DNA of 64,000 bases from Oscillospiraceae bacterium. Its GTDB lineage: Bacteria > Bacillota > Clostridia > Saccharofermentanales > Saccharofermentanaceae. Made by a program: the position numbers and the translations under genes. Location of the stretch: NCBI GenBank assembly GCA_902788505.1, contig CADAKH010000012.1, positions 1-64,000 of the forward strand, written 5' to 3'. Below, piece after piece: positions 1-64,000 of the stretch. How positions within the stretch are numbered: position 1 is the stretch's first letter; every line of letters starts with the position of its first letter. Under the pieces are notes generated by a model that had not been told where the DNA came from, did not search any database, and saw nothing but the letters and a program-made list of their open reading frames with translations.

Positions 1-79
1 CGCATGAACCTTTCACATCTTTCCATGTGCCTTCAAGTTTTTGGTAGTACTTATAATCCGGATTTGCAGTTGATGTCAT
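1..79 (-). CDS. 5' end of an unidentified gene, cut by the window edge
   Basis: An ATG at 79 (reading leftward) is preceded by GGATAGG at a normal distance and opens a frame that stays open to the window edge. The 26 visible residues begin MTSTANPDYKYYQKLEGTW and are hydrophilic, with no signal peptide or known motif. The rest of the gene lies outside the window, so no function can be given. The 160 bases up to the next gene hold nothing else I can support. Confidence 0.6.
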   Translation of the reverse strand, partial: MTSTANPDYKYYQKLEGTWKDVKGSC

Positions 80-242
80 TTTTCCTATCCTTTCAAATGA
101 ATATCCTGTTAATTGATTCACTCGTGCTTAAGCAATCTGAATTCCAGACGTGTTTTCATTTTGCAGTCGTGCCACTCATAATCGATATGTAAAGCTTATC
201 CATGAGCATCCCTGTTCTGTCCTATTCTTGAATCTTCTCCGC

Positions 243-1010
243 TCAAAGTTTTCTGCATTTATAGCAGACTGAAAGCGGGACCATTTTTGCTTTCTGCGCC
301 TTGGGACTTTTATCTTCTGCATCTGTTAAAGTCTTTTCGTCAGTTTGCTCGATCATTTTCTCGATTATAAAACCGGCATCATAAAGTGCATTAACATACT
401 TTGAGATCTTCCTGTTCGCAAACGTTACTGTAGTATCGTGAACCGGCATCTTAAAGTATGACTCATCAAAATAACTGCGCGAGAAGACCAGCTTGCCGTT
501 ATCAACAACATCTTCTCCGGTCTCATATGATTTCGCAACACAGTAGTGAAGCGGATGACCCCAGCTGAATATGAATATGCCGTCTTTCTTAAGATACGAG
601 GCAACCTTCTTAAATGTACCGGTCAGATCTGTAGTCCAGCCTATTCCGTATATAGAATAAACATAGTCAAAATATTCTTCGGGAATACCGCACTCTGCTT
701 CCATCGGTGCACAAATGAGCTTAGGAAAGTAACCGCTCTCATTTAAAAGTTTTCCGGCATTTTCCAATTGTTTCTCGGACAGATCCAATCCCCACAGTTC
801 TATGGCGCCTTTATCGGCAAGATATTTGAGTGAATGTCCGCTGCCGCAGCAAAGTTCCAGAACTTTCTTCCCTGAAACATCCGAAAAGAAATGAAGATCG
901 TCTTCTGTTGCGAATTTGACTCCGTATTTCGGTAAAGCTGTCGTTCCAAACCAGAGATCAGCGTGTTCATCCCAGTATTGTTTGTTTTTAGCTACTATTT
1001 GTTCTTCCAT
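243..1010 (-). CDS. Class I SAM-dependent methyltransferase
   Basis: A 255-residue cytoplasmic protein with a Rossmann-type methyltransferase fold. The glycine-rich SAM-binding motif I (VLELCCGSGHS) is at residues 50-60, an acidic motif II end (LWGLDLS) follows about 20 residues later, and YVYSIYGIGWTTD matches the post-motif region of UbiE/Tam-like small-molecule methyltransferases. The substrate cannot be told from sequence. The gene stands alone between a partial gene and a small zinc-ribbon gene in the same direction; the 55-base gap to the latter would allow cotranscription. Confidence 0.85.
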   Translation of the reverse strand: MEEQIVAKNKQYWDEHADLWFGTTALPKYGVKFATEDDLHFFSDVSGKKVLELCCGSGHSLKYLADKGAIELWGLDLSEKQLENAGKLLNESGYFPKLICAPMEAECGIPEEYFDYVYSIYGIGWTTDLTGTFKKVASYLKKDGIFIFSWGHPLHYCVAKSYETGEDVVDNGKLVFSRSYFDESYFKMPVHDTTVTFANRKISKYVNALYDAGFIIEKMIEQTDEKTLTDAEDKSPKAQKAKMVPLSVCYKCRKL

Positions 1011-1065
1011 GCTCTCTTCTGCAGCGCTGTTTAAACCAGTGGCATCTCCTCATCAGTTGCCGGAT

Positions 1066-1242
1066 CTAAAACCACATTGGGTATATTTCCATGCTCATAT
1101 TAGTACGAAGCTTACGGTAGATTTGAATTACACCATCCTCGGGGAGGCATACCATAACATGGCATTTCCAGCAAGGTCCATTGCCGGAAACATCCTGGAC
1201 TGTACCACATTGTGAACATTTGAATCTGAGTGGTGTTGGCAT
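1066..1242 (-). CDS. Small zinc-ribbon protein, 58 aa
   Basis: Reading the minus strand gives ATG at 1242, a strong AAAGGAG Shine-Dalgarno 6 bases upstream, and a stop at 1066. The product has four cysteines in a zinc-ribbon layout, C9-x2-C12 and C24-x2-C27, followed by a short basic tail (IYRKLRTN). The ribosome-binding site and motif together support a real gene although it is too short for usual cut-offs. It could be a metal-binding adaptor or nucleic-acid-binding peptide; no specific function can be assigned. It sits directly upstream of the methyltransferase gene in the same orientation. Confidence 0.7.
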   Translation of the reverse strand: MPTPLRFKCSQCGTVQDVSGNGPCWKCHVMVCLPEDGVIQIYRKLRTNMSMEIYPMWF

Positions 1243-1394
1243 AATGACTCCTTTCCCTTATTCCGTTTGACAATAAGCAACCGATTTGTTTCCTGTTGAT
1301 ATTCCTTACAGACTAACATAATCTAACTCTAAATTTCTGTTTCCGTCTGCTGTATCGTCGTCTCAACCGGAGGACCCTTCGTACCGGCTTGGAA

Positions 1395-1418
1395 ATATCC
1401 GGATAAATCTGTCCGGAT
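1395..1418 (-). terminator. Weak hairpin after the PEBP-like lipoprotein gene
   Basis: On the minus strand ATCCGGA and TCCGGAT pair around an 8-base loop, followed by ATTT. It lies about 40 bases past the stop of the 1455-2093 gene. The stem is perfect but short and the T-run is poor, so it may be only a weak terminator. Confidence 0.35.
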
Positions 1419-1454
1419 TCCCATTTTGCAACAGCTTGCCTTAGATCATATAAT

Positions 1455-2093
1455 TCAGGATTTTCCGGTGTAATAGCCTACTACACGGCCGACTGCCACG
1501 ATATTTCCTGTATTTCCTTCTGCATCCGTATCAAGACTGTCCATGAATTCCTGAAGCTTTATAGCCTGATTTCCGAGGCTGCCCTTGACTCTTTCTACGG
1601 GTGCTTTGAGCGCGAAAACATATATGTTGTACTGATTTGTTGATCCCGACGGCGGGTTAGGTCCGACGTAATCGGCGTTATATGTATCACCTTGAGAGAA
1701 GGCAGAAGATGCCCAGCCCTGAGGGAGGTTTGTTTCGGTGATACCTTCTGACTTCCAGTGGATGATGTTGTAGGCGGTCAGGTCGACCATGTAGATGACA
1801 TAAGTGGTTGCACCTTCTACGGGCTCCCAGGAGAGCTGCGGAGAGGCATTCCCGCCCTGGAATACACAGCCATCGACCCAATACTTTCCGTCAAGGCTCT
1901 CAGAGGTGACCTTAAAGGCCGGATAAGCGCTGACGAATTTATCATCGCTGTTATCAACCGTTTCTTCAACAGGTGCATCGGTTGTGACTTCGGTGTTTTC
2001 GGATGCTGCAGTTGACGGAGCGGGTTCTTTCGCGCAGGCTGCCATGCCCAAAGCGAGAGTTCCGATGAGGATGATAGACAGAAATCTATTCAT
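1455..2093 (-). CDS. PEBP (YbhB/YbcL, Raf-kinase-inhibitor-like) lipoprotein
   Basis: A 212-residue protein. The start at 2093 is chosen because AAGGAG lies 7 bases upstream and a lipoprotein signal follows at once, with lipobox LGMAAC giving Cys20. A short Ser/Thr/Glu linker precedes a phosphatidylethanolamine-binding-protein fold: SPQLSWEPVEGATTYVIYM, IIHW and YVGPNPPSG correspond to the family's conserved ligand-pocket segments. Bacterial YbhB-like proteins are mostly cytoplasmic or periplasmic; here the domain is predicted to sit on the outer face of the membrane. Ligand and role are unknown. An extended -10 promoter lies upstream. Confidence 0.88.
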   Translation of the reverse strand: MNRFLSIILIGTLALGMAACAKEPAPSTAASENTEVTTDAPVEETVDNSDDKFVSAYPAFKVTSESLDGKYWVDGCVFQGGNASPQLSWEPVEGATTYVIYMVDLTAYNIIHWKSEGITETNLPQGWASSAFSQGDTYNADYVGPNPPSGSTNQYNIYVFALKAPVERVKGSLGNQAIKLQEFMDSLDTDAEGNTGNIVAVGRVVGYYTGKS

Positions 2094-2161
2094 ATTGTTT
2101 CTCCTTGCATATAGTTGAAACCTGCTGATTGCCACTACAAGGATTCCCCTTGAATAAAGTC

Positions 2162-2170
2162 ATTATAGCA
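2162..2170 (-). promoter_or_regulatory. Extended -10 promoter for the PEBP-like lipoprotein
   Basis: The minus strand reads TGCTATAAT, a full extended -10 element, about 70 bases upstream of the start at 2093. No good -35 is visible, as is usual with an extended -10. It lies in the 305-base divergent gap 2094-2398, which otherwise holds only the promoter for the rightward gene and no further gene or RNA that I can see. Confidence 0.55.
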
Positions 2171-2313
2171 TGATTAATCAACTAAACCTGACATTCCCAT
2201 CTTAACTGTAAGATCGCCAAGACTCTTGTCAAACTGAGCCGTAGATATAGCACCTCTCTGATTATAATCCGAAAACAAATCCTGTTCTCTTGTCGGGATT
2301 GATCAACTTCGAA

Positions 2314-2322
2314 TGGTATAAT
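2314..2322 (+). promoter_or_regulatory. Extended -10 promoter for the 2399 lipoprotein
   Basis: TGGTATAAT, an extended -10 of the housekeeping type, lies about 76 bases upstream of the ATG at 2399 in the same divergent gap. Confidence 0.5.
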
Positions 2323-2398
2323 AATCTTGTCTGAAGAAGATATTCATTTTGTTCAGATATTTTACAGAAGGCATTTACTTGTTTTGGAGGATACCAAA

Positions 2399-3070
2399 AT
2401 GAAAAAAATTTTAGCACTAATCATTTCAGCCACGATGCTTCTGTCGCTATCTTCATGCGCTAATTCGAACGGGACATCAACAGCTGACAAGGAAACCACA
2501 AAAGATTCCGTTGCCGGTGAAGATGCCGGCGGTAATTCGGATGCAACCAAGAATAATAATTCAGATGCAGGTGCCATCGTGCTGCTCCCCGGTGAGCTCT
2601 ATCAGTTTGATAAAGATGCTGACGGCGGCCCTGTGATAAAGGGTTTAACATTGAAAGGCAATCAGGTCGGCACTGAGGAATTCAATGCGAAGGATCCGGA
2701 CGTAAAGGGCATAAGATGCATTTTCCAGTTGAACGAGTGGGTCGAGTTCTATCCTGATACGAGCGTCAACGACGGATTATGGGTATACGTATATAAGCAT
2801 GCAGACGATGCTAATGTTTATACGGATATGGGCTTCACCGAAGAAGACACCAAAGTGCTCGCAACATGCACTTTGGAAAAACCCGAGGAGGCAGATTATC
2901 AGTGGGGTGCTCTCTATCTGAATTCTGATAACGCTCAGCCCGGTGTCTACGATATCGTATTCGTTAAGGACGGAAAAGCTGTTGCGGTCATGGAGGCCAA
3001 GTTTGCCAAAGAGGGTGATCTCGATGGCAAATCAGATGATGAGCTCAGAGCTATGATGAAGGATTTCTGA
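2399..3070 (+). CDS. Lipoprotein of unknown function
   Basis: A 223-residue protein starting at 2399, where GGAGG lies 8 bases upstream. The signal peptide ends in the lipobox LSLSSC (Cys20). A low-complexity Asn/Asp/Thr linker (about residues 21-58) leads into a single folded region rich in aromatic and acidic residues (LLPGELYQFDKDADGG, WVEFYPDTSVNDGLWVYVYK, PGVYDIVFVKDGKAV), which looks like a beta-sandwich. I do not recognise the family. It is transcribed alone, with its own promoter and a perfect-stem terminator directly after it. Confidence 0.85.
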   Translation: MKKILALIISATMLLSLSSCANSNGTSTADKETTKDSVAGEDAGGNSDATKNNNSDAGAIVLLPGELYQFDKDADGGPVIKGLTLKGNQVGTEEFNAKDPDVKGIRCIFQLNEWVEFYPDTSVNDGLWVYVYKHADDANVYTDMGFTEEDTKVLATCTLEKPEEADYQWGALYLNSDNAQPGVYDIVFVKDGKAVAVMEAKFAKEGDLDGKSDDELRAMMKDF

Positions 3071-3092
3071 TCTTTAACCTGAAATTATTCAA

Positions 3093-3128
3093 ATACAGCC
3101 CGGAACGATCCGGGCTGTATTATTTGTG
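3093..3128 (+). terminator. Intrinsic terminator of the 2399-3070 gene
   Basis: A perfect 12-base-pair stem (ATACAGCCCGGA / TCCGGGCTGTAT) with an ACGA loop is followed by TATTATTT, 22 bases after the stop codon. Confidence 0.85.
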
Positions 3129-3241
3129 ATTTGTCACAGATATTCGACAAGTAACTATGACGGGATCGAGCTTCACTATTTCATGAATTTCTTTAAAGCT
3201 TCAATTGCAGGTCTTCTCTGACGGCTTAAAGTAATACCGTT

Positions 3242-4258
3242 TTACTGTATGTTCTTGTTCTGACCGCTCCCGGTATCTTTGAACTTCACGAGTTTATCCT
3301 CATATTTTTCGAGCCAGAGTCTGGAATAATCGTACTTATACCTGCTCCCTATCGTCTCCGCCTCCATAAAGTGTTTTACATGTTTCCATAAGACCATTGC
3401 AGCCTTTTGGCGGGCGTTATAAATGAGCGTGGCATCGTCTGCCATAAAACCTTTTATAAAGTTTCTTTTCTTGCCCAGAACAAACCTCGCAGTAAAGAAG
3501 ATCATAACCGGAGCTCCCTGCGCCATGATGATAAAAAATATTCCTGCAGGAAGAGCCCCTTCCATTCCGCTCTCTGTTGAAGTAAGAGAGGCTGATATCG
3601 CGGCAATACCAATAACCATGAAGAACACATAAAGCAGAGACATGCCGACCCAGGCTCCCGTCCAAGATCTTTTGTAGTTACTCATGCGTGCGAGTTCATG
3701 CAGATTCTCATCAGGATACAGCCCGTCACTTTTCTTAAGCTTAAACTTACCTTTTCTGATATTCTTCCTGACTGCCGATTCCTCAATGAAAAAGAAAGCT
3801 CCGATGCCAAACGGAAAAATCGACAATATTAATGCTGCTTCATAATTTATATCCGCCTTGACGTTCTTCCCGGTGAGCCAATCGGTTTTCGAGATTACAG
3901 CTTCTTCAGGATGACTTTTCTCATAGTAGACAACTAACGTGTCTCCTTCGCGGATAAACTCATAAGGTCCGTCCGAATCCCTGAAATAACACGTTGTATC
4001 AGATCCTTCAGGAGTGTATTCGACAGTGATCGAATCACTGATAAGTCTTCTGTTGCCAATCCAGCTCTCAGAAGTCTGCCTTGAAGTTACAACGCCCTGG
4101 ACATGCTCCAATTTCTCGAGCTTGCGGTTGTCGTTATAACGGCAAAATATATTGATCCCTGCGATGGCAAGGAAAATGATCATGAAAACAAGTCCGACGA
4201 CCCAGTCGTTCTTCGCACCTGACTTTTCATATAATTCTTTCTGCTCTTTATTCAGCAT
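3242..4258 (-). CDS. Membrane protein with a DUF3592-like extracellular domain
   Basis: A 338-residue membrane protein. A first membrane segment (about residues 18-38) is followed by a beta-rich domain of roughly 70 residues (GVVTSRQTSESWIG, DSITVEYTPEGSD, REGDTLVVYYEKSHPEE) that matches the layout of DUF3592: a query peptide, a parameter block and a value-out strand. Three more hydrophobic stretches follow near residues 145, 210 and 240, and then a charged C-terminal tail. Function is unknown for the family. The start at 4258 has only a distant AAGGAAG. A second, unlinked DUF3592 protein is at 56167-57342. Confidence 0.7.
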   Translation of the reverse strand: MLNKEQKELYEKSGAKNDWVVGLVFMIIFLAIAGINIFCRYNDNRKLEKLEHVQGVVTSRQTSESWIGNRRLISDSITVEYTPEGSDTTCYFRDSDGPYEFIREGDTLVVYYEKSHPEEAVISKTDWLTGKNVKADINYEAALILSIFPFGIGAFFFIEESAVRKNIRKGKFKLKKSDGLYPDENLHELARMSNYKRSWTGAWVGMSLLYVFFMVIGIAAISASLTSTESGMEGALPAGIFFIIMAQGAPVMIFFTARFVLGKKRNFIKGFMADDATLIYNARQKAAMVLWKHVKHFMEAETIGSRYKYDYSRLWLEKYEDKLVKFKDTGSGQNKNIQ

Positions 4259-4392
4259 GAGAGAATCGGGCTTCCTTCAGTTCCAGGTTGTCCTCATCCT
4301 GCTCGCATCTTGCAATTCCCAATTCGCATTTCATTATATCATGTGTGTAAAATGAACACGTCTCTGAAGACATTGCTCTCCATCTTTAAGAC

Positions 4393-5532
4393 TCACCCTC
4401 TCCTGGAACCACAGTTTTGACAGAACTTACCCGCATTCCCTTTCTGTCCACACTCACTACAGATCCAGGTACCCTGTGCATCCTCCTGTACTGCCTGCGT
4501 TCCCATGGCCGCTTCATGATCCATCCTGATACCCTCAAAAGCATTAGCTACTGAAGGATTCACTCCCATGCCCATGGTTGAAAATGTCTGCAACTTCACA
4601 TCCGGCATTTTAACGTCAACTCCGGACTCGCTGACACAATCACATACCATCTTCGAGAGCAGGCTGTCTATTTCCTGTCCGCCCATCTTGCAGGCACTCT
4701 CACCGATCGTTCGCTTTATTCTCGGACATCCCGTGATCAGTGAATCATCATAGTAGATATTTACGCAGCCGTGGCTCGAATAATCCATCGGCATCATTGA
4801 CCTGTCGACAGGGATAGAAGGATCGATGCAAGCATAGTGCCAACAGGGGAGATTCTCACGGTCAGATATCTCCTGTACTTTTGCCAGTATGTCGGATCTC
4901 AGTTCTCTGCTGTCAGATGCTTCGGATTCATTGCCCGCCTTTTTTCTGAATGTGACACGGACCATACCGTCAACACCCTCAACCTTCTCGACAAGTTGAA
5001 CAACGCTCTGGTTGCTCCCGTACATCATGCCTGAAGAGTAAAAATCAGTCTCTACCGCTACAACGGGACCGTGCTCTTCCTTCATCTCGCGGCATTGCTT
5101 CAGAGTAGGATATTCCAGTGTTTCCGAGATGAGATTCTCATCTGAAGTTGCAGAGATGAATAGCTTTCTGAACTCTTCGGCAGCTTCCTTGCATGACGCG
5201 TCATTTTCCCTGAAAACCACCTTCTTCTCGGAACCGTCATCGTAACATAAAATGAGAAACGAGATTGTATGAGAATGTCCGTCTTCAAAAACTGCAGGTT
5301 CCGGTTGCACCCTTCCGGCTTGTTCTTCGATACCGTATTTACTGATCATTGCTTTATACCGGTCAATGATCTCCTGCGTCAGCTTAAATAGCTTGACCGA
5401 AGTCTCATAAGAACCCCTGTTATACCGCTTTATCTCATGTTCATCTCCCGCCAAAGGTACCCGGCCTTCTATAGCATGTTCCATCGTCGGACTGACTATC
5501 ATAAAAACATATCTTATACCGGCAACTTCCAT
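4393..5532 (-). CDS. Zinc-ribbon protein of unknown function
   Basis: A 379-residue protein. The start at 5532 is preferred because AGGAG lies 8 bases upstream; upstream in-frame starts overlap the neighbouring gene and lack a ribosome-binding site. The last 30 residues form a zinc ribbon (CSECGQKGNAGKFCQNCG) of the 'zinc-ribbon_2' type. The body has no membrane segment. The N-terminal half alternates beta strands and helices (FMIVSPTMEHAIEG, FLILCYDDGSEKKVVF), and the middle contains YYSSGMMYGSNQ-like and HYACIDPSIPVDRS segments I cannot place. It follows the azoreductase-like gene by 16 bases and is probably cotranscribed with it. Confidence 0.7.
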   Translation of the reverse strand: MEVAGIRYVFMIVSPTMEHAIEGRVPLAGDEHEIKRYNRGSYETSVKLFKLTQEIIDRYKAMISKYGIEEQAGRVQPEPAVFEDGHSHTISFLILCYDDGSEKKVVFRENDASCKEAAEEFRKLFISATSDENLISETLEYPTLKQCREMKEEHGPVVAVETDFYSSGMMYGSNQSVVQLVEKVEGVDGMVRVTFRKKAGNESEASDSRELRSDILAKVQEISDRENLPCWHYACIDPSIPVDRSMMPMDYSSHGCVNIYYDDSLITGCPRIKRTIGESACKMGGQEIDSLLSKMVCDCVSESGVDVKMPDVKLQTFSTMGMGVNPSVANAFEGIRMDHEAAMGTQAVQEDAQGTWICSECGQKGNAGKFCQNCGSRRG

Positions 5533-5548
5533 AAACGGTTCTCCTGCT

Positions 5549-6109
5549 TTACTCATCGTATTTAACTGAATCGATTGCTTTTCCCAATATTTCACCGGCA
5601 TCAGCACCATCTATATCAAGTCCCGATGCCATGATCAGCCTTACGTCATTAATCCCATAAAATCCCTGTGCTAATGCCTTAACATATCCGAAGCCGAATT
5701 CTTCCGGAACAAATGCGCCGCCTGCAGTTGTTACATAATAGAGTTTATCTGCATTGCACTTAGGCACCGGAAGTCCTTCGGCGCTGTATTCAAAAGTAAT
5801 ACCGAGAACGTTTATCTGCTCGAAATACTGTTTCAGGCATGCAGGAAATGACAGATCCCAATAAGGTGCTGCAATGATGATGCTTTCAGCCGATGCAAAC
5901 TGCCTGGCAAGATCAAATAAGGGATCATCCCAACAAGCTTTGGCAATCAGATCATCTCTTTTTTTCAGGAAAGCTTCGTTTGCGACAGGGAAAACGATGT
6001 CGGCAACTTTTATCTCGCAAACATCATCTTTTATCCCGGATAACAGCGCTTCGGCTAACTGCCTTGTGCGCGAATTTTCACGAACACATGCGTTTATGAA
6101 TAATACCAT
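5549..6109 (-). CDS. FMN-dependent NADH-azoreductase-like flavoprotein
   Basis: A 186-residue flavodoxin-fold protein of the NAD(P)H-quinone/azoreductase family. The N-terminal strand and phosphate-binding loop (MVLFINACVRENSRTRQLA) bind FMN, and ESIIIAAPYWDLSFPACLKQYFEQI is the typical second FMN segment (APxWNFxxPAxLKxxID in AzoR). YVTTAGGAF corresponds to the third FMN-binding loop. It should reduce quinones, nitro- or azo-compounds with NAD(P)H in the cytoplasm. GAGGAATTACA precedes the ATG at 6109. It is slightly shorter than E. coli AzoR (about 200 aa), mostly at the C-terminus. Confidence 0.85.
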   Translation of the reverse strand: MVLFINACVRENSRTRQLAEALLSGIKDDVCEIKVADIVFPVANEAFLKKRDDLIAKACWDDPLFDLARQFASAESIIIAAPYWDLSFPACLKQYFEQINVLGITFEYSAEGLPVPKCNADKLYYVTTAGGAFVPEEFGFGYVKALAQGFYGINDVRLIMASGLDIDGADAGEILGKAIDSVKYDE

Positions 6110-6202
6110 TGTAATTCCTCTTCACATATTCTGACTCAAGATCCAGGCTGTGCACTTAATGTCTGACTAAGCCGTCTTCGCCAAAACGGGTTTTGCGGAC
6201 AA

Positions 6203-6976
6203 TCAATTAATGCTCTCGAAAAATTCTGTGATAACCTTATAATCAGCACAATCAGTAATGATTATGTATTCGCCGGACGGATCCATGTACATATCAAAGC
6301 ATACACCTGTTGAAGGCTTTCCGCTTGCAAAAAAAGAAATGGCATAGTATCCGTCTTTTTTATAAATATTTCCCTTATTATCTTCTAACCAGTCATTGAA
6401 ATGATTGCTTCTGACAATAAGAAAATAATAATCCTCATATTTTCCCCGAATACTGTTTTCACTCTCTTTATCTATTGTCTGCAGTTTGCTTTCAGCATAT
6501 GTCTTAAGCCGGACTTTACTGACGCTTGCGTTAAATGAGCTTAAATCAACCTCTAAAGGGATCTTATAGTCACTGACATCGTGTTCAGTGTTTGCAGGTT
6601 GTCCGACATATTCCATAACATACAGATCGCTTTGTACACCCTTTTTGGATTCGTTACTTAATACCGATGTGAATAAATATCCAATTAAGAAAATGAATAT
6701 GGCAACAACCGCATAAGTGCACGGCAGGATGATTCCCGCTATGCCAAACCCCTTGCCCTTTCTGTTCTTCTTTTTGGCAGTTGCAATTCCTATTATCGAG
6801 AGTACTAATCCGACTAAAGGCATCAGCAGTATTACTGCTGTCAAAACCCATATAAATGTATCGCCAAGCATATTGAAAACACCTGCTCCTGTTACTAACA
6901 ACAGTATTGGAGACAGAATTGAAAGGATAAATCCTGTAAAACACAACTTGCTTAATTCGTTCTTCTGATCAGTCAT
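6203..6976 (-). CDS. Membrane protein with DUF4190-like N-terminal helices
   Basis: A 257-residue protein with three membrane segments near residues 12-34, 43-68 and 78-104. The small-residue loop and IIGIATAKKKNRKGKGFGIAG match the DUF4190 pattern: two helices joined by a basic loop. A hydrophilic C-terminal domain of about 150 residues (from SNESKKG) is probably exposed on one face. Function unknown. It carries the first of the seven shared TTGCAAC-N15-CTGTWTA promoter elements of this window about 65 bases upstream. The azoreductase-like gene 93 bases downstream may belong to the same transcript. Confidence 0.75.
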   Translation of the reverse strand: MTDQKNELSKLCFTGFILSILSPILLLVTGAGVFNMLGDTFIWVLTAVILLMPLVGLVLSIIGIATAKKKNRKGKGFGIAGIILPCTYAVVAIFIFLIGYLFTSVLSNESKKGVQSDLYVMEYVGQPANTEHDVSDYKIPLEVDLSSFNASVSKVRLKTYAESKLQTIDKESENSIRGKYEDYYFLIVRSNHFNDWLEDNKGNIYKKDGYYAISFFASGKPSTGVCFDMYMDPSGEYIIITDCADYKVITEFFESIN

Positions 6977-7041
6977 ATATTCATACCTGATTTCATATAA
7001 ATTTCCAATCTTCTTTTAAATAATATAAGTGCCTTTGGTAT

Positions 7042-7072
7042 ATTTACAGTTCAGCTTAAATAAATGTTGCAA
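7042..7072 (-). promoter_or_regulatory. Shared promoter element A (TTGCAAC-N15-ACTGTAAA)
   Basis: On the minus strand TTGCAAC is followed by exactly 15 bases and ACTGTAAATA, ending about 65 bases before the ATG at 6976. It is one of seven elements in this window with the same blocks. The format resembles an ECF-sigma promoter; this is inferred from conservation, not shown. Confidence 0.6.
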
Positions 7073-7077
7073 AAGTG

Positions 7078-7100
7078 CCGTTATATTCTCAGAATATAAT
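7078..7100 (+). promoter_or_regulatory. Element CCGT-N2-TA-N-TCTCAGAATATAAT, first copy
   Basis: The block is shared almost base for base with 39378-39400 (20 of 23 positions). Its 3' end is a good -10 (TATAAT). Here it contains a perfect 19-base palindrome, TTATATTCTCAGAATATAA, which could be a repressor site over the promoter of the rightward zinc-ribbon gene at 7265. A second -10-like TACTATAAC lies further downstream, so the exact start is uncertain. Confidence 0.45.
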
Positions 7101-7264
7101 TCCCTGCCCGGAATGAGTATACAATTCTACTATAACATTCAATCAGAGTAGAAGTCTGCCGTTTTTACCAACTTCCAACTTAGTTCATGAGTATTGTCAT
7201 AGAACTCCACTGTTGATATTATTATCACAGTATCTTGATCGGTACATGGAATCGGAGGATAGGA

Positions 7265-8128
7265 ATGGCAGTATTGAAGAGTAATCTCTGCCCGACATGC
7301 GGCGGACTTCTTGACATTGATCTCGATAAGCAGATGTATGTCTGTACATTCTGCGGTGTTTCTTTTGACTATGAATATTTCCGTGAGGATAATGTCAAGG
7401 AAGTAGCTTTCAAAGCGTTGCTCAGAAACGAGTATGGTTCAGCAAAGGATGCTTATGACTTCATGCTCACAAAGGATCCGCACGACTTCGAGGCACTGCG
7501 CGGACTCTTCCTTTGCAAAAACAAATGGCAGGACATGCACCAGATGTACTATGACAGCGATGTTCAAGTCAACGCTGATGAACCCACCCTGCTAAACGCG
7601 ATCGATAATTGCCGTCCTGAGCATAAACCTTACTTCGAAAAGGTCCGCGAGGCACTTAACGAACTTCATCATTACAGAGATCTTAAGGCCGAATTAAAGC
7701 ACATCAACGAAAAGAAAAATCTGATCATAAACAGGCTGCACGAGATTCAGGAGGAAATCTATAAAGCCACCCACCTGTTCACTGATATTTGCAGCGGGAT
7801 AGCCGATTTGGGGCCAAAAGCAGTAAGCTCAGCCATCAGCCTTGCGGTTCTGCTTCCTTTGTTTTTAATTGGTTACGCAATATGGAGAGAGTCATGGGGT
7901 GAGCTTATCGCTTATGCGGTAATAGCAACAGTGCTCATCGCTGGCTACAACCTGATAAAGTTCATCGTCGCAAAGGTTCTTACTTCAAGCATGAAACCTC
8001 ACCAAAAGGAACTCGCTGAGCTTACTGAACAGCACAAGGCAAAGAACGCTGAGACAGAACAGTCTCACTCAAGATATAAGGCGCTCATAAAAGAGTTCAC
8101 GGATATGGACCCCGTGCCGTCGAAATAA
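7265..8128 (+). CDS. Zinc-ribbon / coiled-coil membrane protein
   Basis: A 287-residue protein starting at 7265 (GGAGG 9 bases upstream). An N-terminal zinc ribbon has C9-x2-C12 and C27-x2-C30. A helical section (residues about 50-115) resembles a tetratricopeptide-like region (AYDFMLTKDPHDFEALRGLFLCKNK, cut short here), followed by a heptad-rich coiled coil near 130-180. Two adjacent hydrophobic segments lie at about 190-212 and 216-240, then a second charged coil. It is probably a membrane-anchored scaffold or sensor. Zinc-ribbon proteins of this general design recur through the window; no specific function is known to me. Confidence 0.75.
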   Translation: MAVLKSNLCPTCGGLLDIDLDKQMYVCTFCGVSFDYEYFREDNVKEVAFKALLRNEYGSAKDAYDFMLTKDPHDFEALRGLFLCKNKWQDMHQMYYDSDVQVNADEPTLLNAIDNCRPEHKPYFEKVREALNELHHYRDLKAELKHINEKKNLIINRLHEIQEEIYKATHLFTDICSGIADLGPKAVSSAISLAVLLPLFLIGYAIWRESWGELIAYAVIATVLIAGYNLIKFIVAKVLTSSMKPHQKELAELTEQHKAKNAETEQSHSRYKALIKEFTDMDPVPSK

Positions 8129-8178
8129 GACTGAAAGTATATGCAAACCGGTGTTTTAATTCTCCGGGTATTCAACGA

Positions 8179-8631
8179 TCACTCGTGTTTATAAACCCTT
8201 GTCATCTCAGGTTCACCGTCACCCTGAGCCATACACAGAAATTCCCAGCCATACCGTTCATAAAAACCGGTGTGGTCAGTAACCAGATAAAGCGGAGTTA
8301 TACCCTTTGACCGCATATCTTCCACAACCATATTCAAGAGATTGCCTGCAATCCCTCTGTTACGATATTTCTCATCTGTCCAGACAGCGCAAACATTGGG
8401 TTTCAGATCTTTCCTGTCGTGAAAATCATTCTCGATAACACCTAATCCTGCAACTATCTTCTCGCCATCCAGACAAAGATACCATCCATATTCGGTTTCT
8501 TCGTTCAGGTAGGCATCCATGCATTCCAGATATGCTTCCCTGGGCACTCCCCAATTGTTATGAAACCACTCCGCTGCAGTTTCTTTCAATCCGGGTTTTT
8601 CTCTTAATGTGATATATGTGAATGAATCCAT
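8179..8631 (-). CDS. GNAT family N-acetyltransferase
   Basis: A 150-residue acetyltransferase of the GNAT fold. NVCAVWTDEKYRNRGIAGNLLNMVVEDMR carries the acetyl-CoA pyrophosphate loop (R/Q-x-x-G-x-G/A, here RNRGIA). LYLVTDHTGFYERYGWEFL is the typical final beta-alpha unit with the conserved tyrosine. GAGGAG stands before the ATG at 8631. The substrate is unknown. It is convergent with the zinc-ribbon gene and 35 bases downstream of the phosphoesterase gene, with which it may be cotranscribed. Confidence 0.88.
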   Translation of the reverse strand: MDSFTYITLREKPGLKETAAEWFHNNWGVPREAYLECMDAYLNEETEYGWYLCLDGEKIVAGLGVIENDFHDRKDLKPNVCAVWTDEKYRNRGIAGNLLNMVVEDMRSKGITPLYLVTDHTGFYERYGWEFLCMAQGDGEPEMTRVYKHE

Positions 8632-8666
8632 TTATTTTGTTCTCCTCGAAAACACACAAGTTTAGC

Positions 8667-9389
8667 TTAACCCCAACTCCCTGAATATACTCCGGTCAGA
8701 ACTTCGCTCTTGTAAGCATCAGGGTTCGGTGAAGGGTATCTGTCAGCAGCATCGGCAGCTGCCTGATTATCGTATGGAATGCTTAGAATGCTCATTCGGA
8801 TTGGTAAAGGCTCCTCCGAACCAGGCTCACCTTCTATAAGCAGGGCGTGACATCTCGGAACACCGATCGAATTGCCGACACTGCCGGTGTTGATCGCATA
8901 ACCCTGATCCATTTCAAGTACATATGGCATGTGGCAGTCAGCACTTATAAAGCCGCCATGGACATTTCCTTTTGTATCCGTAAAGCCGGGTCTCAGTTCA
9001 TCCAGCTGAAGATACGGATGGAAGTTAATGGCTATAGGTCTGCCGTGGATAAGTCTGAAGTTGATTCCGCTTATAAGGATTTCGTCTTCCTGAGGGATGG
9101 ATTCAAGCCATTCAAGACGTTCTTTGCCTAACTGCTCTACATAGAAACGGTTATGGTCTTTCCCGCCTGATCTGTAGCTTTCAACACAACCGAGATCCCA
9201 GTTGCCCGAAATAAAATGCCTGCAGTGGCTTCTTATCCAGTCTACCGCCTTGTCGCTCTCAGGTCCCTTGCCTACGGCATCTCCGAGAAACCAGACATCA
9301 TCGGGCTTTATCTTATCGATCTCCTTTTCGAGTGCCAGCGTAGCGGACATGTTTCCGTGGAGGTCTGCTAAAAACAATATCTTTTGCAT
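8667..9389 (-). CDS. Calcineurin-like metallophosphoesterase
   Basis: A 240-residue protein of the YfcE/diadenosine-tetraphosphatase-like phosphoesterase group. The metal-binding motifs occur in order: DLHGN (residues 9-13), FLGDAVGKGPES, SGNWD, and a late HGR followed by GSVGNSIGVPR, matching D-x-H, G-D, G-N-H/W-D and G-H/G-S-x-x. It should hydrolyse a phosphate ester using two metal ions in the cytoplasm; the exact substrate cannot be predicted. AAGGAAG precedes the start. It lies 37 bases downstream of the hydrolase operon and may be read through from it. Confidence 0.88.
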   Translation of the reverse strand: MQKILFLADLHGNMSATLALEKEIDKIKPDDVWFLGDAVGKGPESDKAVDWIRSHCRHFISGNWDLGCVESYRSGGKDHNRFYVEQLGKERLEWLESIPQEDEILISGINFRLIHGRPIAINFHPYLQLDELRPGFTDTKGNVHGGFISADCHMPYVLEMDQGYAINTGSVGNSIGVPRCHALLIEGEPGSEEPLPIRMSILSIPYDNQAAADAADRYPSPNPDAYKSEVLTGVYSGSWG

Positions 9390-9426
9390 ACTTCTTCCTT
9401 AATTCAACTGTATAGTATCCTGTAGA

Positions 9427-10266
9427 TCAACGATCAATGCTTTTTATGAAATACCTTATTTTCTCACTCATGTCGTCACTCTTATAATAATGCAGATAGT
9501 GGCCGCAGTCATAACAGATCAGTTGTGCGTTCATCTCTTTGGCAAATGTCTTCTGATTCTGGATCCAGTTCCTGAATGTCTGTTTCCCGTTCGAGCAGAA
9601 TAGTAAAGCAGGGCAGTTTACTGTTCCATGTCCGCCAACATAAGAAGCGTTCTGCTTTATTTTTTCCGCCTCTCTGAAATAACAGTCATTAAATGCATTT
9701 CTTTTACGGAGAAGCTTTATCTGTCTCATATCATACTCTGTCAGCGATGCGTTATGAGGAATAGTGGAAATACCATAGAGTCCCAGTCTTTTCAGAATAC
9801 ACATCGCTCTCATTCTGCTCTTTACATCCTTATCAGTCCATTCGGCGTATGAAACAGGTGAGGTCATATCGATCCCTATCAGCCCCTTTATCTCTTCCGG
9901 ATACATTTGTATCCACCTGATCGCCTCTATCCCGCCCATAGAATGCGGAAGAAGATAATATGGACCTTTTTCCCCGATCTTATTCAATGCCGTTCTTTGA
10001 ACATTAACCAGATAATCAACATCACACGGCGCATCGTATATATCCGAATAACCGTATCCGAACTTTTCCACTACTATTATCCGGAAATCCTTCTGAAGTT
10101 TCTCATATAAGATCCTGAAGTCATAAGCGGGAGCAACTGTACTTGAACCGGACATGAAAACAAGTCTCGGCTTATCAGATTCACCTGTCCGGTACACATG
10201 TATATTATGACCATCAATTTCAACCAGTTCACCAATAGCTTTGATCTGTTCTGACTCTTTCATCAT
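9427..10266 (-). CDS. Alpha/beta hydrolase, third gene of the TetR operon
   Basis: A 279-residue alpha/beta hydrolase. The nucleophile elbow is PHSMGG (serine near residue 109), the oxyanion region is MSGSSTVAPAYDF, and the catalytic histidine is most likely in CYDCGHYLHYYKSDD near the C-terminus. FGYGYSD after the third strand is typical of the family. The start codon overlaps the stop of the preceding hydrolase gene by ATGA, which indicates translational coupling in the tetR operon. Its substrate is probably a small ester or lactone. It lacks a signal peptide. Confidence 0.88.
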   Translation of the reverse strand: MMKESEQIKAIGELVEIDGHNIHVYRTGESDKPRLVFMSGSSTVAPAYDFRILYEKLQKDFRIIVVEKFGYGYSDIYDAPCDVDYLVNVQRTALNKIGEKGPYYLLPHSMGGIEAIRWIQMYPEEIKGLIGIDMTSPVSYAEWTDKDVKSRMRAMCILKRLGLYGISTIPHNASLTEYDMRQIKLLRKRNAFNDCYFREAEKIKQNASYVGGHGTVNCPALLFCSNGKQTFRNWIQNQKTFAKEMNAQLICYDCGHYLHYYKSDDMSEKIRYFIKSIDR

Positions 10267-11432
10267 AATTGCCTGCTTATTTTCCCTTCAGGTTCATACA
10301 CGGTAAACTTCACCACACTGTTGCTTTCAAATGACGGGTGTTCTTTTTGCTTCTTAAGATAGGTGTCAAAGAATTCAAGATGTATCCTGCAAACCGTATC
10401 ATGTGCAACATCCGGATCCAGACTACCGACCTGCGACTTCAACGGAATAAAATGTTTGAAATCGGAGAAGCCGATGTGCTGCATATCACGTATAACTGCA
10501 TGAAAAGCTTCGGCTTTGTTTATGAGAAATGCGGCCGTTACACTGGTTTTGTTTGCATCACAGTTCAGTTGCAGAAAGGGCACATTAATTGTCTTTGCCC
10601 CGTGATCGCCGAATAGACCTCCGTCAATGTTGATCCCGCAGACGAATGTGTCAGGTTCATCCTCGCAAAGTGCAAATGCTGTCAGACCACCCATCGAATG
10701 TCCTCCTACACCTACACCGGACTTAAAATCGATCAGATCGGCATGGTTCTCTTTTAAATACTCAAGTGCTGCTTTCGTATCGAGTTCCCATTCCGGAAGC
10801 CTTTCTTCTCCTATGAAACGATTGTACTTCCTTTGCCTGGAATCAAACATTTCCCACAATTTCTCGTTTGTTCCCTTGGCATTCTTCATCTTTGACAATG
10901 CCAGAATAGCGGGTATCATCGGCGAGTAGCACTTAGAGGTGATTCCTTTTGCCATTTTTAATGTGGTCCCGTCATCCAGTTCAGTCAGCAATCCCTCGTA
11001 AGGATGACCGACGGAAGCCACCACATATCCTTGTGATGCAAGTTCGATCATGAGAAAGGTATTTGCTTCCCTGAATGCCCCATAGCCGTGGCTGAACATG
11101 ATCAGCGGAAAGTGCGTACCTTCAATGAAAGGTGCATTCTCATAGCATTCGGAACGGTTCTCACCGGACTGCTCCATTTTCTCATAATTCAAAGGAACAA
11201 AGAAGTTTTTCTTTACGGCCTGAACCATATCTTTAGACATATATCTGGCTTTAGGAAGTCCTTCCACAGACTTTTTCGCAGAAGGATAGTATACTCTGAC
11301 CGGAATGCTTCTCATCGTGCCGGGTGCACAGTAAAGTGTCTCTTCACGGTCGTTATATACGGTATAGGTAAATGTTCCTACTGCGTATTCACCTGTAGGT
11401 AAGGGTATTTTTACCGGTTTCTTTTTACTCAT
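10263..11432 (-). CDS. Platelet-activating-factor-acetylhydrolase-like hydrolase
   Basis: A 389-residue alpha/beta hydrolase of the PAF-acetylhydrolase / dienelactone-hydrolase-like group. The start at 11432 has GGAGGG 8 bases upstream and overlaps the end of the tetR gene by 8 bases. FPLIMFSHGYGAFR is the oxyanion strand-loop, GVGVGGHSMGG the nucleophile elbow, and NIDGGLFGD plus a later HIGFSDF supply plausible acid and histidine. PVRVYYP near residue 50 is also typical of this family. It probably removes acyl groups from esters in the cytoplasm, and expression should follow the TetR ligand. Confidence 0.85.
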   Translation of the reverse strand: MSKKKPVKIPLPTGEYAVGTFTYTVYNDREETLYCAPGTMRSIPVRVYYPSAKKSVEGLPKARYMSKDMVQAVKKNFFVPLNYEKMEQSGENRSECYENAPFIEGTHFPLIMFSHGYGAFREANTFLMIELASQGYVVASVGHPYEGLLTELDDGTTLKMAKGITSKCYSPMIPAILALSKMKNAKGTNEKLWEMFDSRQRKYNRFIGEERLPEWELDTKAALEYLKENHADLIDFKSGVGVGGHSMGGLTAFALCEDEPDTFVCGINIDGGLFGDHGAKTINVPFLQLNCDANKTSVTAAFLINKAEAFHAVIRDMQHIGFSDFKHFIPLKSQVGSLDPDVAHDTVCRIHLEFFDTYLKKQKEHPSFESNSVVKFTVYEPEGKISRQL

Positions 11433-12093
11433 CGACGTTCCCTCCAAACAGCAGGATCACAGATTTTGCCAGGGTACGGAACAGCTGACGCGGCTTTACT
11501 TCCGTTCCCGGAATGCCGGTTCCGTAACAGGAACTTAAGATACAAAGCTTTTCTATGCCGGTAGTTGACGAAGACAGATAAAGCAGCATCTCTTCCGGAG
11601 AACACTTCATCTGATACCCTTGTTTCCGGGCGCCTTCAACCATTTTCGGCAGAAGATCCGCACCGATCCTTTCCAGGTTGCCCTGCCCCTTCACTTCTGA
11701 CATGATCCGCTTCATCCGTTCGGGATTGTTGATTGCCATGACACCAAAATCAAAATTGATCTTCTGAATATCCATCAGATGCTCTTCCATGACATCTGCC
11801 ATGACATCATAGATGCGATAAACGTTTTCTTCAAAGGAACCATCTGCTTCGTTCATCAGACTCTTGATACGTTCATATGCACCATAGTCCATGCGGACTT
11901 TCTTCACCATGTCCGCCAGGATCTCATCAAGGCCGTTGTAGTATCGGTAGATGGCTCCCATCGACATGCCTGTTTCGGCGATCACATCAGAGATGGTTAC
12001 TGTATCCACAGGCTTTTTCAGGCAGACATTATATGCCGCATCCACTATCATTTGTTTCTTTTGTTCAATGTATTCAGGAGTGACTTTTGGCAT
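11425..12093 (-). CDS. TetR/AcrR-family repressor
   Basis: A 222-residue regulator. The N-terminal helix-turn-helix covers about residues 27-60 (TVTISDVIAETGMSMGAIYRYYNG, cut here), with the diagnostic GAIYRYYxG at its end; the rest is the all-helical ligand/dimer domain. AGGAG precedes the ATG. It heads an operon with two overlapping hydrolase genes. A consensus TTGACA-N17-TAAAAT promoter and a long inverted repeat of TGAAACNGCTTTCA lie directly upstream, so negative autoregulation of the operon is likely. The inducer may be a substrate of one of the hydrolases. Confidence 0.92.
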   Translation of the reverse strand: MPKVTPEYIEQKKQMIVDAAYNVCLKKPVDTVTISDVIAETGMSMGAIYRYYNGLDEILADMVKKVRMDYGAYERIKSLMNEADGSFEENVYRIYDVMADVMEEHLMDIQKINFDFGVMAINNPERMKRIMSEVKGQGNLERIGADLLPKMVEGARKQGYQMKCSPEEMLLYLSSSTTGIEKLCILSSCYGTGIPGTEVKPRQLFRTLAKSVILLFGGNVDE

Positions 12094-12135
12094 TTGCTTT
12101 TCTCCTATTCATGTTGATCTTTTCTATCCCGCTTA

Positions 12136-12176
12136 AAAATGAAACCGCTTTCATTAAGTGAAAGCAGTTTCATTTT
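12136..12176. promoter_or_regulatory. Doubled TetR-type operator
   Basis: Two arms, AAAATGAAACCGCTTTCA and TGAAAGCAGTTTCATTTT, are reverse complements except for one base and are separated by TTAAG. Each arm contains its own imperfect palindrome, ATGAAAC-N-GCTTTCA, the size of a TetR dimer site. The operator overlaps the -10 box of the tetR promoter, so a bound repressor would block transcription of its own operon. Confidence 0.8.
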
Positions 12177-12200
12177 ATGGCGTGAGTATAGTATTGTCAA
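12172..12200 (-). promoter_or_regulatory. Housekeeping promoter of the tetR-hydrolase operon
   Basis: The minus strand has TTGACA (12195-12200), a 17-base spacer and TAAAAT (12172-12177). This is the best consensus promoter in the window, about 80 bases upstream of the tetR start. Confidence 0.85.
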
Positions 12201-12284
12201 CAGGATTTTCAGGCTTTGCTGTCAGTCGGATTTCCGTGACCGCAACAGATCTTTCGCGGACCAAATGAACGGATCATTTCAAAA

Positions 12285-13613
12285 TCATGTTATTAATTCC
12301 CAATTGTCCGTTCCGATCAGGCTGAATTCATCCTTAAATCTTGCTATAACAACCAGGTCTCCTATATCCGGCTCGGTATCGGGTTTCATCTTCCTGATGT
12401 ATCCGAAATAATAAGAATCCAGACCTTCGATCCTATAACCCTTTTCGCATTTATCAATAACCCTGCCGTAATAAAACTCTATATCATCTTTTCGGATGTT
12501 GATCAGAGTTGAGAACAGGTTATAAACTGCATAACCGGGAAACAAAACGCAAATAAGCGGAAAATAAGCTCCTCTGACAGTATGCAGAAACCTTAACATA
12601 AGATAGATCAGCCCGGCTCCGATCGCGAACACCAGAAGCGATTCCGGAATAAGGATAAGCGCAGAATTACGGTGATAACTGACAAACTGTTCTTTTAAAT
12701 CTCCGGATACCGCAATCTGTCTCAGGAGCTGTTTCTCCACAGCCAGGTTTACCTTTTTTACAATATCTTTTCCTGATATTACCTGCTTAGCCGAATCATC
12801 CGGCGCCAAAGAGCTCTTTCTCATCTTAAGAAGTTTTACCTGAGAGTTGTATTTCAGGCAGTGTTCATATAAGCTTTTCACCGCCGTTTCCGCATCACTC
12901 TCACTCCTTGATATAACAACATGCCTGCCCTTTTGTGTCCTGACTGTTATCTTGTAAATGTAATAATCTTCGTATCGGCTGCTGTATCTTGGTCCGATAC
13001 GTCTTGTATGCCATGTCTGTCTCACCTGCAGCGAGGCTATATCTTCATATGCAACAGCAGCTACTCCGGCAGATACTCCGATCAGCATATCAGGAGCAAG
13101 AATAATCTCTCCGTAATTCAGAGGTTTGGCATTCTCAGAATTCGCCTGTTCATCCACCTGTGCTCTGGAAAACCTCCTGTCACCGCATACAGGGAAGAAA
13201 CTCTTAATTACATCAATGTCCCTGCCAACCTGGATCCCCACTATGGCAAAAACAAATCCCGGAGCACCAAACACTATATACGGCACACTGTATATATCAT
13301 CGATACCGCGTATTCTGTTGATTATCCCGATCACGATAAGAGTCGCCGATACAAGCGCAAGAACAAGATCGAAGATCAAGGCAAAGCCGTTCTCGTTAAC
13401 AAAACTGACCAGCTTTTTATTGGTATACCAGTTACGGCGCGGAGGTATCCTTACTCCGTTAAAATACGCTTCGATAACCCCGTTTAGTTTTTTCTCGGTA
13501 CCAATGAACAAAAGCCCGTGATCCTTGCAGATATCGGCAAGTTCGCTTCTGTTCCATTTGTATTTTTTAAATTCTTTGAAGGTCTTTATACTGTCGAATT
13601 CCGGCCTTGCCAT
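12285..13613 (-). CDS. SAP-domain membrane protein of unknown function
   Basis: A 442-residue protein. Residues about 12-52 fit a SAP-like helix-extended-helix motif (YKWNRSELADICKDHGL, then GTEKKLNGVIEAYF). Two membrane helices follow near 75-97 and 105-127, then a cytoplasmic region with a PH-like beta domain (MLIGVSAGVAAVAYEDIASL, YKITVRTQKGRHVVIS), another pair of helices near 320-365, and a C-terminal beta domain. SAP motifs bind DNA in eukaryotes, but bacterial membrane proteins with this N-terminus have no known role. The ATG at 13613 has only a weak Shine-Dalgarno. It follows the GGDEF gene by 19 bases. Confidence 0.7.
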   Translation of the reverse strand: MARPEFDSIKTFKEFKKYKWNRSELADICKDHGLLFIGTEKKLNGVIEAYFNGVRIPPRRNWYTNKKLVSFVNENGFALIFDLVLALVSATLIVIGIINRIRGIDDIYSVPYIVFGAPGFVFAIVGIQVGRDIDVIKSFFPVCGDRRFSRAQVDEQANSENAKPLNYGEIILAPDMLIGVSAGVAAVAYEDIASLQVRQTWHTRRIGPRYSSRYEDYYIYKITVRTQKGRHVVISRSESDAETAVKSLYEHCLKYNSQVKLLKMRKSSLAPDDSAKQVISGKDIVKKVNLAVEKQLLRQIAVSGDLKEQFVSYHRNSALILIPESLLVFAIGAGLIYLMLRFLHTVRGAYFPLICVLFPGYAVYNLFSTLINIRKDDIEFYYGRVIDKCEKGYRIEGLDSYYFGYIRKMKPDTEPDIGDLVVIARFKDEFSLIGTDNWELIT

Positions 13614-13632
13614 ATCATCGTGAATAATACTG

Positions 13633-14781
13633 TTATCTTACAGCCTTTTCCTTGTAGAGTGCTTCATCTGCCTTGCTCAGAGCAGCCTGGAATCCCGCTA
13701 TGTCTCCTGAATATCCTGCATAACCTATGCAGGCCGTGAGTTCGTATTCTGCTCCGGATTCGTTATTCAGGCGGATAAGATTTTCTTTGATACTGCAGCA
13801 AAGATCCCTAACGAGTTGTTCATTCTCTGTTTTTGCGATAATGATGAATTCGTCGCCGCCATATCGTGCAATGAATGTTTTGATCGAACTTCCCGAGCAT
13901 GATATCTTCAGTGCATCTGCAGCTCTCTTCAGCGCAAAATCGCCTTCAACATGACCGTACTGATCGTTGATGTGCTTGAACTTATTCAGATCGATCATAA
14001 GCACATACCGGTCATGCCTGTCGGAGCTCTGCTTGGGGACATCACCTGCAATGTATTTTTTGAGCTGGGTCCTGTTATTGAGCTTGGTGAGCTCATCTAT
14101 CGATACCTGATCGTTTAATGAGGTGATGTAAACATAGAGCATCATGATCGTGCATCCGAAACAGAACATCGGGATAGTAAGCCAAAGAGTCTGTGCAATT
14201 CCGAATACAGAGAGAATGACAGGATAGACGGCACTTGCAAGATACGGAACCCTGACTGCGTAATTCTCCTGTTTGAAAGCCCTTTTAAATGACCTTACCG
14301 CACTTATGATGATGAATATGACAGGAACACTCAGGAAAAGAATATAGTAGGTCAGTGTGAGTGTACTGTCATCATTTAATACAGTCTTCGGGAAAAAGAC
14401 GAACAACACCACCATGATAAGTGCCGAAAGAACAACAGGCGAAAGGATACAGAGCCTTATCTTGAATCTCTTGATATATTTCTCACCCTGCGAAAGTTCG
14501 ACATATACAAACCAAAAACCAGTTAAGACACTTAATATTACCGCATTTAGGATATTGAACAGCGCAACAAAGAAATAGTTCTTCGGAAGATACCCGCCAA
14601 GGATCAGGGCCCAGCCTATGTCACTTAAGAAATACATGATATGGGCAAGGATGATATTGATGAAAATGACCTGCTTTGACTGATGGCCGACCGAGCGTAC
14701 TTCTCTTAGAAACATCATCAAAAAGATAATGATGCTTACTATATTTGCTTCAACATAAAACCAAGTATAATCCATGCTCAT
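13633..14781 (-). CDS. Membrane diguanylate cyclase (GGDEF)
   Basis: A 382-residue protein with seven or so N-terminal membrane helices (to about residue 215) followed by a GGDEF domain. The active-site loop is intact (RYGGDEF), with the upstream signature DELTKLNNRTQL and the metal/substrate segment DLNKFKHINDQYGHVEGD. It should make cyclic di-GMP at the membrane. The start is taken as ATG at 14781 although it has no Shine-Dalgarno; TATAAT ends 7 bases upstream, so the mRNA is probably leaderless. An in-frame TTG at 14805 lies upstream of that -10 and is less likely. A partner c-di-GMP hydrolase gene at 46727 is broken. Confidence 0.9.
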   Translation of the reverse strand: MSMDYTWFYVEANIVSIIIFLMMFLREVRSVGHQSKQVIFINIILAHIMYFLSDIGWALILGGYLPKNYFFVALFNILNAVILSVLTGFWFVYVELSQGEKYIKRFKIRLCILSPVVLSALIMVVLFVFFPKTVLNDDSTLTLTYYILFLSVPVIFIIISAVRSFKRAFKQENYAVRVPYLASAVYPVILSVFGIAQTLWLTIPMFCFGCTIMMLYVYITSLNDQVSIDELTKLNNRTQLKKYIAGDVPKQSSDRHDRYVLMIDLNKFKHINDQYGHVEGDFALKRAADALKISCSGSSIKTFIARYGGDEFIIIAKTENEQLVRDLCCSIKENLIRLNNESGAEYELTACIGYAGYSGDIAGFQAALSKADEALYKEKAVR

Positions 14782-14788
14782 ATCGAAT

Positions 14789-14816
14789 ATTATAAAATAT
14801 TTCAAAATATTTCGAA
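14789..14816 (-). promoter_or_regulatory. Promoter giving a leaderless GGDEF mRNA
   Basis: The minus strand has TTCGAA, a 16-base spacer and TATAAT (14789-14794), then 7 bases and the ATG of the GGDEF gene. With a usual -10 to +1 distance the transcript would begin at the start codon. Confidence 0.55.
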
Positions 14817-14861
14817 GGATCAGTTCCTGAAAGTTTTTGGGCGATTTGGAGATTGAATGTT

Positions 14862-14890
14862 GAAAAAAGCCCCTGATCTCTCAGAGGCTT
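14862..14890 (-). terminator. Intrinsic terminator of the PrcB-like lipoprotein gene
   Basis: On the minus strand AAGCCTCTGA / TCAGGGGCTT pair with one G-T wobble around GAGA, followed by TTTT. It lies about 25 bases after the stop of the 14915-15403 gene and ends its transcript before the GGDEF gene. Confidence 0.82.
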
Positions 14891-14914
14891 GGGACCGTCA
14901 TTTTGCTTTAAGGA

Positions 14915-15403
14915 TCAGGGTATGATCTTCTCAAACTGCTCGCCTGTCGTACTTACGATCAGCAACTGTTCGGGTGCATCGTTTAATTCCAGTACTGCGC
15001 AGGGGCAATCAAGACCTGTGAATTTATCACCGGTAGCCTTGGTCTCTTCAACTACGATAACAAGTGTTGATCCCTGCATTCCAAAGTCTGTAATCTCAAG
15101 ATCTCCGCCCGTCCTTGTCTGTGTTCCGGCACTGATAACGATGAATAACGGTGAGTCAAGCTGCTCAAGCTGATCGAAGTAGTAACCTCTATCCTTGTTG
15201 TAGCAGCCGTACTCTTCATTGCTCATTATCCTGTATTCCAATTCGCCGACTGTTCCTTTTACAGGAAGCTCTCCGGACTCATTCTTAACTGATGTGTAGC
15301 TTGGCAGCTCAGCTGTTTTATTTGCTTTGCAGCCTGTGAAAACACCTGCAATAAGTGTGAATGCCATTACGGCGCATGCAATCTTCTTTATTAACCTGTT
15401 CAT
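14915..15403 (-). CDS. Lipoprotein with a PrcB-like domain
   Basis: A 162-residue lipoprotein; AAGGAG precedes the start and the lipobox is GVFTGC (Cys25). The C-terminal 90 residues resemble the PrcB C-terminal domain, whose hallmark is a G-x-x-x-TGG turn between strands (ISAGTQTRTGGDLEIT), followed by STLVIVVEETKA and a CPCAVLEL strand. PrcB is part of a surface protease complex in spirochaetes, but this domain is widespread in Clostridia with no proven role. It is controlled by shared promoter element B and ended by its own terminator, so it is monocistronic. Confidence 0.78.
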   Translation of the reverse strand: MNRLIKKIACAVMAFTLIAGVFTGCKANKTAELPSYTSVKNESGELPVKGTVGELEYRIMSNEEYGCYNKDRGYYFDQLEQLDSPLFIVISAGTQTRTGGDLEITDFGMQGSTLVIVVEETKATGDKFTGLDCPCAVLELNDAPEQLLIVSTTGEQFEKIIP

Positions 15404-15434
15404 TCCGTTTTCTCCTTTTTGAACATCTCTGCCA

Positions 15435-15464
15435 TATATACAGCCGAAAACCGAAAATGTTGCA
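15435..15464 (-). promoter_or_regulatory. Shared promoter element B (TGCAAC-N14/15-CTGTATATA)
   Basis: On the minus strand ATGCAAC and GCTGTATATA are separated by 14 bases, one fewer than in the other six copies. It ends about 31 bases upstream of the lipoprotein start at 15403. Confidence 0.55.
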
Positions 15465-15588
15465 TAAGTACACGCATCAAAAATCGAGCCGGCTGCTCCG
15501 GAAGAGATACCGCCAAGATCATGAACTTATATATGGATCACCGTCTTTGATACTCAGGTTATAACCGCAGTCCTTATTCATACAACTG

Positions 15589-16959
15589 TTATCTTTCCCC
15601 TTTTCCTGCGATCCTGGCCACTTTGATAATACCGCCTGTTACAAGTAGAGCAGATGATACGACTATAACCGTAAACATATCCGGCACAAATGCTTTTACC
15701 ACCCATAGCGGTGTCGAGAAAAACACGGGTGTCAGAATAAGCAGCAGCAAGGGAAGCACAAGATGCAGCAAAACAAGACTGACCGCACCGTTCTTCTTTG
15801 AACGGACAGTTGTAAGGGAAATTACAGCTGTTGCAAATACAGCCAGATAGATCGCATCGAACATCAGATGTCGGAGAAGATATTCATGTTCGCCTATTTC
15901 GCCATGTTCATCACCCGTTAAGATCTCAATAACAGCCCATCCTACCCTGTCCGCAAAGTCTGTACCGACAAGATAGTCATTGGCATTGACAGTCAATGCC
16001 ACTCCGATATCACTGTCAGGCAGAAGATAGATGCATGTCATGCCTGTCTCCACAAGACCTGTGTGATATATGACTGGCTCGCTCAATGTATCCTCTATGA
16101 CATTCCAACCCATACCATAACTGTACGGGATGTCGTCTTCAACATATACGCTGTTGTAGAACATCGAATGAATGCTGTCAGAAGATATGATCCCTTCCCC
16201 GCCTCTCAGATACATCTGAAGATAACGTCCCAGATCGTAAGAAGACGAACAGATATATCCTGCTGGAACTGTTATCCATGCGTTCTCAGAAGATGAATAC
16301 TGAACGGGCGTCGGCACCTTCAATCCGAACCAGTTTGAATGTCCCTGAACAAGTCCGTTGTCAACAGCTTCTGACGGATATGCATAAGTGGAATCCATCC
16401 CCAAAGGCTCTATAACATTTGCGGTAACATAATCCTGGAAAGGCATACCGCTCACAGCTTCCACTACCTTACCAAGCAAAGAATAATTAACATTGGCGTA
16501 AACGTGTTCTCCCTGAACACCAACTATATGGCAGTTACCTGCATTCTGATGTTCTCCCAATCCGCTTGTATGATTTAACAGCTGAAGGATCGTGATCCTG
16601 GAACTGTCAGTAACTGACGGAAGATATAACGACAAAGGGTCAGATAATGACAGCTTTCCCTGTTCTGCAAGCTGCATGATGCAAAGAGCCGTGAACGATT
16701 TGCTTACGGAACCCAAAGCATAAGGTGTCTTATCCAGACCGGATATTCCGTAAGATTTTGAAAGCAAAACATCATCCTTATCGACGATGGTGACCGACAT
16801 TGAAGGAAATTCAGTTCTCGGAATATTCTCGTTTAAGAATGCATCTATCTCATCTATCCTGGACTGATATGTTCCTTCAGCGCTTACACTTATCCCGGCA
16901 GAAAAAACGATGCACAATGCAACAGTTATAACGCCCGCACATCTGAAAAAGCTTTTCAA
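15589..16959 (-). CDS. Serine hydrolase, class C beta-lactamase / D-alanyl-D-alanine peptidase-like
   Basis: About 456 residues with a signal peptide and three or four C-terminal membrane helices after residue 350. The beta-lactamase-like catalytic motifs are present: S-x-x-K as SVSK (near residue 84), a Y-x-N-type motif at NYSLLG, and H-x-G at YHTGLVETG. Members of this family (FmtA, EstB, PBP4*-like) act outside the membrane on D-amino-acid peptides or esters. The start is taken as TTG at 16959, which places AGGGG 7 bases upstream; GTG at 16965 would be too close to it. Confidence 0.87.
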   Translation of the reverse strand: MKSFFRCAGVITVALCIVFSAGISVSAEGTYQSRIDEIDAFLNENIPRTEFPSMSVTIVDKDDVLLSKSYGISGLDKTPYALGSVSKSFTALCIMQLAEQGKLSLSDPLSLYLPSVTDSSRITILQLLNHTSGLGEHQNAGNCHIVGVQGEHVYANVNYSLLGKVVEAVSGMPFQDYVTANVIEPLGMDSTYAYPSEAVDNGLVQGHSNWFGLKVPTPVQYSSSENAWITVPAGYICSSSYDLGRYLQMYLRGGEGIISSDSIHSMFYNSVYVEDDIPYSYGMGWNVIEDTLSEPVIYHTGLVETGMTCIYLLPDSDIGVALTVNANDYLVGTDFADRVGWAVIEILTGDEHGEIGEHEYLLRHLMFDAIYLAVFATAVISLTTVRSKKNGAVSLVLLHLVLPLLLLILTPVFFSTPLWVVKAFVPDMFTVIVVSSALLVTGGIIKVARIAGKGER

Positions 16960-17211
16960 AAACACACCCCTGTATTAATCATTATCGCTATGCCCTGATA
17001 CGATGGAACTTAATCACTTCGCAATCATCATATTAAAGTACAACAACGATATGATAATCAATATTATGAAAAAAATAAAACTGAATTGGGAAACCATATC
17101 AATGAGATTACCCTTATAGAACACAGCTTTTCATTCTTACATAGCAAACATCAGGAAGTAAGTGATAGTATGTTATGGAAAAACTGTGATGAAACCAGAG
17201 AGGATAAAGCA

Positions 17212-18381
17212 ATGGGTATAGCTGAAAAACGCGTTGAATTCGGTTCCGACAAGGCAATTGACAAGCAGAAAGCACTTAGAGGATCCGGCAATATAAATGC
17301 TGATTTTTTAGAGATGGCAAGGAATGTATATGCACATCTCAATGATGAGATATCAAAGAAGATCTTCGAAGCAAAGATAATGTATGCTTCCACCGGAGAT
17401 GTCGGTTATATTACCGGACTTGAGTCAAAGTACCGGAATCTCAGCAGCGACATGCAGGTATATGTTGAGAAGCTCCGGAAAGGTTCGCACTGCATGATCT
17501 ACGGCGCAGGCCGTGCCGGACATTATCTTGCAGGAAGATTCAGGCAATTTGGCGTGAAGGTGGACTGCTTCATCGATCCGGATGAGAGCCTTGGTGCTGT
17601 TGATGAGACGACAGGAATCATGATAATTACCGATAAGGAACTCTACGATAATAAAGCTCTTTACGGTGACAAAACTATCGTTATCTCATATTCAAAGAAG
17701 CCTGCAGCCGATGAGGTAAAGAACCGTCTGATCAAAGATCTCGGCGTAAGCGAAAAGAATATCTGCTCGGGGATCTTCGACTGGCGAAATAACCAGGGAC
17801 AGTATTTCGATTATTTCGAAGCGAAGGAGAATGAGGTCTTCGTTGACTGCGGATGCTTTGACGGAGCTACCTGCTACAACTTTGCAGGCTGGTGCGGTCA
17901 CAAGGGTTTTGACCACATATATTCTTTCGAAGCCGATCCGGAGAATTATAAGAAAAGCAAGGAAGCCCTTGCGCCGCTCGGAAAATGCGATCTTTATCCT
18001 TACGGGACTGCAGATGTAAATAAGAAAGTTTATTTTGCTGCGGATGCTTTTGAAACCTCATGTATCATCAGCAAGGAAGAGGCTGAGAAGAGGAACTTCG
18101 AAGGCGTTGAGGAGATAGAGACCGTAGCTCTCGATGACGTGCTTGAGGGCAAGAGAATAACATTCATTAAGATGGATATCGAAGGTGCGGAGTACGAAGC
18201 GCTGCAAGGATCACGCAAACTCATCTTGGAGAACCGTCCGAGAATGGCTATCTCTGTTTACCATAAGTTCGAAGACTTCGTTACATTGGCAGATCTCGTT
18301 CTCGAAATGCATCCTGACTACAGGATCGCATTCAGACATTATGGTTTCGATGAACTTGAGACGATCATGTATGTGGAATAA
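17212..18381 (+). CDS. FkbM-family methyltransferase with an N-terminal nucleotide-binding-like domain
   Basis: A 389-residue protein starting at 17212 (AGAGGATAAAG upstream); in-frame ATGs further 5' exist but lack ribosome-binding sites. Residues about 85-200 form a Rossmann-like domain (CMIYGAGRAGHYLAGRFRQF, DCFIDPDES) similar to the PglD/glycosyltransferase-linked 'GAGxxG' domain. The C-terminal FkbM domain has motif I VFVDCGCFDGAT, YSFEADPENYKKS, and the family hallmark FIKMDIEGAEYEALQG. FkbM enzymes O-methylate sugars, lipids or natural products. No glycan cluster is nearby, so the acceptor is unknown. Confidence 0.88.
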   Translation: MGIAEKRVEFGSDKAIDKQKALRGSGNINADFLEMARNVYAHLNDEISKKIFEAKIMYASTGDVGYITGLESKYRNLSSDMQVYVEKLRKGSHCMIYGAGRAGHYLAGRFRQFGVKVDCFIDPDESLGAVDETTGIMIITDKELYDNKALYGDKTIVISYSKKPAADEVKNRLIKDLGVSEKNICSGIFDWRNNQGQYFDYFEAKENEVFVDCGCFDGATCYNFAGWCGHKGFDHIYSFEADPENYKKSKEALAPLGKCDLYPYGTADVNKKVYFAADAFETSCIISKEEAEKRNFEGVEEIETVALDDVLEGKRITFIKMDIEGAEYEALQGSRKLILENRPRMAISVYHKFEDFVTLADLVLEMHPDYRIAFRHYGFDELETIMYVE

Positions 18382-18385
18382 CGGG

Positions 18386-18505
18386 TCAGCCTAAACTGTA
18401 CTTCTCTTTCACGCGATCATCCGGTTCATATCCTGCCAGGTAATCGTCAGACATGGAGATCAGCTGGTCGTAAGTCACATTCAGGCCATCTGCTATAATG
18501 GTCAT
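18386..18505 (-). pseudogene. Possible C-terminal remnant of a small regulator
   Basis: A 39-codon frame on the minus strand (ATG at 18505, stop at 18386) encodes a hydrophilic peptide ending DDRVKEKYSLG. The core GLNVTYDQLISMSDDYL resembles the tail of a XRE-type regulator, and codon use matches neighbouring genes. There is no ribosome-binding site and it overlaps the promoter of the histidine kinase gene, so it is more likely a decayed end of a gene than a working one. Confidence 0.35.
18491..18499 (+). promoter_or_regulatory. Extended -10 promoter of the two-component operon
   Basis: TGCTATAAT, a complete extended -10, lies about 77 bases upstream of the first kinase start at 18576. Confidence 0.55.
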
Positions 18506-18575
18506 AAAGAGTACACATCTTTTTTCTATACTCGCGGCGTACACGGACAGGATGTCGTGGAAAGGAGCAAAAAAG

Positions 18576-20246
18576 ATGAAGAAACATTATTTGGGATTCG
18601 GATTGATCTATTGCATATTGGCGCTGCTGTTTTTCATAGTAGTGATGTCTTTTTACAGCAAGAAAAAGATAGACAAAATAAATGAGATTGCCGGTTTTTC
18701 TGTAATCAACGCCTCGAGCCTTTTCCCGGAATCAATCAAGGATCCCGAAAAGATGATGTTGAGATCACTTCAAGCCTGGAGATACACCGGATACTCAATA
18801 GAAGAGGAAGGCTTCTATTCCTCAGTCATCGATACAAGGGACAATTTTAATGTTTTACTGGAAACAAGAGATTACTTCTGCATCACATACTATGGTGAAC
18901 TCGAGGTTGAGACCAGGGAGACTCCGGAAGGTTACGAAACAAAATATACTCAGCTGGCTCCGGGCGATGATAGATTTTTACTGCTCGATGCACCGGCATC
19001 ACTTACCAAGGACGAAATATCTGAACTGCGCCATCCGGATGGAGTCACAATTACAGGTGCCATGTGCGATGATACATACATTTATGACGGCAGCTTAAAT
19101 TATCCTTTTGACGGTCAGACGAAATCCTTAAAGATCGCCCGGCCGTCGATAGTAGATAAAGAAAACAGTGTTCCTTATGAAGACTGGATCGTACGTCTTG
19201 ATGAAATTGACTTCTATCCTCTGGGTGAGAATTCCAAGGGCGGAAGGCTCAACAAAAGTGCCCATAACATGAGTGATGCGTTTATGGAAAAGTTCATAGC
19301 CGGAGAGGAGTCTTCGGATCTGCAGATCAACAAAGGCATTTTCACTACGACCGCATCAAGAGTCTTTGTTTACGACGGCGGCAATTATCTTGTTACTTTC
19401 TATTCTGTGATGCATCCTCTGGGAACAGTTATCAAGCAGAATCTCAAAGTCTATATTCCTGCTTTGCTGGCTCTTATTCTTGTTGAGGCAATCATTATTT
19501 TCGCAGTCAGAAAACTCTATCTCAATCAGAAGACTTTTGAACTCCGGAGTCAGAAACTGATGAAGGGAATCGCACACGATCTGAAGAATCCTCTTGCCGC
19601 AACGAAAGCTCATATGGAGAATTGGGAGAAGCTCGACGATGACAAGCGTCAGGAGTATTCCGGGAAGATAATCTCCGAAGTCGATTACATGTCCAATATG
19701 GTCACAAAGCTTCTTGAACTGTCAAAATCAAACGGACGCAACATCAGGCTGAACCGTGAAGATGTCGATCTGCTTCTTCTTACGAAGAATGTAAAAGACA
19801 GAAACATGGAATCTATCAGTGCAAAGAAGATCGATTTCTCGATCATTACTGATGAGGGTATTGATTGTTATCCTGTTTTCGCTGATCTTGAGATGATGCA
19901 CATTGTAATCAACAACTTCGTGGCAAATGCGATCAAGTACTGTGATCACACGGTTACTGTAAAGCTGAACCGCACCGGCAGGACGATCAGGTTCTCCATC
20001 ACAAACGACGGAACAAGGATTCCCGGCACGGACATCGACAAAGTCTGGAATGCAAACTACGGCATTGATCTTTCGAATGCCGATTCAGGCGAAAGCACCG
20101 GTGTCGGTCTCTCCGTAGTAAAAAGTATCCTTGAAGCTCATCACTCAAAATGCGACTGCTACAACGGCGCCAAGGGAACCACATTTCAGTTCGTCATGGA
20201 AGCTTATGACAAAGGCCGCTCAGAGGCCGGCGAAGAACAGGACTGA
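18576..20246 (+). CDS. Sensor histidine kinase 1
   Basis: A 556-residue membrane kinase starting at 18576 with AAAGGAG 9 bases upstream. TM1 is at about residues 4-27 and TM2 at about 290-314, enclosing a large extracellular sensor of some 260 residues. The HisKA H-box is GIAHDLKNP (His about 333), the N-box NNFVANAIKY near 445, G1 ITNDGTRIP and G2 STGVGLSVVKS. All catalytic boxes look intact. It is a clear paralogue of the next gene: TM1, TM2, the linker and the kinase core align, but its sensor is more than 100 residues longer. Confidence 0.92.
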   Translation: MKKHYLGFGLIYCILALLFFIVVMSFYSKKKIDKINEIAGFSVINASSLFPESIKDPEKMMLRSLQAWRYTGYSIEEEGFYSSVIDTRDNFNVLLETRDYFCITYYGELEVETRETPEGYETKYTQLAPGDDRFLLLDAPASLTKDEISELRHPDGVTITGAMCDDTYIYDGSLNYPFDGQTKSLKIARPSIVDKENSVPYEDWIVRLDEIDFYPLGENSKGGRLNKSAHNMSDAFMEKFIAGEESSDLQINKGIFTTTASRVFVYDGGNYLVTFYSVMHPLGTVIKQNLKVYIPALLALILVEAIIIFAVRKLYLNQKTFELRSQKLMKGIAHDLKNPLAATKAHMENWEKLDDDKRQEYSGKIISEVDYMSNMVTKLLELSKSNGRNIRLNREDVDLLLLTKNVKDRNMESISAKKIDFSIITDEGIDCYPVFADLEMMHIVINNFVANAIKYCDHTVTVKLNRTGRTIRFSITNDGTRIPGTDIDKVWNANYGIDLSNADSGESTGVGLSVVKSILEAHHSKCDCYNGAKGTTFQFVMEAYDKGRSEAGEEQD

Positions 20247-20269
20247 GGTATAGCGGTAAGGAGAACGGC

Positions 20270-21580
20270 ATGAAGAATAACTACTTAAAATACGGAATTA
20301 TTTTTTGCATTTTGGTCTTCGCAATATTCTCGGCAGTGACAGTCTTTTACACGAAAAGCAATATCGATGAGTTTAACGATGAGGTCTACCGTGAGATTAT
20401 TGAGATAAATAACACTTTCATTTTTCACTTCGAAGATGATTCAACCGAACTTTTTGAAAGGGATCTGATAAATGTTTGGGAACACTACTTCCGGTCGGAA
20501 TACACTAATGGCTCAGGATTTTATTCTTCTGCCACAGACCTGAAAAACGGCAATGTCATCATTGATTCCACCAACTATACGTCCTCATTGGCTCAGACTG
20601 TTCCCGACTTAGATTCCAAGGCCCGGAATATGATTGACGAACAGATAAACGAAGGATTCTCTTCAGATAAACCAGTAAACATCCATAGCCATGACGACGG
20701 CATTTTCAACACAACAGTCATGAGTATCACCGACATAAATGACAATGATTATCTTTTATCATACGGTGCTGTCTTTAATCCGTTTCAAAGTGTAATCCGG
20801 CTCAAAGCCGGAGCATATATTGCAGGACTCACGGCTTTCATAGTGATCGAAGCAGCTGTCCTGATCTCATTTATGATGCTCTACCGCAATCAGAAAAACT
20901 ACGAGCTCCGCAACCAGAAGCTTACAAGAGGCATCGCACACGAACTTAAGACACCTCTTGCAGTTACAAAAGCAACCGTCGAGAACTGGGATTACCTGGA
21001 TGACAACATGCGCCGCGAACACTCGAAAAACATTATATCCGAAGTCGGCCACATGTCGGAAATGGTCGATAGACTTCTTGAGGTCTCGCAGATAAGCGGC
21101 GGCAACGTCAAGATAAACCCGGAAGCAGTTGACCTCCTGAAGCTTACCAGGAATACAAAGGAACGGAACAGCGAACTTCTCCGTGAGAGAAATATCCGCT
21201 TCACGATCACAGGCGATGAGAACTCATATCCTGTATATGCGGATCCCGACATGATGAATATCGTGATCGGAAATTTCGTATCAAATGCTATCAAGTATTG
21301 TGACCGTGAGATCACAGCTGACTTTGAAAGGACCGGTAAGAAGATAACTTTCAGCATCACCAACGACGGTGCCGTAATCGGCAAAAAAGACCTCGATAAG
21401 ATCTGGGATATCTTCTATACTACAGATAAGGCAAGGACAAACAGAATGAGCAACAGCGGAGTCGGTCTCTCCCTTGTAAAGAGCATTCTCGATGCCCACA
21501 AGGCAAAGTACGGCTGCACTAGCGGCGCTGGCGGCACGACGTTCAGATTCACGATGGATCGTTTTGAACCGTCCAAATAA
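20270..21580 (+). CDS. Sensor histidine kinase 2
   Basis: A 436-residue kinase, 23 bases after kinase 1, with TAAGGAGAA before the start. TM1 is at about 4-27 and TM2 at about 180-203, with an extracellular sensor of about 150 residues. The H-box is GIAHELKTP (His about 224), the N-box GNFVSNAIKY near 337, and the G2 box NSGVGLSLVKS. The two kinases share the pattern RNQKxxELRxQKLxxGIAH, so one arose by tandem duplication. The two sensors have diverged, which suggests two inputs to one regulator, or a heterodimer. Confidence 0.92.
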   Translation: MKNNYLKYGIIFCILVFAIFSAVTVFYTKSNIDEFNDEVYREIIEINNTFIFHFEDDSTELFERDLINVWEHYFRSEYTNGSGFYSSATDLKNGNVIIDSTNYTSSLAQTVPDLDSKARNMIDEQINEGFSSDKPVNIHSHDDGIFNTTVMSITDINDNDYLLSYGAVFNPFQSVIRLKAGAYIAGLTAFIVIEAAVLISFMMLYRNQKNYELRNQKLTRGIAHELKTPLAVTKATVENWDYLDDNMRREHSKNIISEVGHMSEMVDRLLEVSQISGGNVKINPEAVDLLKLTRNTKERNSELLRERNIRFTITGDENSYPVYADPDMMNIVIGNFVSNAIKYCDREITADFERTGKKITFSITNDGAVIGKKDLDKIWDIFYTTDKARTNRMSNSGVGLSLVKSILDAHKAKYGCTSGAGGTTFRFTMDRFEPSK

Positions 21581-21599
21581 AACAGGAAAGGCATCCGGT

Positions 21600-22274
21600 A
21601 TGTATCAGATATTGCTTGCAGAAGATGAGAAGGCATTAAGTGAAGTCGTCGAAGTCTTTTTCCGCAAGAACGGATTTGGGATCGATGTTGTCGATAACGG
21701 CATAGATGCCTGCTCCTGTGTTGACAGACAAAAGTACGACATAGTGATCCTCGATATCATGATGCCCGGCAAAGACGGCAAGGAAGTATGCAGATACATC
21801 CGTTCCAAATACGATGTGCCGGTTATTTTCCTGACTGCTCTGGGAGATGAATGCGATATCGTCACCGGATACGAGATAGGCGCCGACGAATATGTGACCA
21901 AGCCTTTCTCGACCAAAGTTCTCCTGATGAAAGTAAATGCACTGATCAAAAGATACCATGGCACACTTATCCAAAACGGCAGGCTGATAATAGATGAAAT
22001 TAGCATAGAACCTGCAAGACATCTTGTAACTGTGAATGGCAAGGCAATTACACTTGCGCCTAAGGAATACGATCTTCTGATGCTCTTCATCGATCACAAG
22101 GATCTTGTCCTAACCAGAGATCAGATCCTGGACGATGTCTGGGGTTCCGATTTTGAAGGCTACGACCGAACTGTTGACACACATATCAAGAAGCTCAGGA
22201 AAGCGCTCGGCAAAGCCGGATATCACATTGAGACAGTTATTAAAACCGGCTATGTCTGGAAAAGCAATTGCTGA
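21600..22274 (+). CDS. OmpR-family response regulator
   Basis: A 224-residue regulator, 19 bases after kinase 2. The receiver domain has the acidic pocket AEDE (residues 7-10), the phospho-acceptor Asp52 in DIVILDIMMPG, a conserved Thr/Ala switch at FLTALGD, and Lys in VTKPFS. A winged-helix DNA-binding domain follows (LAPKEYDLLMLFIDH, YDRTVDTHIKKLRKALG, KTGYVWK). Start at 21600; a longer in-frame reading overlaps kinase 2 and has no ribosome-binding site. It is the only regulator for the two kinases. Its targets are unknown. Confidence 0.93.
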   Translation: MYQILLAEDEKALSEVVEVFFRKNGFGIDVVDNGIDACSCVDRQKYDIVILDIMMPGKDGKEVCRYIRSKYDVPVIFLTALGDECDIVTGYEIGADEYVTKPFSTKVLLMKVNALIKRYHGTLIQNGRLIIDEISIEPARHLVTVNGKAITLAPKEYDLLMLFIDHKDLVLTRDQILDDVWGSDFEGYDRTVDTHIKKLRKALGKAGYHIETVIKTGYVWKSNC

Positions 22275-22312
22275 TAGAATAAAAATATCATAAATATGGG
22301 AGGTCCCGGAAG

Positions 22313-23389
22313 TTGTCACAGAATTTCAGCGTTATAGACGGAATTAGTGTCACCAGCACTGCCGTAAGATGCCCCGGATGCGGCGCCACTATCGGCGTAA
22401 AGTTCGAGCCTGCTACTGCAACATTACACTGCCCCTTCTGCGGTCTGTCTTCCAATCTCCCCGCACCTGAAGATGGTGAAGCTCCCCAGGAACTTGATTT
22501 CAATTCTGCTTTGCAGCGCGCCAATGTGAATTGGGGCAGTATCAAGAAGCTTGTAGTATGTTCGAACTGCGGCGGCCAGGCGCTCTATGATGCCGAGCAG
22601 ATCTCCGGAGCTTGCCCTTTATGCGGTTCAACCAGCGTTGCTCCGGCAGCGGAGAATGAGCAGATCATGGCGCCTAATGCTATCATTCCTTTCTCTGTCT
22701 CAAGAGAACAGGCATTACAGTGTTTTACCGACTACATGCACAAAAAGCAATTAGTCTCCAAAGAAGTCTATAACAGCAAGCTCGAAAACCTTGTTGGCAT
22801 CTATCTTCCTTTCTGGACCTATGATGCATATACAGTCTCGACTTATTCCGCCAAAAAGGACACCGACAATGAAGAAGGACCTATCGGATACTATAAAGGT
22901 GTTTGGAATCAGGCTATTGACGACGTCATCATTTTCGCTTCGGACAGGATCCATCACCGTTATCTTCCCAAGGTCTCACAATTCGATTTCAATCAGGCTG
23001 TTCCTTATTCACCTGAATATCTTGCAGGCATTCCTGCCGAGCGTTATACAGTCGGCCTCAACGCCGGCTGGGTACAAACCATGAAGCAGGTGGAACCGAA
23101 ACTGAGAAATGCCATCGAAGACAATTACAAAGATCTCTGGGTCACGAAAATGACGACGAAGTACTATAACGTCAAATTCAGATATGTTTTGGCGCCGGTA
23201 TACTTTGCTTCTTTTACTGTCGGCAAGTACACCTATCCGGTAGTCATAAATGGTCAGACAGGCAAGACATTCTTTGATGTGCCCACATATTTAACCAAGA
23301 TGATCGTTTTTTTCGTTTCGTTAGGATTACTGTCTTTAGCCATATATTTCATAGTCATACTTCTGTTACAGAATCAGCCCTGGCTCTGA
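22313..23389 (+). CDS. TFIIB-type zinc-ribbon protein with a C-terminal membrane anchor
   Basis: A 358-residue protein. The only plausible start is TTG at 22313, with GGAGG 8 bases upstream. Two zinc ribbons are visible: CPGCG...CPFCG (about residues 20-45) and CSNCG...CPLCG (about 85-110). The body contains YLPFWTYDAYT and VLAPVYFASFTVGKYTYPVVINGQTG, which a paralogue at 25812-27224 shares (ALYVPFWLLDC; LLPVWFITVEFGG, VNGQTGE). A single membrane helix ends the protein. Proteins of this type are annotated as TFIIB-type or PriA-like zinc-ribbon proteins in Clostridia without known function. It follows the response regulator gene by 38 bases. Confidence 0.8.
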   Translation: MSQNFSVIDGISVTSTAVRCPGCGATIGVKFEPATATLHCPFCGLSSNLPAPEDGEAPQELDFNSALQRANVNWGSIKKLVVCSNCGGQALYDAEQISGACPLCGSTSVAPAAENEQIMAPNAIIPFSVSREQALQCFTDYMHKKQLVSKEVYNSKLENLVGIYLPFWTYDAYTVSTYSAKKDTDNEEGPIGYYKGVWNQAIDDVIIFASDRIHHRYLPKVSQFDFNQAVPYSPEYLAGIPAERYTVGLNAGWVQTMKQVEPKLRNAIEDNYKDLWVTKMTTKYYNVKFRYVLAPVYFASFTVGKYTYPVVINGQTGKTFFDVPTYLTKMIVFFVSLGLLSLAIYFIVILLLQNQPWL

Positions 23390-23467
23390 CGCTGAAATCA
23401 GACCTGTCTTCTGCTGACATTTGAGCGGAGTAAATCTCAAAATCAGTAGCTCTTTATGGTTTGTGTG

Positions 23468-23986
23468 TCAGAAAAAGTTCTCGCCGTTCATAACCCTGAC
23501 AATGCCGCCAATGATCATTGCTATCCACAGCAATATGCTTGTGCAGGAAAGACATAAGCCTGTTATACTTTTGCCTTTTCCACCTAATTCACCGGATTTT
23601 TTCAATCCGACAAGTGAGAAAATCAGGCCCGGTATTGCCGGAATGATATTGAAATAAGGCAAGTAAACGCCGACCATAGATACAATACCGAAAATAAGAC
23701 CTGCCTTGGCAGAACGGTTTGAAACACTAGTTGAGGGCACCTGTACCAAAACATTTTGTCCAAAGGCCGGGTTGAATTCTCCCTGATGATAGACAGGTTT
23801 AACCGGAGCAGTAGGCATAACCGGCTCGTAAACAGGCTCTACAAGTTCAGCAAACTGAGTGGGCTGTACGGGCTGAACAGGCTGAACCGGTGTTCCAGCG
23901 TTCATAATAACCGGTGCTTTAGCACCGCAGTTAGAGCAAAAAGCCTGACCGTCAGGAATAAATGATCCACAAGATTCGCAATACAT
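23468..23986 (-). CDS. Zinc-ribbon protein with a Pro-rich linker and DUF4190-like helices
   Basis: A 172-residue protein. A zinc ribbon (CESCGSFIPDGQAFCSNCG) opens the protein, a proline/glutamine/valine-rich linker with PVQ repeats follows, and the C-terminal half has two membrane helices with a basic loop (LVGLKKSGELGGKGKS), the DUF4190 layout. AAGGCGG precedes the start. Zinc-ribbon plus DUF4190 proteins are common in Clostridia and are of unknown function; the ribbon should face the cytoplasm. It is convergent with the 22313 gene. Confidence 0.8.
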   Translation of the reverse strand: MYCESCGSFIPDGQAFCSNCGAKAPVIMNAGTPVQPVQPVQPTQFAELVEPVYEPVMPTAPVKPVYHQGEFNPAFGQNVLVQVPSTSVSNRSAKAGLIFGIVSMVGVYLPYFNIIPAIPGLIFSLVGLKKSGELGGKGKSITGLCLSCTSILLWIAMIIGGIVRVMNGENFF

Positions 23987-24088
23987 AATCCGCCTTACTC
24001 CCTTATTCTTTCACTTGCCATACCGCCGTCAATAACAACATGGGTTCCGGCCTGTAAACTTCTCCCGGATTAAATCATATAAGTACAT

Positions 24089-24116
24089 TTTATAATATTT
24101 GAAAATGTTTTTTCAA
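24089..24116 (-). promoter_or_regulatory. Promoter of the zinc-ribbon/DUF4190 gene
   Basis: The minus strand has TTGAAA (24111-24116), a 16-base spacer and TATAAA (24089-24094). It overlaps the last codons of the small gene upstream. Confidence 0.6.
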
Positions 24117-24256
24117 TCAGAAGTTCCGCGCCTGACTATATCATTCGATAATTCAAACAGCTGTGCCGCCAACTTCATATCTTTAGAGCGTTTTGAAGAT
24201 CTGGCTATCCTGCATTTATAGAAATAATCTCCGGTCACAACTGCAGTTTTATGCAA
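24113..24256 (-). CDS. Small basic protein, 47 aa, coupled to the upstream lipoprotein
   Basis: The minus-strand TTG at 24256 lies 7 bases after a perfect AAGGAGG that overlaps the last codons of the lipoprotein gene ending at 24259. The frame runs 47 codons to TGA. The product is basic in the middle (CRIARSSKRSKDMK) and amphipathic helical towards the end (LAAQLFELSNDIVRRG). No family is recognised. The spacing and Shine-Dalgarno indicate translation coupled to the lipoprotein, so the two probably share promoter element C. Confidence 0.6.
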   Translation of the reverse strand: MHKTAVVTGDYFYKCRIARSSKRSKDMKLAAQLFELSNDIVRRGTSD

Positions 24257-24258
24257 TA

Positions 24259-25134
24259 TCAGACCTCCTTATCCGCTGCGGAATCTCCCATCTGTTTTTT
24301 GTAAATCACGGAAGTATCCTTATCCTGAAGTTGGGTCTTTCCTACCGAATAACTGTATGAGATAGAATGCCAAAGATTACCTTCAACATATTCGAAGGAA
24401 ACGCCCTCATCAGCTAATACTATTTCTCTTATCTCATAAACTTCAGCATCAGGCTGACCCGCAGGTTTGACTTCAAGATAAACCTGATCGCCCTTCTTAT
24501 ATATCAATACATACTGCTGATTGTCATCAGGACAAACATACCTGCCTTCGAAAAGATCAAATGCTCTGTCTGATGGTGTCTCCTTATCCGCATATCTGTA
24601 AAGAGTATTACTTATGCCTACAAGTTCAGTAATTCCTTCGATAAATCCGCTGTAAACCGGTGTCCTGCTGCCTTCAGTATCGTATGTATAAAAGCTCCAG
24701 CTGTCCATATCATAACAATTGGAAAAATCCAGATCATAACTGTCTCTTTTATCTCTGAAAGTATCAGCAAGAGTCATAATCCGCTTAAAATCGATGTAAC
24801 TGATCTCTTTTGTAACCACCGATTCACCGCTTAATGTATAATTGGTCTTTATCTCGATGGATCCATTGTAATAAACTGAGTAACTTAGTTCTTCCCAGTA
24901 ATCGTTTCCCCAATCGAACGGACCGCCATTACTGCAATAAGCTGTAAATGCCAGTTTATCAGAATCAAGAAACTGATCGGGTAATGTACTATCGGTAGTA
25001 GTTATAGTTACCGGATCAGAATCTGCTTTCATTTCATCTGAAGCATTGCAAGAACATAATAGAAAAGGTGCGATCAATCCGCACAACAAAGCAGTACTTA
25101 TTCCGTATAAAAAAACGCAAGCAGTCTTCTTCAT
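24259..25134 (-). CDS. Lipoprotein of unknown function
   Basis: A 291-residue lipoprotein. The start at 25134 has a G-rich GGGGGG Shine-Dalgarno and leads into a signal peptide ending FLLCSC (Cys29). The N-terminal domain (YSVYYNGSIEIKTNY, FKRIMTLADTFRDKRD, WSFYTYDTEGSRTPVYSG) is similar in order and spacing to the lipoprotein at 39468 (YRIEWNGKITRTVGY, YKTLYEFAEL). The C-terminal domain has repeated beta strands (YVLIYKKGDQVYLEVKPAGQ). Promoter element C lies 30 bases upstream. A small gene is coupled to its 3' end. Confidence 0.8.
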   Translation of the reverse strand: MKKTACVFLYGISTALLCGLIAPFLLCSCNASDEMKADSDPVTITTTDSTLPDQFLDSDKLAFTAYCSNGGPFDWGNDYWEELSYSVYYNGSIEIKTNYTLSGESVVTKEISYIDFKRIMTLADTFRDKRDSYDLDFSNCYDMDSWSFYTYDTEGSRTPVYSGFIEGITELVGISNTLYRYADKETPSDRAFDLFEGRYVCPDDNQQYVLIYKKGDQVYLEVKPAGQPDAEVYEIREIVLADEGVSFEYVEGNLWHSISYSYSVGKTQLQDKDTSVIYKKQMGDSAADKEV

Positions 25135-25164
25135 GAAACAGTCCCCCCCGATTTTACCTGTTAA

Positions 25165-25198
25165 CATATAAACAGATTAAACACTGAATATGTTGCAA
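25165..25198 (-). promoter_or_regulatory. Shared promoter element C (TTGCAAC-N15-TCTGTTTA)
   Basis: On the minus strand TTGCAAC, exactly 15 bases and TCTGTTTATATG lie 30 bases before the lipoprotein start at 25134. It is very like element E over its whole length. Confidence 0.65.
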
Positions 25199-25219
25199 TA
25201 GTTCTGTTTCCGGTCACCG

Positions 25220-25759
25220 TCACATCAGATATCTTTTTACCGTCCTGTCACTCCAGACATGAGCCTCGATATACCGCTCAGGCCCATATGCACCGTCATC
25301 GTTCCACTCCTGCGGAAGACCGTATCTGTCGATGAGCTCGAGTATCTCAACATAGGTATAAAGCTTCTTGCGGTATTCTTTGCCGTCATTTACCTTATCA
25401 CTGAAAGTCGGCATTGAATCACCGTATGTGAAAGATACTGTCTTGAGATCGAATTCCTCAATCGGGATCTTTATGTATGCAGGCTGTTCATACCATGAAT
25501 AAAGCCATGGACTGTATCCGGCCACCATATAATGAGGCGAATCGATCTCGATCACTCCGCCCTTCTTCGCAAACTCCCTGCGGAGGATAGCTTCACAGTT
25601 GCGGCGCTTCCCGATATACATCTCATCTCTTTGTGCGCAGAAGGAACCGGGACGTTCGGACCTGACTTTTTCCATGACAGACATTGCTTCATCGGCAGGA
25701 AGCTTGGTCAGACTTTTGAAAGGACCTGTCCTTATGTCGTAGAAGTGATAAAGATCCAT
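25220..25759 (-). CDS. Conserved-looking protein of unknown function
   Basis: A 179-residue soluble protein with no signal peptide or membrane helix. It begins MDLYHFYDIRTGPFKSLTKL and has a cysteine in SFCAQRDEMYIGKRRNCE, an aromatic patch (HYMVAGYSPWLYSWYEQPAYIKIP) and a C-terminal EAHVWSDRTVKRYL. I do not recognise the family; the YIGKRRNCE and SPWLYSWYEQ segments look conserved enough to be a binding surface. It starts 52 bases after the zinc-ribbon gene, in the same direction, so cotranscription is plausible. Confidence 0.75.
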   Translation of the reverse strand: MDLYHFYDIRTGPFKSLTKLPADEAMSVMEKVRSERPGSFCAQRDEMYIGKRRNCEAILRREFAKKGGVIEIDSPHYMVAGYSPWLYSWYEQPAYIKIPIEEFDLKTVSFTYGDSMPTFSDKVNDGKEYRKKLYTYVEILELIDRYGLPQEWNDDGAYGPERYIEAHVWSDRTVKRYLM

Positions 25760-25811
25760 ATTGCAAGCTCACCAGACTTCAATAGTCTGCTTGAAAACTG
25801 TTATATACGTT

Positions 25812-27224
25812 TTATATTCTCCCGTCTCTTCCTGCCAGAAGGAACGCGTATGGAAGCGGAATCTCTTTGATATCGATGTCAGATTTGCGCATCGGATCAA
25901 AGTAAGTCTCCAGGTCTGGTTCCTTGTCGTAATCGTTGATCTCATAGGCCGTTTTATCTTTCCTTGATGAGAAATGATTATGTAATGATTTCAGTACAAA
26001 CAGTAAAACATAAAAAGCAATAATAGCCACTTCTGTCACAGACAAAGCAATTACCACCGCTGTCTTAAACAAAGTTACCGGTTTTAAGGAATCCATGGTT
26101 ATGAGCCATAACAAAACAGCAATTGCAGCAAATACATACATAGGTACTGGCAGAGCAGCCTTGTTTTTTATCTTGCTCATTATCCTGTCGTAAAGATCCG
26201 CACCTTCGGATGTCGGTACCTGACCGCTTGCTTCACCGGTCTGTCCGTTTACGGCAAACTGATATTGTTCGCCTCCGAATTCGACTGTTATGAACCATAC
26301 GGGAAGCAGGCAGTATTTGATACTGATCTCACTCAGGAAAGTATAATCTTTCTCAAGTCTAGACTCATATCCGGGATATTTCCTTGCAACCAGCTCATTT
26401 GCCGAAGCCGAATACTTCTCCATCCTTTTCATGATCCTGTCCGTCATCTCAGTCGGAATCTGATCGTATTTGTTGGCATAAAAACCCTGAAGATATTTGT
26501 TCTCAAACCTGACCATTCCGCTGTAATCAAAAGGCTCTACTGCTGTCATCAGTTTGTTTGCAATATTTATAGACGCATCGAAAGGAACACCTTTGACGTA
26601 ATACCTGATCTTTGAACTGATCTCATTGGGAATCCCGTTAACTTTTCCGGTTCCGGACATCTCTGTATTAACACAGCAGTCAAGCAGCCAGAAAGGCACA
26701 TACAACGCCGTCATCTTGGCAAGGCGGCACTTCTTCCTGAAACCCCTTGGGGTATATTTTCTTTCATCCAGCCATTCCCTGAAAATACTGTGAGCGCGCT
26801 CTTTATCGATCTTGAAAGGCACTATATAATCCGGTTTGAATTCACGGCTCATTCTCTTTGTGATGAGTGCAGGCGAACCGCAGAACGGACACATTGTTGA
26901 CATCGTATTCTCATCTGCTACGAGTGCGGCACCGCAGCTGTTACAGACAATCTCATGACGTTTCTTATCGTCTTCCGAAATGTCACTGTCACCGGTATAA
27001 TCGTGTTCTTTGCTTATACCGAAAGAACCTCTCGGTTCCATCGTATCGGGATCATAAACATTGCCGCAGTTACGGCACATCATGCCGCCAAGTTCCGGTT
27101 CATAAAAAATGTTCGAAGCACATGACGGGCATTTAACAGACGTCGCATTCAGAGCTCTCTCACCGGCTTTAGGTGAAGGATTTCCATTCGCCATACCTGA
27201 AATCAAAGGGTTACTGTCCCACAT
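25812..27224 (-). CDS. TFIIB-type zinc-ribbon protein with two membrane helices
   Basis: A 470-residue protein with two zinc ribbons: CPSCASNIFYEPELGGMMC with CRNCG (about residues 33-57) and CNSCG...CPFCG (about 94-120). The core IVPFKIDKERAHSIFREWL, ALYVPFWLLDC and LLPVWFITVEFGGE...VNGQTGE matches the paralogue at 22313. Two membrane helices near residues 362-385 and 392-415 are followed by a charged tail. The two family members have their anchors in similar places but differ in length. AAGG precedes the ATG at 27224. Its role is unknown. Confidence 0.8.
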   Translation of the reverse strand: MWDSNPLISGMANGNPSPKAGERALNATSVKCPSCASNIFYEPELGGMMCRNCGNVYDPDTMEPRGSFGISKEHDYTGDSDISEDDKKRHEIVCNSCGAALVADENTMSTMCPFCGSPALITKRMSREFKPDYIVPFKIDKERAHSIFREWLDERKYTPRGFRKKCRLAKMTALYVPFWLLDCCVNTEMSGTGKVNGIPNEISSKIRYYVKGVPFDASINIANKLMTAVEPFDYSGMVRFENKYLQGFYANKYDQIPTEMTDRIMKRMEKYSASANELVARKYPGYESRLEKDYTFLSEISIKYCLLPVWFITVEFGGEQYQFAVNGQTGEASGQVPTSEGADLYDRIMSKIKNKAALPVPMYVFAAIAVLLWLITMDSLKPVTLFKTAVVIALSVTEVAIIAFYVLLFVLKSLHNHFSSRKDKTAYEINDYDKEPDLETYFDPMRKSDIDIKEIPLPYAFLLAGRDGRI

Positions 27225-27277
27225 ATCAATTTACCTTATTCTTTTGTAAACCCATTTTGCTTCTTAATAACTATATT

Positions 27278-28219
27278 TTACCCTATCAGCAATTTTCCAT
27301 ATACAGCATCTTCGTAATCAGTGCACTTTTTCGCTTTGAGTATCCGCTTGATATCACGGCTGTTATCTTCAAACAGAATACTCCAGTAAGTCCAGAGTTC
27401 TTTCATCTTGTAAAGGACATTGACATCAGGTGACATTACCTTCTTATATTCATGGTATACGGTATCGTGCAGAGCACGGAACTTAACCATATCAGTCTCC
27501 CTGCATGTCCCGTTAAGTTTATCTGCAAGCGACGGATCGGCAATAAGACCTCTGCCGATCATGACGGGATCGAGATCTGTTCCGAAATATCCGCACAATT
27601 CATCGTGATCTTTTTTAGTGCTGATATTACCGTTATATACAAGAGGACACCTGACATGTTCCAATGCATAAGCGAAATATTCTCTCCTGGGTTCACCCTT
27701 GTAAAAGTCTCCTCTTATTCTCGGATGAACGATCAGTTCACTTACCGGAAAACAATTAAAGATCTCTACAAGGTCATAGAACTCTTCAGGCTCGTGGTAA
27801 CCGAGTCTCGTCTTAACAGATATCTTTATACCGTCAGATTCCGAATAGGAATAAATATCATCCAGGAATTGCTTAAGTTCATCCTTCTCAGTCAGGAATC
27901 CCGCTCCCTTGCCTTTTGCACAAACAGTCCCCGAAGGGCATCCCAGATTAAGGTTGACTTCTTTATAGCCAATAGAATCAAGCACTTTAGCAGCTTCAAT
28001 AAAATATTCCGATCTGCTGGTAAGGATTTGCGGAACCAGATTTATTCCCCTGTTATTATCAGGAGTCAGATCTTTCATCTCACGGGGCGTAACGGGACAT
28101 TTCTCGGCAGGTGAGATAAATGGTGCAAAATACTTATCTATATGACCGTAGATGTCATTGAAAGCATTGCGGAATATGTAGCCTGTGATACCTTCAAGCG
28201 GAGCAAAATAAACTTTCAT
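27278..28219 (-). CDS. tRNA-dihydrouridine synthase (Dus family)
   Basis: A 313-residue FMN-dependent TIM-barrel enzyme that reduces uridine to dihydrouridine in tRNA. The FMN-binding start MKVYFAPLEGITGYIFR, the catalytic-cysteine segment EVNLNLGCPSGTVCAKGKGAG, SVKTRLGYHEPEE, LIVHPRIRGDFYKG (with the catalytic-site His/Arg region), YNGNI and IGRGLIADP are all in the expected order. It is close to DusB/DusC in length. Its ATG overlaps the stop of the XRE/zinc-ribbon gene (ATGA), so the two are translationally coupled, an odd partner for a tRNA enzyme. Confidence 0.93.
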   Translation of the reverse strand: MKVYFAPLEGITGYIFRNAFNDIYGHIDKYFAPFISPAEKCPVTPREMKDLTPDNNRGINLVPQILTSRSEYFIEAAKVLDSIGYKEVNLNLGCPSGTVCAKGKGAGFLTEKDELKQFLDDIYSYSESDGIKISVKTRLGYHEPEEFYDLVEIFNCFPVSELIVHPRIRGDFYKGEPRREYFAYALEHVRCPLVYNGNISTKKDHDELCGYFGTDLDPVMIGRGLIADPSLADKLNGTCRETDMVKFRALHDTVYHEYKKVMSPDVNVLYKMKELWTYWSILFEDNSRDIKRILKAKKCTDYEDAVYGKLLIG

Positions 28220-28884
28220 TTCTGTCTTTTACAGCGTTTGATCATCTCATCCGCATCTTTGAAGCCGCATACTTTCTCGAGTTCTCTCAGGGCACTTGTG
28301 TAAGATTTATTGTCAAAGAAGTGTTTGCCCCTGCAATATGTCTCCAGCTGTCCGGCATTTGCCTGACCCTCTTCACATATCTTAATGAGCTCAACAGCGA
28401 CCGCGTCACTATGCCTGCTGCACTCTGCTGCAGCCTGTTTGAACAGAAGATTCGCCTCATCTGCGGAAGCGAGATCTGTCCTGGTCTTCAATATCTTATT
28501 GGCTTTGTTGATCGTTGCGATTATACCGGAATACTTGGGATACAATTCGGCAATAGCCCATTCGTTTCCGCAGTTTGCGCACTTGCATGCGCCGTCTGTA
28601 AAGCTGTAAACCAGGTCTCCGCCGCATATTCTGCATTTGAACGTTACCTTTTCTGACTCAACAGGCTTGCCGCTCTCTTCCGAACCGTTTTCAATGATCG
28701 AATCAACAGTGATATCGTAAAAATCCGCGATCTTTACGAGCACCTTATATTCGATAGGAAGGCGTCCTGCCTCCCACATATAGATTATGAGCGGTGAAAC
28801 TCCTAATGCCTCCGCCAGAGCTTCCTGAGTGAGCGAGTGCTTTTCTCTAAGCTTCTTTAAGTTTTCCGCGATATTAGTATCCAT
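28216..28884 (-). CDS. XRE-family regulator with zinc ribbon and repeat domain
   Basis: A 222-residue protein. Residues 8-62 are a Cro/C1-type helix-turn-helix (LKKLREKHSLTQEALAEALG, then WEAGRLP). A zinc ribbon follows (CRICGGDLVYSFTDGACKCANC, cut; about residues 83-105), and the rest is helical with paired-helix repeats resembling TPRs (FKQAAAECSRHSDAVAVELIK, YTSALRELEKVCGF). The order HTH - zinc ribbon - helical repeats is unusual. It is coupled to dus by ATGA overlap. GGAG precedes the start. It could regulate its own operon. Confidence 0.82.
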   Translation of the reverse strand: MDTNIAENLKKLREKHSLTQEALAEALGVSPLIIYMWEAGRLPIEYKVLVKIADFYDITVDSIIENGSEESGKPVESEKVTFKCRICGGDLVYSFTDGACKCANCGNEWAIAELYPKYSGIIATINKANKILKTRTDLASADEANLLFKQAAAECSRHSDAVAVELIKICEEGQANAGQLETYCRGKHFFDNKSYTSALRELEKVCGFKDADEMIKRCKRQK

Positions 28885-29008
28885 GTCCCATACTCCTGCT
28901 CATGGTCATTTGACATTATGATAGCGGAAACCTGCACTGTTTTGAACAGAGTATCAAATATATTTTCATTATCCCGGCAACGCTGTTACTGAAGCCTACA
29001 TGCATATC

Positions 29009-30022
29009 TTATTCTTTGATCCAATCCTTACCGTTCCAGCCGTATGCGCTCTTCGCGGGCGCTTCAAGGAATGCCAGCACAGTCGGGCACAGATTGCATA
29101 TTGTATTCAGCGAAACGACCTGGATATTCTGAGGATCGTTTGCATAATCTTCTGTCTCATCGCCGTGGAAGAATCTCCAACCGCTGTCGGGATTATCGGG
29201 AGAAGGATCGTCACGGTACATGTATTCGATACCGTTGTCGAGAGCAGCCTTCGTTACAAAACAGCCGGCATTGCCCGGATATACAGCGACCCACTCGCGC
29301 TCTTCGGGTACATACCACTTGTAGTAACACCAGTCGCCATTCTCATCGAAAAGGTATTTCAGTATATTCTTCTGAATGTTGAAGAATTGGTCATCATCCT
29401 GTTCACCGAAGTTCGAAGCCGAGAAGTACAAAGCACCGCAGATGTATGACAGCGCATACTCCTTAAATGAGTGATAGAATACCTGAGCTTTCCTGACAAA
29501 CCTGTCAGTGATCTCATCGAATTCCTTGCCGTCAATGATGCCGCAGGCACGTGCTATCCTGCAGATTCCTATATATTCGCTTATATCCCAGGCATAGAAG
29601 CCCTTCTCCTCAAGCATGTGATAAAAAGGCTTTGCAAGAGCGTTCATATGGTCAAAAGCCTTGCGTCCGTCGGGATTCAATTCATTGAGATCAAACAAAG
29701 GAGCCTCTTTCCAGAATGTCATAAACTGCTCATACTGTACACTGGCTCTGAACTGATATTCCTGATATGCGATAAGGCTGTCTTTCGAATCGATCTTGTA
29801 CATCTTCTTAAGGAAATCCCTGACGGTCTTTGCCTCATCTTTATTGCAGATATACTCTCCGTTCTCGTCCATTCTCGCAGGAATGCCCGGAACCTTTCTT
29901 GTAGCCGCAGGCGAAGACAGAAGTCTTGTGAATTGCTCTCTCGTAGGCGCTACTGCGTCTTTTCTTTCTTTTGCAACAGAAGATACGTACTTATCGATCT
30001 CTTTAACATATTTATCCAGCAT
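29009..30022 (-). CDS. DUF1266 - DUF2185 (Imm33-like) two-domain protein
   Basis: A 337-residue soluble protein. Residues about 150-215 (GFYAWDISEYIGICRIARACG, KEFDEITDRF, YALSYICGALYF) fit DUF1266. Residues about 245-330 (GNAGCFVTKAALDNGIEYMY, DSGWRFFHGDE, LNTICNLCPTVLAFLEAP) fit DUF2185, which is related to the Imm33 immunity family. Both occur in toxin-immunity and secretion-linked proteins elsewhere. The two together suggest an immunity-like role, but no toxin gene is nearby, so this is inference. GGGGAGG precedes the start, with a hairpin directly upstream. Confidence 0.8.
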   Translation of the reverse strand: MLDKYVKEIDKYVSSVAKERKDAVAPTREQFTRLLSSPAATRKVPGIPARMDENGEYICNKDEAKTVRDFLKKMYKIDSKDSLIAYQEYQFRASVQYEQFMTFWKEAPLFDLNELNPDGRKAFDHMNALAKPFYHMLEEKGFYAWDISEYIGICRIARACGIIDGKEFDEITDRFVRKAQVFYHSFKEYALSYICGALYFSASNFGEQDDDQFFNIQKNILKYLFDENGDWCYYKWYVPEEREWVAVYPGNAGCFVTKAALDNGIEYMYRDDPSPDNPDSGWRFFHGDETEDYANDPQNIQVVSLNTICNLCPTVLAFLEAPAKSAYGWNGKDWIKE

Positions 30023-30033
30023 TTTTCCTCCCC

Positions 30034-30059
30034 GGCATTAAAGCATCCGGCTTTATGCC
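30034..30059 (-). promoter_or_regulatory. Leader hairpin just upstream of the DUF1266-DUF2185 gene
   Basis: On the minus strand GGCATAAAGC and GCTTTAATGCC pair with one bulge and a 5-base loop. The hairpin ends about 3 bases before GGGGAGG, the Shine-Dalgarno of the gene. It has no T-run, so it is not a terminator. It could affect ribosome access. Confidence 0.4.
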
Positions 30060-30091
30060 TCTGGTTCTTATTCTATCCTTTGAACAGAGAC

Positions 30092-30100
30092 ATTATAGCA
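30092..30100 (-). promoter_or_regulatory. Extended -10 promoter of the DUF1266-DUF2185 gene
   Basis: The minus strand reads TGCTATAAT about 70 bases before the start at 30022. The sequence upstream of it carries a 32-codon frame, ATG to TAG, that runs through this promoter and has no ribosome-binding site; I do not count it as a gene. Confidence 0.5.
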
Positions 30101-30187
30101 TTAACAGTACAAAACCCGTTTAGTTTTACCGGCGGAAGAAGCGCCATCCGGCATTGTACCGGCAGGGCCATTGCGATACCGGGATCT

Positions 30188-30733
30188 TTACGTCAGCTGA
30201 CTTATATATTTCTCATACCTCTGATTATGTGCTTTCATCGCTTTATCGGAATTCACATAAGCCAGGAATCCCGGTATATCGACCCACCTGTAATCAGTGG
30301 TCTCGCCTTCCTGAAGAACGATACTGTCCTTGCTGCAGCTGACCTTCGCAAGATAAGAATAATACATGGCATGCGTGCTGTCTTTAAAAGAAACATCTAC
30401 GAGTTCCAGCGAATCTGCCGTAAGACCGGTCTCTTCGAACAGTTCTCTTTCTGCTGCCTCCAAAGGCTCCTCGCCTTTCAACGCAGCACCGCCGGCACTG
30501 GCCTCCCAATATCCCGGATACCAGTCTTTTCCCTCACTTCTTTTGGTCAGGAGATATGTTCCGTCGTTGTGCAGGACAAGGAGATCTACTACCAGATGAT
30601 AACTGCCGTCGGGAATATCCTTATAGTTTCCAAAGCGCCTTTCGAAAACTTCACCGGTCAGTTTTCCGTCTTTGTCATAAAGATCCCAGAGTTCCTTTTT
30701 CTCAATATGGTTGAATGATCCGCTTTCGTTCAT
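30188..30733 (-). CDS. Nudix hydrolase
   Basis: A 181-residue Nudix enzyme. The Nudix box GAALKGEEPLEAAERELFEETG matches G-x5-E-x7-R-E-U-x-E-E-x-G with every catalytic residue present (about residues 83-104). The N-terminal region (LWDLYDKDGKLTGEVFERR) and length resemble the isopentenyl-diphosphate-isomerase-like / NUDIX_Hydrolase_7 group, so the substrate may be a nucleoside or prenyl diphosphate. It overlaps the PqqD-like gene by ATGA and is the last gene of the OPT transporter operon. Confidence 0.9.
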   Translation of the reverse strand: MNESGSFNHIEKKELWDLYDKDGKLTGEVFERRFGNYKDIPDGSYHLVVDLLVLHNDGTYLLTKRSEGKDWYPGYWEASAGGAALKGEEPLEAAERELFEETGLTADSLELVDVSFKDSTHAMYYSYLAKVSCSKDSIVLQEGETTDYRWVDIPGFLAYVNSDKAMKAHNQRYEKYISQLT

Positions 30734-31104
30734 ATCCTGTCTCTCCCCGAAAACTGATCAGCCGGATTATCACGTCTTTTCACGAAACCGACCTCTTCAA
30801 GTTTTTTCATATATACGCTCAGGCGTTCATAGAGAGGTTCTGCTTCATCGCCGAACTTGTCGTGAACGAGCTGCCCGATGTCATAGACTGATCTTTTGCC
30901 GTCAACACAAAGAAAAATGAAGCTTCCCATCCCTTCAAGCTTGATATGTGAAACTTTAGGAGTCTTAAATAAGTGCTGCGCCACCTTGTTTGTGAAGCCC
31001 TTATTCTCCATATCGACGGTGATCTCGCCTTCATCCGAACAGTTGAAGACAAGGCCTTCCGGATATTCGAAAACATAGTCCAGGAAATTATCTTTATTTC
31101 GCAT
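30730..31104 (-). CDS. PqqD-like small protein
   Basis: A 124-residue protein. Residues about 48-112 fit the PqqD fold (IKLEGMGSFIFLCVDGKRSV, LVHDKFGDEAEPLYERLSVYMKKLEEVGFV with the middle cut), which normally binds a peptide for a radical-SAM partner. No radical-SAM gene or precursor peptide lies nearby. The gene overlaps the OPT transporter stop by 11 bases and the Nudix gene by ATGA. PqqD-like genes next to OPT transporters occur in other Clostridia as I recall, but the link has no proven meaning. Confidence 0.82.
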   Translation of the reverse strand: MRNKDNFLDYVFEYPEGLVFNCSDEGEITVDMENKGFTNKVAQHLFKTPKVSHIKLEGMGSFIFLCVDGKRSVYDIGQLVHDKFGDEAEPLYERLSVYMKKLEEVGFVKRRDNPADQFSGRDRI

Positions 31105-33001
31105 TTTTCTTTTTCCCGGCGGTCTTGTTGCCGTTGCCGGCCATAAAGAACACTACTGCACCGATTGCAATCAGAACGATCAGCGATGTGATGTTACCGG
31201 TAGGAAGATAGGAACTAATGTCTATCTTGTCAGTAACACCTGCAACCGTAAGGATGGCAAGTACTATGCCGAGGATTCCTTCGCCGGCAATAAGTCCCGA
31301 ACAGAACAGGATTCCCTTGCCGGAGTCTTCGTTCTGTTTGCCGTAGACCTTCTCGACTATCAGCTTGATGAGACCACCGAGCATGATAGGAGCAGAGAGC
31401 TCAAGCGGGAGATAAAGACCGATAGCAACAGGAAGAGCAGATATACCCAAAAGCTCTATAACGATTGCAATGAATACACCGATGAAGATCAGTCCCCAAG
31501 GGAGATTGCCGTCCATAACTCCTTCGATAATCATCTTCATCATCGTTGCCTGTGGAGCAGCAAGCTTGTCTGTGCCGAATCCGAACGCTGAATCGAGAAG
31601 CACCATGACGCCGCCTATCGCAAGGGCTGCTGCGATCGTTCCCATGATCTCGCCGATCTGCTGTTTCTTTGGTGTGGCACCAAGGATATAGCCTGTCTTG
31701 AGGTCCTGTGATGTATCGCCGGCCATACATGCGGCAATGCATATGATCGAACCGATGGCGATAGCGCCCTGCATTCCGTGAACACCGGTATCACCTGTAA
31801 GCTTAAGGCAGAATGTCGCGATAAGGACAGTTGCGATCGTCATTCCGGATACAGGATTGTTGGAGCTGCCGACAAGGCCTACCATCCTTGAACTTACGGC
31901 ACTGAAGAAGAATCCGAAGATGACTACAAGTATTGCACCGAAGATCGTAACAGGGATAGCCGGGATGAGCCAGATAAGAAGTATAAGAACAGCAATGGAT
32001 ATAAGTATAAAGCGCATATCGATGTCCGTGTTGGTGCGGTCGCCCGTTGTCTTGCTTCCTTTGTTTTTTGACATGCCCTTGACAGAGCCTGTGAATGCTT
32101 TAATGATCGTCGGGAACGTCTTGATAAGGCTGATTATTCCCGCAGCTGCAACGGCACCTGCACCGATATATTTGATATAGTTTGCCCAGATGGCTGATGC
32201 GCCGCCTGCAGCATAGAGTTCAGCAACGGGGACTGTCGCAGGATACATGACCAGATCGGTTCCGAATAATACTATTGCGGGAATGAGGACGAACCAGCCC
32301 AGGATGCCGCCTGCAAACATGTATGCCGAAATCTTGGGTCCGCAGATAAATCCGACTGAGATAAGAGCAGGATAGATCTCGGAAGAGAACTCTGTCTTAA
32401 GTGCGGAGAGCCTGAAAGTCACCACCGATCTGACAGCACAAAGACCGTCAGTTACGAACTTGATCACTGCACCTATTGCCATACCGATAAATACGGATTT
32501 TGCAGAAGAACCGCCCTTCTCACCTGCAAGAAGGACTTCCGCACAAGCAGTGCCTTCCGGATAAGGCAGTACGCCGTGTTCCTTCACGATCAGCGCGCTT
32601 CTTAAAGGCACCATGAAAAATACACCGAGCAGACCTCCGACAAGAGCAATGATGGTGATAGTGATAAGCGCAGGCTTTTCCATTACACCTTCTTTTGCCC
32701 AGATGAAAAGTGCAGGCATGGTAAAGATGGAACCTGCTGCCAGTGATTCACCCGCAGAGCCGATCGTCTGAACCATGTTGCTCTCCAGGATCGAATCCTT
32801 GCGCATGATGATCCTTATGACCGTCATTGAGATAACGGCAGCAGGGATGGATGCTGAAATCGTAAGTCCGACCTTAAGGCCCAAATATGCATTAGCGGCA
32901 CCGAAAACAACGGCAAGTACGATGCCGAGTATGATCGAAGCCGGAGTCATTTCTGTTGTAACTTTATCAGCAGGAATATACGGTTTGAAATTATTGTCCA
33001 T
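31094..33001 (-). CDS. OPT-family oligopeptide transporter
   Basis: A 635-residue integral membrane protein with at least 14 hydrophobic segments. The N-terminal signature ILGIVLAVVFGAANAYLGLK, SIPAAVISMTVIRII, and NMVQTIGSAGESLAAG is the OPT/YSL family hallmark, and GDTSQDLKTGYILGATP is the second typical loop. It should import small peptides or metal chelates using the proton gradient. GGGAGG precedes the ATG. It is the first gene of an OPT-PqqD-Nudix operon whose overlaps imply tight coupling. Confidence 0.93.
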   Translation of the reverse strand: MDNNFKPYIPADKVTTEMTPASIILGIVLAVVFGAANAYLGLKVGLTISASIPAAVISMTVIRIIMRKDSILESNMVQTIGSAGESLAAGSIFTMPALFIWAKEGVMEKPALITITIIALVGGLLGVFFMVPLRSALIVKEHGVLPYPEGTACAEVLLAGEKGGSSAKSVFIGMAIGAVIKFVTDGLCAVRSVVTFRLSALKTEFSSEIYPALISVGFICGPKISAYMFAGGILGWFVLIPAIVLFGTDLVMYPATVPVAELYAAGGASAIWANYIKYIGAGAVAAAGIISLIKTFPTIIKAFTGSVKGMSKNKGSKTTGDRTNTDIDMRFILISIAVLILLIWLIPAIPVTIFGAILVVIFGFFFSAVSSRMVGLVGSSNNPVSGMTIATVLIATFCLKLTGDTGVHGMQGAIAIGSIICIAACMAGDTSQDLKTGYILGATPKKQQIGEIMGTIAAALAIGGVMVLLDSAFGFGTDKLAAPQATMMKMIIEGVMDGNLPWGLIFIGVFIAIVIELLGISALPVAIGLYLPLELSAPIMLGGLIKLIVEKVYGKQNEDSGKGILFCSGLIAGEGILGIVLAILTVAGVTDKIDISSYLPTGNITSLIVLIAIGAVVFFMAGNGNKTAGKKKNAK

Positions 33002-33130
33002 ATCTGCCTCCCGGAGCGTGATAGTACTACTGTACCATAAGGCGCAACTAATTGTAGATACAGATACCCCCCGAAATGCAGTAAAACGGCACTTCCGGGG
33101 TGATTATGATACAAAAATCACAGAAATGTG

Positions 33131-33724
33131 TTATTTGCCGAGACTTTCAAAGAAGGGGGCAAAATAATCGTCAAGACCATCATATTCGTATTGCATGTAC
33201 AAGCCGCCATTGACATAGACATCTATATACTGTCTGTCTAAAAAAACAAAATATGTATCGCCCTGATCCTCGTATTTGAAAAAACGTCTGTAGTACGACA
33301 TTTGTTCGGTGCCTGCAACAGGAATATCCACCTGTTCAGCCACTTCACCATAATCAAGAAGCGTAAATGAACTTACACTTTGAACAAAGATATCATTGCA
33401 GAATCCTGCATAACCGCCTGATACGATGTTCACATTTGCAACCACCAAAGCAATCTGCCCGTCTTCCATATCAGGAGTTATGTGATCTTCAAGGTTATAC
33501 ACATCAACACAATCTTCAATGATCGTCTTGTACTGGTCCTGAGCCTTCATAACATAAAATGAATAATCCTGCTCTGTGCGGGTATCAAACCCGTCAGCTA
33601 TATCCGCGGATATCACAGACAGATCTGCACTTTGTTCAGTCTGTTCCGCAGCAGAACACCCGGTCATGGCAAGCCCGGATAACACTATAAGAACAACACA
33701 TAATACAGAAATCAGTTTACTCAT
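33131..33724 (-). CDS. Lipoprotein, third gene of the three-lipoprotein operon
   Basis: A 197-residue lipoprotein. The start at 33724 overlaps the end of the preceding gene by 8 bases and begins a signal peptide with lipobox LAMTGC (Cys23). The mature part has DYSFYVMKAQDQYKTIIEDC, ALVVANVNIVSGGYAGF, and YVFLDRQYIDVYVNG-like strands; I do not recognise the fold. Overlap with the gene upstream places it in the transcript started by promoter element D. Confidence 0.78.
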   Translation of the reverse strand: MSKLISVLCVVLIVLSGLAMTGCSAAEQTEQSADLSVISADIADGFDTRTEQDYSFYVMKAQDQYKTIIEDCVDVYNLEDHITPDMEDGQIALVVANVNIVSGGYAGFCNDIFVQSVSSFTLLDYGEVAEQVDIPVAGTEQMSYYRRFFKYEDQGDTYFVFLDRQYIDVYVNGGLYMQYEYDGLDDYFAPFFESLGK

Positions 33725-34292
33725 AAACGCCAGTCTCAAGAGGATAATAGTACATTGTTTCTTCAACCCTTTTCCAGGTGCCTGTTGAAAGGTCATAGTC
33801 CTGCCAATGTACCATCTCGCACTCTCCGCCCATCTCGGAATAAGACAAATGCAGATTGCCGTCGTTAAAAGTAATTTCACTATCCTGAATCGAGATGCCG
33901 GTAACCACGACATCTTTATCCGGATCCATTATATTCTTTTCATCGTACCCGAAAACAGTAGTTACAACTATTTTTCCGGAAACGGTCTTTATACTGCTTT
34001 CATCTTCTATGATCGATTTATATGATCTGAGATTGTCAAGGTGTGCTGACGAAATAGGCCCGCGGTAATATTCCTCGGGAATCAGACTGAACTTATTCTT
34101 ATCGAGAACCGTAACGACCCTGTCTTCAAATACGACAATCTTCTCGAGCCCGAAAACGTTGTCAGAAGAACAAGTATATACATTTAAAGCTTTGTCTTCG
34201 TTCTTTACTTTATATGTGCATCCGGAAAGCATGCAAATACCTATTGTCAAAAGCAATAAAGCAACTGTAATCCTCTTTAAACACTTGATCAT
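33717..34292 (-). CDS. Lipoprotein, second gene of the three-lipoprotein operon
   Basis: A 191-residue lipoprotein. The start at 34292 has AAAGGGG 6 bases upstream and a signal peptide ending MLSGC (Cys25). Longer in-frame readings upstream lack a ribosome-binding site. The mature region (LEKIVVFEDRVVTVLDKN, SGKIVVTTVFGYDEK, GISIQDSEITFNDGNLHLSY, cut) is beta-rich. It is unrelated in sequence to its neighbours but similar in size and predicted location. Confidence 0.78.
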   Translation of the reverse strand: MIKCLKRITVALLLLTIGICMLSGCTYKVKNEDKALNVYTCSSDNVFGLEKIVVFEDRVVTVLDKNKFSLIPEEYYRGPISSAHLDNLRSYKSIIEDESSIKTVSGKIVVTTVFGYDEKNIMDPDKDVVVTGISIQDSEITFNDGNLHLSYSEMGGECEMVHWQDYDLSTGTWKRVEETMYYYPLETGVYE

Positions 34293-34398
34293 ATATGGCC
34301 CCTTTCCGTTGATCCTGTGTTCCGGATCAGTGAAAACATCTCCACGGCGATCCTTCCGTTCTCCGCAAGATCTGATTCTATCTCTTTGTCTGATCGCG

Positions 34399-34830
34399 TT
34401 AAATATAATCGGCTGTCCAGCATATGTAGAGAACATCCTTGGTCGGCTTATCTGAAGTCTTGGCATTAACATCACAGAAGATATATACCACCTGGCTGCC
34501 GATCTTAATGTCTCCCGGGCCGGTAAGCACAGGCTCACCTTCCTTCAGTGCTTCGATTTCATCTTCAGACAATCCTTTATCAGCAACGTACACACTCCAT
34601 CCGGCTTTCTCATCCGAATATTCAATATCGATGTGCACGGTCGTTCCGGAAGGCGTTTCCTCGCAGTAATATCCGGTGTCGTAAACATCTTCCCCGGTAA
34701 CTGTTCCAATGTATGAAGGAGGTTCCATGGGCGGGTCATCATGAACTGAAGATTTTCCGCACGATGTCAAAAGCAGTCCGGAGCACAAAGCCGGAATTGC
34801 AAGTAATGTATATATCTTTCTGTTCTTCAT
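34399..34830 (-). CDS. Lipoprotein, first gene of the three-lipoprotein operon
   Basis: A 143-residue lipoprotein with signal peptide ending LLLTSC (Cys24). The mature domain starts with a short Pro-rich linker and has TVHIDIEYSDEKAGWSVYVA, ALKEGEPVLTGPGDIKIGSQ and YIFCDVNAKTSDK; it is probably a small beta domain of unknown role. Promoter element D lies about 41 bases upstream. A 106-base gap to the next gene has no terminator, so the three lipoprotein genes are likely one transcript. Confidence 0.8.
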   Translation of the reverse strand: MKNRKIYTLLAIPALCSGLLLTSCGKSSVHDDPPMEPPSYIGTVTGEDVYDTGYYCEETPSGTTVHIDIEYSDEKAGWSVYVADKGLSEDEIEALKEGEPVLTGPGDIKIGSQVVYIFCDVNAKTSDKPTKDVLYICWTADYI

Positions 34831-34870
34831 GTTTTTATCCTCTATTCTGCCGATACGGCAGTTTTACTCT

Positions 34871-34900
34871 TATACAGTTCGTTCCGGTCAATTGTTGCAA
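34871..34900 (-). promoter_or_regulatory. Shared promoter element D (TTGCAAC-N15-ACTGTATA)
   Basis: On the minus strand TTGCAAC, exactly 15 bases and ACTGTATAAG lie about 41 bases before the lipoprotein start at 34830. Confidence 0.65.
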
Positions 34901-35076
34901 CCGCTTTGAATGTCACATTATAACAGAGCGCGGGTAATGGTTTTCCGTTGCGGATAAATACTGTTAAAATGGACCTGACATCTCTGTCGGGTCAGCAAAA
35001 TACGGCATCTCTCACTCTCTGTCGTGTTATTCAGGCACCCTCCGGTGTTACCATTCATCTTGAAAGGAGATCTAAC

Positions 35077-35688
35077 ATGGACCAGATCAAGATAGGATCC
35101 CTTCTGAAGGAACTTAGAAATGAGCACAACTTATCTCAGGAACAGCTGGCTGAGAAATTTAATGTCTCATCAAGATCCATCTCAAGATGGGAGAACGGTA
35201 ACACGATGCCTGATATCAGCATCATGATCGAGCTGGCAGACTTTTACGACATTGACATCCGCGAACTTCTAAGCGGAGAAAGGAAGAGTGACAAAATGGA
35301 CAAAAACCTGAAAGAAACACTGGTAATGGTTGCAGACTATACCGAGGAAGAAAAAGCCAAGATCTTAAAGAAGGTCTATATATGCGGACAGGGTACACTG
35401 ATCACTTCAGTGCTCTCAATGATCTTATATTTCATCACATATGGCCGTGATACAGGCATAGTTCTTACGCCTTTCCTGCTGATACTGGCAACCGGCATCT
35501 TCGGCATCAACACCGTCATGGCAGGACTTCAGCTTAAGGGTAAGATGAGCAAGGCAAGAAACAAAAAGCTGATCGGGATCTCCGTGGCAATCTGGGTCAC
35601 AATTGCGGTCATCATCCTGTTCTTCATGACATTCATCCTGCCGAAGATCCTTTTCAATATTTATGTGGCAAATGGAGGTGTCGTATAA
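35077..35688 (+). CDS. XRE-family regulator with membrane helices
   Basis: A 203-residue protein starting at 35077 (AAAGGAG 8 bases upstream). Residues 8-62 form a Cro/C1 helix-turn-helix (LKELRNEHNLSQEQLAEKF, SRSISRWENGNTMPD), and DIDIRELLSGE follows. Three membrane helices lie near residues 103-122, 128-148 and 170-195. HTH proteins with membrane tails of this type are common in Firmicutes and are thought to sense envelope state. It is divergent from the lipoprotein operon with element D, so it may act on that shared upstream region; this is inference. Confidence 0.88.
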   Translation: MDQIKIGSLLKELRNEHNLSQEQLAEKFNVSSRSISRWENGNTMPDISIMIELADFYDIDIRELLSGERKSDKMDKNLKETLVMVADYTEEEKAKILKKVYICGQGTLITSVLSMILYFITYGRDTGIVLTPFLLILATGIFGINTVMAGLQLKGKMSKARNKKLIGISVAIWVTIAVIILFFMTFILPKILFNIYVANGGVV

Positions 35689-35721
35689 AACTCAGGCGGC
35701 ATCGTCATGCCACTTCTTTAT

Positions 35722-36210
35722 TTACTTCTCCTTACAGATCTCCATGAAAATATCAACATCATTGCGGTCATATTCCTTGAATCCGCACTTCTCGTAAACA
35801 TGGAATGCGCGGGGATTGTCGGCATATACGCCAAGGTAGATCCTGTCGAGACCCAGTACATCAAAACCATATCTGACGGACCATTTCAGCGCTTCTGTAC
35901 CGTAACCCTTACCCTGCATATCGTAAGTAATCACTATTCCCCATTCCGCTTCGCCGAACACACGGTTAAAGAACTCGATATTGCCGATCAGCTTACCGGA
36001 GTTCTTCTCTATCATCGAGAACATCTCCGCCTTATTATCGATCTTATCTTTCATGTATTTGTATTCATCTTCTTCGGAAAGAGGTTCGCGTCTCTCACCG
36101 ATAAAACGCGCCACATTCTCAATGTCATTCACCATCTTGAGATATTCGGGAATGAGATCAAATGTCGGCCTTATGTAGATTATATTGTCTGATTCAAATT
36201 GTAGTTCCAT
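35722..36210 (-). CDS. GNAT acetyltransferase, RimJ/RimL type
   Basis: A 162-residue GNAT enzyme. The acetyl-CoA loop is in DMQGKGYGTEALKWSVRYGF (Q-x-K-G-x-G-x-A pattern), and GLDRIYLGVYADNPRAFHVYEKCGFKE, cut here, carries the conserved Asn and Tyr of the RimJ/RimL subfamily. It should acetylate an amine, often a ribosomal protein terminus or antibiotic in this group, but the substrate is unknown. It is convergent with the XRE gene, 33 bases away. No good Shine-Dalgarno precedes 36210. Confidence 0.88.
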   Translation of the reverse strand: MELQFESDNIIYIRPTFDLIPEYLKMVNDIENVARFIGERREPLSEEDEYKYMKDKIDNKAEMFSMIEKNSGKLIGNIEFFNRVFGEAEWGIVITYDMQGKGYGTEALKWSVRYGFDVLGLDRIYLGVYADNPRAFHVYEKCGFKEYDRNDVDIFMEICKEK

Positions 36211-36357
36211 GACCGGTGTTGTCAGCCTTTCTTTTTGAGAACAGCGGTCGCAGCCAATGCCTTGCCCTAACTTATCCTGCTATCCTTAATATGCGTTTTT
36301 CTTTTCAAACAATACGATTATACCATTTGAAAAGTATGAGTCAGGATAAAACAGGAA

Positions 36358-36391
36358 GCGGGTTCGGCGCCGCAAGACGACCGATACCCGC
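36358..36391 (-). terminator. Hairpin after the BceAB-type operon
   Basis: On the minus strand GCGGGT and ACCCGC pair, extended by TCGG/CCGA after one bulged base, around a 13-base loop, followed by TTCCTGTTTT. It lies about 10 bases past the permease stop. Stem and position fit a terminator; the T-run is interrupted. Confidence 0.5.
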
Positions 36392-36399
36392 CTGATAAA

Positions 36400-38430
36400 T
36401 TATGCAACTATCTTGTAGTAAGCGTTTGATGTGACTTTGTAGATCGCCGCATAGAATATTCCGCAGACCAGTACACAGATGCCGGCGCTTATGAGGAGCA
36501 GCGGGACATTGTTGTGTCCGAAGAGCATCAGGAGCTTATGGACTATCGGCAATACCGTTGCGAGATGGATACAGGCAAGGATGATGGGAATGATGAATAC
36601 CGTCAGCATCTGTGAGTTGATGCTGTTCCTTATATCCTCTTTGGTCATTCCGACCTTCTGCATGATGCCGAACCTTGACTGGTCCTCGAACCCTTCGGAT
36701 ATCTGCTTGTAGTAGATGATGAGAACGCATGAGACGAGGAAGATCACGCTGAGAAGGATGCCGAGGAAGAATAATCCCCCGAATGTCTTGACGAAATCAT
36801 CACGCTGTTCCGATCTGCATTCACTTCGGACCAAATAGAAATCTCCCGTATAAAGTTCATCCCTGATATAACTTCTGAGCCGGTTGTTAAACTCCTGCTC
36901 CTGTGATTCATCAAGACCGGTATCGAAAGCAAACTTCCACTCCCAGACAAGCATCGGCTCGCCACGGTAATCACTGATGTCTTTGAAACGTGAAGCAACA
37001 CCGTTAAAATCATCTGTAACAATAATAAGTGATGAAACGAGTCCGTTCATTCCGATATTCTTCAGATTGCCTTCATTGCTGCTGATCTTTTTAGCTACTT
37101 TAAATGTCTCACTGCCTATGCTTATACTGTTCTCAAAAGGGAGATTTCCGTTGACAGCGACCAGGACTTCGCCATTGCTCAGGACTTCTTCTTTTCCGGT
37201 CAGTCCGTTGTAATCCTCAAGACTGATAAAATAGGCAACAGCAACATTGTCGTAATCGATAGTTGTTGTCATTTCCAGCGGATTGATGTCCACATTGAGC
37301 TTACCGTTTTCAAAATAGCCTGAGATATCACAGTAGGAAATCGAGATGATATCCTTTGCTTCCGTGCCGAACTCATTGGTCTTCTTAATGATCTCATCCT
37401 CAAGTTTTGAAGCGGTCTTCTCATATTCTTCCGAGAAACCGTAATTATTTGCAGAGCAGTTGATCTGTCTCGGATAGTGATTATGGAGCACTTCTTCCCT
37501 GTTAAGATACAGAGATGATGTTGAGGACATTATTACGAGGACCATTGTGAGAAGAATGCAGATGGAAGCAAGGCCTGCACCGTTTCTCTTCATTCTGTAT
37601 GCCATGGAGGATACGGATACGAAGTGATTTGTTTTGTAGTAGTACTTCTTGTTTTTCTGAAGGATCCTGCAGAGCAGGACAGAACCTGCAATGAGCGTAA
37701 TGTAAGTTCCGATGATGATCAGTATTACCGCAACAAAGAACCAGATGAGGGCCGATAAAGGCTGCTCGATCTTGAGCGCAATAACATAACCTGACAACAT
37801 AATGAGAAGACCGGTAATACCTATAAACCAGTTTGCCTTCGGCGGCTTCTCACCCGTCTTATCCGAATGGATGAGATTGATCGCTCTCGAGAACCGTACT
37901 TTTCGCGCGGCGTTAAGGAATATCAGGAAGAAGATAAAACTGTACACGATGACAGTAGTAAGTATAGACTGCCAGCTGATGATGAACTTATAGCTCGATC
38001 CGATGCCGATCATCTTTCTGAATCCGAGTTCGGCAAGTTTGGAAAGACCGATGCCGATCGCAATACCGCCTGTGACAGCAGTGAACCATGTAATGAGCGT
38101 CTCAAAAAATATGATCTTTCCGAGATTTCTTCTGTTCATGCCGAGGACACTGTAAAGTCCGAATTCCTTGAATCTTCCTTTGATAAGAGTTGACTGTGTA
38201 TAAAAAAGGAATATAGTACCGAAAACCGCCATTACGACAGTTCCGAGTCTCAGCATATCCCTGGCTGTTCCGGCGCCGGCAAAGCCTTCGAGTATATTGG
38301 AAAATCCCAACAGGTGCATGATGTAAAATACTGAGACCATCAGGATACATGTCGCAATATACGGCACATAAAGCCTGCCGTTCTTGCGCATTCCGCTGAC
38401 GGCCATCTTCGGATAAAAACCGGCCTTCAT
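36400..38430 (-). CDS. BceB-type ABC transporter permease (FtsX family)
   Basis: A 676-residue permease with ten predicted membrane segments and one large extracellular domain between TM7 and TM8 (about residues 310-530), the arrangement of BceB-type antimicrobial-peptide detoxification permeases. FtsX-type segments FGLYSVLGMNRRNLGKIIFFE and FGIMQKVGMTKEDIRNSI are in the two typical places. It works with the ATPase encoded directly upstream (stop and start share one base). It probably removes bacitracin- or lantibiotic-like peptides from their target, lipid II cycle intermediates. Confidence 0.92.
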   Translation of the reverse strand: MKAGFYPKMAVSGMRKNGRLYVPYIATCILMVSVFYIMHLLGFSNILEGFAGAGTARDMLRLGTVVMAVFGTIFLFYTQSTLIKGRFKEFGLYSVLGMNRRNLGKIIFFETLITWFTAVTGGIAIGIGLSKLAELGFRKMIGIGSSYKFIISWQSILTTVIVYSFIFFLIFLNAARKVRFSRAINLIHSDKTGEKPPKANWFIGITGLLIMLSGYVIALKIEQPLSALIWFFVAVILIIIGTYITLIAGSVLLCRILQKNKKYYYKTNHFVSVSSMAYRMKRNGAGLASICILLTMVLVIMSSTSSLYLNREEVLHNHYPRQINCSANNYGFSEEYEKTASKLEDEIIKKTNEFGTEAKDIISISYCDISGYFENGKLNVDINPLEMTTTIDYDNVAVAYFISLEDYNGLTGKEEVLSNGEVLVAVNGNLPFENSISIGSETFKVAKKISSNEGNLKNIGMNGLVSSLIIVTDDFNGVASRFKDISDYRGEPMLVWEWKFAFDTGLDESQEQEFNNRLRSYIRDELYTGDFYLVRSECRSEQRDDFVKTFGGLFFLGILLSVIFLVSCVLIIYYKQISEGFEDQSRFGIMQKVGMTKEDIRNSINSQMLTVFIIPIILACIHLATVLPIVHKLLMLFGHNNVPLLLISAGICVLVCGIFYAAIYKVTSNAYYKIVA

Positions 38431-39191
38431 CAGTTGTCACCTCCCTGTGCGAGAAGTGTGAGCGTGTCGCTTATCTTCTGATACATCTGCCGGTCGGTAG
38501 CTTCACCCTTATATATCTGATGGAAGATAACACCGTCCTTGATAAACAGAACACGTGATGCATTTGATGCAGCCTTTGTTGAGTGAGTGACCATCAGGAT
38601 AGTCTGTCCCATCTGGTTAACTTTCTTGAAAAGCGCTAGAAGTTCGTCTGATGATTTCGAGTCGAGTGCACCAGTGGGCTCATCGGCAAGGATAATCTTC
38701 GGGTTTGTGATAAGCGCTCTTGCAACCGCAGCTCTCTGCTTCTGGCCGCCGGAAACTTCGTAGGGGTATTTCTTTATGATCTCGCCGATTCCCAATGCAG
38801 GTGCCAGAGAATCGAGTCTCTGCTTCATCTCAGCATGCTTTTTGCCGGCAAGAACGAGAGGAAGATAGATGTTGTCTTCCAGCGAAAATGTATCGAGAAG
38901 ATTGAAATCCTGGAACACAAATCCGAGGTTGTCACGGCGGAACATTGCGACATCCTTTTCCTTAACTTTTGTAAGGTCCTTGTCTTCAAGGATGACCGTT
39001 CCCTCGGTGGGCTTATCGAGTGCGGCAAGGATGTTGAGAAGGGTCGTTTTTCCTGATCCGGACTCTCCCATGATCGCTACATACTCGCCCTTTTCGACAG
39101 TGAAACTGACATTCTTAAGCGCCTCGACAGAAGCACCTCCGAATCTTGTCTTGTATATTTTTTTGATGTTTTTTGCTTCAAGCAGACTCAT
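38430..39191 (-). CDS. BceA-type ABC transporter ATP-binding protein
   Basis: A 253-residue ATPase with Walker A GESGSGKTT (from about residue 42), Q-loop FQDFNLL, signature VSGGQKQR, Walker B IILADEPTGALD and H-loop THS. Sequence pattern and partner place it in the BceA/MacB group. A BceR-type box lies 86 bases upstream, but no BceRS two-component genes are adjacent, so regulation must come from elsewhere. GAAAGGA precedes the ATG at 39191. Confidence 0.94.
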   Translation of the reverse strand: MSLLEAKNIKKIYKTRFGGASVEALKNVSFTVEKGEYVAIMGESGSGKTTLLNILAALDKPTEGTVILEDKDLTKVKEKDVAMFRRDNLGFVFQDFNLLDTFSLEDNIYLPLVLAGKKHAEMKQRLDSLAPALGIGEIIKKYPYEVSGGQKQRAAVARALITNPKIILADEPTGALDSKSSDELLALFKKVNQMGQTILMVTHSTKAASNASRVLFIKDGVIFHQIYKGEATDRQMYQKISDTLTLLAQGGDN

Positions 39192-39276
39192 TATTCATTT
39201 ATCCTTTCTTTCGGTTTGATGGCATCAGTATAAAATTACCTTCCAAACCATTCCTTAACATCTGCTTACGCAAATC

Positions 39277-39290
39277 TTACATGTGTGTCA
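39277..39290 (-). promoter_or_regulatory. BceR-type binding box
   Basis: On the minus strand TGACACACATGTAA is an exact match to the published BceR-family consensus TNACA-N4-TGTAA. It lies 86 bases upstream of the ATPase start, with a TATACT -10-like hexamer closer to the gene. Confidence 0.75.
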
Positions 39291-39377
39291 TATTTATCAA
39301 ACACGTTATTCTCCGCCTTCATAACTGTCCCAGAACGCGAAAAAACTCCGTTATAATTCCATTTTCCGGTACCGCTA

Positions 39378-39400
39378 CCGTATTACTCTCAGAATATAAT
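39378..39400 (+). promoter_or_regulatory. Element CCGT-N2-TA-N-TCTCAGAATATAAT, second copy
   Basis: Nearly identical to 7078-7100 and likewise ending in a -10 (TATAAT), about 68 bases upstream of the lipoprotein start at 39468. The left half is less palindromic than in the first copy. Confidence 0.45.
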
Positions 39401-39467
39401 ATACTAATAATGAGGCGTTCGGTTCAATTTGATATAACTGCGGTTTGTTCTTTGGAGGGGATATTGT

Positions 39468-40706
39468 ATGAGGACAAAAACTTTTATCGCTTTATTGCTT
39501 TCTCTGTGTCTCCTTGTTTCCTGTTCAGCATTTGACTATGACAAGCTCCGTTCAAGAGACGGCCTGATGATGTATGTCGGATCGACGAGTTATGCGCTTC
39601 AATATGAAGGTTCAAATGACTGTACCGGTATAGGCTACAGGATCGAATGGAACGGCAAAATCACCAGAACAGTCGGTTACCAGATCACCGATACTTTATA
39701 CGATTATGCTGTCCTGAATGAGGAGGACTATAAGACACTCTATGAGTTTGCCGAACTAAGCCGGAAGAAAGACCCGTTTAAAGATTATTCTGAGAGAGTT
39801 TATGACGGGTGGATCTGGGAATTTGAATATTATTACAGCGAGGACAAGGATCCTTTTGAGATCTACAAAGGCTATTGCTATAACCAGGAAGATCTGCAGA
39901 TAGTCTTAGATATGCTGGAATCGTATTTCCCTGATATAAAGTATATTCCGGCTCCCACCGAAGAGGCGGAAGACAATCCTGCTCCTTCCGGAAATACAGG
40001 AAACGATCCGGATCCTGTTGTTGAGACAGCTGTTGATACATTAACACCCAAAGGCTATGCCTCAGTAGATTATTTCAAAAGCTTTTACGGACTGTATGAC
40101 GTGATCGATGACAGGTATATAGAAGATTTCATTCTCTTTCAGCAGATAACGGAAGATGACATGTTTGAACATGATTACGGTAAAGATCTGATCGATTCTT
40201 TCGATAACGGGGATTACAGTCAATTCGGATACAGCATGAACTGGAATGAACTTAATTTTCAGGAGTTAACATTAAATGCGAGAATTGATATCACTAACGC
40301 AATAGATAATTCCAGATGGATCTACATGGTCTTTGAAGTTCCGATACCTGACAGTGATGAGACTGAGAGAGTAACCATGCTCTCTGATTTTCACCATAAC
40401 ATGTTTTATTTTGATGTCGATGAAGATAACTATCGGAATTCAAGGAAAAAACTGGATCTGACCGAACTGGCGAAGGAGATTCAGGTGGATATGATCCCTG
40501 AAGATGCCGAAAGACAGGATCCTGACCGCGATAAATATGCTCTGTCTTACGAATATGATGTATATATCTTCACTTACGACAGACATTTTATCCATATCTC
40601 GAACAACACTTACTACCGTTTTCACCAGTCATTTGATGTTTACTGGAAGCTGGTATACTACAGAGAATTCAATGAGGAATATGAAGTGAATACTGCCGGG
40701 ACATGA
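39468..40706 (+). CDS. Lipoprotein of unknown function
   Basis: A 412-residue lipoprotein with GGAGGGG upstream and a signal peptide ending LLVSC (Cys19). The N-terminal domain resembles the one in the 24259-25134 lipoprotein (YRIEWNGKITRTVGY, EEDYKTLYEFAEL, WEFEYYYSEDKDPFEIYKGY). A Pro/Asp/Glu linker near residues 165-185 leads to a second domain (YIEDFILFQQITEDD, ALSYEYDVYIFTYDRHFIHI). Its stop codon sits inside the loop of its terminator hairpin. It is not preceded by the TTGCAAC-type element. Confidence 0.8.
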   Translation: MRTKTFIALLLSLCLLVSCSAFDYDKLRSRDGLMMYVGSTSYALQYEGSNDCTGIGYRIEWNGKITRTVGYQITDTLYDYAVLNEEDYKTLYEFAELSRKKDPFKDYSERVYDGWIWEFEYYYSEDKDPFEIYKGYCYNQEDLQIVLDMLESYFPDIKYIPAPTEEAEDNPAPSGNTGNDPDPVVETAVDTLTPKGYASVDYFKSFYGLYDVIDDRYIEDFILFQQITEDDMFEHDYGKDLIDSFDNGDYSQFGYSMNWNELNFQELTLNARIDITNAIDNSRWIYMVFEVPIPDSDETERVTMLSDFHHNMFYFDVDEDNYRNSRKKLDLTELAKEIQVDMIPEDAERQDPDRDKYALSYEYDVYIFTYDRHFIHISNNTYYRFHQSFDVYWKLVYYREFNEEYEVNTAGT

Positions 40707-40726
40707 ATCTGCCCGGCAGCCTTTTT
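40693..40726 (+). terminator. Intrinsic terminator enclosing the stop codon
   Basis: CTGCCGGG and CCCGGCAG form a perfect 8-base-pair stem around an 11-base loop that contains the TGA stop, followed by CCTTTTT. Confidence 0.85.
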
Positions 40727-40745
40727 ACGATTTTTTCTGCCTGCG

Positions 40746-40940
40746 TCACATATCTTTGCCGGGCTCATCGGTGCCCGCTGTTTTACCGGTTTCCGCCCTA
40801 TTCATACGGCGCTTCTTATTAAGCAAGACAATGAGAACAACCGTGCTTGCGATAAAAACACCAAGAACGATCAATAAGATAACAATAACTCCGATACCCA
40901 GTACCGCAATGCCCGGACCGCTTATCATATCATAATTCAT
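40746..40940 (-). CDS. Small single-pass membrane protein, 64 aa
   Basis: One long hydrophobic helix (about residues 10-41) is followed by a basic stretch (NKKRRMNR) and a short polar tail, so the C-terminus should be cytoplasmic. AAGGAGG overlaps the end of the MFS gene and the start is one base past that gene's stop, giving translational coupling. No family is recognised; it may be an accessory subunit of the transporter. Confidence 0.72.
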   Translation of the reverse strand: MNYDMISGPGIAVLGIGVIVILLIVLGVFIASTVVLIVLLNKKRRMNRAETGKTAGTDEPGKDM

Positions 40941-40941
40941 A

Positions 40942-42009
40942 CTATTTCGCCTCCTTATCAGGTTTTAGTATATTCATTGCTATAAGAAAACAGATTGCCG
41001 ATGTAAGAATAATTACAAATACATTAACAATAAAGCTTTCGCTTCCCAAATACCATGATATGGCAGCACCTGCAAAAAGTGCTGCTGTCGTAATACCGAA
41101 TGCCGCACCCGGAGCGATCTTCATCACCGATATTATCATGCCAAGAGTAACTGCCATAGTCATACTGAAAAACATGATCCCGATAAGCGAAATGATCATG
41201 ATCTTATTGCCAAGGATCAGGAACGGAAGCGCACCGATTATGCTTATGAACGCTGTCTTGCATATTCCTATCTTATCCGATAAGATTCCGCCGAGAGCTT
41301 TGCCGGTACCCATGAACACGAAAAGAAGAACTGACTGGAATACCGTGGTTTTCCATGTCATCGGAATACCGTAACTGATATAAGATCTGACAGCAACGAT
41401 GAAGAAAACTCCGAATATTGCTCCTGCGGCGCTTTTACCTGCCTTCACATAATTGAATCCTTTGCACTCATCGTACTCTTCCGGGATATCCTTATATATC
41501 TTCTCGCCTATAAGGACCAAAGGAAACATCAGGGCACAAATGAAAGCGATCCACCAGAAAGATATATTGGTGGCAGCAAGAAGCTGGCCTGTTATTACTC
41601 CGAACGAACCGCCGCTTACAAAGACTGCGACCGGAGTTAGTTTTCCGCCTGACACCCTTATTGTAAGTTCAGCTCCGGATATATGGATCAATGCATTTCC
41701 GGTGGAAAGGATAACAAGTGCTGCCCAGAAGATCACTCCTCTGTCCTGCGAAATAAAGAACAGAAGGAACCCGGAAAGAAGAAGCGGAACAGCTAATATT
41801 CCCGGTTTAAACTTTACAAAAAGATCGCGGAGCGAACCCCAGAACAGCTGCGGAACAAATGCTATGCAGTTATAAATAAGAGCAGCAAGCGCGGTAAATG
41901 CCGGATCTTCAAAGATACGGTAGAACATAAAGTAGCATACAACCTCATTCAGCATGTGAATGACAAAGTATAGTATCGAAGCCTTTACCGCATTATCTTT
42001 TAGAGTCAT
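40942..42009 (-). CDS. MFS-type transporter
   Basis: A 355-residue protein with ten to twelve predicted membrane helices. PQLFWGSLRDLFVKFKPG and GKALGGILSDKIGICKTAFISI (cut) are loop 2-3 and loop 8-9 motifs of the major facilitator superfamily. It is shorter than most MFS proteins (about 400 aa). The second ATG of an ATGATG pair (42009) is better spaced from AAAGGAG. It follows two small membrane proteins and precedes another in one probable operon from promoter element E. The substrate is unknown. Confidence 0.82.
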   Translation of the reverse strand: MTLKDNAVKASILYFVIHMLNEVVCYFMFYRIFEDPAFTALAALIYNCIAFVPQLFWGSLRDLFVKFKPGILAVPLLLSGFLLFFISQDRGVIFWAALVILSTGNALIHISGAELTIRVSGGKLTPVAVFVSGGSFGVITGQLLAATNISFWWIAFICALMFPLVLIGEKIYKDIPEEYDECKGFNYVKAGKSAAGAIFGVFFIVAVRSYISYGIPMTWKTTVFQSVLLFVFMGTGKALGGILSDKIGICKTAFISIIGALPFLILGNKIMIISLIGIMFFSMTMAVTLGMIISVMKIAPGAAFGITTAALFAGAAISWYLGSESFIVNVFVIILTSAICFLIAMNILKPDKEAK

Positions 42010-42022
42010 CATCTCTCCTTTG

Positions 42023-42388
42023 TCAGATCAGATATTTGAATATCAGAAATGCCAGTGGCGTTCCAAGTACAAAAGATGCACCGTTAAGTATCAAAGACAG
42101 TAAAAACGCATTTGGTTTTCTTGCAAACAGAAGTTTCCTGAATATCAGAGCTTCAGTTATAAATACGGCTGACTCCAATATAATGACATACACCGGTCTC
42201 GGAACAGAAGTGTATGTATAAAGCAGCATATCAGCGAAAACCACAACAGGGTTAGTGAGCGTATTGGTGAAGAAGATAACTGCAAGATCGAATCCTTTCC
42301 GAATGCCGGAAATAAGCGCAGCTGTTTCTTCCAAAACAAGCGTCAGGATAAGGCATAACGCAAATGTCCAGATTACTTCTTTCACCAT
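42023..42388 (-). CDS. Small four-helix membrane protein, paralogue of the gene upstream
   Basis: A 121-residue protein with four membrane helices. The start at 42388 overlaps the stop of the preceding gene by 7 bases (ATGGTGA). Acidic residues lie within the first and third hydrophobic segments (LVLEETAALI, LESAVFITEALIF). The C-terminal half aligns with the neighbour: EALIFRKLLFARKPNAFLLS against EGLVWQFILKDRKMNGFFIS. The pair is thus a tandem duplication and may act as a heterodimer. Function unknown. Confidence 0.75.
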   Translation of the reverse strand: MVKEVIWTFALCLILTLVLEETAALISGIRKGFDLAVIFFTNTLTNPVVVFADMLLYTYTSVPRPVYVIILESAVFITEALIFRKLLFARKPNAFLLSLILNGASFVLGTPLAFLIFKYLI

Positions 42389-42738
42389 AGTGACAGGCTG
42401 CAAAGAACAACAGGGACCATAAATATCAGATTACAGATCGCAGAGATAAAAAAACCGTTCATCTTTCTGTCTTTAAGGATAAACTGCCAGACCAGTCCTT
42501 CAAACACTGCAAGCAATACATACACTATAACAAAACCAAATATATCGGAATCAAAAGTGTATGCGCTGGTCAACACTAACGGAACAAAAAGAAGCAGGCT
42601 CAATGAGATGTGCAGAAAAAACAGAATCCAATGATCTATTTTTTTCTTAAGTCCGAAGAATCTCGAAAACAGCTGTCCGTATAAAAACGGATACGACAAC
42701 ATCCAGCATATCAGGATAAGAAACGCCGCAAATCCCAT
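42382..42738 (-). CDS. Small four-helix membrane protein, first gene of the MFS operon
   Basis: A 118-residue protein with four membrane helices and a conserved-looking Glu in helix 3 (LLAVFEGLVWQF) before a basic loop (ILKDRKMNG). It is followed by a paralogue, an MFS transporter and a small single-pass protein with overlaps or very short gaps. Promoter element E lies about 63 bases upstream. No family is recognised. Confidence 0.75.
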   Translation of the reverse strand: MGFAAFLILICWMLSYPFLYGQLFSRFFGLKKKIDHWILFFLHISLSLLLFVPLVLTSAYTFDSDIFGFVIVYVLLAVFEGLVWQFILKDRKMNGFFISAICNLIFMVPVVLCSLSLW

Positions 42739-42800
42739 ATTGATTTCCCCATCTAAAACTCATTATTATTGCAGTATCCGTGTCTGATACGGTCTTATAC

Positions 42801-42834
42801 TATGTAAACAGATGAACTGTCGGATATGTTGCAA
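42801..42834 (-). promoter_or_regulatory. Shared promoter element E (TTGCAAC-N15-TCTGTTTA)
   Basis: On the minus strand TTGCAAC, exactly 15 bases and TCTGTTTACATAG lie about 63 bases before the start at 42738. It closely resembles element C. Confidence 0.65.
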
Positions 42835-42866
42835 TGTCCTTTCTTAATGACCCCTGCTTTTCAAAT

Positions 42867-43844
42867 TTAAGTCCAGCTGTTGAAGCGCACTCTTTCAGAC
42901 ACAGGTCTCTTGCTCGGTGCGTGGAAATCTTCTTCAGCCTTGCCGACAGGAAGAATGCATACAACTTCATATCCTTCGGGAACATTCAGTACAGCTGCGA
43001 TCTTGTCGCATATCCTGTCAACATCCGTAATATGACCTTCGTACCAGCAGCTCTGATATCCGAGTTCAACGATAGCAAGCAGCATGTTCTCGATGGCCGC
43101 AGAATAATCCTGGATCGCAAAGCATCTGTCACGGTAAGCATTTATCCTTTGTGTCAGTACGACGATCATTGCAGGGGCAGTCTGTGCAACAGGCGGATCG
43201 AGCTGTTCCTTAACTTTGGCAAGAATCTCCGGATCATTTACTATGATCACATCCGTTGTCTGCTTATTACAACCTGAAGGAGCATCGATGCCTGCCTTTG
43301 CGATAGTCATCAGATCCTTCTCCGGCACACTCTCCTGAAGGAATCTTCCGCGGTAACTGTGACGAGTCGCGATCGTGCCTACCGCGCTCTTAAGTGACAT
43401 AACATAGATCTGGCAGGGGTTTGCCTCATCCCAGTATTCCGGAAAAACCTCGAGTTCCTTGAAGCCCAAACTCTTATAAAACTCGTTGGTAATGTCGTAG
43501 TCTTCATACATACCGGATCTGACGGTCTTGACCTGAATGAATTCGTAGCCCTTCATGGATGCATAATCCTTTGCGGCAGCGAAAAGTCTTCTTCCGACGC
43601 CTTTTCTGTGACACTCCTTACGCACTCCCATTACAGCAAGTTCCATAGTCTCCCTGCCGGTCTCTTTCAGGCACAGGAAACCTTCTGTGACATCTCCGTC
43701 AACCGAAGCCCAAAAAGGCTGATCTGCCGACTCTTTAATATACTGTTCACGACTCGCCTCAACCTCGAACCACTCGGTAAGAGATTCGAGGATCTCACGT
43801 GATATCCTTCTTTTTTCATTTGCATCTTCTATAAATCTGATCAT
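42867..43844 (-). CDS. GNAT acetyltransferase - nitroreductase fusion
   Basis: A 325-residue protein with two enzymes in one chain. Residues 1-150 are a GNAT domain (VRKECHRKGVGRRLFAAAKD with the acetyl-CoA loop RKGVGR; FYKSLGFKELEVFP). Residues about 157-325 are a nitroreductase-like FMN domain (IATRHSYRGRFLQESVPEKD, APSGCNKQTTDVIIV, SAAIENMLLAIVELGYQSCW with cuts, and a C-terminal ILPVGKAEEDFHAPSKR). The frame is continuous and has no internal start, so it is a true fusion. The reaction pair is unknown; acetylation after nitro reduction to an amine would be a logical sequence. Confidence 0.88.
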   Translation of the reverse strand: MIRFIEDANEKRRISREILESLTEWFEVEASREQYIKESADQPFWASVDGDVTEGFLCLKETGRETMELAVMGVRKECHRKGVGRRLFAAAKDYASMKGYEFIQVKTVRSGMYEDYDITNEFYKSLGFKELEVFPEYWDEANPCQIYVMSLKSAVGTIATRHSYRGRFLQESVPEKDLMTIAKAGIDAPSGCNKQTTDVIIVNDPEILAKVKEQLDPPVAQTAPAMIVVLTQRINAYRDRCFAIQDYSAAIENMLLAIVELGYQSCWYEGHITDVDRICDKIAAVLNVPEGYEVVCILPVGKAEEDFHAPSKRPVSERVRFNSWT

Positions 43845-43957
43845 GGATAGCTTCCTTAAGTTGATTTTTACGCCATTTCACTCACATAGAAATTATAACA
43901 TTCAACATGCGCATTGCCTGATTATTATGAATACGGCGAGACACCTGTCTACATATG

Positions 43958-45241
43958 TCATGCCTCGTCCTTCTCGGATGAGGTTTTTCCTTTGGACAAT
44001 TTATAAAGCTCTTCGGATGCGAGTCTTGTCTTTGCAACGATGTCGCCTTCTTTCGGGAAGCAGAAGAACAGACAGTCATTCGTGCCGATCGAAACGATAT
44101 CGCCTATCTCGTACCAGTAATAATCAGAGTTAACACTGTAAGATGCATTGGGCGACTGTTCGTAGTGAAGTCTGCCGTCACATCCGTCAAGCACGAAGCC
44201 GTTGTTGTCGTGATGAAGTTTTCCCGTGCCGACCATATAAAGCGCTTTCGAATCTTTAAGTACCGCTATGTCGCACGGAACATCCAGAAAATATGTGCCT
44301 GCTGCGATCTCATCTTTTATCTGCTGTCTCTCCCATGCGAACCAGTCAGGGATATGTGTGAACTTCGGCTCGACATTGATGCCATTCAGTCTTCCGAAGA
44401 CATCCATCTCATATGCGGCTCCGCACTTTTTGCATGTGAGAGTAATGCCCTTTCCTTCCGTCTCGCCTTCGGTCATGCAATGCGGACACTTGTAAAGGAT
44501 CCTGTTAAGGCCGTCAGCCCTGAACGGCTCGTCGATCTCGACCCTGTTGTCGAGCTGCCACTTGAAATAGTCCAGCGTGAATTCTCTGTCAACTATTGCA
44601 TCTATCTCTCTTACCTTTGTATTGGCCAGTTCTTCAGGCGTGAAAAGACACTTCATCTGACATGTGACCTTAACATCTCTTTTCTGGAGATTGTTATAAA
44701 GTGGATCTCTTGCAAACGCACCGAATGTCGTGATCATGACAACAGGGTGCTTGAGCTTCTTCAAAAGAACACCCAGTCTTCTGGGGATCCTCGTAGCCGT
44801 TCCGTCCAGTGAATAACCTGCCTCAGGATACATCAGAACACTTGATTTATTTGTATTTAACGCATACTGCATATCCGAGATAAGTGTCAGGTCAGATACG
44901 AATTTCCTCGTGGGAATGCAGCCGAGAGACCTCATCAGCCATTCTTTGCCGACCAGGGCGTCTGATGTGCAGACGATGTTAAAAGGACGCCCTTTAAGCA
45001 CTTCAAATGCAATCGCAAGATCCGTGAAACTGCAGTGGTTCATGAGGATCATCCACGGTCCGTCGCCGGCTCTGTCCATATCGATCTTCTCGCACGAGAA
45101 ATCAACCTTCTTCAGTTCGCCGCCCAGTCCGATACGTGCGATCCCTGCCAGAAGCTTCGAAGGCTTCTTGGGCAGCTTATGCTCCCATGAAGGAAGGCTC
45201 ATTGCCTCATCATAACTGATGTATTTAGTCTTGATCTTCAT
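43958..45241 (-). CDS. PlsC-like acyltransferase with a C-terminal zinc-ribbon module
   Basis: A 427-residue protein. The N-terminal half is a glycerol-phosphate acyltransferase-like domain: HCSFTD is the H-x4-D motif, MYPEAGYSLDG corresponds to the PEG-x-R/Y-S motif and GCIPTRK to the second block. The C-terminal part has a zinc ribbon (CPHCMTEGETEGKGITLTC, then CKKCG) and a domain with LDVPCDIAVLKDSKALYMV. The family usually stops at about 250 residues, so the ribbon-bearing extension is unusual. It should acylate a lipid precursor at the membrane; no membrane helix is obvious. Confidence 0.85.
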   Translation of the reverse strand: MKIKTKYISYDEAMSLPSWEHKLPKKPSKLLAGIARIGLGGELKKVDFSCEKIDMDRAGDGPWMILMNHCSFTDLAIAFEVLKGRPFNIVCTSDALVGKEWLMRSLGCIPTRKFVSDLTLISDMQYALNTNKSSVLMYPEAGYSLDGTATRIPRRLGVLLKKLKHPVVMITTFGAFARDPLYNNLQKRDVKVTCQMKCLFTPEELANTKVREIDAIVDREFTLDYFKWQLDNRVEIDEPFRADGLNRILYKCPHCMTEGETEGKGITLTCKKCGAAYEMDVFGRLNGINVEPKFTHIPDWFAWERQQIKDEIAAGTYFLDVPCDIAVLKDSKALYMVGTGKLHHDNNGFVLDGCDGRLHYEQSPNASYSVNSDYYWYEIGDIVSIGTNDCLFFCFPKEGDIVAKTRLASEELYKLSKGKTSSEKDEA

Positions 45242-45253
45242 CCGGTTCTCCTC

Positions 45254-45775
45254 TCACGAATGTTGCGAAAACTCATCTCTTCTTATGACCGAGACATGCG
45301 TGATCCCGTTATCTTCATCGGGATATTCCTTCTCGAAATGCATTCCGATCGATTCGGCTGTCTTAAATGACCCGGTATTAGTGTATTTACAGTATGAATA
45401 CAGAGCAGGATAATCCGTATTTGCAAAAGCCCAGTCCCTGACGGCAGCGGCCGCTTCCCGGGCATATCCTTTGCGCTGCCGATCGGCGCGGATATGGTAG
45501 CCAATCTCAGGCAGCATCTCGCCTTCGATATTCTGAAGTGTCAGACCGCAGTCACCGATCATCTCCCCCGTCTCCTTAAGGCACACAGCCCAAAGGCCGA
45601 ACCCGTTCTCTTTATAGCGGTTCATGTTGCGTTCGATCCACGCCCTTACGCGTGCCTCATCGAATTCATACGGATAATGCTGCATGATCTCCCTGTCTCC
45701 CAAAACAGCATACAGGGCCTCGAAATCATCCATGTTCATTTCTCTTAAGAAAAGTCTTTCTGTCTCTATACGCAA
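45254..45775 (-). CDS. GNAT acetyltransferase, RimJ/RimL type
   Basis: A 173-residue GNAT enzyme with the typical N-terminus MRIETERLFLREMNMDD. ADRQRKGYAREAAAAVRDWAF carries the acetyl-CoA loop and YCKYTNTGSFKTAESIGMHF the RimJ/RimL Asn-x-x-S segment. The start is a TTG at 45775 with AAGGAG upstream. It precedes the acyltransferase gene by 12 bases, so the two are probably cotranscribed. Confidence 0.88.
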   Translation of the reverse strand: MRIETERLFLREMNMDDFEALYAVLGDREIMQHYPYEFDEARVRAWIERNMNRYKENGFGLWAVCLKETGEMIGDCGLTLQNIEGEMLPEIGYHIRADRQRKGYAREAAAAVRDWAFANTDYPALYSYCKYTNTGSFKTAESIGMHFEKEYPDEDNGITHVSVIRRDEFSQHS

Positions 45776-45977
45776 CTTATAAGTACTCCTTTTCGCCGGG
45801 GTTAAGTGACCATCTACTTTTCTGCTGTCAGAAATATATTAACTTTGAGTATAAAACACTTCTCAGGATTTTTGTAAAAATGTGGTTTCCCGGCCGGGCA
45901 AAAACAGGAATCCGCAATAAGAACGGAGTTTTTGCAGATAACGCCAGAAGCCATGAAAACAAGGCGTTGTAACAATG

Positions 45978-46610
45978 TTACTTAGCTTTTCTACGGAAAA
46001 ACAGTCTGCCGATGAGGCTGATAACGGGTCCGAGAAAGACCGCCATTAAGATTATCCCGATAACGGGCTTTCCGCCCGCCAGTGTTCCGACCGCAACAGC
46101 AGAGAAATCCCACGCCATGCGGATCAGCATTTTCGGGAACTTGGGAAATCTCGCTGCCACCTTCTCTGTAATGATTTTCGGAAGGGCATCGTACGGCGCC
46201 ACACCCATATCGGAATTGATATACACAGCTGCACTCACGATGAAGCACAACAGCGCCCCGATAAAGATCAGCCATCTTGATAGAGGATCAGTGAAATAAT
46301 GCGCAGGAATGATCTTTCCCCACAGCCAGTCGAAGAAATCCACATAATATCCGACCAGCACCATATTAAAGACCGTCCCGAACCCCAGGCTCGACCTGTC
46401 CCAGAATACAACAATTATGAGCATAACGGCATTGATAATGAGCTGCCAGGTACCAAAGAGCATCCCGATCCTCAGCGAGATCGCCTTGTTCATAAAAGAA
46501 CAAGGGTCAGTTCCAAGTCCGCACAGCATCAGGAATGACAGGAAAAATCCCATCCCCAGCACTGCCAGAAAACAAACCGCTATACGCTTAAAATCAAGTT
46601 TGAACTTCAT
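45978..46610 (-). CDS. YczE/YyaS-like membrane protein
   Basis: A 210-residue protein with five membrane helices of the YczE/YitT-like group. The repeat-type signatures are GLGTDPCSFMNKAIS, FGTWQLIINAVML and INSDMGVAPYDALPKIITEK (the GxDP/GxAPxDxL pair of this family). YczE in Bacillus influences surfactin production, but the family's action is unknown. Two GNAT-flanked genes surround it. GGAGAG precedes the ATG. Confidence 0.85.
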   Translation of the reverse strand: MKFKLDFKRIAVCFLAVLGMGFFLSFLMLCGLGTDPCSFMNKAISLRIGMLFGTWQLIINAVMLIIVVFWDRSSLGFGTVFNMVLVGYYVDFFDWLWGKIIPAHYFTDPLSRWLIFIGALLCFIVSAAVYINSDMGVAPYDALPKIITEKVAARFPKFPKMLIRMAWDFSAVAVGTLAGGKPVIGIILMAVFLGPVISLIGRLFFRRKAK

Positions 46611-46726
46611 TTATCTCTCCTCAACGGCTGCCACGCGCACCGCCGCATCTCCATCAGGGAAAGATTGTACTTCTAAATGTGCGTTACAGGAAGAGGGATA
46701 TTCGGAGACAGTTTTTGCGGAAAAAC

Positions 46727-47062
46727 TTACTTACGGCTATACCTTCTCAAAATGGCCTTAATGTCAGGAAGAGCATCCATGAAGACCTCAACGCATTTGG
46801 GATCGAACTGAGTGCCCTTGCGCTTTAAACCTCTGAGAATTACGCGCACATAGCCTGCTGTCTTCTGGATGTGATCGCCGGTATCCGAGTCACGGTTTTC
46901 CACCATGTCTGCCATGATTATGATGATTCCGTCCTGCATCTTCATGACGTTTTCGGAGAACTGGCGTATGTCACGGTTCTGCTCTGCCATGTCGGATTCC
47001 GTGAGTTTCGTGATCGGGTAAATGATATATGACTCTGACAAAGCCACAAATATCACGGTCAT
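46727..47062 (-). pseudogene. HD-GYP phosphodiesterase gutted by an in-frame deletion
   Basis: A 111-residue frame begins inside a membrane helix (VIFVALSESYIIYPITKLTE) and continues into the start of an HD-GYP domain: IIIIMADMVENRDSDTGDHI and KTAGYVRVILRGLKRKG. It then passes directly to TQFDPKCVEVFMDALPDIKA, the segment that normally closes the domain. The roughly 130 residues between, with the HD and GYP catalytic motifs, are missing, as is the N-terminal sensor. The frame is kept across the join. The product cannot hydrolyse cyclic di-GMP; it is a remnant. Confidence 0.8.
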
Positions 47063-47129
47063 GAAAATAGTAAATGCACCAAATTAATATTCACTTTACA
47101 AATGGACCGGGAATCAGTATTTTTACCGG

Positions 47130-47459
47130 TCAGGAAGCAGGTATTTCGATCGAATACTTTTCGCCGGCGTACTTGTCCCGGGCAGGTGACTCAAGGTACA
47201 GCATGATCTCGTCATCAGACACCCACTCGATATCCCATGAGACTTCTTCCATAAATCCTGCTCCCTTGTACTCGAAAATGCAGTCTTTCCCGTAATATAC
47301 GTCCGGACGGCACATGGCATCCGTCTTCACCGTGACCGTGAGATCACCTGACGGTGAACTGAAAGACTCCTGCTTTTCATATTGGAGATCAGTGCAACCG
47401 GCCGCGAAAATTGTTACACCCAAAACCGCTATGCTCAACACATTTTTGATATTTTTCAT
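47130..47459 (-). CDS. Small lipoprotein of unknown function
   Basis: A 109-residue lipoprotein. The start at 47459 has GCGGAG upstream and a signal peptide ending IFAAGC (Cys22). The mature part FSSPSGDLTVTVKTDAMCRP, and later SWDIEWVSDDEIMLYL, is an eight-stranded-type small beta domain pattern common in short Firmicutes lipoproteins. It lies 12 bases after a membrane-protein gene and probably shares promoter element F. Confidence 0.75.
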   Translation of the reverse strand: MKNIKNVLSIAVLGVTIFAAGCTDLQYEKQESFSSPSGDLTVTVKTDAMCRPDVYYGKDCIFEYKGAGFMEEVSWDIEWVSDDEIMLYLESPARDKYAGEKYSIEIPAS

Positions 47460-47471
47460 ATTCAACTCCGC

Positions 47472-47903
47472 TTATGCTGCAGCCATTCTGCGCTTTGCAT
47501 CGCGCTTTCTGATGCTGAAGAATCCGATAAAGCAGAAGACACCTGCCATAAGGATCATGAAATTGGCCAGCGGGAAATATCCCATCTCGGTCATGGTCCT
47601 GCCGGACGGATCAAACAGTTTTGCAACCAGGAAGATACCGTCAAAACAGAGTAAAAGTGCGGATAAAGAGGCGGTAACGATGGAAAGGATCAAGGTAAGC
47701 CGGCCTCTCGTGAAAGTCATAAAGATTGCAACAAGATTTATCAGATACATGGACCAGAAGACAGCGGTCAAGTCGCCCCATTCCATTTCAATCGAATCAA
47801 AATACATGGCGGTGCAGATTATCCTGTATCCGAGTGCGCCAAGTGTAATAACAAGTCCGATTATCTTCCAGACACTGAACAATCCGGGTTTATTATTGTT
47901 CAT
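47472..47903 (-). CDS. Four-helix membrane protein of unknown function
   Basis: A 143-residue protein with four membrane helices (near residues 12-32, 48-68, 74-96 and 108-130) and a basic C-terminus (RKRDAKRRM). The start is ATG at 47903 with AAGGAG 10 bases upstream; an in-frame TTG at 47927 lacks one. It is first in an operon with a lipoprotein gene and then the HD-GYP remnant. Promoter element F lies about 42 bases upstream. Confidence 0.78.
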   Translation of the reverse strand: MNNNKPGLFSVWKIIGLVITLGALGYRIICTAMYFDSIEMEWGDLTAVFWSMYLINLVAIFMTFTRGRLTLILSIVTASLSALLLCFDGIFLVAKLFDPSGRTMTEMGYFPLANFMILMAGVFCFIGFFSIRKRDAKRRMAAA

Positions 47904-47944
47904 TAATAAGTTCTCCTTGATACCCAAAAGGGTATTATTACACT

Positions 47945-47974
47945 CTATACAGAATCCGGTGCACTATTGTTGCA
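47945..47974 (-). promoter_or_regulatory. Shared promoter element F (GTGCAAC-N15-TCTGTATAG)
   Basis: On the minus strand GTGCAAC, exactly 15 bases and TCTGTATAG lie about 42 bases before the start at 47903. Confidence 0.62.
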
Positions 47975-48038
47975 CACAGTTTTCATCCGGAAAATATTAC
48001 CGGTAAAAATGTATTTCTTCACGGCAAACTGATAAATA

Positions 48039-48833
48039 TCACTTCCGTGCCAGCTCAAGATCCAATGTATCGCTGATTGTGATCTTGCCTCCGTGTCGGT
48101 TAATCGCATCTTCTATCTTAGTGAAGAACACTTTCCGGATACTTTCTTCGATCGCGATGTGATCCGAATATGTTCCGAGCAGCTGAATATATTCTTCCGC
48201 CGTGAAAACCCTTTCCCGGTGGAAAAGATGATACCTGATATCAGTGAATCCGTACTTTGAAGGTATCATCGATATCTCTTTTGCTTTTTCTTCCGTGAAC
48301 CACTCTTTCGTTCCGCTCCTGACACCATAGTATTTGTTGTAGTGCTCGTCGTATATTGCATCTATCTCACGTGCAAGTTCGGGATCGTTCCTGCTGTTTC
48401 TCGGTCTGTTGGCAAAGCGGGCAAATGCGCCCCCCTTTTTCAAGATCGAATACACTTTAGGATATCCGATCTCCTCAGGCACCCAGTGAAAAGCAGTCGC
48501 TGAGAATACAAGATCGCAGGACTCATCCGCGAGTCCGACGTCTTCAAACTTCCCCGTGATGACTTTAAACTTCGGATAATCCTTGAACTTATCTCTGAGG
48601 AGCTCCGAGAAATTCTCACCATATTCAACTGCCGTCACGGCACATCCAGTTTTGAGCACCGGGAGAGTCGCCTGACCGCTTCCGCTTCCGACTTCGACCG
48701 CACTGCTGTTCTCATCGATATGCACATAATCGAAAATTGCTTTGTACAATTCGTCAACATATCCCGGACGCATCCTGTCGTATAAAGACACTGCGCCGTC
48801 GAAAACAACTCCGAGTTCCTTCCTGTAATCCAT
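48039..48833 (-). CDS. Class I SAM-dependent methyltransferase
   Basis: A 264-residue methyltransferase of the UbiE/Methyltransf_11 type. Motif I is AVEVGSGSGQAT (from about residue 40), followed by AVTAVEYGENFSELLRDKF and CDLVFSATAFHWVPEE, where the AFHW motif is typical of this group. The C-terminal half holds a separate region (FHRERVFTAEEYIQLLGTYS). GAGGAG precedes the ATG. The substrate is unknown. It is 24 bases after the leucine-rich-repeat gene in the same direction. Confidence 0.9.
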   Translation of the reverse strand: MDYRKELGVVFDGAVSLYDRMRPGYVDELYKAIFDYVHIDENSSAVEVGSGSGQATLPVLKTGCAVTAVEYGENFSELLRDKFKDYPKFKVITGKFEDVGLADESCDLVFSATAFHWVPEEIGYPKVYSILKKGGAFARFANRPRNSRNDPELAREIDAIYDEHYNKYYGVRSGTKEWFTEEKAKEISMIPSKYGFTDIRYHLFHRERVFTAEEYIQLLGTYSDHIAIEESIRKVFFTKIEDAINRHGGKITISDTLDLELARK

Positions 48834-48857
48834 AAAATACTCTCCTCTTTTTCCCCG

Positions 48858-49892
48858 TCATATTGAAAGTTTTATCTGAAGCACCGGCACCACACCGATA
48901 TCCTTGATCTTGTAATCGTTGAGACTCTTGCCCTGCTTCCAGATAAAATGCGGAATGTTGATCATCTCGATCTTGCTCCGGCTGATCTTTGCGCGGTCCA
49001 AAAGGCTTATCAGTTCAGAATAGCTTTTCTGAATATCTTCGACAGCCTCATACCTCATTCTGGCATTTTCCACACTCGTTCTGAGAAGATACGGATCGTT
49101 GTTGTTCTTATCTATCGAAAACAGATTCATGAATCCCTTGTATGTATAGAAGTTATAGCCGTCAGACAGGCCGAGATCGGACGTGCCGAAATACAGAAGT
49201 GTTTCGCTGACCGTGTCGCATGCCCCCCGGGAATCGAAAAGCTTGACCATTCCGCCCAGCGCCGGAGCCACTATCTTCACCTTTTTAAGCTGCCTGCTTT
49301 TCCAGTCATCAGACCATTCGAAACGCGCATCACTGTCGCCCGCAAAAGCCGTCTCATGCACATCCGATTGTGCCGAAGGCATCTTCACGAAGCTGAGCAT
49401 ATAACAGCTGCTGAATGCATAAGGACCGATCTTCTCAACTGCTTCAGGAAGTATAACTTCCTTAAGACAAGCACACTCCGAGAATGCATAACTGCCGATC
49501 CTCTTGACCTTGTCCGTGAAGTGCACCGTCTGAAGATTACCGCACCCGGTAAAAGCATTATCTTCGATTATTTCCACCGAACCGGTCAGATTGACCTCAA
49601 CGATATCTTTGCAGTCTTCAAAAGCCCTGCTGCCGATGACCCTTATATTGTCAGGAATATCAACACACGGGGACGAGCCGTTATACTTTTTCAGAGTGTC
49701 TCCTTCAGTTTCGAATTCGTCACATGTAAGGGCTGTCTCATTTGTATCAGTAACGATCTTTATATAGTTTAGAACTATCGCATCCTTAACAACGAAAGGC
49801 CTACCACAGGAAGTGCAGATCGCTGCACTTTCATCTGAGTCAATTATCAGCCCCGTCCCGCAAGACGGGCATTCTAACGGAATAACAGGCAT
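48858..49892 (-). CDS. Zinc ribbon - BspA-type leucine-rich-repeat protein
   Basis: A 344-residue protein without a signal peptide. An N-terminal zinc ribbon (CPSCGTGLIIDSDESAAIC, then CTSCG; about residues 8-32) is followed by LRR_5/BspA-type repeats (IPDNIRVIGSRAFEDCKDIV, VEIIEDNAFTGCGNLQTVHF, VKRIGSYAFSECACLKEV, VEKIGPYAFSSC). The C-terminal third has no recognised motif. BspA repeats are usually on secreted proteins; with a zinc ribbon and no signal this one is predicted to be cytoplasmic. Start at 49892 with GCGAGGA upstream. Confidence 0.82.
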   Translation of the reverse strand: MPVIPLECPSCGTGLIIDSDESAAICTSCGRPFVVKDAIVLNYIKIVTDTNETALTCDEFETEGDTLKKYNGSSPCVDIPDNIRVIGSRAFEDCKDIVEVNLTGSVEIIEDNAFTGCGNLQTVHFTDKVKRIGSYAFSECACLKEVILPEAVEKIGPYAFSSCYMLSFVKMPSAQSDVHETAFAGDSDARFEWSDDWKSRQLKKVKIVAPALGGMVKLFDSRGACDTVSETLLYFGTSDLGLSDGYNFYTYKGFMNLFSIDKNNNDPYLLRTSVENARMRYEAVEDIQKSYSELISLLDRAKISRSKIEMINIPHFIWKQGKSLNDYKIKDIGVVPVLQIKLSI

Positions 49893-49995
49893 AAATCCTC
49901 GCACGTTAATTTTTCCATATTTTATATAAAAAGCCGCCCGGCCTCAAATAGTGGCGGCATGCCGCCTGACAAATTACCTGATTATTCAGATTAAC

Positions 49996-50772
49996 TCAGG
50001 ATACCCCGTTCATGCTGTTAACAGCATCTGTTGGCTTGACGGTCATCTCGACCCAGGCGGGGATCAGGCTGCTCCTGACGGCGTTCCTTACTGATCTTAT
50101 GTTGGACCAGGCCGTGCAGTAGAACGGGATCTTGCCGCGTTCCAGTATCTCTAAAGCAAGTCTTGAAGTGATAGCCGAAGCTATACCCTTTTGACGGTAT
50201 TCAGGCAAAACATCAACACCTATCTGCCACATGCCGGGAGCATCGGCAGAGCATCCTGCAAGGCCTACTACCCTGCCGCCGTCATAAGCGCCGACTGCCA
50301 GCGTATCGAGCTGTTTTCTGTCAGCGCACAGGGCATTGGACCATTCGGGAAGATACAGGTCATCGAACTGTCCCTTCCCGAGAACGCGGAGTTCATAAGA
50401 GCAGGGCTTGTTTATAAGCCTGTTAATGTCGGGAAGATAGTACTCGGCCATGAAGCAGACAGCCATGCCACTGGCGGCAAGCCTTTCGTTGAGCCAGTGC
50501 ATATTGGGCGTCTCAAAGAGGTGATAGAACTCGAACTTATCGATATATTCCTTCACGATATCAGCCGTATCATCTGTCACGGCAGCTACGACGTTGCTGC
50601 CATATGAAATGAAGTTGCAGCAAATCGGCGGCTTGTAGTATTTCTTTGCATCCGGACCGGGCTTAAGATCGACGATCACGTTATGTTCAGAAAGAAAGTC
50701 CTCAGCCTTGCAGCCCATGTCCTCTGCAGACTGTTCCATAGCAATTTTAAGTATGTCTCTGTTTGTTAACAC
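49996..50772 (-). CDS. GNAT family N-acetyltransferase, two-lobed
   Basis: A 258-residue protein. The start is GTG at 50772 with GGAGGA upstream. The C-terminal GNAT domain has QIGVDVLPEYRQKGIASAIT (loop RQKGIA) and YCTAWSNIRSVRNAVRS. The N-terminal 120 residues form a second lobe (AVTDDTADIVKEYIDKF, HWLNERLAASGMAVCFMAEY), as in the FR47-like/eis-like double GNATs. The substrate is unknown. It is divergent from the choloylglycine-hydrolase-like gene. Confidence 0.85.
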   Translation of the reverse strand: MLTNRDILKIAMEQSAEDMGCKAEDFLSEHNVIVDLKPGPDAKKYYKPPICCNFISYGSNVVAAVTDDTADIVKEYIDKFEFYHLFETPNMHWLNERLAASGMAVCFMAEYYLPDINRLINKPCSYELRVLGKGQFDDLYLPEWSNALCADRKQLDTLAVGAYDGGRVVGLAGCSADAPGMWQIGVDVLPEYRQKGIASAITSRLALEILERGKIPFYCTAWSNIRSVRNAVRSSLIPAWVEMTVKPTDAVNSMNGVS

Positions 50773-50883
50773 CAGTCCGGTCCTCCGGAGTTGTATATTG
50801 TTATACAGAGAATGATATCATATACAGATAATATGTTATTCAGGCAAGCGCAATGGTCATCTGTCGTGAAAAGGCTCAAGGGT

Positions 50884-52536
50884 ATGAAAAAAAGAAATAA
50901 AAAAGCGATTATCATCACGGCGTTGGTTATGCTGACCGGAATACTGCTTGTTTTTGCAGGATTATTCGGCAACCGTATAGCCGGAATGTTCAGCAAAGGG
51001 TTAGATTACAAAAACATACAGCCCGAAGATCTTGGCAAGGAGATCAGAACAGATATCGTTGTATATTACGACGACATAGATATTGAGCATAAGGCACTGC
51101 AGTTTGTGGGCGACATAACCAGCGAAGATGATTTTGCGTATATCCTTCTTGATCTGTCAGCTTTGAGCGAAGAAGACGAGGAAGTGTACTATTCGATGTC
51201 CATTCAGCACATCACCATTCAGGGCAGGTTAAGAGCCGTAGGTGATGCCGAGTATGAGGAGACCATCGAGAGTCTTTACAGATATTACGATGATTATATC
51301 TACGAGAATATCAACGACCCCGAGAAGAATTACACCGATGCCGAGAAGGCCGATCTTCTGGAAAAATCCCATGAGATGTTGCGTAACAACGTGATTCCTT
51401 ATTGCATTGATGTCAAGTCGATCGAGAGCTTCAACTGGATACCTTTCATTCCCATCGGTGCGGTTCTGTTTGTAGTCTCGTTTATCGTAGAGATCTGTTT
51501 TGTCTTTAAACTCAAAAAGAGGATCGTTCTGCCTGTCGTATTCGGTCTTATGATCGGTATCCCGGCGGTCATGTTTTTCAATCACATCAGGACAATCCTT
51601 TCGGTTCACAAGGTCAGTGACAGCCTGTACACGATGAAAAATATTGAGTGTACTGATACCCGGGGTATGCTCGATTCAAACTCATCCAGCATCAACGGGC
51701 TTCTGGACTGGATATTTGATAATCACCTGTACGGCATGTCGAATCCTTTCGAAACAGATTTTGATTTCGGGTGCGCAACTTTCGCTGCAACAACACCTGA
51801 AGGAGATCACCTGTTCGGAAGAAATTTCGACTTCCCTGAGACGGATACTCTGCTTATCTATTCGCATCCCAAAGGCGCCTATGAATCTGTCGGCATGGCA
51901 GATATCGGCATAATGGGTGTCAGTCAGAATACTTCTATAAGTCCTGATTCGGCCCTTGGCAAAGCGGTCATGATGATCACCCCTTACCTTGTCGTTGACG
52001 GAATGAATGAGATGGGTGTCGGCGCCGGAATACTGCAGCTTGAAGTTGAAGAAACACATCAGGACAATGGCAAGCCCGACCTCCTGGTCTTCTGTGCCAT
52101 AAGAGGCATCCTTGACTACTGTGCTTCTGTCGACGAGGCACTGGTATTACTCGATTCATACGATATCCATTCAGATGCGGATTGCGATTACCATCTGTTC
52201 ATCACCGACAGGTCCGGCAGATATGTCGTAGTCGAATGGCTTGACGGTGAGATGGTCGTAACCGAGCATCCTTCCTGCACCAACAGCGTGGTTGCTCCGG
52301 GTCCTTATTTCGACATGGGTGAACCGGATGACCGGAAGAATACGGTCGATGCATGTCTCGGTTTAGACCGCATCGTTACAGAACAGGAAGCTATGGAGAT
52401 CCTTGATAAAGTCCACAACGAGTACAATATGACCGAATGGTCCTGTGTTTACAATCTTGATGACTTCACTGTCACGATATGCCTTGATGCAGATTACACG
52501 AAGGCATATACATTCAGTGTTGAAGAACTGAGATAA
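50884..52536 (+). CDS. Membrane-anchored choloylglycine-hydrolase-like NTN hydrolase
   Basis: A 550-residue protein. The N-terminal 250 residues contain a signal-type helix and at least two further membrane helices (near 180-225) around a short extracellular domain. The C-terminal half is a linear amide C-N hydrolase: FGCATFAATTPEGDHLFGRN gives Cys297 and Arg313, and FDF gives Asp316, the exact spacing of Cys2, Arg18 and Asp21 in bile-salt hydrolase. Activation requires cleavage before Cys297, here deep inside the chain. It may act on N-acyl amino acids or bile salts at the cell surface. The start at 50884 has a weak AAGG; other starts upstream are possible. Confidence 0.85.
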   Translation: MKKRNKKAIIITALVMLTGILLVFAGLFGNRIAGMFSKGLDYKNIQPEDLGKEIRTDIVVYYDDIDIEHKALQFVGDITSEDDFAYILLDLSALSEEDEEVYYSMSIQHITIQGRLRAVGDAEYEETIESLYRYYDDYIYENINDPEKNYTDAEKADLLEKSHEMLRNNVIPYCIDVKSIESFNWIPFIPIGAVLFVVSFIVEICFVFKLKKRIVLPVVFGLMIGIPAVMFFNHIRTILSVHKVSDSLYTMKNIECTDTRGMLDSNSSSINGLLDWIFDNHLYGMSNPFETDFDFGCATFAATTPEGDHLFGRNFDFPETDTLLIYSHPKGAYESVGMADIGIMGVSQNTSISPDSALGKAVMMITPYLVVDGMNEMGVGAGILQLEVEETHQDNGKPDLLVFCAIRGILDYCASVDEALVLLDSYDIHSDADCDYHLFITDRSGRYVVVEWLDGEMVVTEHPSCTNSVVAPGPYFDMGEPDDRKNTVDACLGLDRIVTEQEAMEILDKVHNEYNMTEWSCVYNLDDFTVTICLDADYTKAYTFSVEELR

Positions 52537-52540
52537 TCTG

Positions 52541-53224
52541 TCAGACCATCAGCTCGTCCAGTACGAATCTTCTGATTTCGGCTGAATTCTGAAGAACGTA
52601 TTCTTTAAGATTATTCTTGTCGGTCAGTGTGAACGATTCACTGTCAACGGAACCTATTGCCCCGCTGTAAAGGTCAGCAAAGATGATCACATTGCCCTCA
52701 CGGTAATAGAGTCCGACAATTCTGGCATCATACACATTCGGTTTTTCGCATATCCACCAGTTACCGTCCTCTTCCCAATAAAGGCCTTTGTCGTTCTTTT
52801 TGCACATCCTGTACATGTTTTCGAGATCTTTTACAGCATCTTCTTCCGTATCGTAAACACGGAAATAGAGATATTCGATCTGCTCCGTTCTTCCGTGAGA
52901 ACCGCTGTTTGAGATGGCCGTGTATCTTATGCCGTCTTCTTCCCTGACTCTGCTGTACCAGTCGCCGTTGCCGACCTGACTTATTGCAGAACCGGTTGTC
53001 TCAGTGACCGTCTCCCCGGCCGGTTCTCCCTGCCCGTCAGATGCTCCTGAAGGGCTGTCAGAAGGCTCTTCAATATACGAAGGTTTCTCCTCTTCTCCGG
53101 AACTGTTCCTGCCGCTGTCCGTCATTCCCGGACGGGCACAGGATGTAAAGCCGCCTGCTGCAACCGCAAAGATAACAGCAGTGGATATGAGTTTTATAGC
53201 AGCCAATCTGTTTAGAGATTTCAT
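52541..53224 (-). CDS. Lipoprotein of unknown function
   Basis: A 227-residue lipoprotein with GGAGGA before the ATG and a signal peptide ending GGFTSC (Cys29). A disordered Ser/Glu/Pro/Gly linker (about residues 30-85) leads to one domain (DGIRYTAISNSGSHGRTEQI, EYLYFRVYDTEEDAVKDLEN, WWICEKPNVYDARIVGLYYR) that resembles small DUF-type beta-alpha domains reading one parameter. It is convergent with the choloylglycine-hydrolase-like gene, 4 bases away. Promoter element G lies about 50 bases upstream. Confidence 0.78.
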   Translation of the reverse strand: MKSLNRLAAIKLISTAVIFAVAAGGFTSCARPGMTDSGRNSSGEEEKPSYIEEPSDSPSGASDGQGEPAGETVTETTGSAISQVGNGDWYSRVREEDGIRYTAISNSGSHGRTEQIEYLYFRVYDTEEDAVKDLENMYRMCKKNDKGLYWEEDGNWWICEKPNVYDARIVGLYYREGNVIIFADLYSGAIGSVDSESFTLTDKNNLKEYVLQNSAEIRRFVLDELMV

Positions 53225-53273
53225 TACAGGTCCTCCGATACACTTTCAGCCGGTCTTCAGCCGCCTGATGCTA

Positions 53274-53305
53274 TCTATACAATCAATATACGGAAATTGT
53301 TGCAA
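53274..53305 (-). promoter_or_regulatory. Shared promoter element G (TTGCAAC-N15-ATTGTATAG)
   Basis: On the minus strand TTGCAAC, exactly 15 bases and ATTGTATAGATAG (T for the usual C) lie about 50 bases before the start at 53224. Confidence 0.6.
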
Positions 53306-53334
53306 AGGACCTGTGCCTTCGAAAACTCTGACTG

Positions 53335-55107
53335 TCAGATGCCGAGTCTTGCGTTGACTTCCGACTGTGCGGCATTGATGAACACATCGGGATCGCACTC
53401 CTGATATTCCGCCATATATTCATTCCACGTCTCATCGAAATCACCTGCCATTACTACTTCCGGAAGCCACTTGTGCTTGCATTCACCCATCAGATACCAT
53501 GCCCATCCTTCAGGTGTATCGGTTGAAAGCATGTTGGACCATGTCCAAAGAGGATACCAGGGACCCGGATCCTTCCGGGCAGAACCCAGAAACTCAACAT
53601 AGTTTTCCACACCATAAGCTTTAAAACATGTAACTACCGGTTTAGGCAGACCGGCCTGGAATTCCGAAGGCTGCTCTGAAGGCATCATGCGGTTAATACC
53701 GTCTCTGCTCATTCCCTTCCATTGAGGCATCATTGAATACTCACAAACATGCCTGGTCAGGTATTCCGGATCTTCCCATGCAATTCTCATCTCTTCAGTC
53801 CTGTAATACAGTCCATACTCATCGATAAGATAATCGACTCCTTCGATTCCCCAGAATCTCAGGTCGTGGATCTCCTGATCGAGAAGGTCATTTAAAAAAC
53901 TGAAAGCGAGGTCAACATCAACGCAAGATACTGTAACAGCTATGCCGGATGAAGTGTCTGAAAGCTCATTATATACGTGATAACTCTGTTCCATTCCACG
54001 CTCAGCAACAAGACCTAACGGCACATAATCGCATCCCAGTTCCGATAAAGTCTGTCCGGTGCGGCCGACCGTTTCATATCTGAATTCCGTCGAATAACCG
54101 AAATCCCAATAATAATCAAACATGCCAAGCACCTTGCCGGATGAGATCTTCAAGATATATTCATCGTAAGTCTGAACTTCAAATTCAGGATCAACGATTC
54201 CTTTTTGGTACTCCTCATTCAGTTTCCTGAAATAGGCTTTGGCCGTATCGGTAGTGTTGTTATCGATTGCTGCCGGCTTATTCATTCCGTTTGTTGTATC
54301 AACATTGACACAGTGATTGTCAGTATACCCGTCCAGCAGTGTCGGAGCGCCATCAAGGCCGAATATCCTCCACGATTCGCAGATACAGGTATATGGTATT
54401 ATCTCCTGTCCGTCAGGCATAGTCGGGTTCGCTTCATAATATCTTTCGAGAAGATCAAAATAATCATCCAGCGTTTCGATCTTGGGATAACCCGCCCACT
54501 CAAGGACACGCACCTGGATCCAGAAAGCCATATCCGTATGCGTCGGAGCCGTATTTTTCCCATAGTAATTACCGAGAACATTTGCCCAGTAAATGTGGCC
54601 GTCATCCTGTCTGAACGTATCCCACTCTTCGTCGGAATAAAACTCTTTGAGGTTGGGATACATCTCGAGATAATCATCCCATGCAACAAGACAGCCGTTC
54701 TTATAAAGATCGATATTCCGGTCACCGCAATCAACAAAATCAGGATAATTACCTGACGCTATGATCGAATCCACCGCTTCATCAGTGGTCATACCGTATT
54801 GTGAAAGCCACGTTTCCTCGACCCTTACACCTGTTTTCTCGGCAATGAGTTCTTTGATCTCGTTGCCTTTATCCTTATTGATTCCCACATAAACCGAGAA
54901 CATCGAGAAGTCTGTTATCTGATCATCAGGTTCAATCAGAGCTCCCGGAGTCGACGGCACGGGAGTATTAAAAGGTTCTGAATATTCCGGCTTTGACGGT
55001 TCAGGATTCTTCTCGCGCTCCGCAGAAGATCTTACCGTACAGGCAGTTACGGAAACAAGCATTGAAAAAGCCATTACCGCTGCCAAAGTCCTGTTAAATC
55101 GTTTCAT
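53335..55107 (-). CDS. ABC-type extracellular solute-binding lipoprotein, no adjacent permease
   Basis: A 590-residue lipoprotein with GGGGGA upstream and lipobox VSVTAC (Cys23). After a Pro/Glu linker, the mature protein follows the LplA-like family of large sugar-binding proteins (EIKELIAEKTGVRVEETWLS, DFVDCGDRN, AWDDYLEMYPNLKEFYSDEE, WAWYLMGECK), about 550 residues long. The family normally feeds an LplB/LplC permease pair; none is encoded here. It may serve a distant permease or act as a sensor. A TTTGATATAATG promoter lies upstream. Confidence 0.85.
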   Translation of the reverse strand: MKRFNRTLAAVMAFSMLVSVTACTVRSSAEREKNPEPSKPEYSEPFNTPVPSTPGALIEPDDQITDFSMFSVYVGINKDKGNEIKELIAEKTGVRVEETWLSQYGMTTDEAVDSIIASGNYPDFVDCGDRNIDLYKNGCLVAWDDYLEMYPNLKEFYSDEEWDTFRQDDGHIYWANVLGNYYGKNTAPTHTDMAFWIQVRVLEWAGYPKIETLDDYFDLLERYYEANPTMPDGQEIIPYTCICESWRIFGLDGAPTLLDGYTDNHCVNVDTTNGMNKPAAIDNNTTDTAKAYFRKLNEEYQKGIVDPEFEVQTYDEYILKISSGKVLGMFDYYWDFGYSTEFRYETVGRTGQTLSELGCDYVPLGLVAERGMEQSYHVYNELSDTSSGIAVTVSCVDVDLAFSFLNDLLDQEIHDLRFWGIEGVDYLIDEYGLYYRTEEMRIAWEDPEYLTRHVCEYSMMPQWKGMSRDGINRMMPSEQPSEFQAGLPKPVVTCFKAYGVENYVEFLGSARKDPGPWYPLWTWSNMLSTDTPEGWAWYLMGECKHKWLPEVVMAGDFDETWNEYMAEYQECDPDVFINAAQSEVNARLGI

Positions 55108-55212
55108 GATCTATCCCCCTGTTATTCCAAAAACATTATATCAAATTTTTCAGAGAGATGGGGTCGGCATTCCTGCCTTATCAATATGGTTCCTGAACCT
55201 TCGGGCAATCTG

Positions 55213-55929
55213 TCAGTCTGATGCCCACTTCAAAAGCACATCGAGGAGTTCATCGAAAGATGATGCTGTGTAATCGATACCGTATTTGTTTTTGGCCTGT
55301 TCGATATCACCTTCGGGCATGAACCATACCGAAGCAAGATCAGCGTTTTGAGCACCGAGCATATCGGAAGAAAGCGAGTCACCTATGACAATGCATGTTT
55401 CCTTCGGTTCACCAACACCTTCAAGCACCATGTCGAAAAACTCTTTTGCAGGTTTTGTCACGCCCATCCATTCGCTGACGTAGATCTTTTGGAGATACTT
55501 ATCGAGGCCTGTCGATCTGATCCTGCCTTCAGCATTGATCGTCGCACCGTTCGACACGATATAACACCTTGCATCCTTAACATTGTCCGTGAGCTTTTCG
55601 ATGAACCCGAGAGCACCGTCCATAAGTACGCCGTTTTGCGACATCGTATAGATGAATTCATTGTTTACGGTAAGCGGGTCAAGCCCCGTGTGATCGCCCT
55701 CACAGAATTCAAAAAGGTCGGTGAATCTCCTTATAAAAAGCTCCGTTCTGGAGATCGTGCCCTTCTCAAGTTCGAGCCAGAGAGATTTGTTGTATGCCTT
55801 GAAATGCGCATAACAATCTTCCGTGAATTCCAGACCGTTTTCCGTGACCACGATCTCAAGGGCCTTCCGCTCCGATGCGTGAAAATTCAGAAGCGTCTGG
55901 TCCAGATCGAACAGAAAATTATGATGCAT
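55213..55929 (-). CDS. yjjG: YjjG-like HAD nucleotidase
   Basis: A 238-residue haloacid-dehalogenase phosphatase. The DxD nucleophile motif is FLFDLDQTLLNFHASE (Asp8 and Asp10), the YjjG hallmark; motif II is CYIVSNGAT, and the motif III-IV region is KIYVSEWMGVTKPAKEFFD followed by VIGDSLSSDMLGAQNADL. YjjG in E. coli dephosphorylates non-canonical pyrimidine nucleotides, which limits their incorporation in DNA. Length and motifs fit closely. AAAGGGG precedes the ATG. It stands alone. Confidence 0.88.
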   Translation of the reverse strand: MHHNFLFDLDQTLLNFHASERKALEIVVTENGLEFTEDCYAHFKAYNKSLWLELEKGTISRTELFIRRFTDLFEFCEGDHTGLDPLTVNNEFIYTMSQNGVLMDGALGFIEKLTDNVKDARCYIVSNGATINAEGRIRSTGLDKYLQKIYVSEWMGVTKPAKEFFDMVLEGVGEPKETCIVIGDSLSSDMLGAQNADLASVWFMPEGDIEQAKNKYGIDYTASSFDELLDVLLKWASD

Positions 55930-55986
55930 GCGGTTATCCCCTTTGTAATTGCAGATTTTTTCTAATTATATCCCTGCAAAGCGGAT

Positions 55987-56142
55987 TTACTGAACTGCTG
56001 CCTCTTTCCGGCTGATCTTGCAGGAGGTTATCTCTTTGCCGTCACGGAGAATGAAGAACTGGTCACCGCTGTCAGAGGGTTCCTTTAAATCCGGTAATGG
56101 TGTAATACAGGTTAAATAAATTCTGCTATAATCATTACCGGG
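55987..56142 (-). pseudogene. Decayed C-terminal gene fragment
   Basis: On the minus strand a frame of about 51 codons ends in TAA at 55987 and has no start codon. It reads like protein: SRIYLTCITPLPDLKEPSD, then QFFILRDGKEITSCKISRK, with codon use like its neighbours. Its 5' end runs into the promoter and start of the rightward gene at 56167. I take it to be the tail of a gene truncated when the present neighbour was placed there. No family is recognised. Confidence 0.4.
56124..56132 (+). promoter_or_regulatory. Extended -10 promoter of the DUF3592 gene
   Basis: TGCTATAAT lies 34 bases before the ATG at 56167, with TAGGAG as the ribosome-binding site in between. Confidence 0.6.
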
Positions 56143-56166
56143 ATAGATTTTTCTAGGAGTAGATAT

Positions 56167-57342
56167 ATGCGTTACTACGAAGATACCAACTATTATTATT
56201 TCTCAACTGAACCTTCTACCGATGAACTGGAACGCGCCATCGTTGTCGAGAACAGCAAAGAATACTTCAAGCAGATGATGTCAGAAGGCTTAAGGCCTGA
56301 GAAGCCAGCTTATATGAATATCGTTAAGTATTCTGTTTTGGCTGTCTTTTTGGGTGCTGTCGCTCTTATGATCTTTTTCTCGAGCACGAAAAATGTTGCC
56401 GGCGTCTTATATACTTTTGCAGGACTCTTTATAGCATTCGGAATCTTCGCTCTTTTCCCTTCCAAAAAAACCGTGCAGGACCTTCCCGGAAGAGCAAAAC
56501 TTCCGCGTGTTTTAGGAGGCGCGATCCCGATGCTGATCGGACTTGCAGTCCTTATCCCGGCGGTCATGGCACGCGTCTGGGGATTTAGCAAAGCAATGGT
56601 TGCAGGCGGTGCTTCATGGTTTGTTATAGCTGCTCTGTTTTTCATCTTCTATACGGTCAGTCAGATCGTCAGACAGAACAAGACTTCCGGACACACAGTC
56701 ACCGGCAAATGCATCGGATATGTAAAGATGCTCGATTCTGACAGCAGCAATTCCTCTGTAAGGACCGTCATCGGCGCACCGGTTTTCGAGTACAGTTACA
56801 GCGGTGAGACTTATAAGGCTTTCCAGGATGACAACATGAGGACAGGCATTTTGAAGCCTGCTGTCGGAGAAAGCATCGAACTCAATATCGATACTTCTGA
56901 CCCTTATAACATCTGTTACAAGAAAAACACCGGAGCCAGAGTTTTTGCTTTTGTCATGTCCTTTATCGCACTTGCCGTCGGAATCGGATTATTCTGCTAT
57001 CTTCCAAATGTCAATGACGATCAGGGAGTCAGCGTCGGTACTATGGGCGGTCAGGTCAGACTTGCCAAGGCAAAGTTCGACGATGATCTGATCGAGTCAT
57101 ATGCCAAGACAAGCGATTTCACTATCGGTTACTACACCGTGATTTCCACAAGCGAACAGGGCGACAGTGTAATTGTCGAACTGTCAAACGGAAAGAAACG
57201 GACAATCCCCGCGTCCGACAAAGACAAGTACTACGACGGTGCCGGAGTCTATATCGTAAAGCCTGCCGACGGAAGCGGTGGCTTCAGCTTCATGGCTGAC
57301 GAATGGGAATATACCGGCAGTCACGAAGTTCAGTACGGATGA
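56167..57342 (+). CDS. Membrane protein with a DUF3592-like domain
   Basis: A 391-residue protein. Residues 1-50 are soluble, then two helices (about 57-77 and 80-97), two more near 118-137 and 145-165, a DUF3592-like beta domain (HTVTGKCIGYVKML, APVFEYSYSGETYKAFQDDN, VGESIELNIDTSDPY), one more helix near 260-282 and a C-terminal domain with YTVISTSEQGDSVIVEL. It shares family with 3242-4258 but no close sequence. TAGGAG precedes the start. It ends 3 bases before the convergent MATE gene. Confidence 0.75.
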   Translation: MRYYEDTNYYYFSTEPSTDELERAIVVENSKEYFKQMMSEGLRPEKPAYMNIVKYSVLAVFLGAVALMIFFSSTKNVAGVLYTFAGLFIAFGIFALFPSKKTVQDLPGRAKLPRVLGGAIPMLIGLAVLIPAVMARVWGFSKAMVAGGASWFVIAALFFIFYTVSQIVRQNKTSGHTVTGKCIGYVKMLDSDSSNSSVRTVIGAPVFEYSYSGETYKAFQDDNMRTGILKPAVGESIELNIDTSDPYNICYKKNTGARVFAFVMSFIALAVGIGLFCYLPNVNDDQGVSVGTMGGQVRLAKAKFDDDLIESYAKTSDFTIGYYTVISTSEQGDSVIVELSNGKKRTIPASDKDKYYDGAGVYIVKPADGSGGFSFMADEWEYTGSHEVQYG

Positions 57343-57345
57343 TAT

Positions 57346-58701
57346 TTACTCTTCAGTTTTTTCTTTGGATATCCTGCTAAAGAAACTTACCGTAAAAGGT
57401 ATGCAGACAAGGCTTGTTATTACATCTGCAACCGCCTGGGATATCTGGATTCCGCCAAGGCCCCAGATAATTGAAAACAACAGGATAACAGGTATGAAGG
57501 CAAGCCCGTTTCTCAGTGAAGAAAGGAACGTTGCATTGAACTTATAACCGATGCTCTGGAACATCATGTTGTTGCACACCTGGAAAGGCACGAAAATCAG
57601 CGCAATGCACTGTGCATGAAGCGCCGGAATTCCGATCCTTATAACTTCCGGGTCATCTCTGAATACTCTTATGCATTCGCCGGCATTAAAATAAACGGCA
57701 GTCGATGCAATACCCAGAAGTATCGTTCCGAATACGAGCGTAAAGAAAAAGCCCTGTTTGACGCGCGAGTATTTTTTCGCGCCGAAATTGAATCCCGCGA
57801 CAGGCTGAAAGCCCTGTCCTATTCCGAGTGCGGCACTGAAGATAAACATGCATACCCTGTTGGCAATTCCCATTGCAGCGATCGCCGCATCTCCGTAATG
57901 ACCTGCAGCGTTATTCAGGATCATTGTGGATATGCTCGCAAGTCCCTGCCTTGCAAGGCTCGGAAGACCCGTCGTAATGATGTCGCCGAGGATCATGAAG
58001 TTGAACTTCACATATTTGACCGAAAGCGTGGTCTGGGTCTTTTTGAGCAGAAACATCGTAAGAAGGATCGCCCATGATATATACTGCGAAATTGCTGTTG
58101 CAAGACCAGCACCGAATATTCCCATATTCATCTTCTTCATAAAGAGCGCATCAAGAAAGATATTTATGAAACCGCCTGTCGTAAGGCCGATCATCGCAAA
58201 AAAAGCACGCCCTTCATATCTAAGGATATTGTTCATGACACAGCTCGACACGAGCGCCGGAGCCGCAAACAAAATGCACTGTGCATATATCTTTGCATAT
58301 GGAAGGATCGTCGGAGTGCTGCCTAAAAGACGCATCAGCGGCGTTATGAATATCGTTCCGAACAGCAGAAAAACAAAGCCCATGGATAGAGCCGCATAAA
58401 AGCCGGTGGCGGAATATGTTTTCGCGCTCTCAACATCTTTTTGTCCTAATTTCCTGCTGATTATGCTTCCGCTTCCGTGACCGAACATGAAGCCGACTGC
58501 CTGCAATATCGCCATAAGCCCGAGCACAACTCCGGTGGCACCGCTCGCAGATGTGTTGATCTGACCGACGAAGTATGAGTCAGCCATGTTGTAAAGTGTG
58601 GTTACGAACATGCTGGCAGTAGTAGGCAGTCCAAGCTGGACTATGAGGCTTGGAACCGGCTTTTGTGTCATCAATTCATACTGCGTTTTATACTTTTTCA
58701 C
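57346..58701 (-). CDS. MATE-family multidrug efflux protein
   Basis: A 451-residue protein with 12 membrane helices in two pseudo-symmetric halves. LIVQLGLPTTASMFVTTLYNMADSYFVG (cut here) at the N-terminus and GLPSLARQGLASISTMILNNAAG in the second half are the two MATE repeats; GIGQGFQPVAGFNFGAKKY is typical of the DinF/NorM-like branch. It should export cationic drugs using a sodium or proton gradient. The start is GTG at 58701; TATAAT lies 7 bases upstream and there is no Shine-Dalgarno, so the mRNA may be leaderless. ATG at 58668 is an alternative. Confidence 0.93.
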   Translation of the reverse strand: MKKYKTQYELMTQKPVPSLIVQLGLPTTASMFVTTLYNMADSYFVGQINTSASGATGVVLGLMAILQAVGFMFGHGSGSIISRKLGQKDVESAKTYSATGFYAALSMGFVFLLFGTIFITPLMRLLGSTPTILPYAKIYAQCILFAAPALVSSCVMNNILRYEGRAFFAMIGLTTGGFINIFLDALFMKKMNMGIFGAGLATAISQYISWAILLTMFLLKKTQTTLSVKYVKFNFMILGDIITTGLPSLARQGLASISTMILNNAAGHYGDAAIAAMGIANRVCMFIFSAALGIGQGFQPVAGFNFGAKKYSRVKQGFFFTLVFGTILLGIASTAVYFNAGECIRVFRDDPEVIRIGIPALHAQCIALIFVPFQVCNNMMFQSIGYKFNATFLSSLRNGLAFIPVILLFSIIWGLGGIQISQAVADVITSLVCIPFTVSFFSRISKEKTEE

Positions 58702-58708
58702 AAAAGTT

Positions 58709-58714
58709 ATTATA
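58709..58714 (-). promoter_or_regulatory. -10 box giving a leaderless MATE mRNA
   Basis: TATAAT on the minus strand ends 7 bases before the GTG start at 58701, the same geometry as upstream of the GGDEF gene. The -35 is poor (TGTTCT at 16 bases). Confidence 0.45.
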
Positions 58715-58885
58715 CTCGCGTTTTCGAAAAGAACAGTCCCGACATTTATATCAGGCTGTTATTTCCGGCATCCATTCGGCATATTTCCAATGACATTTTG
58801 CGCTGTTCTATTTTCAATTGACAATATTTCTTTATAGTTAAAAGCGGGAAATAGGAATGAGGCGCATGCCTTAGGAGGAATGATC

Positions 58886-61273
58886 ATGAAAAGAATTAAA
58901 GTGACTGCATTTGCTATGGCAGTTCTGATGCTGCATCCGATGCTGTTGTCGTGTGCAAAAAACAAAAGCGTATCATTGGTAAAAGAAGATGACCCGTGGT
59001 ATGAATCTTACCGCTTTAAACTTCAAAGCGAAAAGCTTGATTCAGAGATGCTGACAACAAGCGTCGTAAGCTACAGTGACGGGAAGCTCTGTCATCTGTA
59101 CAGCCTGATCAATCTCGCTGACTACGATAACTACAACAGGACAATTCTCGATACATACGACGAAGGCGGGAATCTGTTAAACCGGATTGAACTTGATAAA
59201 CAGCCCGGGTTTACAGTCACCGGCATAGATGCGGTCAGATCCAAGGACGGAAACACGATCGAGGCTGTTGCCGAAGTTTTTACGGTTCAGGCTTTTGAGA
59301 CTTCTGTTATTGATATCGATATAGAAAGCGGTAAGATCAGCAATCCCAGATTCCTGAAAGACAAAGACGGAAATAGACTGGAGATTAATGAAGGCGGAAC
59401 AGCTGCAGGAATCTCGGAAGTCTTCGTTGCCGGAGAATACCTGGTTCCGGTCATATACACCGGGGAGACGGCAGATTCTATCGGAGTGCACGCTTTTTCC
59501 TTCAAAGATGCAGGATACATGTGTGAACTGGACTTTACAGGCATACCTTCAGTGTACAGAGTTGATTCTTTCTCTTTTGATCCGCGAAGCAACCTGCTTG
59601 TCGCCGTCGGTTACACTGCATCCGACGGTCCTGTCCTGATCGAATTCGATGCCGATACAGGTGCAAGGACAAAGTACGGAAAGTATGATATCCAAAGCGA
59701 AGATAAGATCAATATCGGAGATTATAAAACTGTCGATACCGGTGAACTTTATAAGATAGATAATCTCGGAAATATCACCACATTCGATCCGCAAACGCAG
59801 GAAACAAGAACCGTCATTGATAACAATTGGTACACCCCGTATTTCTATGATCTGTCTTTGGAGAATGTAAATCTCGTTACCTGCAGCAATGACATAGCCG
59901 TCATTCACACTCAGAAAGAGACCGGCTATTCGATGGTTTTAACAGGCATGGATGAGACAGTTACAATACTCAAAAGATCAGATAAGAATCCTCATGCCGG
60001 CAAAAAAGTGATCGAACTTGCAACGCCTGTTGATCAGCCTGTGACAGAATATCTGTCTGATGCGATCTTCGAATTTAACAGGACCGACAGCGAATATCTT
60101 ATAAGAGTCTGGAGCAAATACAAATCAGGCATCGTAGCAGGAAGAAACATACCGACTCTTAATGCTGATGATGAGAAACTCTTCACCATGATACAGGAAC
60201 TGAACGGTACAGATGCTCCGGACATTGCAATAGGAATACAGAAGAATTATGCAATGCGTGACGATGTTTTCGAAGACCTGACAGGTTATCTTGATCAGGA
60301 GACAGCAGATCAGCAGTTTGCAAATATCATTGAAGCTTCAAAGATCGGAGATAAGCAGTACTTCCTTCCCGTAACGATCGAGATCGAAGGACTCGTAACG
60401 GACACTTCACTCATTGAAGACGATGCGTGCGGCATTACCTTCGAAGACTTTGACCGCATGATAAAAGAAGACCTGGACGGGTTCTCGCCATACGATTATC
60501 CGATGTCCGAATACTACTACAGGAAAGATTTCATCCTGTCATGTATAGATACAAAATCCGCTATTGAAGGAAGCTCTGTTGATTTCGGAACTGCGCAGTT
60601 CTATGCCGCTATTGAATATTCAGCAGACAGCATTTCAGAAGACGGGTTTACCAAGCCGTTTAACAGCAGCACTTTCAACGATGAACTTAAAAGAGTCCGC
60701 ACCGGCTGCAGATATGACAGGATCGGAAGTTATCTGGATTTTGTTCATGCATGCAGATCGTCCGAGAATGAATATACAATCATCGGCACACCTTCCGTAG
60801 ATGCATCCGGCCCCAGATTCAGAGCGAAAGAAACCATATCCGTTACTTCGGTATCCGATGTGAAAGACGGTGCTAAAAAATTCATCAACTTCCTTTTCAG
60901 CGGTGCCGGATACGGCGATTCGGAAAGAGCTTTTTCCGATATCGTCACCAATAAAAAAGTAATGGAAAGAAACATAGCGGTCACAACGGAGAAAAACAAC
61001 GCCGCTTATGAGACCGACAGTGCTTTCAGCGAACTCATGTCCGGCATGATGGACGATTACAATATCGTCTACGGCTTCAAGCCCGCAAACGGATCAATGG
61101 AAAGAAATTTCATGGCAAGCCTCAGTACCATCTCAATTTACTACTACGACGATCCGGTCATCACAGCTTTCCTTGTCGAAGAGATAGCGCCGTATTATGC
61201 CGGCGACCGCACTCTCGATGCATCCGTCACGATCCTGAATGACCGCGTAAACACATACATCAAGGAGATGTGA
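58886..61273 (+). CDS. Large lipoprotein with a solute-binding-like C-terminal half
   Basis: A 795-residue lipoprotein. The ATG at 58886 is 7 bases after AGGAGG; an ATG 6 bases earlier is too close to it. The signal ends MLLSC (Cys23). Residues about 30-370 form repeated beta strands like a propeller (DAVRSKDGNTIEAVAEVFTV, FSFDPRSNLLVAVGYTASDG). From about 375 the chain follows an ABC solute-binding protein (LATPVDQPVTEYLSDAIFEF, APDIAIGIQKNYAMRDDVFE, DLTGYLDQ). No permease is nearby. The join of both parts is unusual; it might be a sensing rather than a transport protein. Confidence 0.82.
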   Translation: MKRIKVTAFAMAVLMLHPMLLSCAKNKSVSLVKEDDPWYESYRFKLQSEKLDSEMLTTSVVSYSDGKLCHLYSLINLADYDNYNRTILDTYDEGGNLLNRIELDKQPGFTVTGIDAVRSKDGNTIEAVAEVFTVQAFETSVIDIDIESGKISNPRFLKDKDGNRLEINEGGTAAGISEVFVAGEYLVPVIYTGETADSIGVHAFSFKDAGYMCELDFTGIPSVYRVDSFSFDPRSNLLVAVGYTASDGPVLIEFDADTGARTKYGKYDIQSEDKINIGDYKTVDTGELYKIDNLGNITTFDPQTQETRTVIDNNWYTPYFYDLSLENVNLVTCSNDIAVIHTQKETGYSMVLTGMDETVTILKRSDKNPHAGKKVIELATPVDQPVTEYLSDAIFEFNRTDSEYLIRVWSKYKSGIVAGRNIPTLNADDEKLFTMIQELNGTDAPDIAIGIQKNYAMRDDVFEDLTGYLDQETADQQFANIIEASKIGDKQYFLPVTIEIEGLVTDTSLIEDDACGITFEDFDRMIKEDLDGFSPYDYPMSEYYYRKDFILSCIDTKSAIEGSSVDFGTAQFYAAIEYSADSISEDGFTKPFNSSTFNDELKRVRTGCRYDRIGSYLDFVHACRSSENEYTIIGTPSVDASGPRFRAKETISVTSVSDVKDGAKKFINFLFSGAGYGDSERAFSDIVTNKKVMERNIAVTTEKNNAAYETDSAFSELMSGMMDDYNIVYGFKPANGSMERNFMASLSTISIYYYDDPVITAFLVEEIAPYYAGDRTLDASVTILNDRVNTYIKEM

Positions 61274-61290
61274 TCATCTTTCAATTTACA

Positions 61291-61331
61291 AAAAAAGCCC
61301 GGAGAGATAAGTGATCACTCCGGGCTTTTTG
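61291..61331. terminator. Bidirectional intrinsic terminator
   Basis: AAAAAGCCCGGAG and CTCCGGGCTTTTT form a perfect 13-base-pair stem around a 13-base loop. A T-run exists on both strands, so it ends the rightward lipoprotein gene and the leftward serine acetyltransferase gene. Confidence 0.9.
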
Positions 61332-61353
61332 TTTTACTCATGGAAAACTTATA

Positions 61354-62310
61354 TCAGATGATATAGAACCATTCTTCGCTCTGCTTTATCTCTTCCTTGA
61401 CGGCTTTGTCACCTGCAGAACGGTATTCCATCTCTGGATTCTTGATGCTGACTCTGGTATCGGCGGGAACAGGGCTTGTAATGAATGTGTTGCCGCCGAT
61501 GATAGAATTCTTGCCGATGACTGTCTCGCCGCCGAGAATGGATGCTCCGGCATAAATAACGACATTATCTTCGATTGTCGGATGACGCTTCTTGCCTGAC
61601 AGCTTCTGGCCGCCCCTTGTCGAAAGAGCACCGATGGTAACGCCCTGATAGATCTTTACGTTGGATCCGATAATGGATGTCTCACCGATTACTATTCCCG
61701 TTCCGTGATCGATAAAGAAATGCTTGCCGATAGTGGCACCCGGGTGGATGTCGATTCCTGTTCTTGAATGTGCGACTTCCGTCATAAGTCTGGGGATTAC
61801 GGGGACATTCAGAAGATAAAGTTCGTGTGCCAGTCTGTATGTGGTAATGGCAATAAGGCCGGGATATGCAAGTATTATCTCTTCCAGACTGCTTGCGGCA
61901 GGGTCACCGTCATAAGTAGCCAGGAGATCATCTTCAACATATTCTCTTATTGTCGGGATCTTCTCGAAAAAGGCTGTGCAGATACGGTAGCTCTCTTCCT
62001 TACGCTGCTCTTCGGACATCGTGCCTCTGGTCTTGCAGAAATCCAGAGCAAGGCTGATCTGCTTGTTCAGGTGATAGAAGATATCCTCTATCATAACAGC
62101 GATGCCGTTCTCGGGATTGTACATCTTGTAAGAACGGTCCTTAAAGTAACCGGGAAACACCACGAAAAACAGATTGTTGATGATATCGATTATCTCCGCC
62201 CTGTCAGGCTTATTAAAAATATCGGTGGCATCAATATTCTTCGTGCCGTCATAGTCCGCAAGAACCTTGCTGACCAATGCTCCGATCTCTTCTCTTTCAT
62301 TACGAGCCAT
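61354..62310 (-). CDS. cysE: Serine O-acetyltransferase, EpsC/SrpH type
   Basis: A 318-residue enzyme that transfers acetyl from acetyl-CoA to L-serine, the first step of cysteine synthesis. The C-terminal left-handed beta-helix has hexapeptide repeats with the active-site segment TGIDIHPGATIGKHFFIDHG and GVTIGALS, followed by KRHPTIEDNVVIYAGASILG. The N-terminal helical region is longer than in enteric CysE (about 270 aa), as in EpsC/SrpH-type enzymes. GAGGG precedes the ATG. No cysK is adjacent. The convergent terminator at 61291 ends the transcript. Confidence 0.93.
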   Translation of the reverse strand: MARNEREEIGALVSKVLADYDGTKNIDATDIFNKPDRAEIIDIINNLFFVVFPGYFKDRSYKMYNPENGIAVMIEDIFYHLNKQISLALDFCKTRGTMSEEQRKEESYRICTAFFEKIPTIREYVEDDLLATYDGDPAASSLEEIILAYPGLIAITTYRLAHELYLLNVPVIPRLMTEVAHSRTGIDIHPGATIGKHFFIDHGTGIVIGETSIIGSNVKIYQGVTIGALSTRGGQKLSGKKRHPTIEDNVVIYAGASILGGETVIGKNSIIGGNTFITSPVPADTRVSIKNPEMEYRSAGDKAVKEEIKQSEEWFYII

Positions 62311-62361
62311 TGCTATACGCCCTCTTTCTATTAGCTGATTAAAAGTTTATTTTATGTAAGC

Positions 62362-63132
62362 CTACTTAGTCAATATGTTAATTCCCGTCAGGTCATTGAT
62401 CACTTCGCCTGCGATTATAAGACCCACAACCGAAGGAACAAATGCCGTCGAACCCGGAATATCCCTTCTTTCCGTACACTTCCTTGCAGTGCCGGGAGGA
62501 CAGATACAGTGCTGCCTGCAGCTGATAGACATATCTTCCAAAGGTCTTCTCGGCTCTTCCTTGGAATATACGACTTTCAGTGAATCTATACCTCTCTTGC
62601 GCAATTCGCGGCGCATTACCTTTGCGAGTGGACAGATGGATGTCTTGTAAATATCTGCGACCTCAAACCTTGAAGGGTCGATCTTATTCCCGGCACCCAT
62701 TGAGGATATGACCGGCACACCTGCCTGCTTCGCCTTCTCTATAATTGCGATCTTTCCGGCAACAGTATCGATCGCATCGACCACATAATCGTACTCGCCG
62801 AAATTGAACTGATCCTGTGTCTCAGGCAGGAAGAATGTCCTGTATGTCATGACTGCGCAGTCAGGGTTTATGTCATGTATGCGCTCTTCTGCCACATCGA
62901 CCTTGTACTTACCGACGGTCTTTCTAGTGGCAATTATCTGGCGGTTGATATTGGTAAGGCAGACTTTGTCATCGTCAATAAGATCCATCGCGCCGACTCC
63001 GCTCCTTGCGAGCGCCTCGACAACGTATCCTCCGACTCCGCCTATCCCGAAAACCGCTACACGCGAAGACGCAAGCTTCTGCATCGCATCAACACCATAG
63101 AGCAACTGCGTTCTTGAAAACTGATTCAACAT
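62362..63132 (-). CDS. tcdA: tRNA threonylcarbamoyladenosine dehydratase
   Basis: A 256-residue ThiF/MoeB-like protein that uses ATP to cyclise t6A37 to ct6A in tRNA. The nucleotide-binding loop GIGGVGGYVVEALARSG (from about residue 30) and the TcdA pattern DDDKVCLTNINRQI, VVDAIDTVAGKIAII, SSMGAGNKIDPSRF and KVVYSKEEPRRP all match. The frame is open and full length. It lies 51 bases before cysE in the same direction, so the two may be cotranscribed. Confidence 0.94.
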   Translation of the reverse strand: MLNQFSRTQLLYGVDAMQKLASSRVAVFGIGGVGGYVVEALARSGVGAMDLIDDDKVCLTNINRQIIATRKTVGKYKVDVAEERIHDINPDCAVMTYRTFFLPETQDQFNFGEYDYVVDAIDTVAGKIAIIEKAKQAGVPVISSMGAGNKIDPSRFEVADIYKTSICPLAKVMRRELRKRGIDSLKVVYSKEEPRRPLEDMSISCRQHCICPPGTARKCTERRDIPGSTAFVPSVVGLIIAGEVINDLTGINILTK

Positions 63133-63235
63133 TTAACTCCGGAACTCCTCCAGCCGTTTATTCTAAAACCGCCCGGGATCTCTCCCGGACAGGACAATTA
63201 TACCATCTTGCCGACTTCCGCTCTTATCATGTTGA

Positions 63236-63712
63236 TCACCCTATTTCTTTTATTTTTTCCAGTCTGATCAGATGCTCTTCATCAGGTGTGGTTATGCCGT
63301 TTTTATAATGGTAGCCCATCTTCAGATAGAACGGCACGCCTGTTATGGATGCCGGTATCTCAATGCGTTTTGCACGAATAAAATACTCATCCTTTTCGAG
63401 AGTGTCGATGATCGACCGTCCGACACCTTTTCCCTGATATTCGGGAAGCACAAAGATCGTAAACAGGCTGCTCTCATCATCCTTGCCCCAGTACGGTCCG
63501 ACAGCTCCGCACCCTATTATCTTCTCATCATCACAGACAACATAAAAATGGGTCCAGGAAGCTCTGCCCAGTACGGCTTCAGGTGTCTCAGATGCTATAA
63601 GCTCATCCATAAGCTCAGCCGGATAATCTTTTGTATTAGATATCCGGATAGTTGTTCTGATAACCTCTGATACTGCCTGTGCATCTTCGTCTTTGAATCT
63701 TCTGATCTCCAT
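63236..63712 (-). CDS. GNAT family N-acetyltransferase
   Basis: A 158-residue GNAT enzyme. IFVLPEYQGKGVGRSIIDTL carries the acetyl-CoA loop (QGKGVG), preceded by IIGCGAVGPYWGKDDES and followed by EIPASITGVPFYLKMGYHY with the usual tyrosine. The start is ATG at 63712 with GGAGGG upstream; a TTG two codons earlier would be too close. It is the first gene of a possible GNAT-tcdA-cysE unit that lies just past a terminator preceded by a tiny peptide gene. Confidence 0.88.
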   Translation of the reverse strand: MEIRRFKDEDAQAVSEVIRTTIRISNTKDYPAELMDELIASETPEAVLGRASWTHFYVVCDDEKIIGCGAVGPYWGKDDESSLFTIFVLPEYQGKGVGRSIIDTLEKDEYFIRAKRIEIPASITGVPFYLKMGYHYKNGITTPDEEHLIRLEKIKEIG

Positions 63713-63732
63713 TTTCAATGGCCCTCCTTTGT

Positions 63733-63771
63733 GAAAAAATAAAGGCCACTTATCCTGTGATAAATGGCCTT
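63733..63771 (-). terminator. Intrinsic terminator between the small peptide gene and the GNAT gene
   Basis: On the minus strand AAGGCCATTTATC and GATAAGTGGCCTT pair (13 base pairs, one G-T wobble) around ACAG, then TATTTTTT. It begins 25 bases after the stop of the 27-codon peptide and ends about 20 bases before the GNAT start, so it could be an attenuator for the genes beyond. Confidence 0.85.
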
Positions 63772-63795
63772 GGTGAAACTGAATTAAATAACGGA

Positions 63796-63879
63796 TTATC
63801 TTTGAGCAACAACAATGCCATATGACCTCATGTCATAAGTGGTTCTGCACATACACATTGTTGTCATCTTATTAAGCAT
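63796..63879 (-). CDS. Small peptide gene, 27 aa, possible leader peptide
   Basis: The minus strand has AAGGAG, 9 bases, then ATG at 63879 and 27 codons to TAA. The peptide has five Met and two Cys in its first 17 residues (KMTTMCMCRTTYDM) and ends SYGIVVAQR. A strong terminator follows at once and then, in the same direction, a GNAT gene, tcdA and the serine acetyltransferase gene. This is the layout of a transcription attenuator with codons for sulfur amino acids, but a free-standing signalling or RiPP-like peptide is also possible. Confidence 0.55.
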   Translation of the reverse strand: MLNKMTTMCMCRTTYDMRSYGIVVAQR

Positions 63880-64000
63880 TGATTCCGTCTCCTTGTTTGG
63901 AGGATATATTACAACTTGGTTCAGTATCCGTCGTACAGGCCCCCGTTATCTCATATGCCATAACGGATCATCCTCACGCAACTCTGTCCTTGAGCTGGTC

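Follow-up and report, generated by a model that had tools for sequence, protein, structure and literature searches.

Bacterial pseudogenes can form by deletion between short direct repeats. An open frame of 111 codons in the 64,000-nucleotide stretch of Oscillospiraceae DNA analyzed here (the window), situated where the earlier note on this DNA had placed it (Table 1), resembles such pseudogenes in the 6-8-base repeats seen at its junctions in some intact relatives, in its patchy presence and in its truncated 5' end. It differs from them in that its two internal deletions are both in frame and no frameshift has yet followed, largely because the repeats lie in the same codon phase. In relation to the HD-GYP c-di-GMP phosphodiesterases (Pfam HD_5), blocks B and C of this frame correspond to the start and the end of the domain in intact relatives; however, unlike these enzymes, it has neither the HD nor the GYP motif and does not match the HD_5 profile. 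From these sequence comparisons, we favor, with a probability of about 0.84, the reading that an accessory HD-GYP gene has here decayed into a young pseudogene, and further infer that the deletions are recent and that the remnant is not expressed. Literature searches on c-di-GMP in Saccharofermentans, on HD-GYP pseudogenes and on pseudogenes arising by deletion between short direct repeats returned nothing.

When its codons are aligned with those of intact HD-GYP genes from the genus, the remnant is co-linear with them in three separate blocks (A to C), the rest of the gene having been lost in three stretches. First, everything 5' of approximately 47083 is gone, amounting to about 225-230 codons of the frame in genome G004 with the sensor part and the start codon. 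Second, a 44-codon linker (132 bp), which in intact genes follows the second membrane helix, is missing between TES and DMAEQ (junction 46994/46993). This helix was named from the sequence rather than by a tool, and we term the part after it a linker because Pfam gave no HAMP match in G004. Of the 11 relatives in which block A could be aligned, 10 show a linker gap of 44 codons, and the 37 codons of G003 are explained by seven codons absent within its block B. Third, 139-140 codons (417-420 bp) of the HD-GYP core are missing at junction 46814/46813, the gap being 139 codons in 16 of 17 relatives and 140 in G004. In all five nearest intact relatives this lost core contains the HD metal-binding motif as HDVGK and the HHExxxGxGYP motif as HHERWDGxGYP; the leftover has neither and would not be expected to hydrolyze c-di-GMP. 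The remnant has thus lost parts that are present in intact relatives, as a pseudogene should. The alignment bears out the claims of the earlier note that the frame jumps from GLKRKG to TQFDPKCVEVF without loss of phase and that the sensor part is gone, and it places the core loss in frame at a lysine-glycine pair. That note had posited one core deletion: the core loss is real, but it is one of two internal deletions, the linker loss being absent from the note, and the 5' end is truncated as well.

Table 1. Positions in the window of the remnant, its blocks of homology, its junctions and the adjoining stretch.
Feature	Position	Strand	Basis or remark
HD-GYP gene remnant of 111 codons (probable pseudogene)	46727..47062	-	frame, relatives, block alignment
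Block A: end of second membrane helix up to TES	46994..47082	-	DNA identity to G004, block alignment
Block B: DMAEQ...KRKG, covering linker helix and beginning of HD-GYP domain	46814..46993	-	block alignment
Block C: TQFDPKCVEVF to stop, last part of protein	46727..46813	-	block alignment
Junction 1 (44-codon linker loss): GAATCCG, retained copy of presumed 7-base direct repeat	46993..46999	-	
Junction 2 (HD-GYP core loss): GCAAGGGC, retained copy of presumed 6-8-base repeat	46814..46821	-	
Stretch between lipoprotein stop and remnant	47083..47129	-	in-frame TAA at 47086-47084

These comparisons started from 18 loci chosen as intact relatives, reduced to 17 as the G090 locus gave no frame with the motifs; five of the 17 (G071, G015, G030, G012 and G014) are paralogs of greater length (724-736 codons), and in six (G077, G028, G071, G030, G012 and G014) block A was not alignable by a simple anchor. 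The nearest relative by protein in a search of 59 genomes is that of G004, which matches the remnant piecewise over residues 1-24 (88% identity), 14-96 (71%, E 3.1e-34) and 81-111 (77%, E 5.7e-12). By DNA, among 85 genus genomes including its own, the nearest are G072 (83% over 185 bases, E 4.9e-49), G006 (82%), G098 (80%), G077 (77%) and G004 (77%), all over 184-186 bases; the main DNA match of each of these five stops at the two joins or no more than a few bases away, and their open frames span 524-558 codons from stop to stop. G072 shows two LepA matches (98 and 91%) and an estimated contamination of 7%, so its HD-GYP gene may belong to a species other than that of its other contigs. For block A, G004 shows 80% DNA identity over 88 bases (query 49-136, i.e. 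window 47082-46995), with the homology beginning about 20 bases upstream of the remnant ATG. The intact G004 protein matches HD_5 (PF13487) with E 2.1e-34 (119 bits), the remnant not at all at E up to 1, and its descent from an HD-GYP gene is established by the block alignment and the above E-values. Further 5', the segment 47080-47129 looked by eye somewhat like the sensor's VEID region, and we considered it as a decayed piece of the sensor part. This was rejected: its local alignments to the 5' 690 bases of the five relatives were no better than those of shuffled sequences, of which 393 (G072), 458 (G006), 58 (G098), 440 (G077) and 488 (G004) out of 500 reached the observed score. The stretch from 47083 to 47129 accordingly bears no detectable resemblance to the sensor part that was lost.

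How the internal stretches were lost is suggested by the junctions. Intact G004 carries GAATCTG on both sides of junction 1 and AAAGGA on both sides of junction 2, at which G032 has AAAGGT and G007 has GCAAAGGC on both sides; the exact repeats thus measure 7 and 6 bases at the two junctions of G004, and 8 and 6 bases at junction 2 of G007 and G032, respectively. An exact repeat of at least 6 bases occurs at junction 1 in one of the 11 relatives whose block A was aligned (shorter in the other ten) and at junction 2 in three of 17 (shorter in 14); a near-repeat in G006, GCAAGGG, ends one base short of junction 2. Hence, the proposal of the earlier note that short repeats mediated the deletion is favored by direct repeats at the junctions of some intact relatives but weakened by their absence or shortness in most. 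We regard deletion between short repeats as the likely route of the internal losses, reconstructed from the relatives because the direct ancestor is not at hand. In such a course, an accessory gene whose product was a membrane sensor with two helices and an HD-GYP domain at its C-terminus would have lost its 5' half along with the start codon, and two internal stretches would have dropped out by deletion between short direct repeats, probably through slipped replication or RecA-independent recombination. The frame would have survived because both copies of each repeat code for identical residues (ES/ES and KG/KG) and share one codon phase.

This bears directly on whether the open frame signifies selection. 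Counting pairs of 7-base repeats at least 60 bases apart in five intact genes, we found 50-66% of them to be in phase (82/128 in G004, 95/156 in G006, 80/155 in G072, 75/149 in G098 and 94/142 in G077), such that two in-phase deletions are expected in approximately 25-44% of cases. As coding repeats are so often in phase, an open frame after two deletions is no sign of selection, and we rejected the in-frame state as an indicator of it. The remaining codons are clean, with no stop and no frameshift. Within the set used for pN/pS (G072, G006, G098, G077, G004, G108 and G028 only), the ratio is 0.075 between the remnant and G004 versus 0.074 for the intact pair G077-G004, and 0.19-0.21 from the remnant to G072, G006 and G098 as against 0.09-0.25 among those three. 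The remnant has six private residue changes, compared with 2 in G072, 4 in G006, 6 in G098 and 1 in G004, and its substitutions are mostly conservative. Since both measures resemble those of intact genes, most of the divergence probably arose while the gene was intact. Either the deletions are recent or the stub is still constrained, two situations that look indistinguishable here, and dN/dS is of no use for dating the loss as synonymous sites are near saturation. The locus thereby illustrates neatly that deletions between short repeats in coding sequence tend to preserve the frame, which makes an open frame weak evidence of function in a truncated gene.

The remnant lies in a slot (45978-48833) between a YczE-like gene and a methyltransferase (Pfam), which in the window holds a lipoprotein gene, a membrane gene and the remnant. 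This slot is variable: three sister species (G061, G027 and G107) have the flanking YczE-like gene and methyltransferase in unchanged order with a different gene between them, namely an alpha/beta-hydrolase-like frame (family called by eye) of 263-280 codons in approximately 1 kb, on the strand opposite the YczE-like gene. The window interval has no significant match to their slots (best blastn E 0.54, best tblastx E 0.052), and the HD-GYP gene looks to have been accessory. In terms of LepA identity (82 of 85 genomes matched), G061 and G027 are the closest genomes at 100%, followed by G100, G107 and G025 at 99%. Among the matches listed, the remnant has only weak short ones in G061, G027, G107 and G100, and none in G025. 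Together with the other frame in the slot, this leaves some room for the possibility, which we hold to be rather improbable, that the fragment entered the slot already truncated, through horizontal transfer or recombination. This scenario is compatible with the pseudogene reading, but transfer by itself leaves the two internal losses unexplained.

Much less probable, in our estimation, is that the short frame encodes a functional truncated protein, e.g. a membrane-anchored dimerization partner modulating other HD-GYP proteins. A defect-free frame, mostly conservative substitutions and a pN/pS like that of intact genes would accord with such a role, as would the predicted translation start: with what we take to be the letters of the ribosomal tail, pairing ahead of the ATG has an energy of -5.1, a value that falls among those of 42 long frames (median -6.55, quartiles -9.3 and -3.9, weakest 0.4), and an inner ATG at residue 50 has one of -6.0. 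However, the original start is gone in the alignment to intact relatives, the second membrane helix is cut, and the ATG at 47062 falls inside the former helix, at a position occupied by I, V, F or A in the 11 relatives aligned there. Moreover, the only likely pairing bases read by eye, GGTG, are 14 bases before the ATG, which we judge to be too far.

The distribution of the fusion argues against a functional protein as well. It is seen in none of the other 84 genus genomes among the matches listed (at most eight scored candidates per genome, with one genome per species in the collection), nor anywhere else among 171 scanned records, of which 125 have an intact core; its five rows in that scan (L001, L114, L124, L134 and the window) are one and the same place. 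The short form is accordingly not conserved between species in either set, and a conserved short protein of the same structure, which the earlier note had named as the case that would speak for a real truncated domain, was not found there. Three short matches among those listed cross a join beyond the repeat, and none is a fusion: one (G092:C47) falls within an unrelated gene, a frame of 650 codons; the second (G090:C29), which no long frame covers, shows no additional similarity to the seven intact HD-GYP genes compared and is a chance non-coding match; and the third (G100:C72) belongs to an HD-GYP-like frame of 461 codons, of which it forms the C-terminal end. The motif scan of the 171 records also yielded 16 rows with incomplete motifs, in which L037, L039, L042 and one L043 frame retain GYP and QFDP at full-length spacing, L022 retains HD and QFDP, and the remaining rows, L087 aside, are short or cut frames. 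An exact 26-base probe over junction 2 had no match in viral_contigs.

We give similarly little credence to the joins being assembly artefacts. The genome is indeed a draft (57 contigs, 87.5% complete), but several joins in one gene at 6-8-base repeats would not be expected, as assemblers generally use longer words, and a search of the genome against itself recovered a sole copy of the remnant plus three frames at 31-35% identity. Least likely, and very improbable in our view, is that the repeat-mediated deletions produced an expressed, catalytically dead, membrane-anchored HD-GYP stub that partners the remaining HD-GYP proteins with a dominant-negative effect.

The frame at 13633 is a real GGDEF protein. 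The genome has 36 GGDEF matches, 35 of them over the curated cut-off and some sharing one frame, along with 12 EAL and 6 HD_5 matches over their cut-offs, all six HD_5 frames having both the HDxGK and GYP motifs. These numbers give no reason to expect a one-to-one pairing for the lost hydrolase, and the suggestion that it balanced the GGDEF enzyme at 13633 finds no support. The loss carries little weight by itself: it has the look of ordinary decay of a single accessory gene for a c-di-GMP hydrolase, and the genome keeps others.

Some further observations concern the surroundings. A short inverted repeat (AGTTTTT...AAAAACT, 46710-46727), noted by eye, starts at the remnant stop and is perhaps an old terminator. 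A relative of the neighboring lipoprotein is present in G100, though in a different setting. Two YczE-like genes occur in the genome (window 45978-46610 and G000:C1:45191-45817), mutually 82% identical, and the window copy scores under the NCBIfam YczE cut-off. Finally, 42867-43844 is a single 325-codon frame that combines an acetyltransferase (GNAT) part with a nitroreductase part (Pfam).
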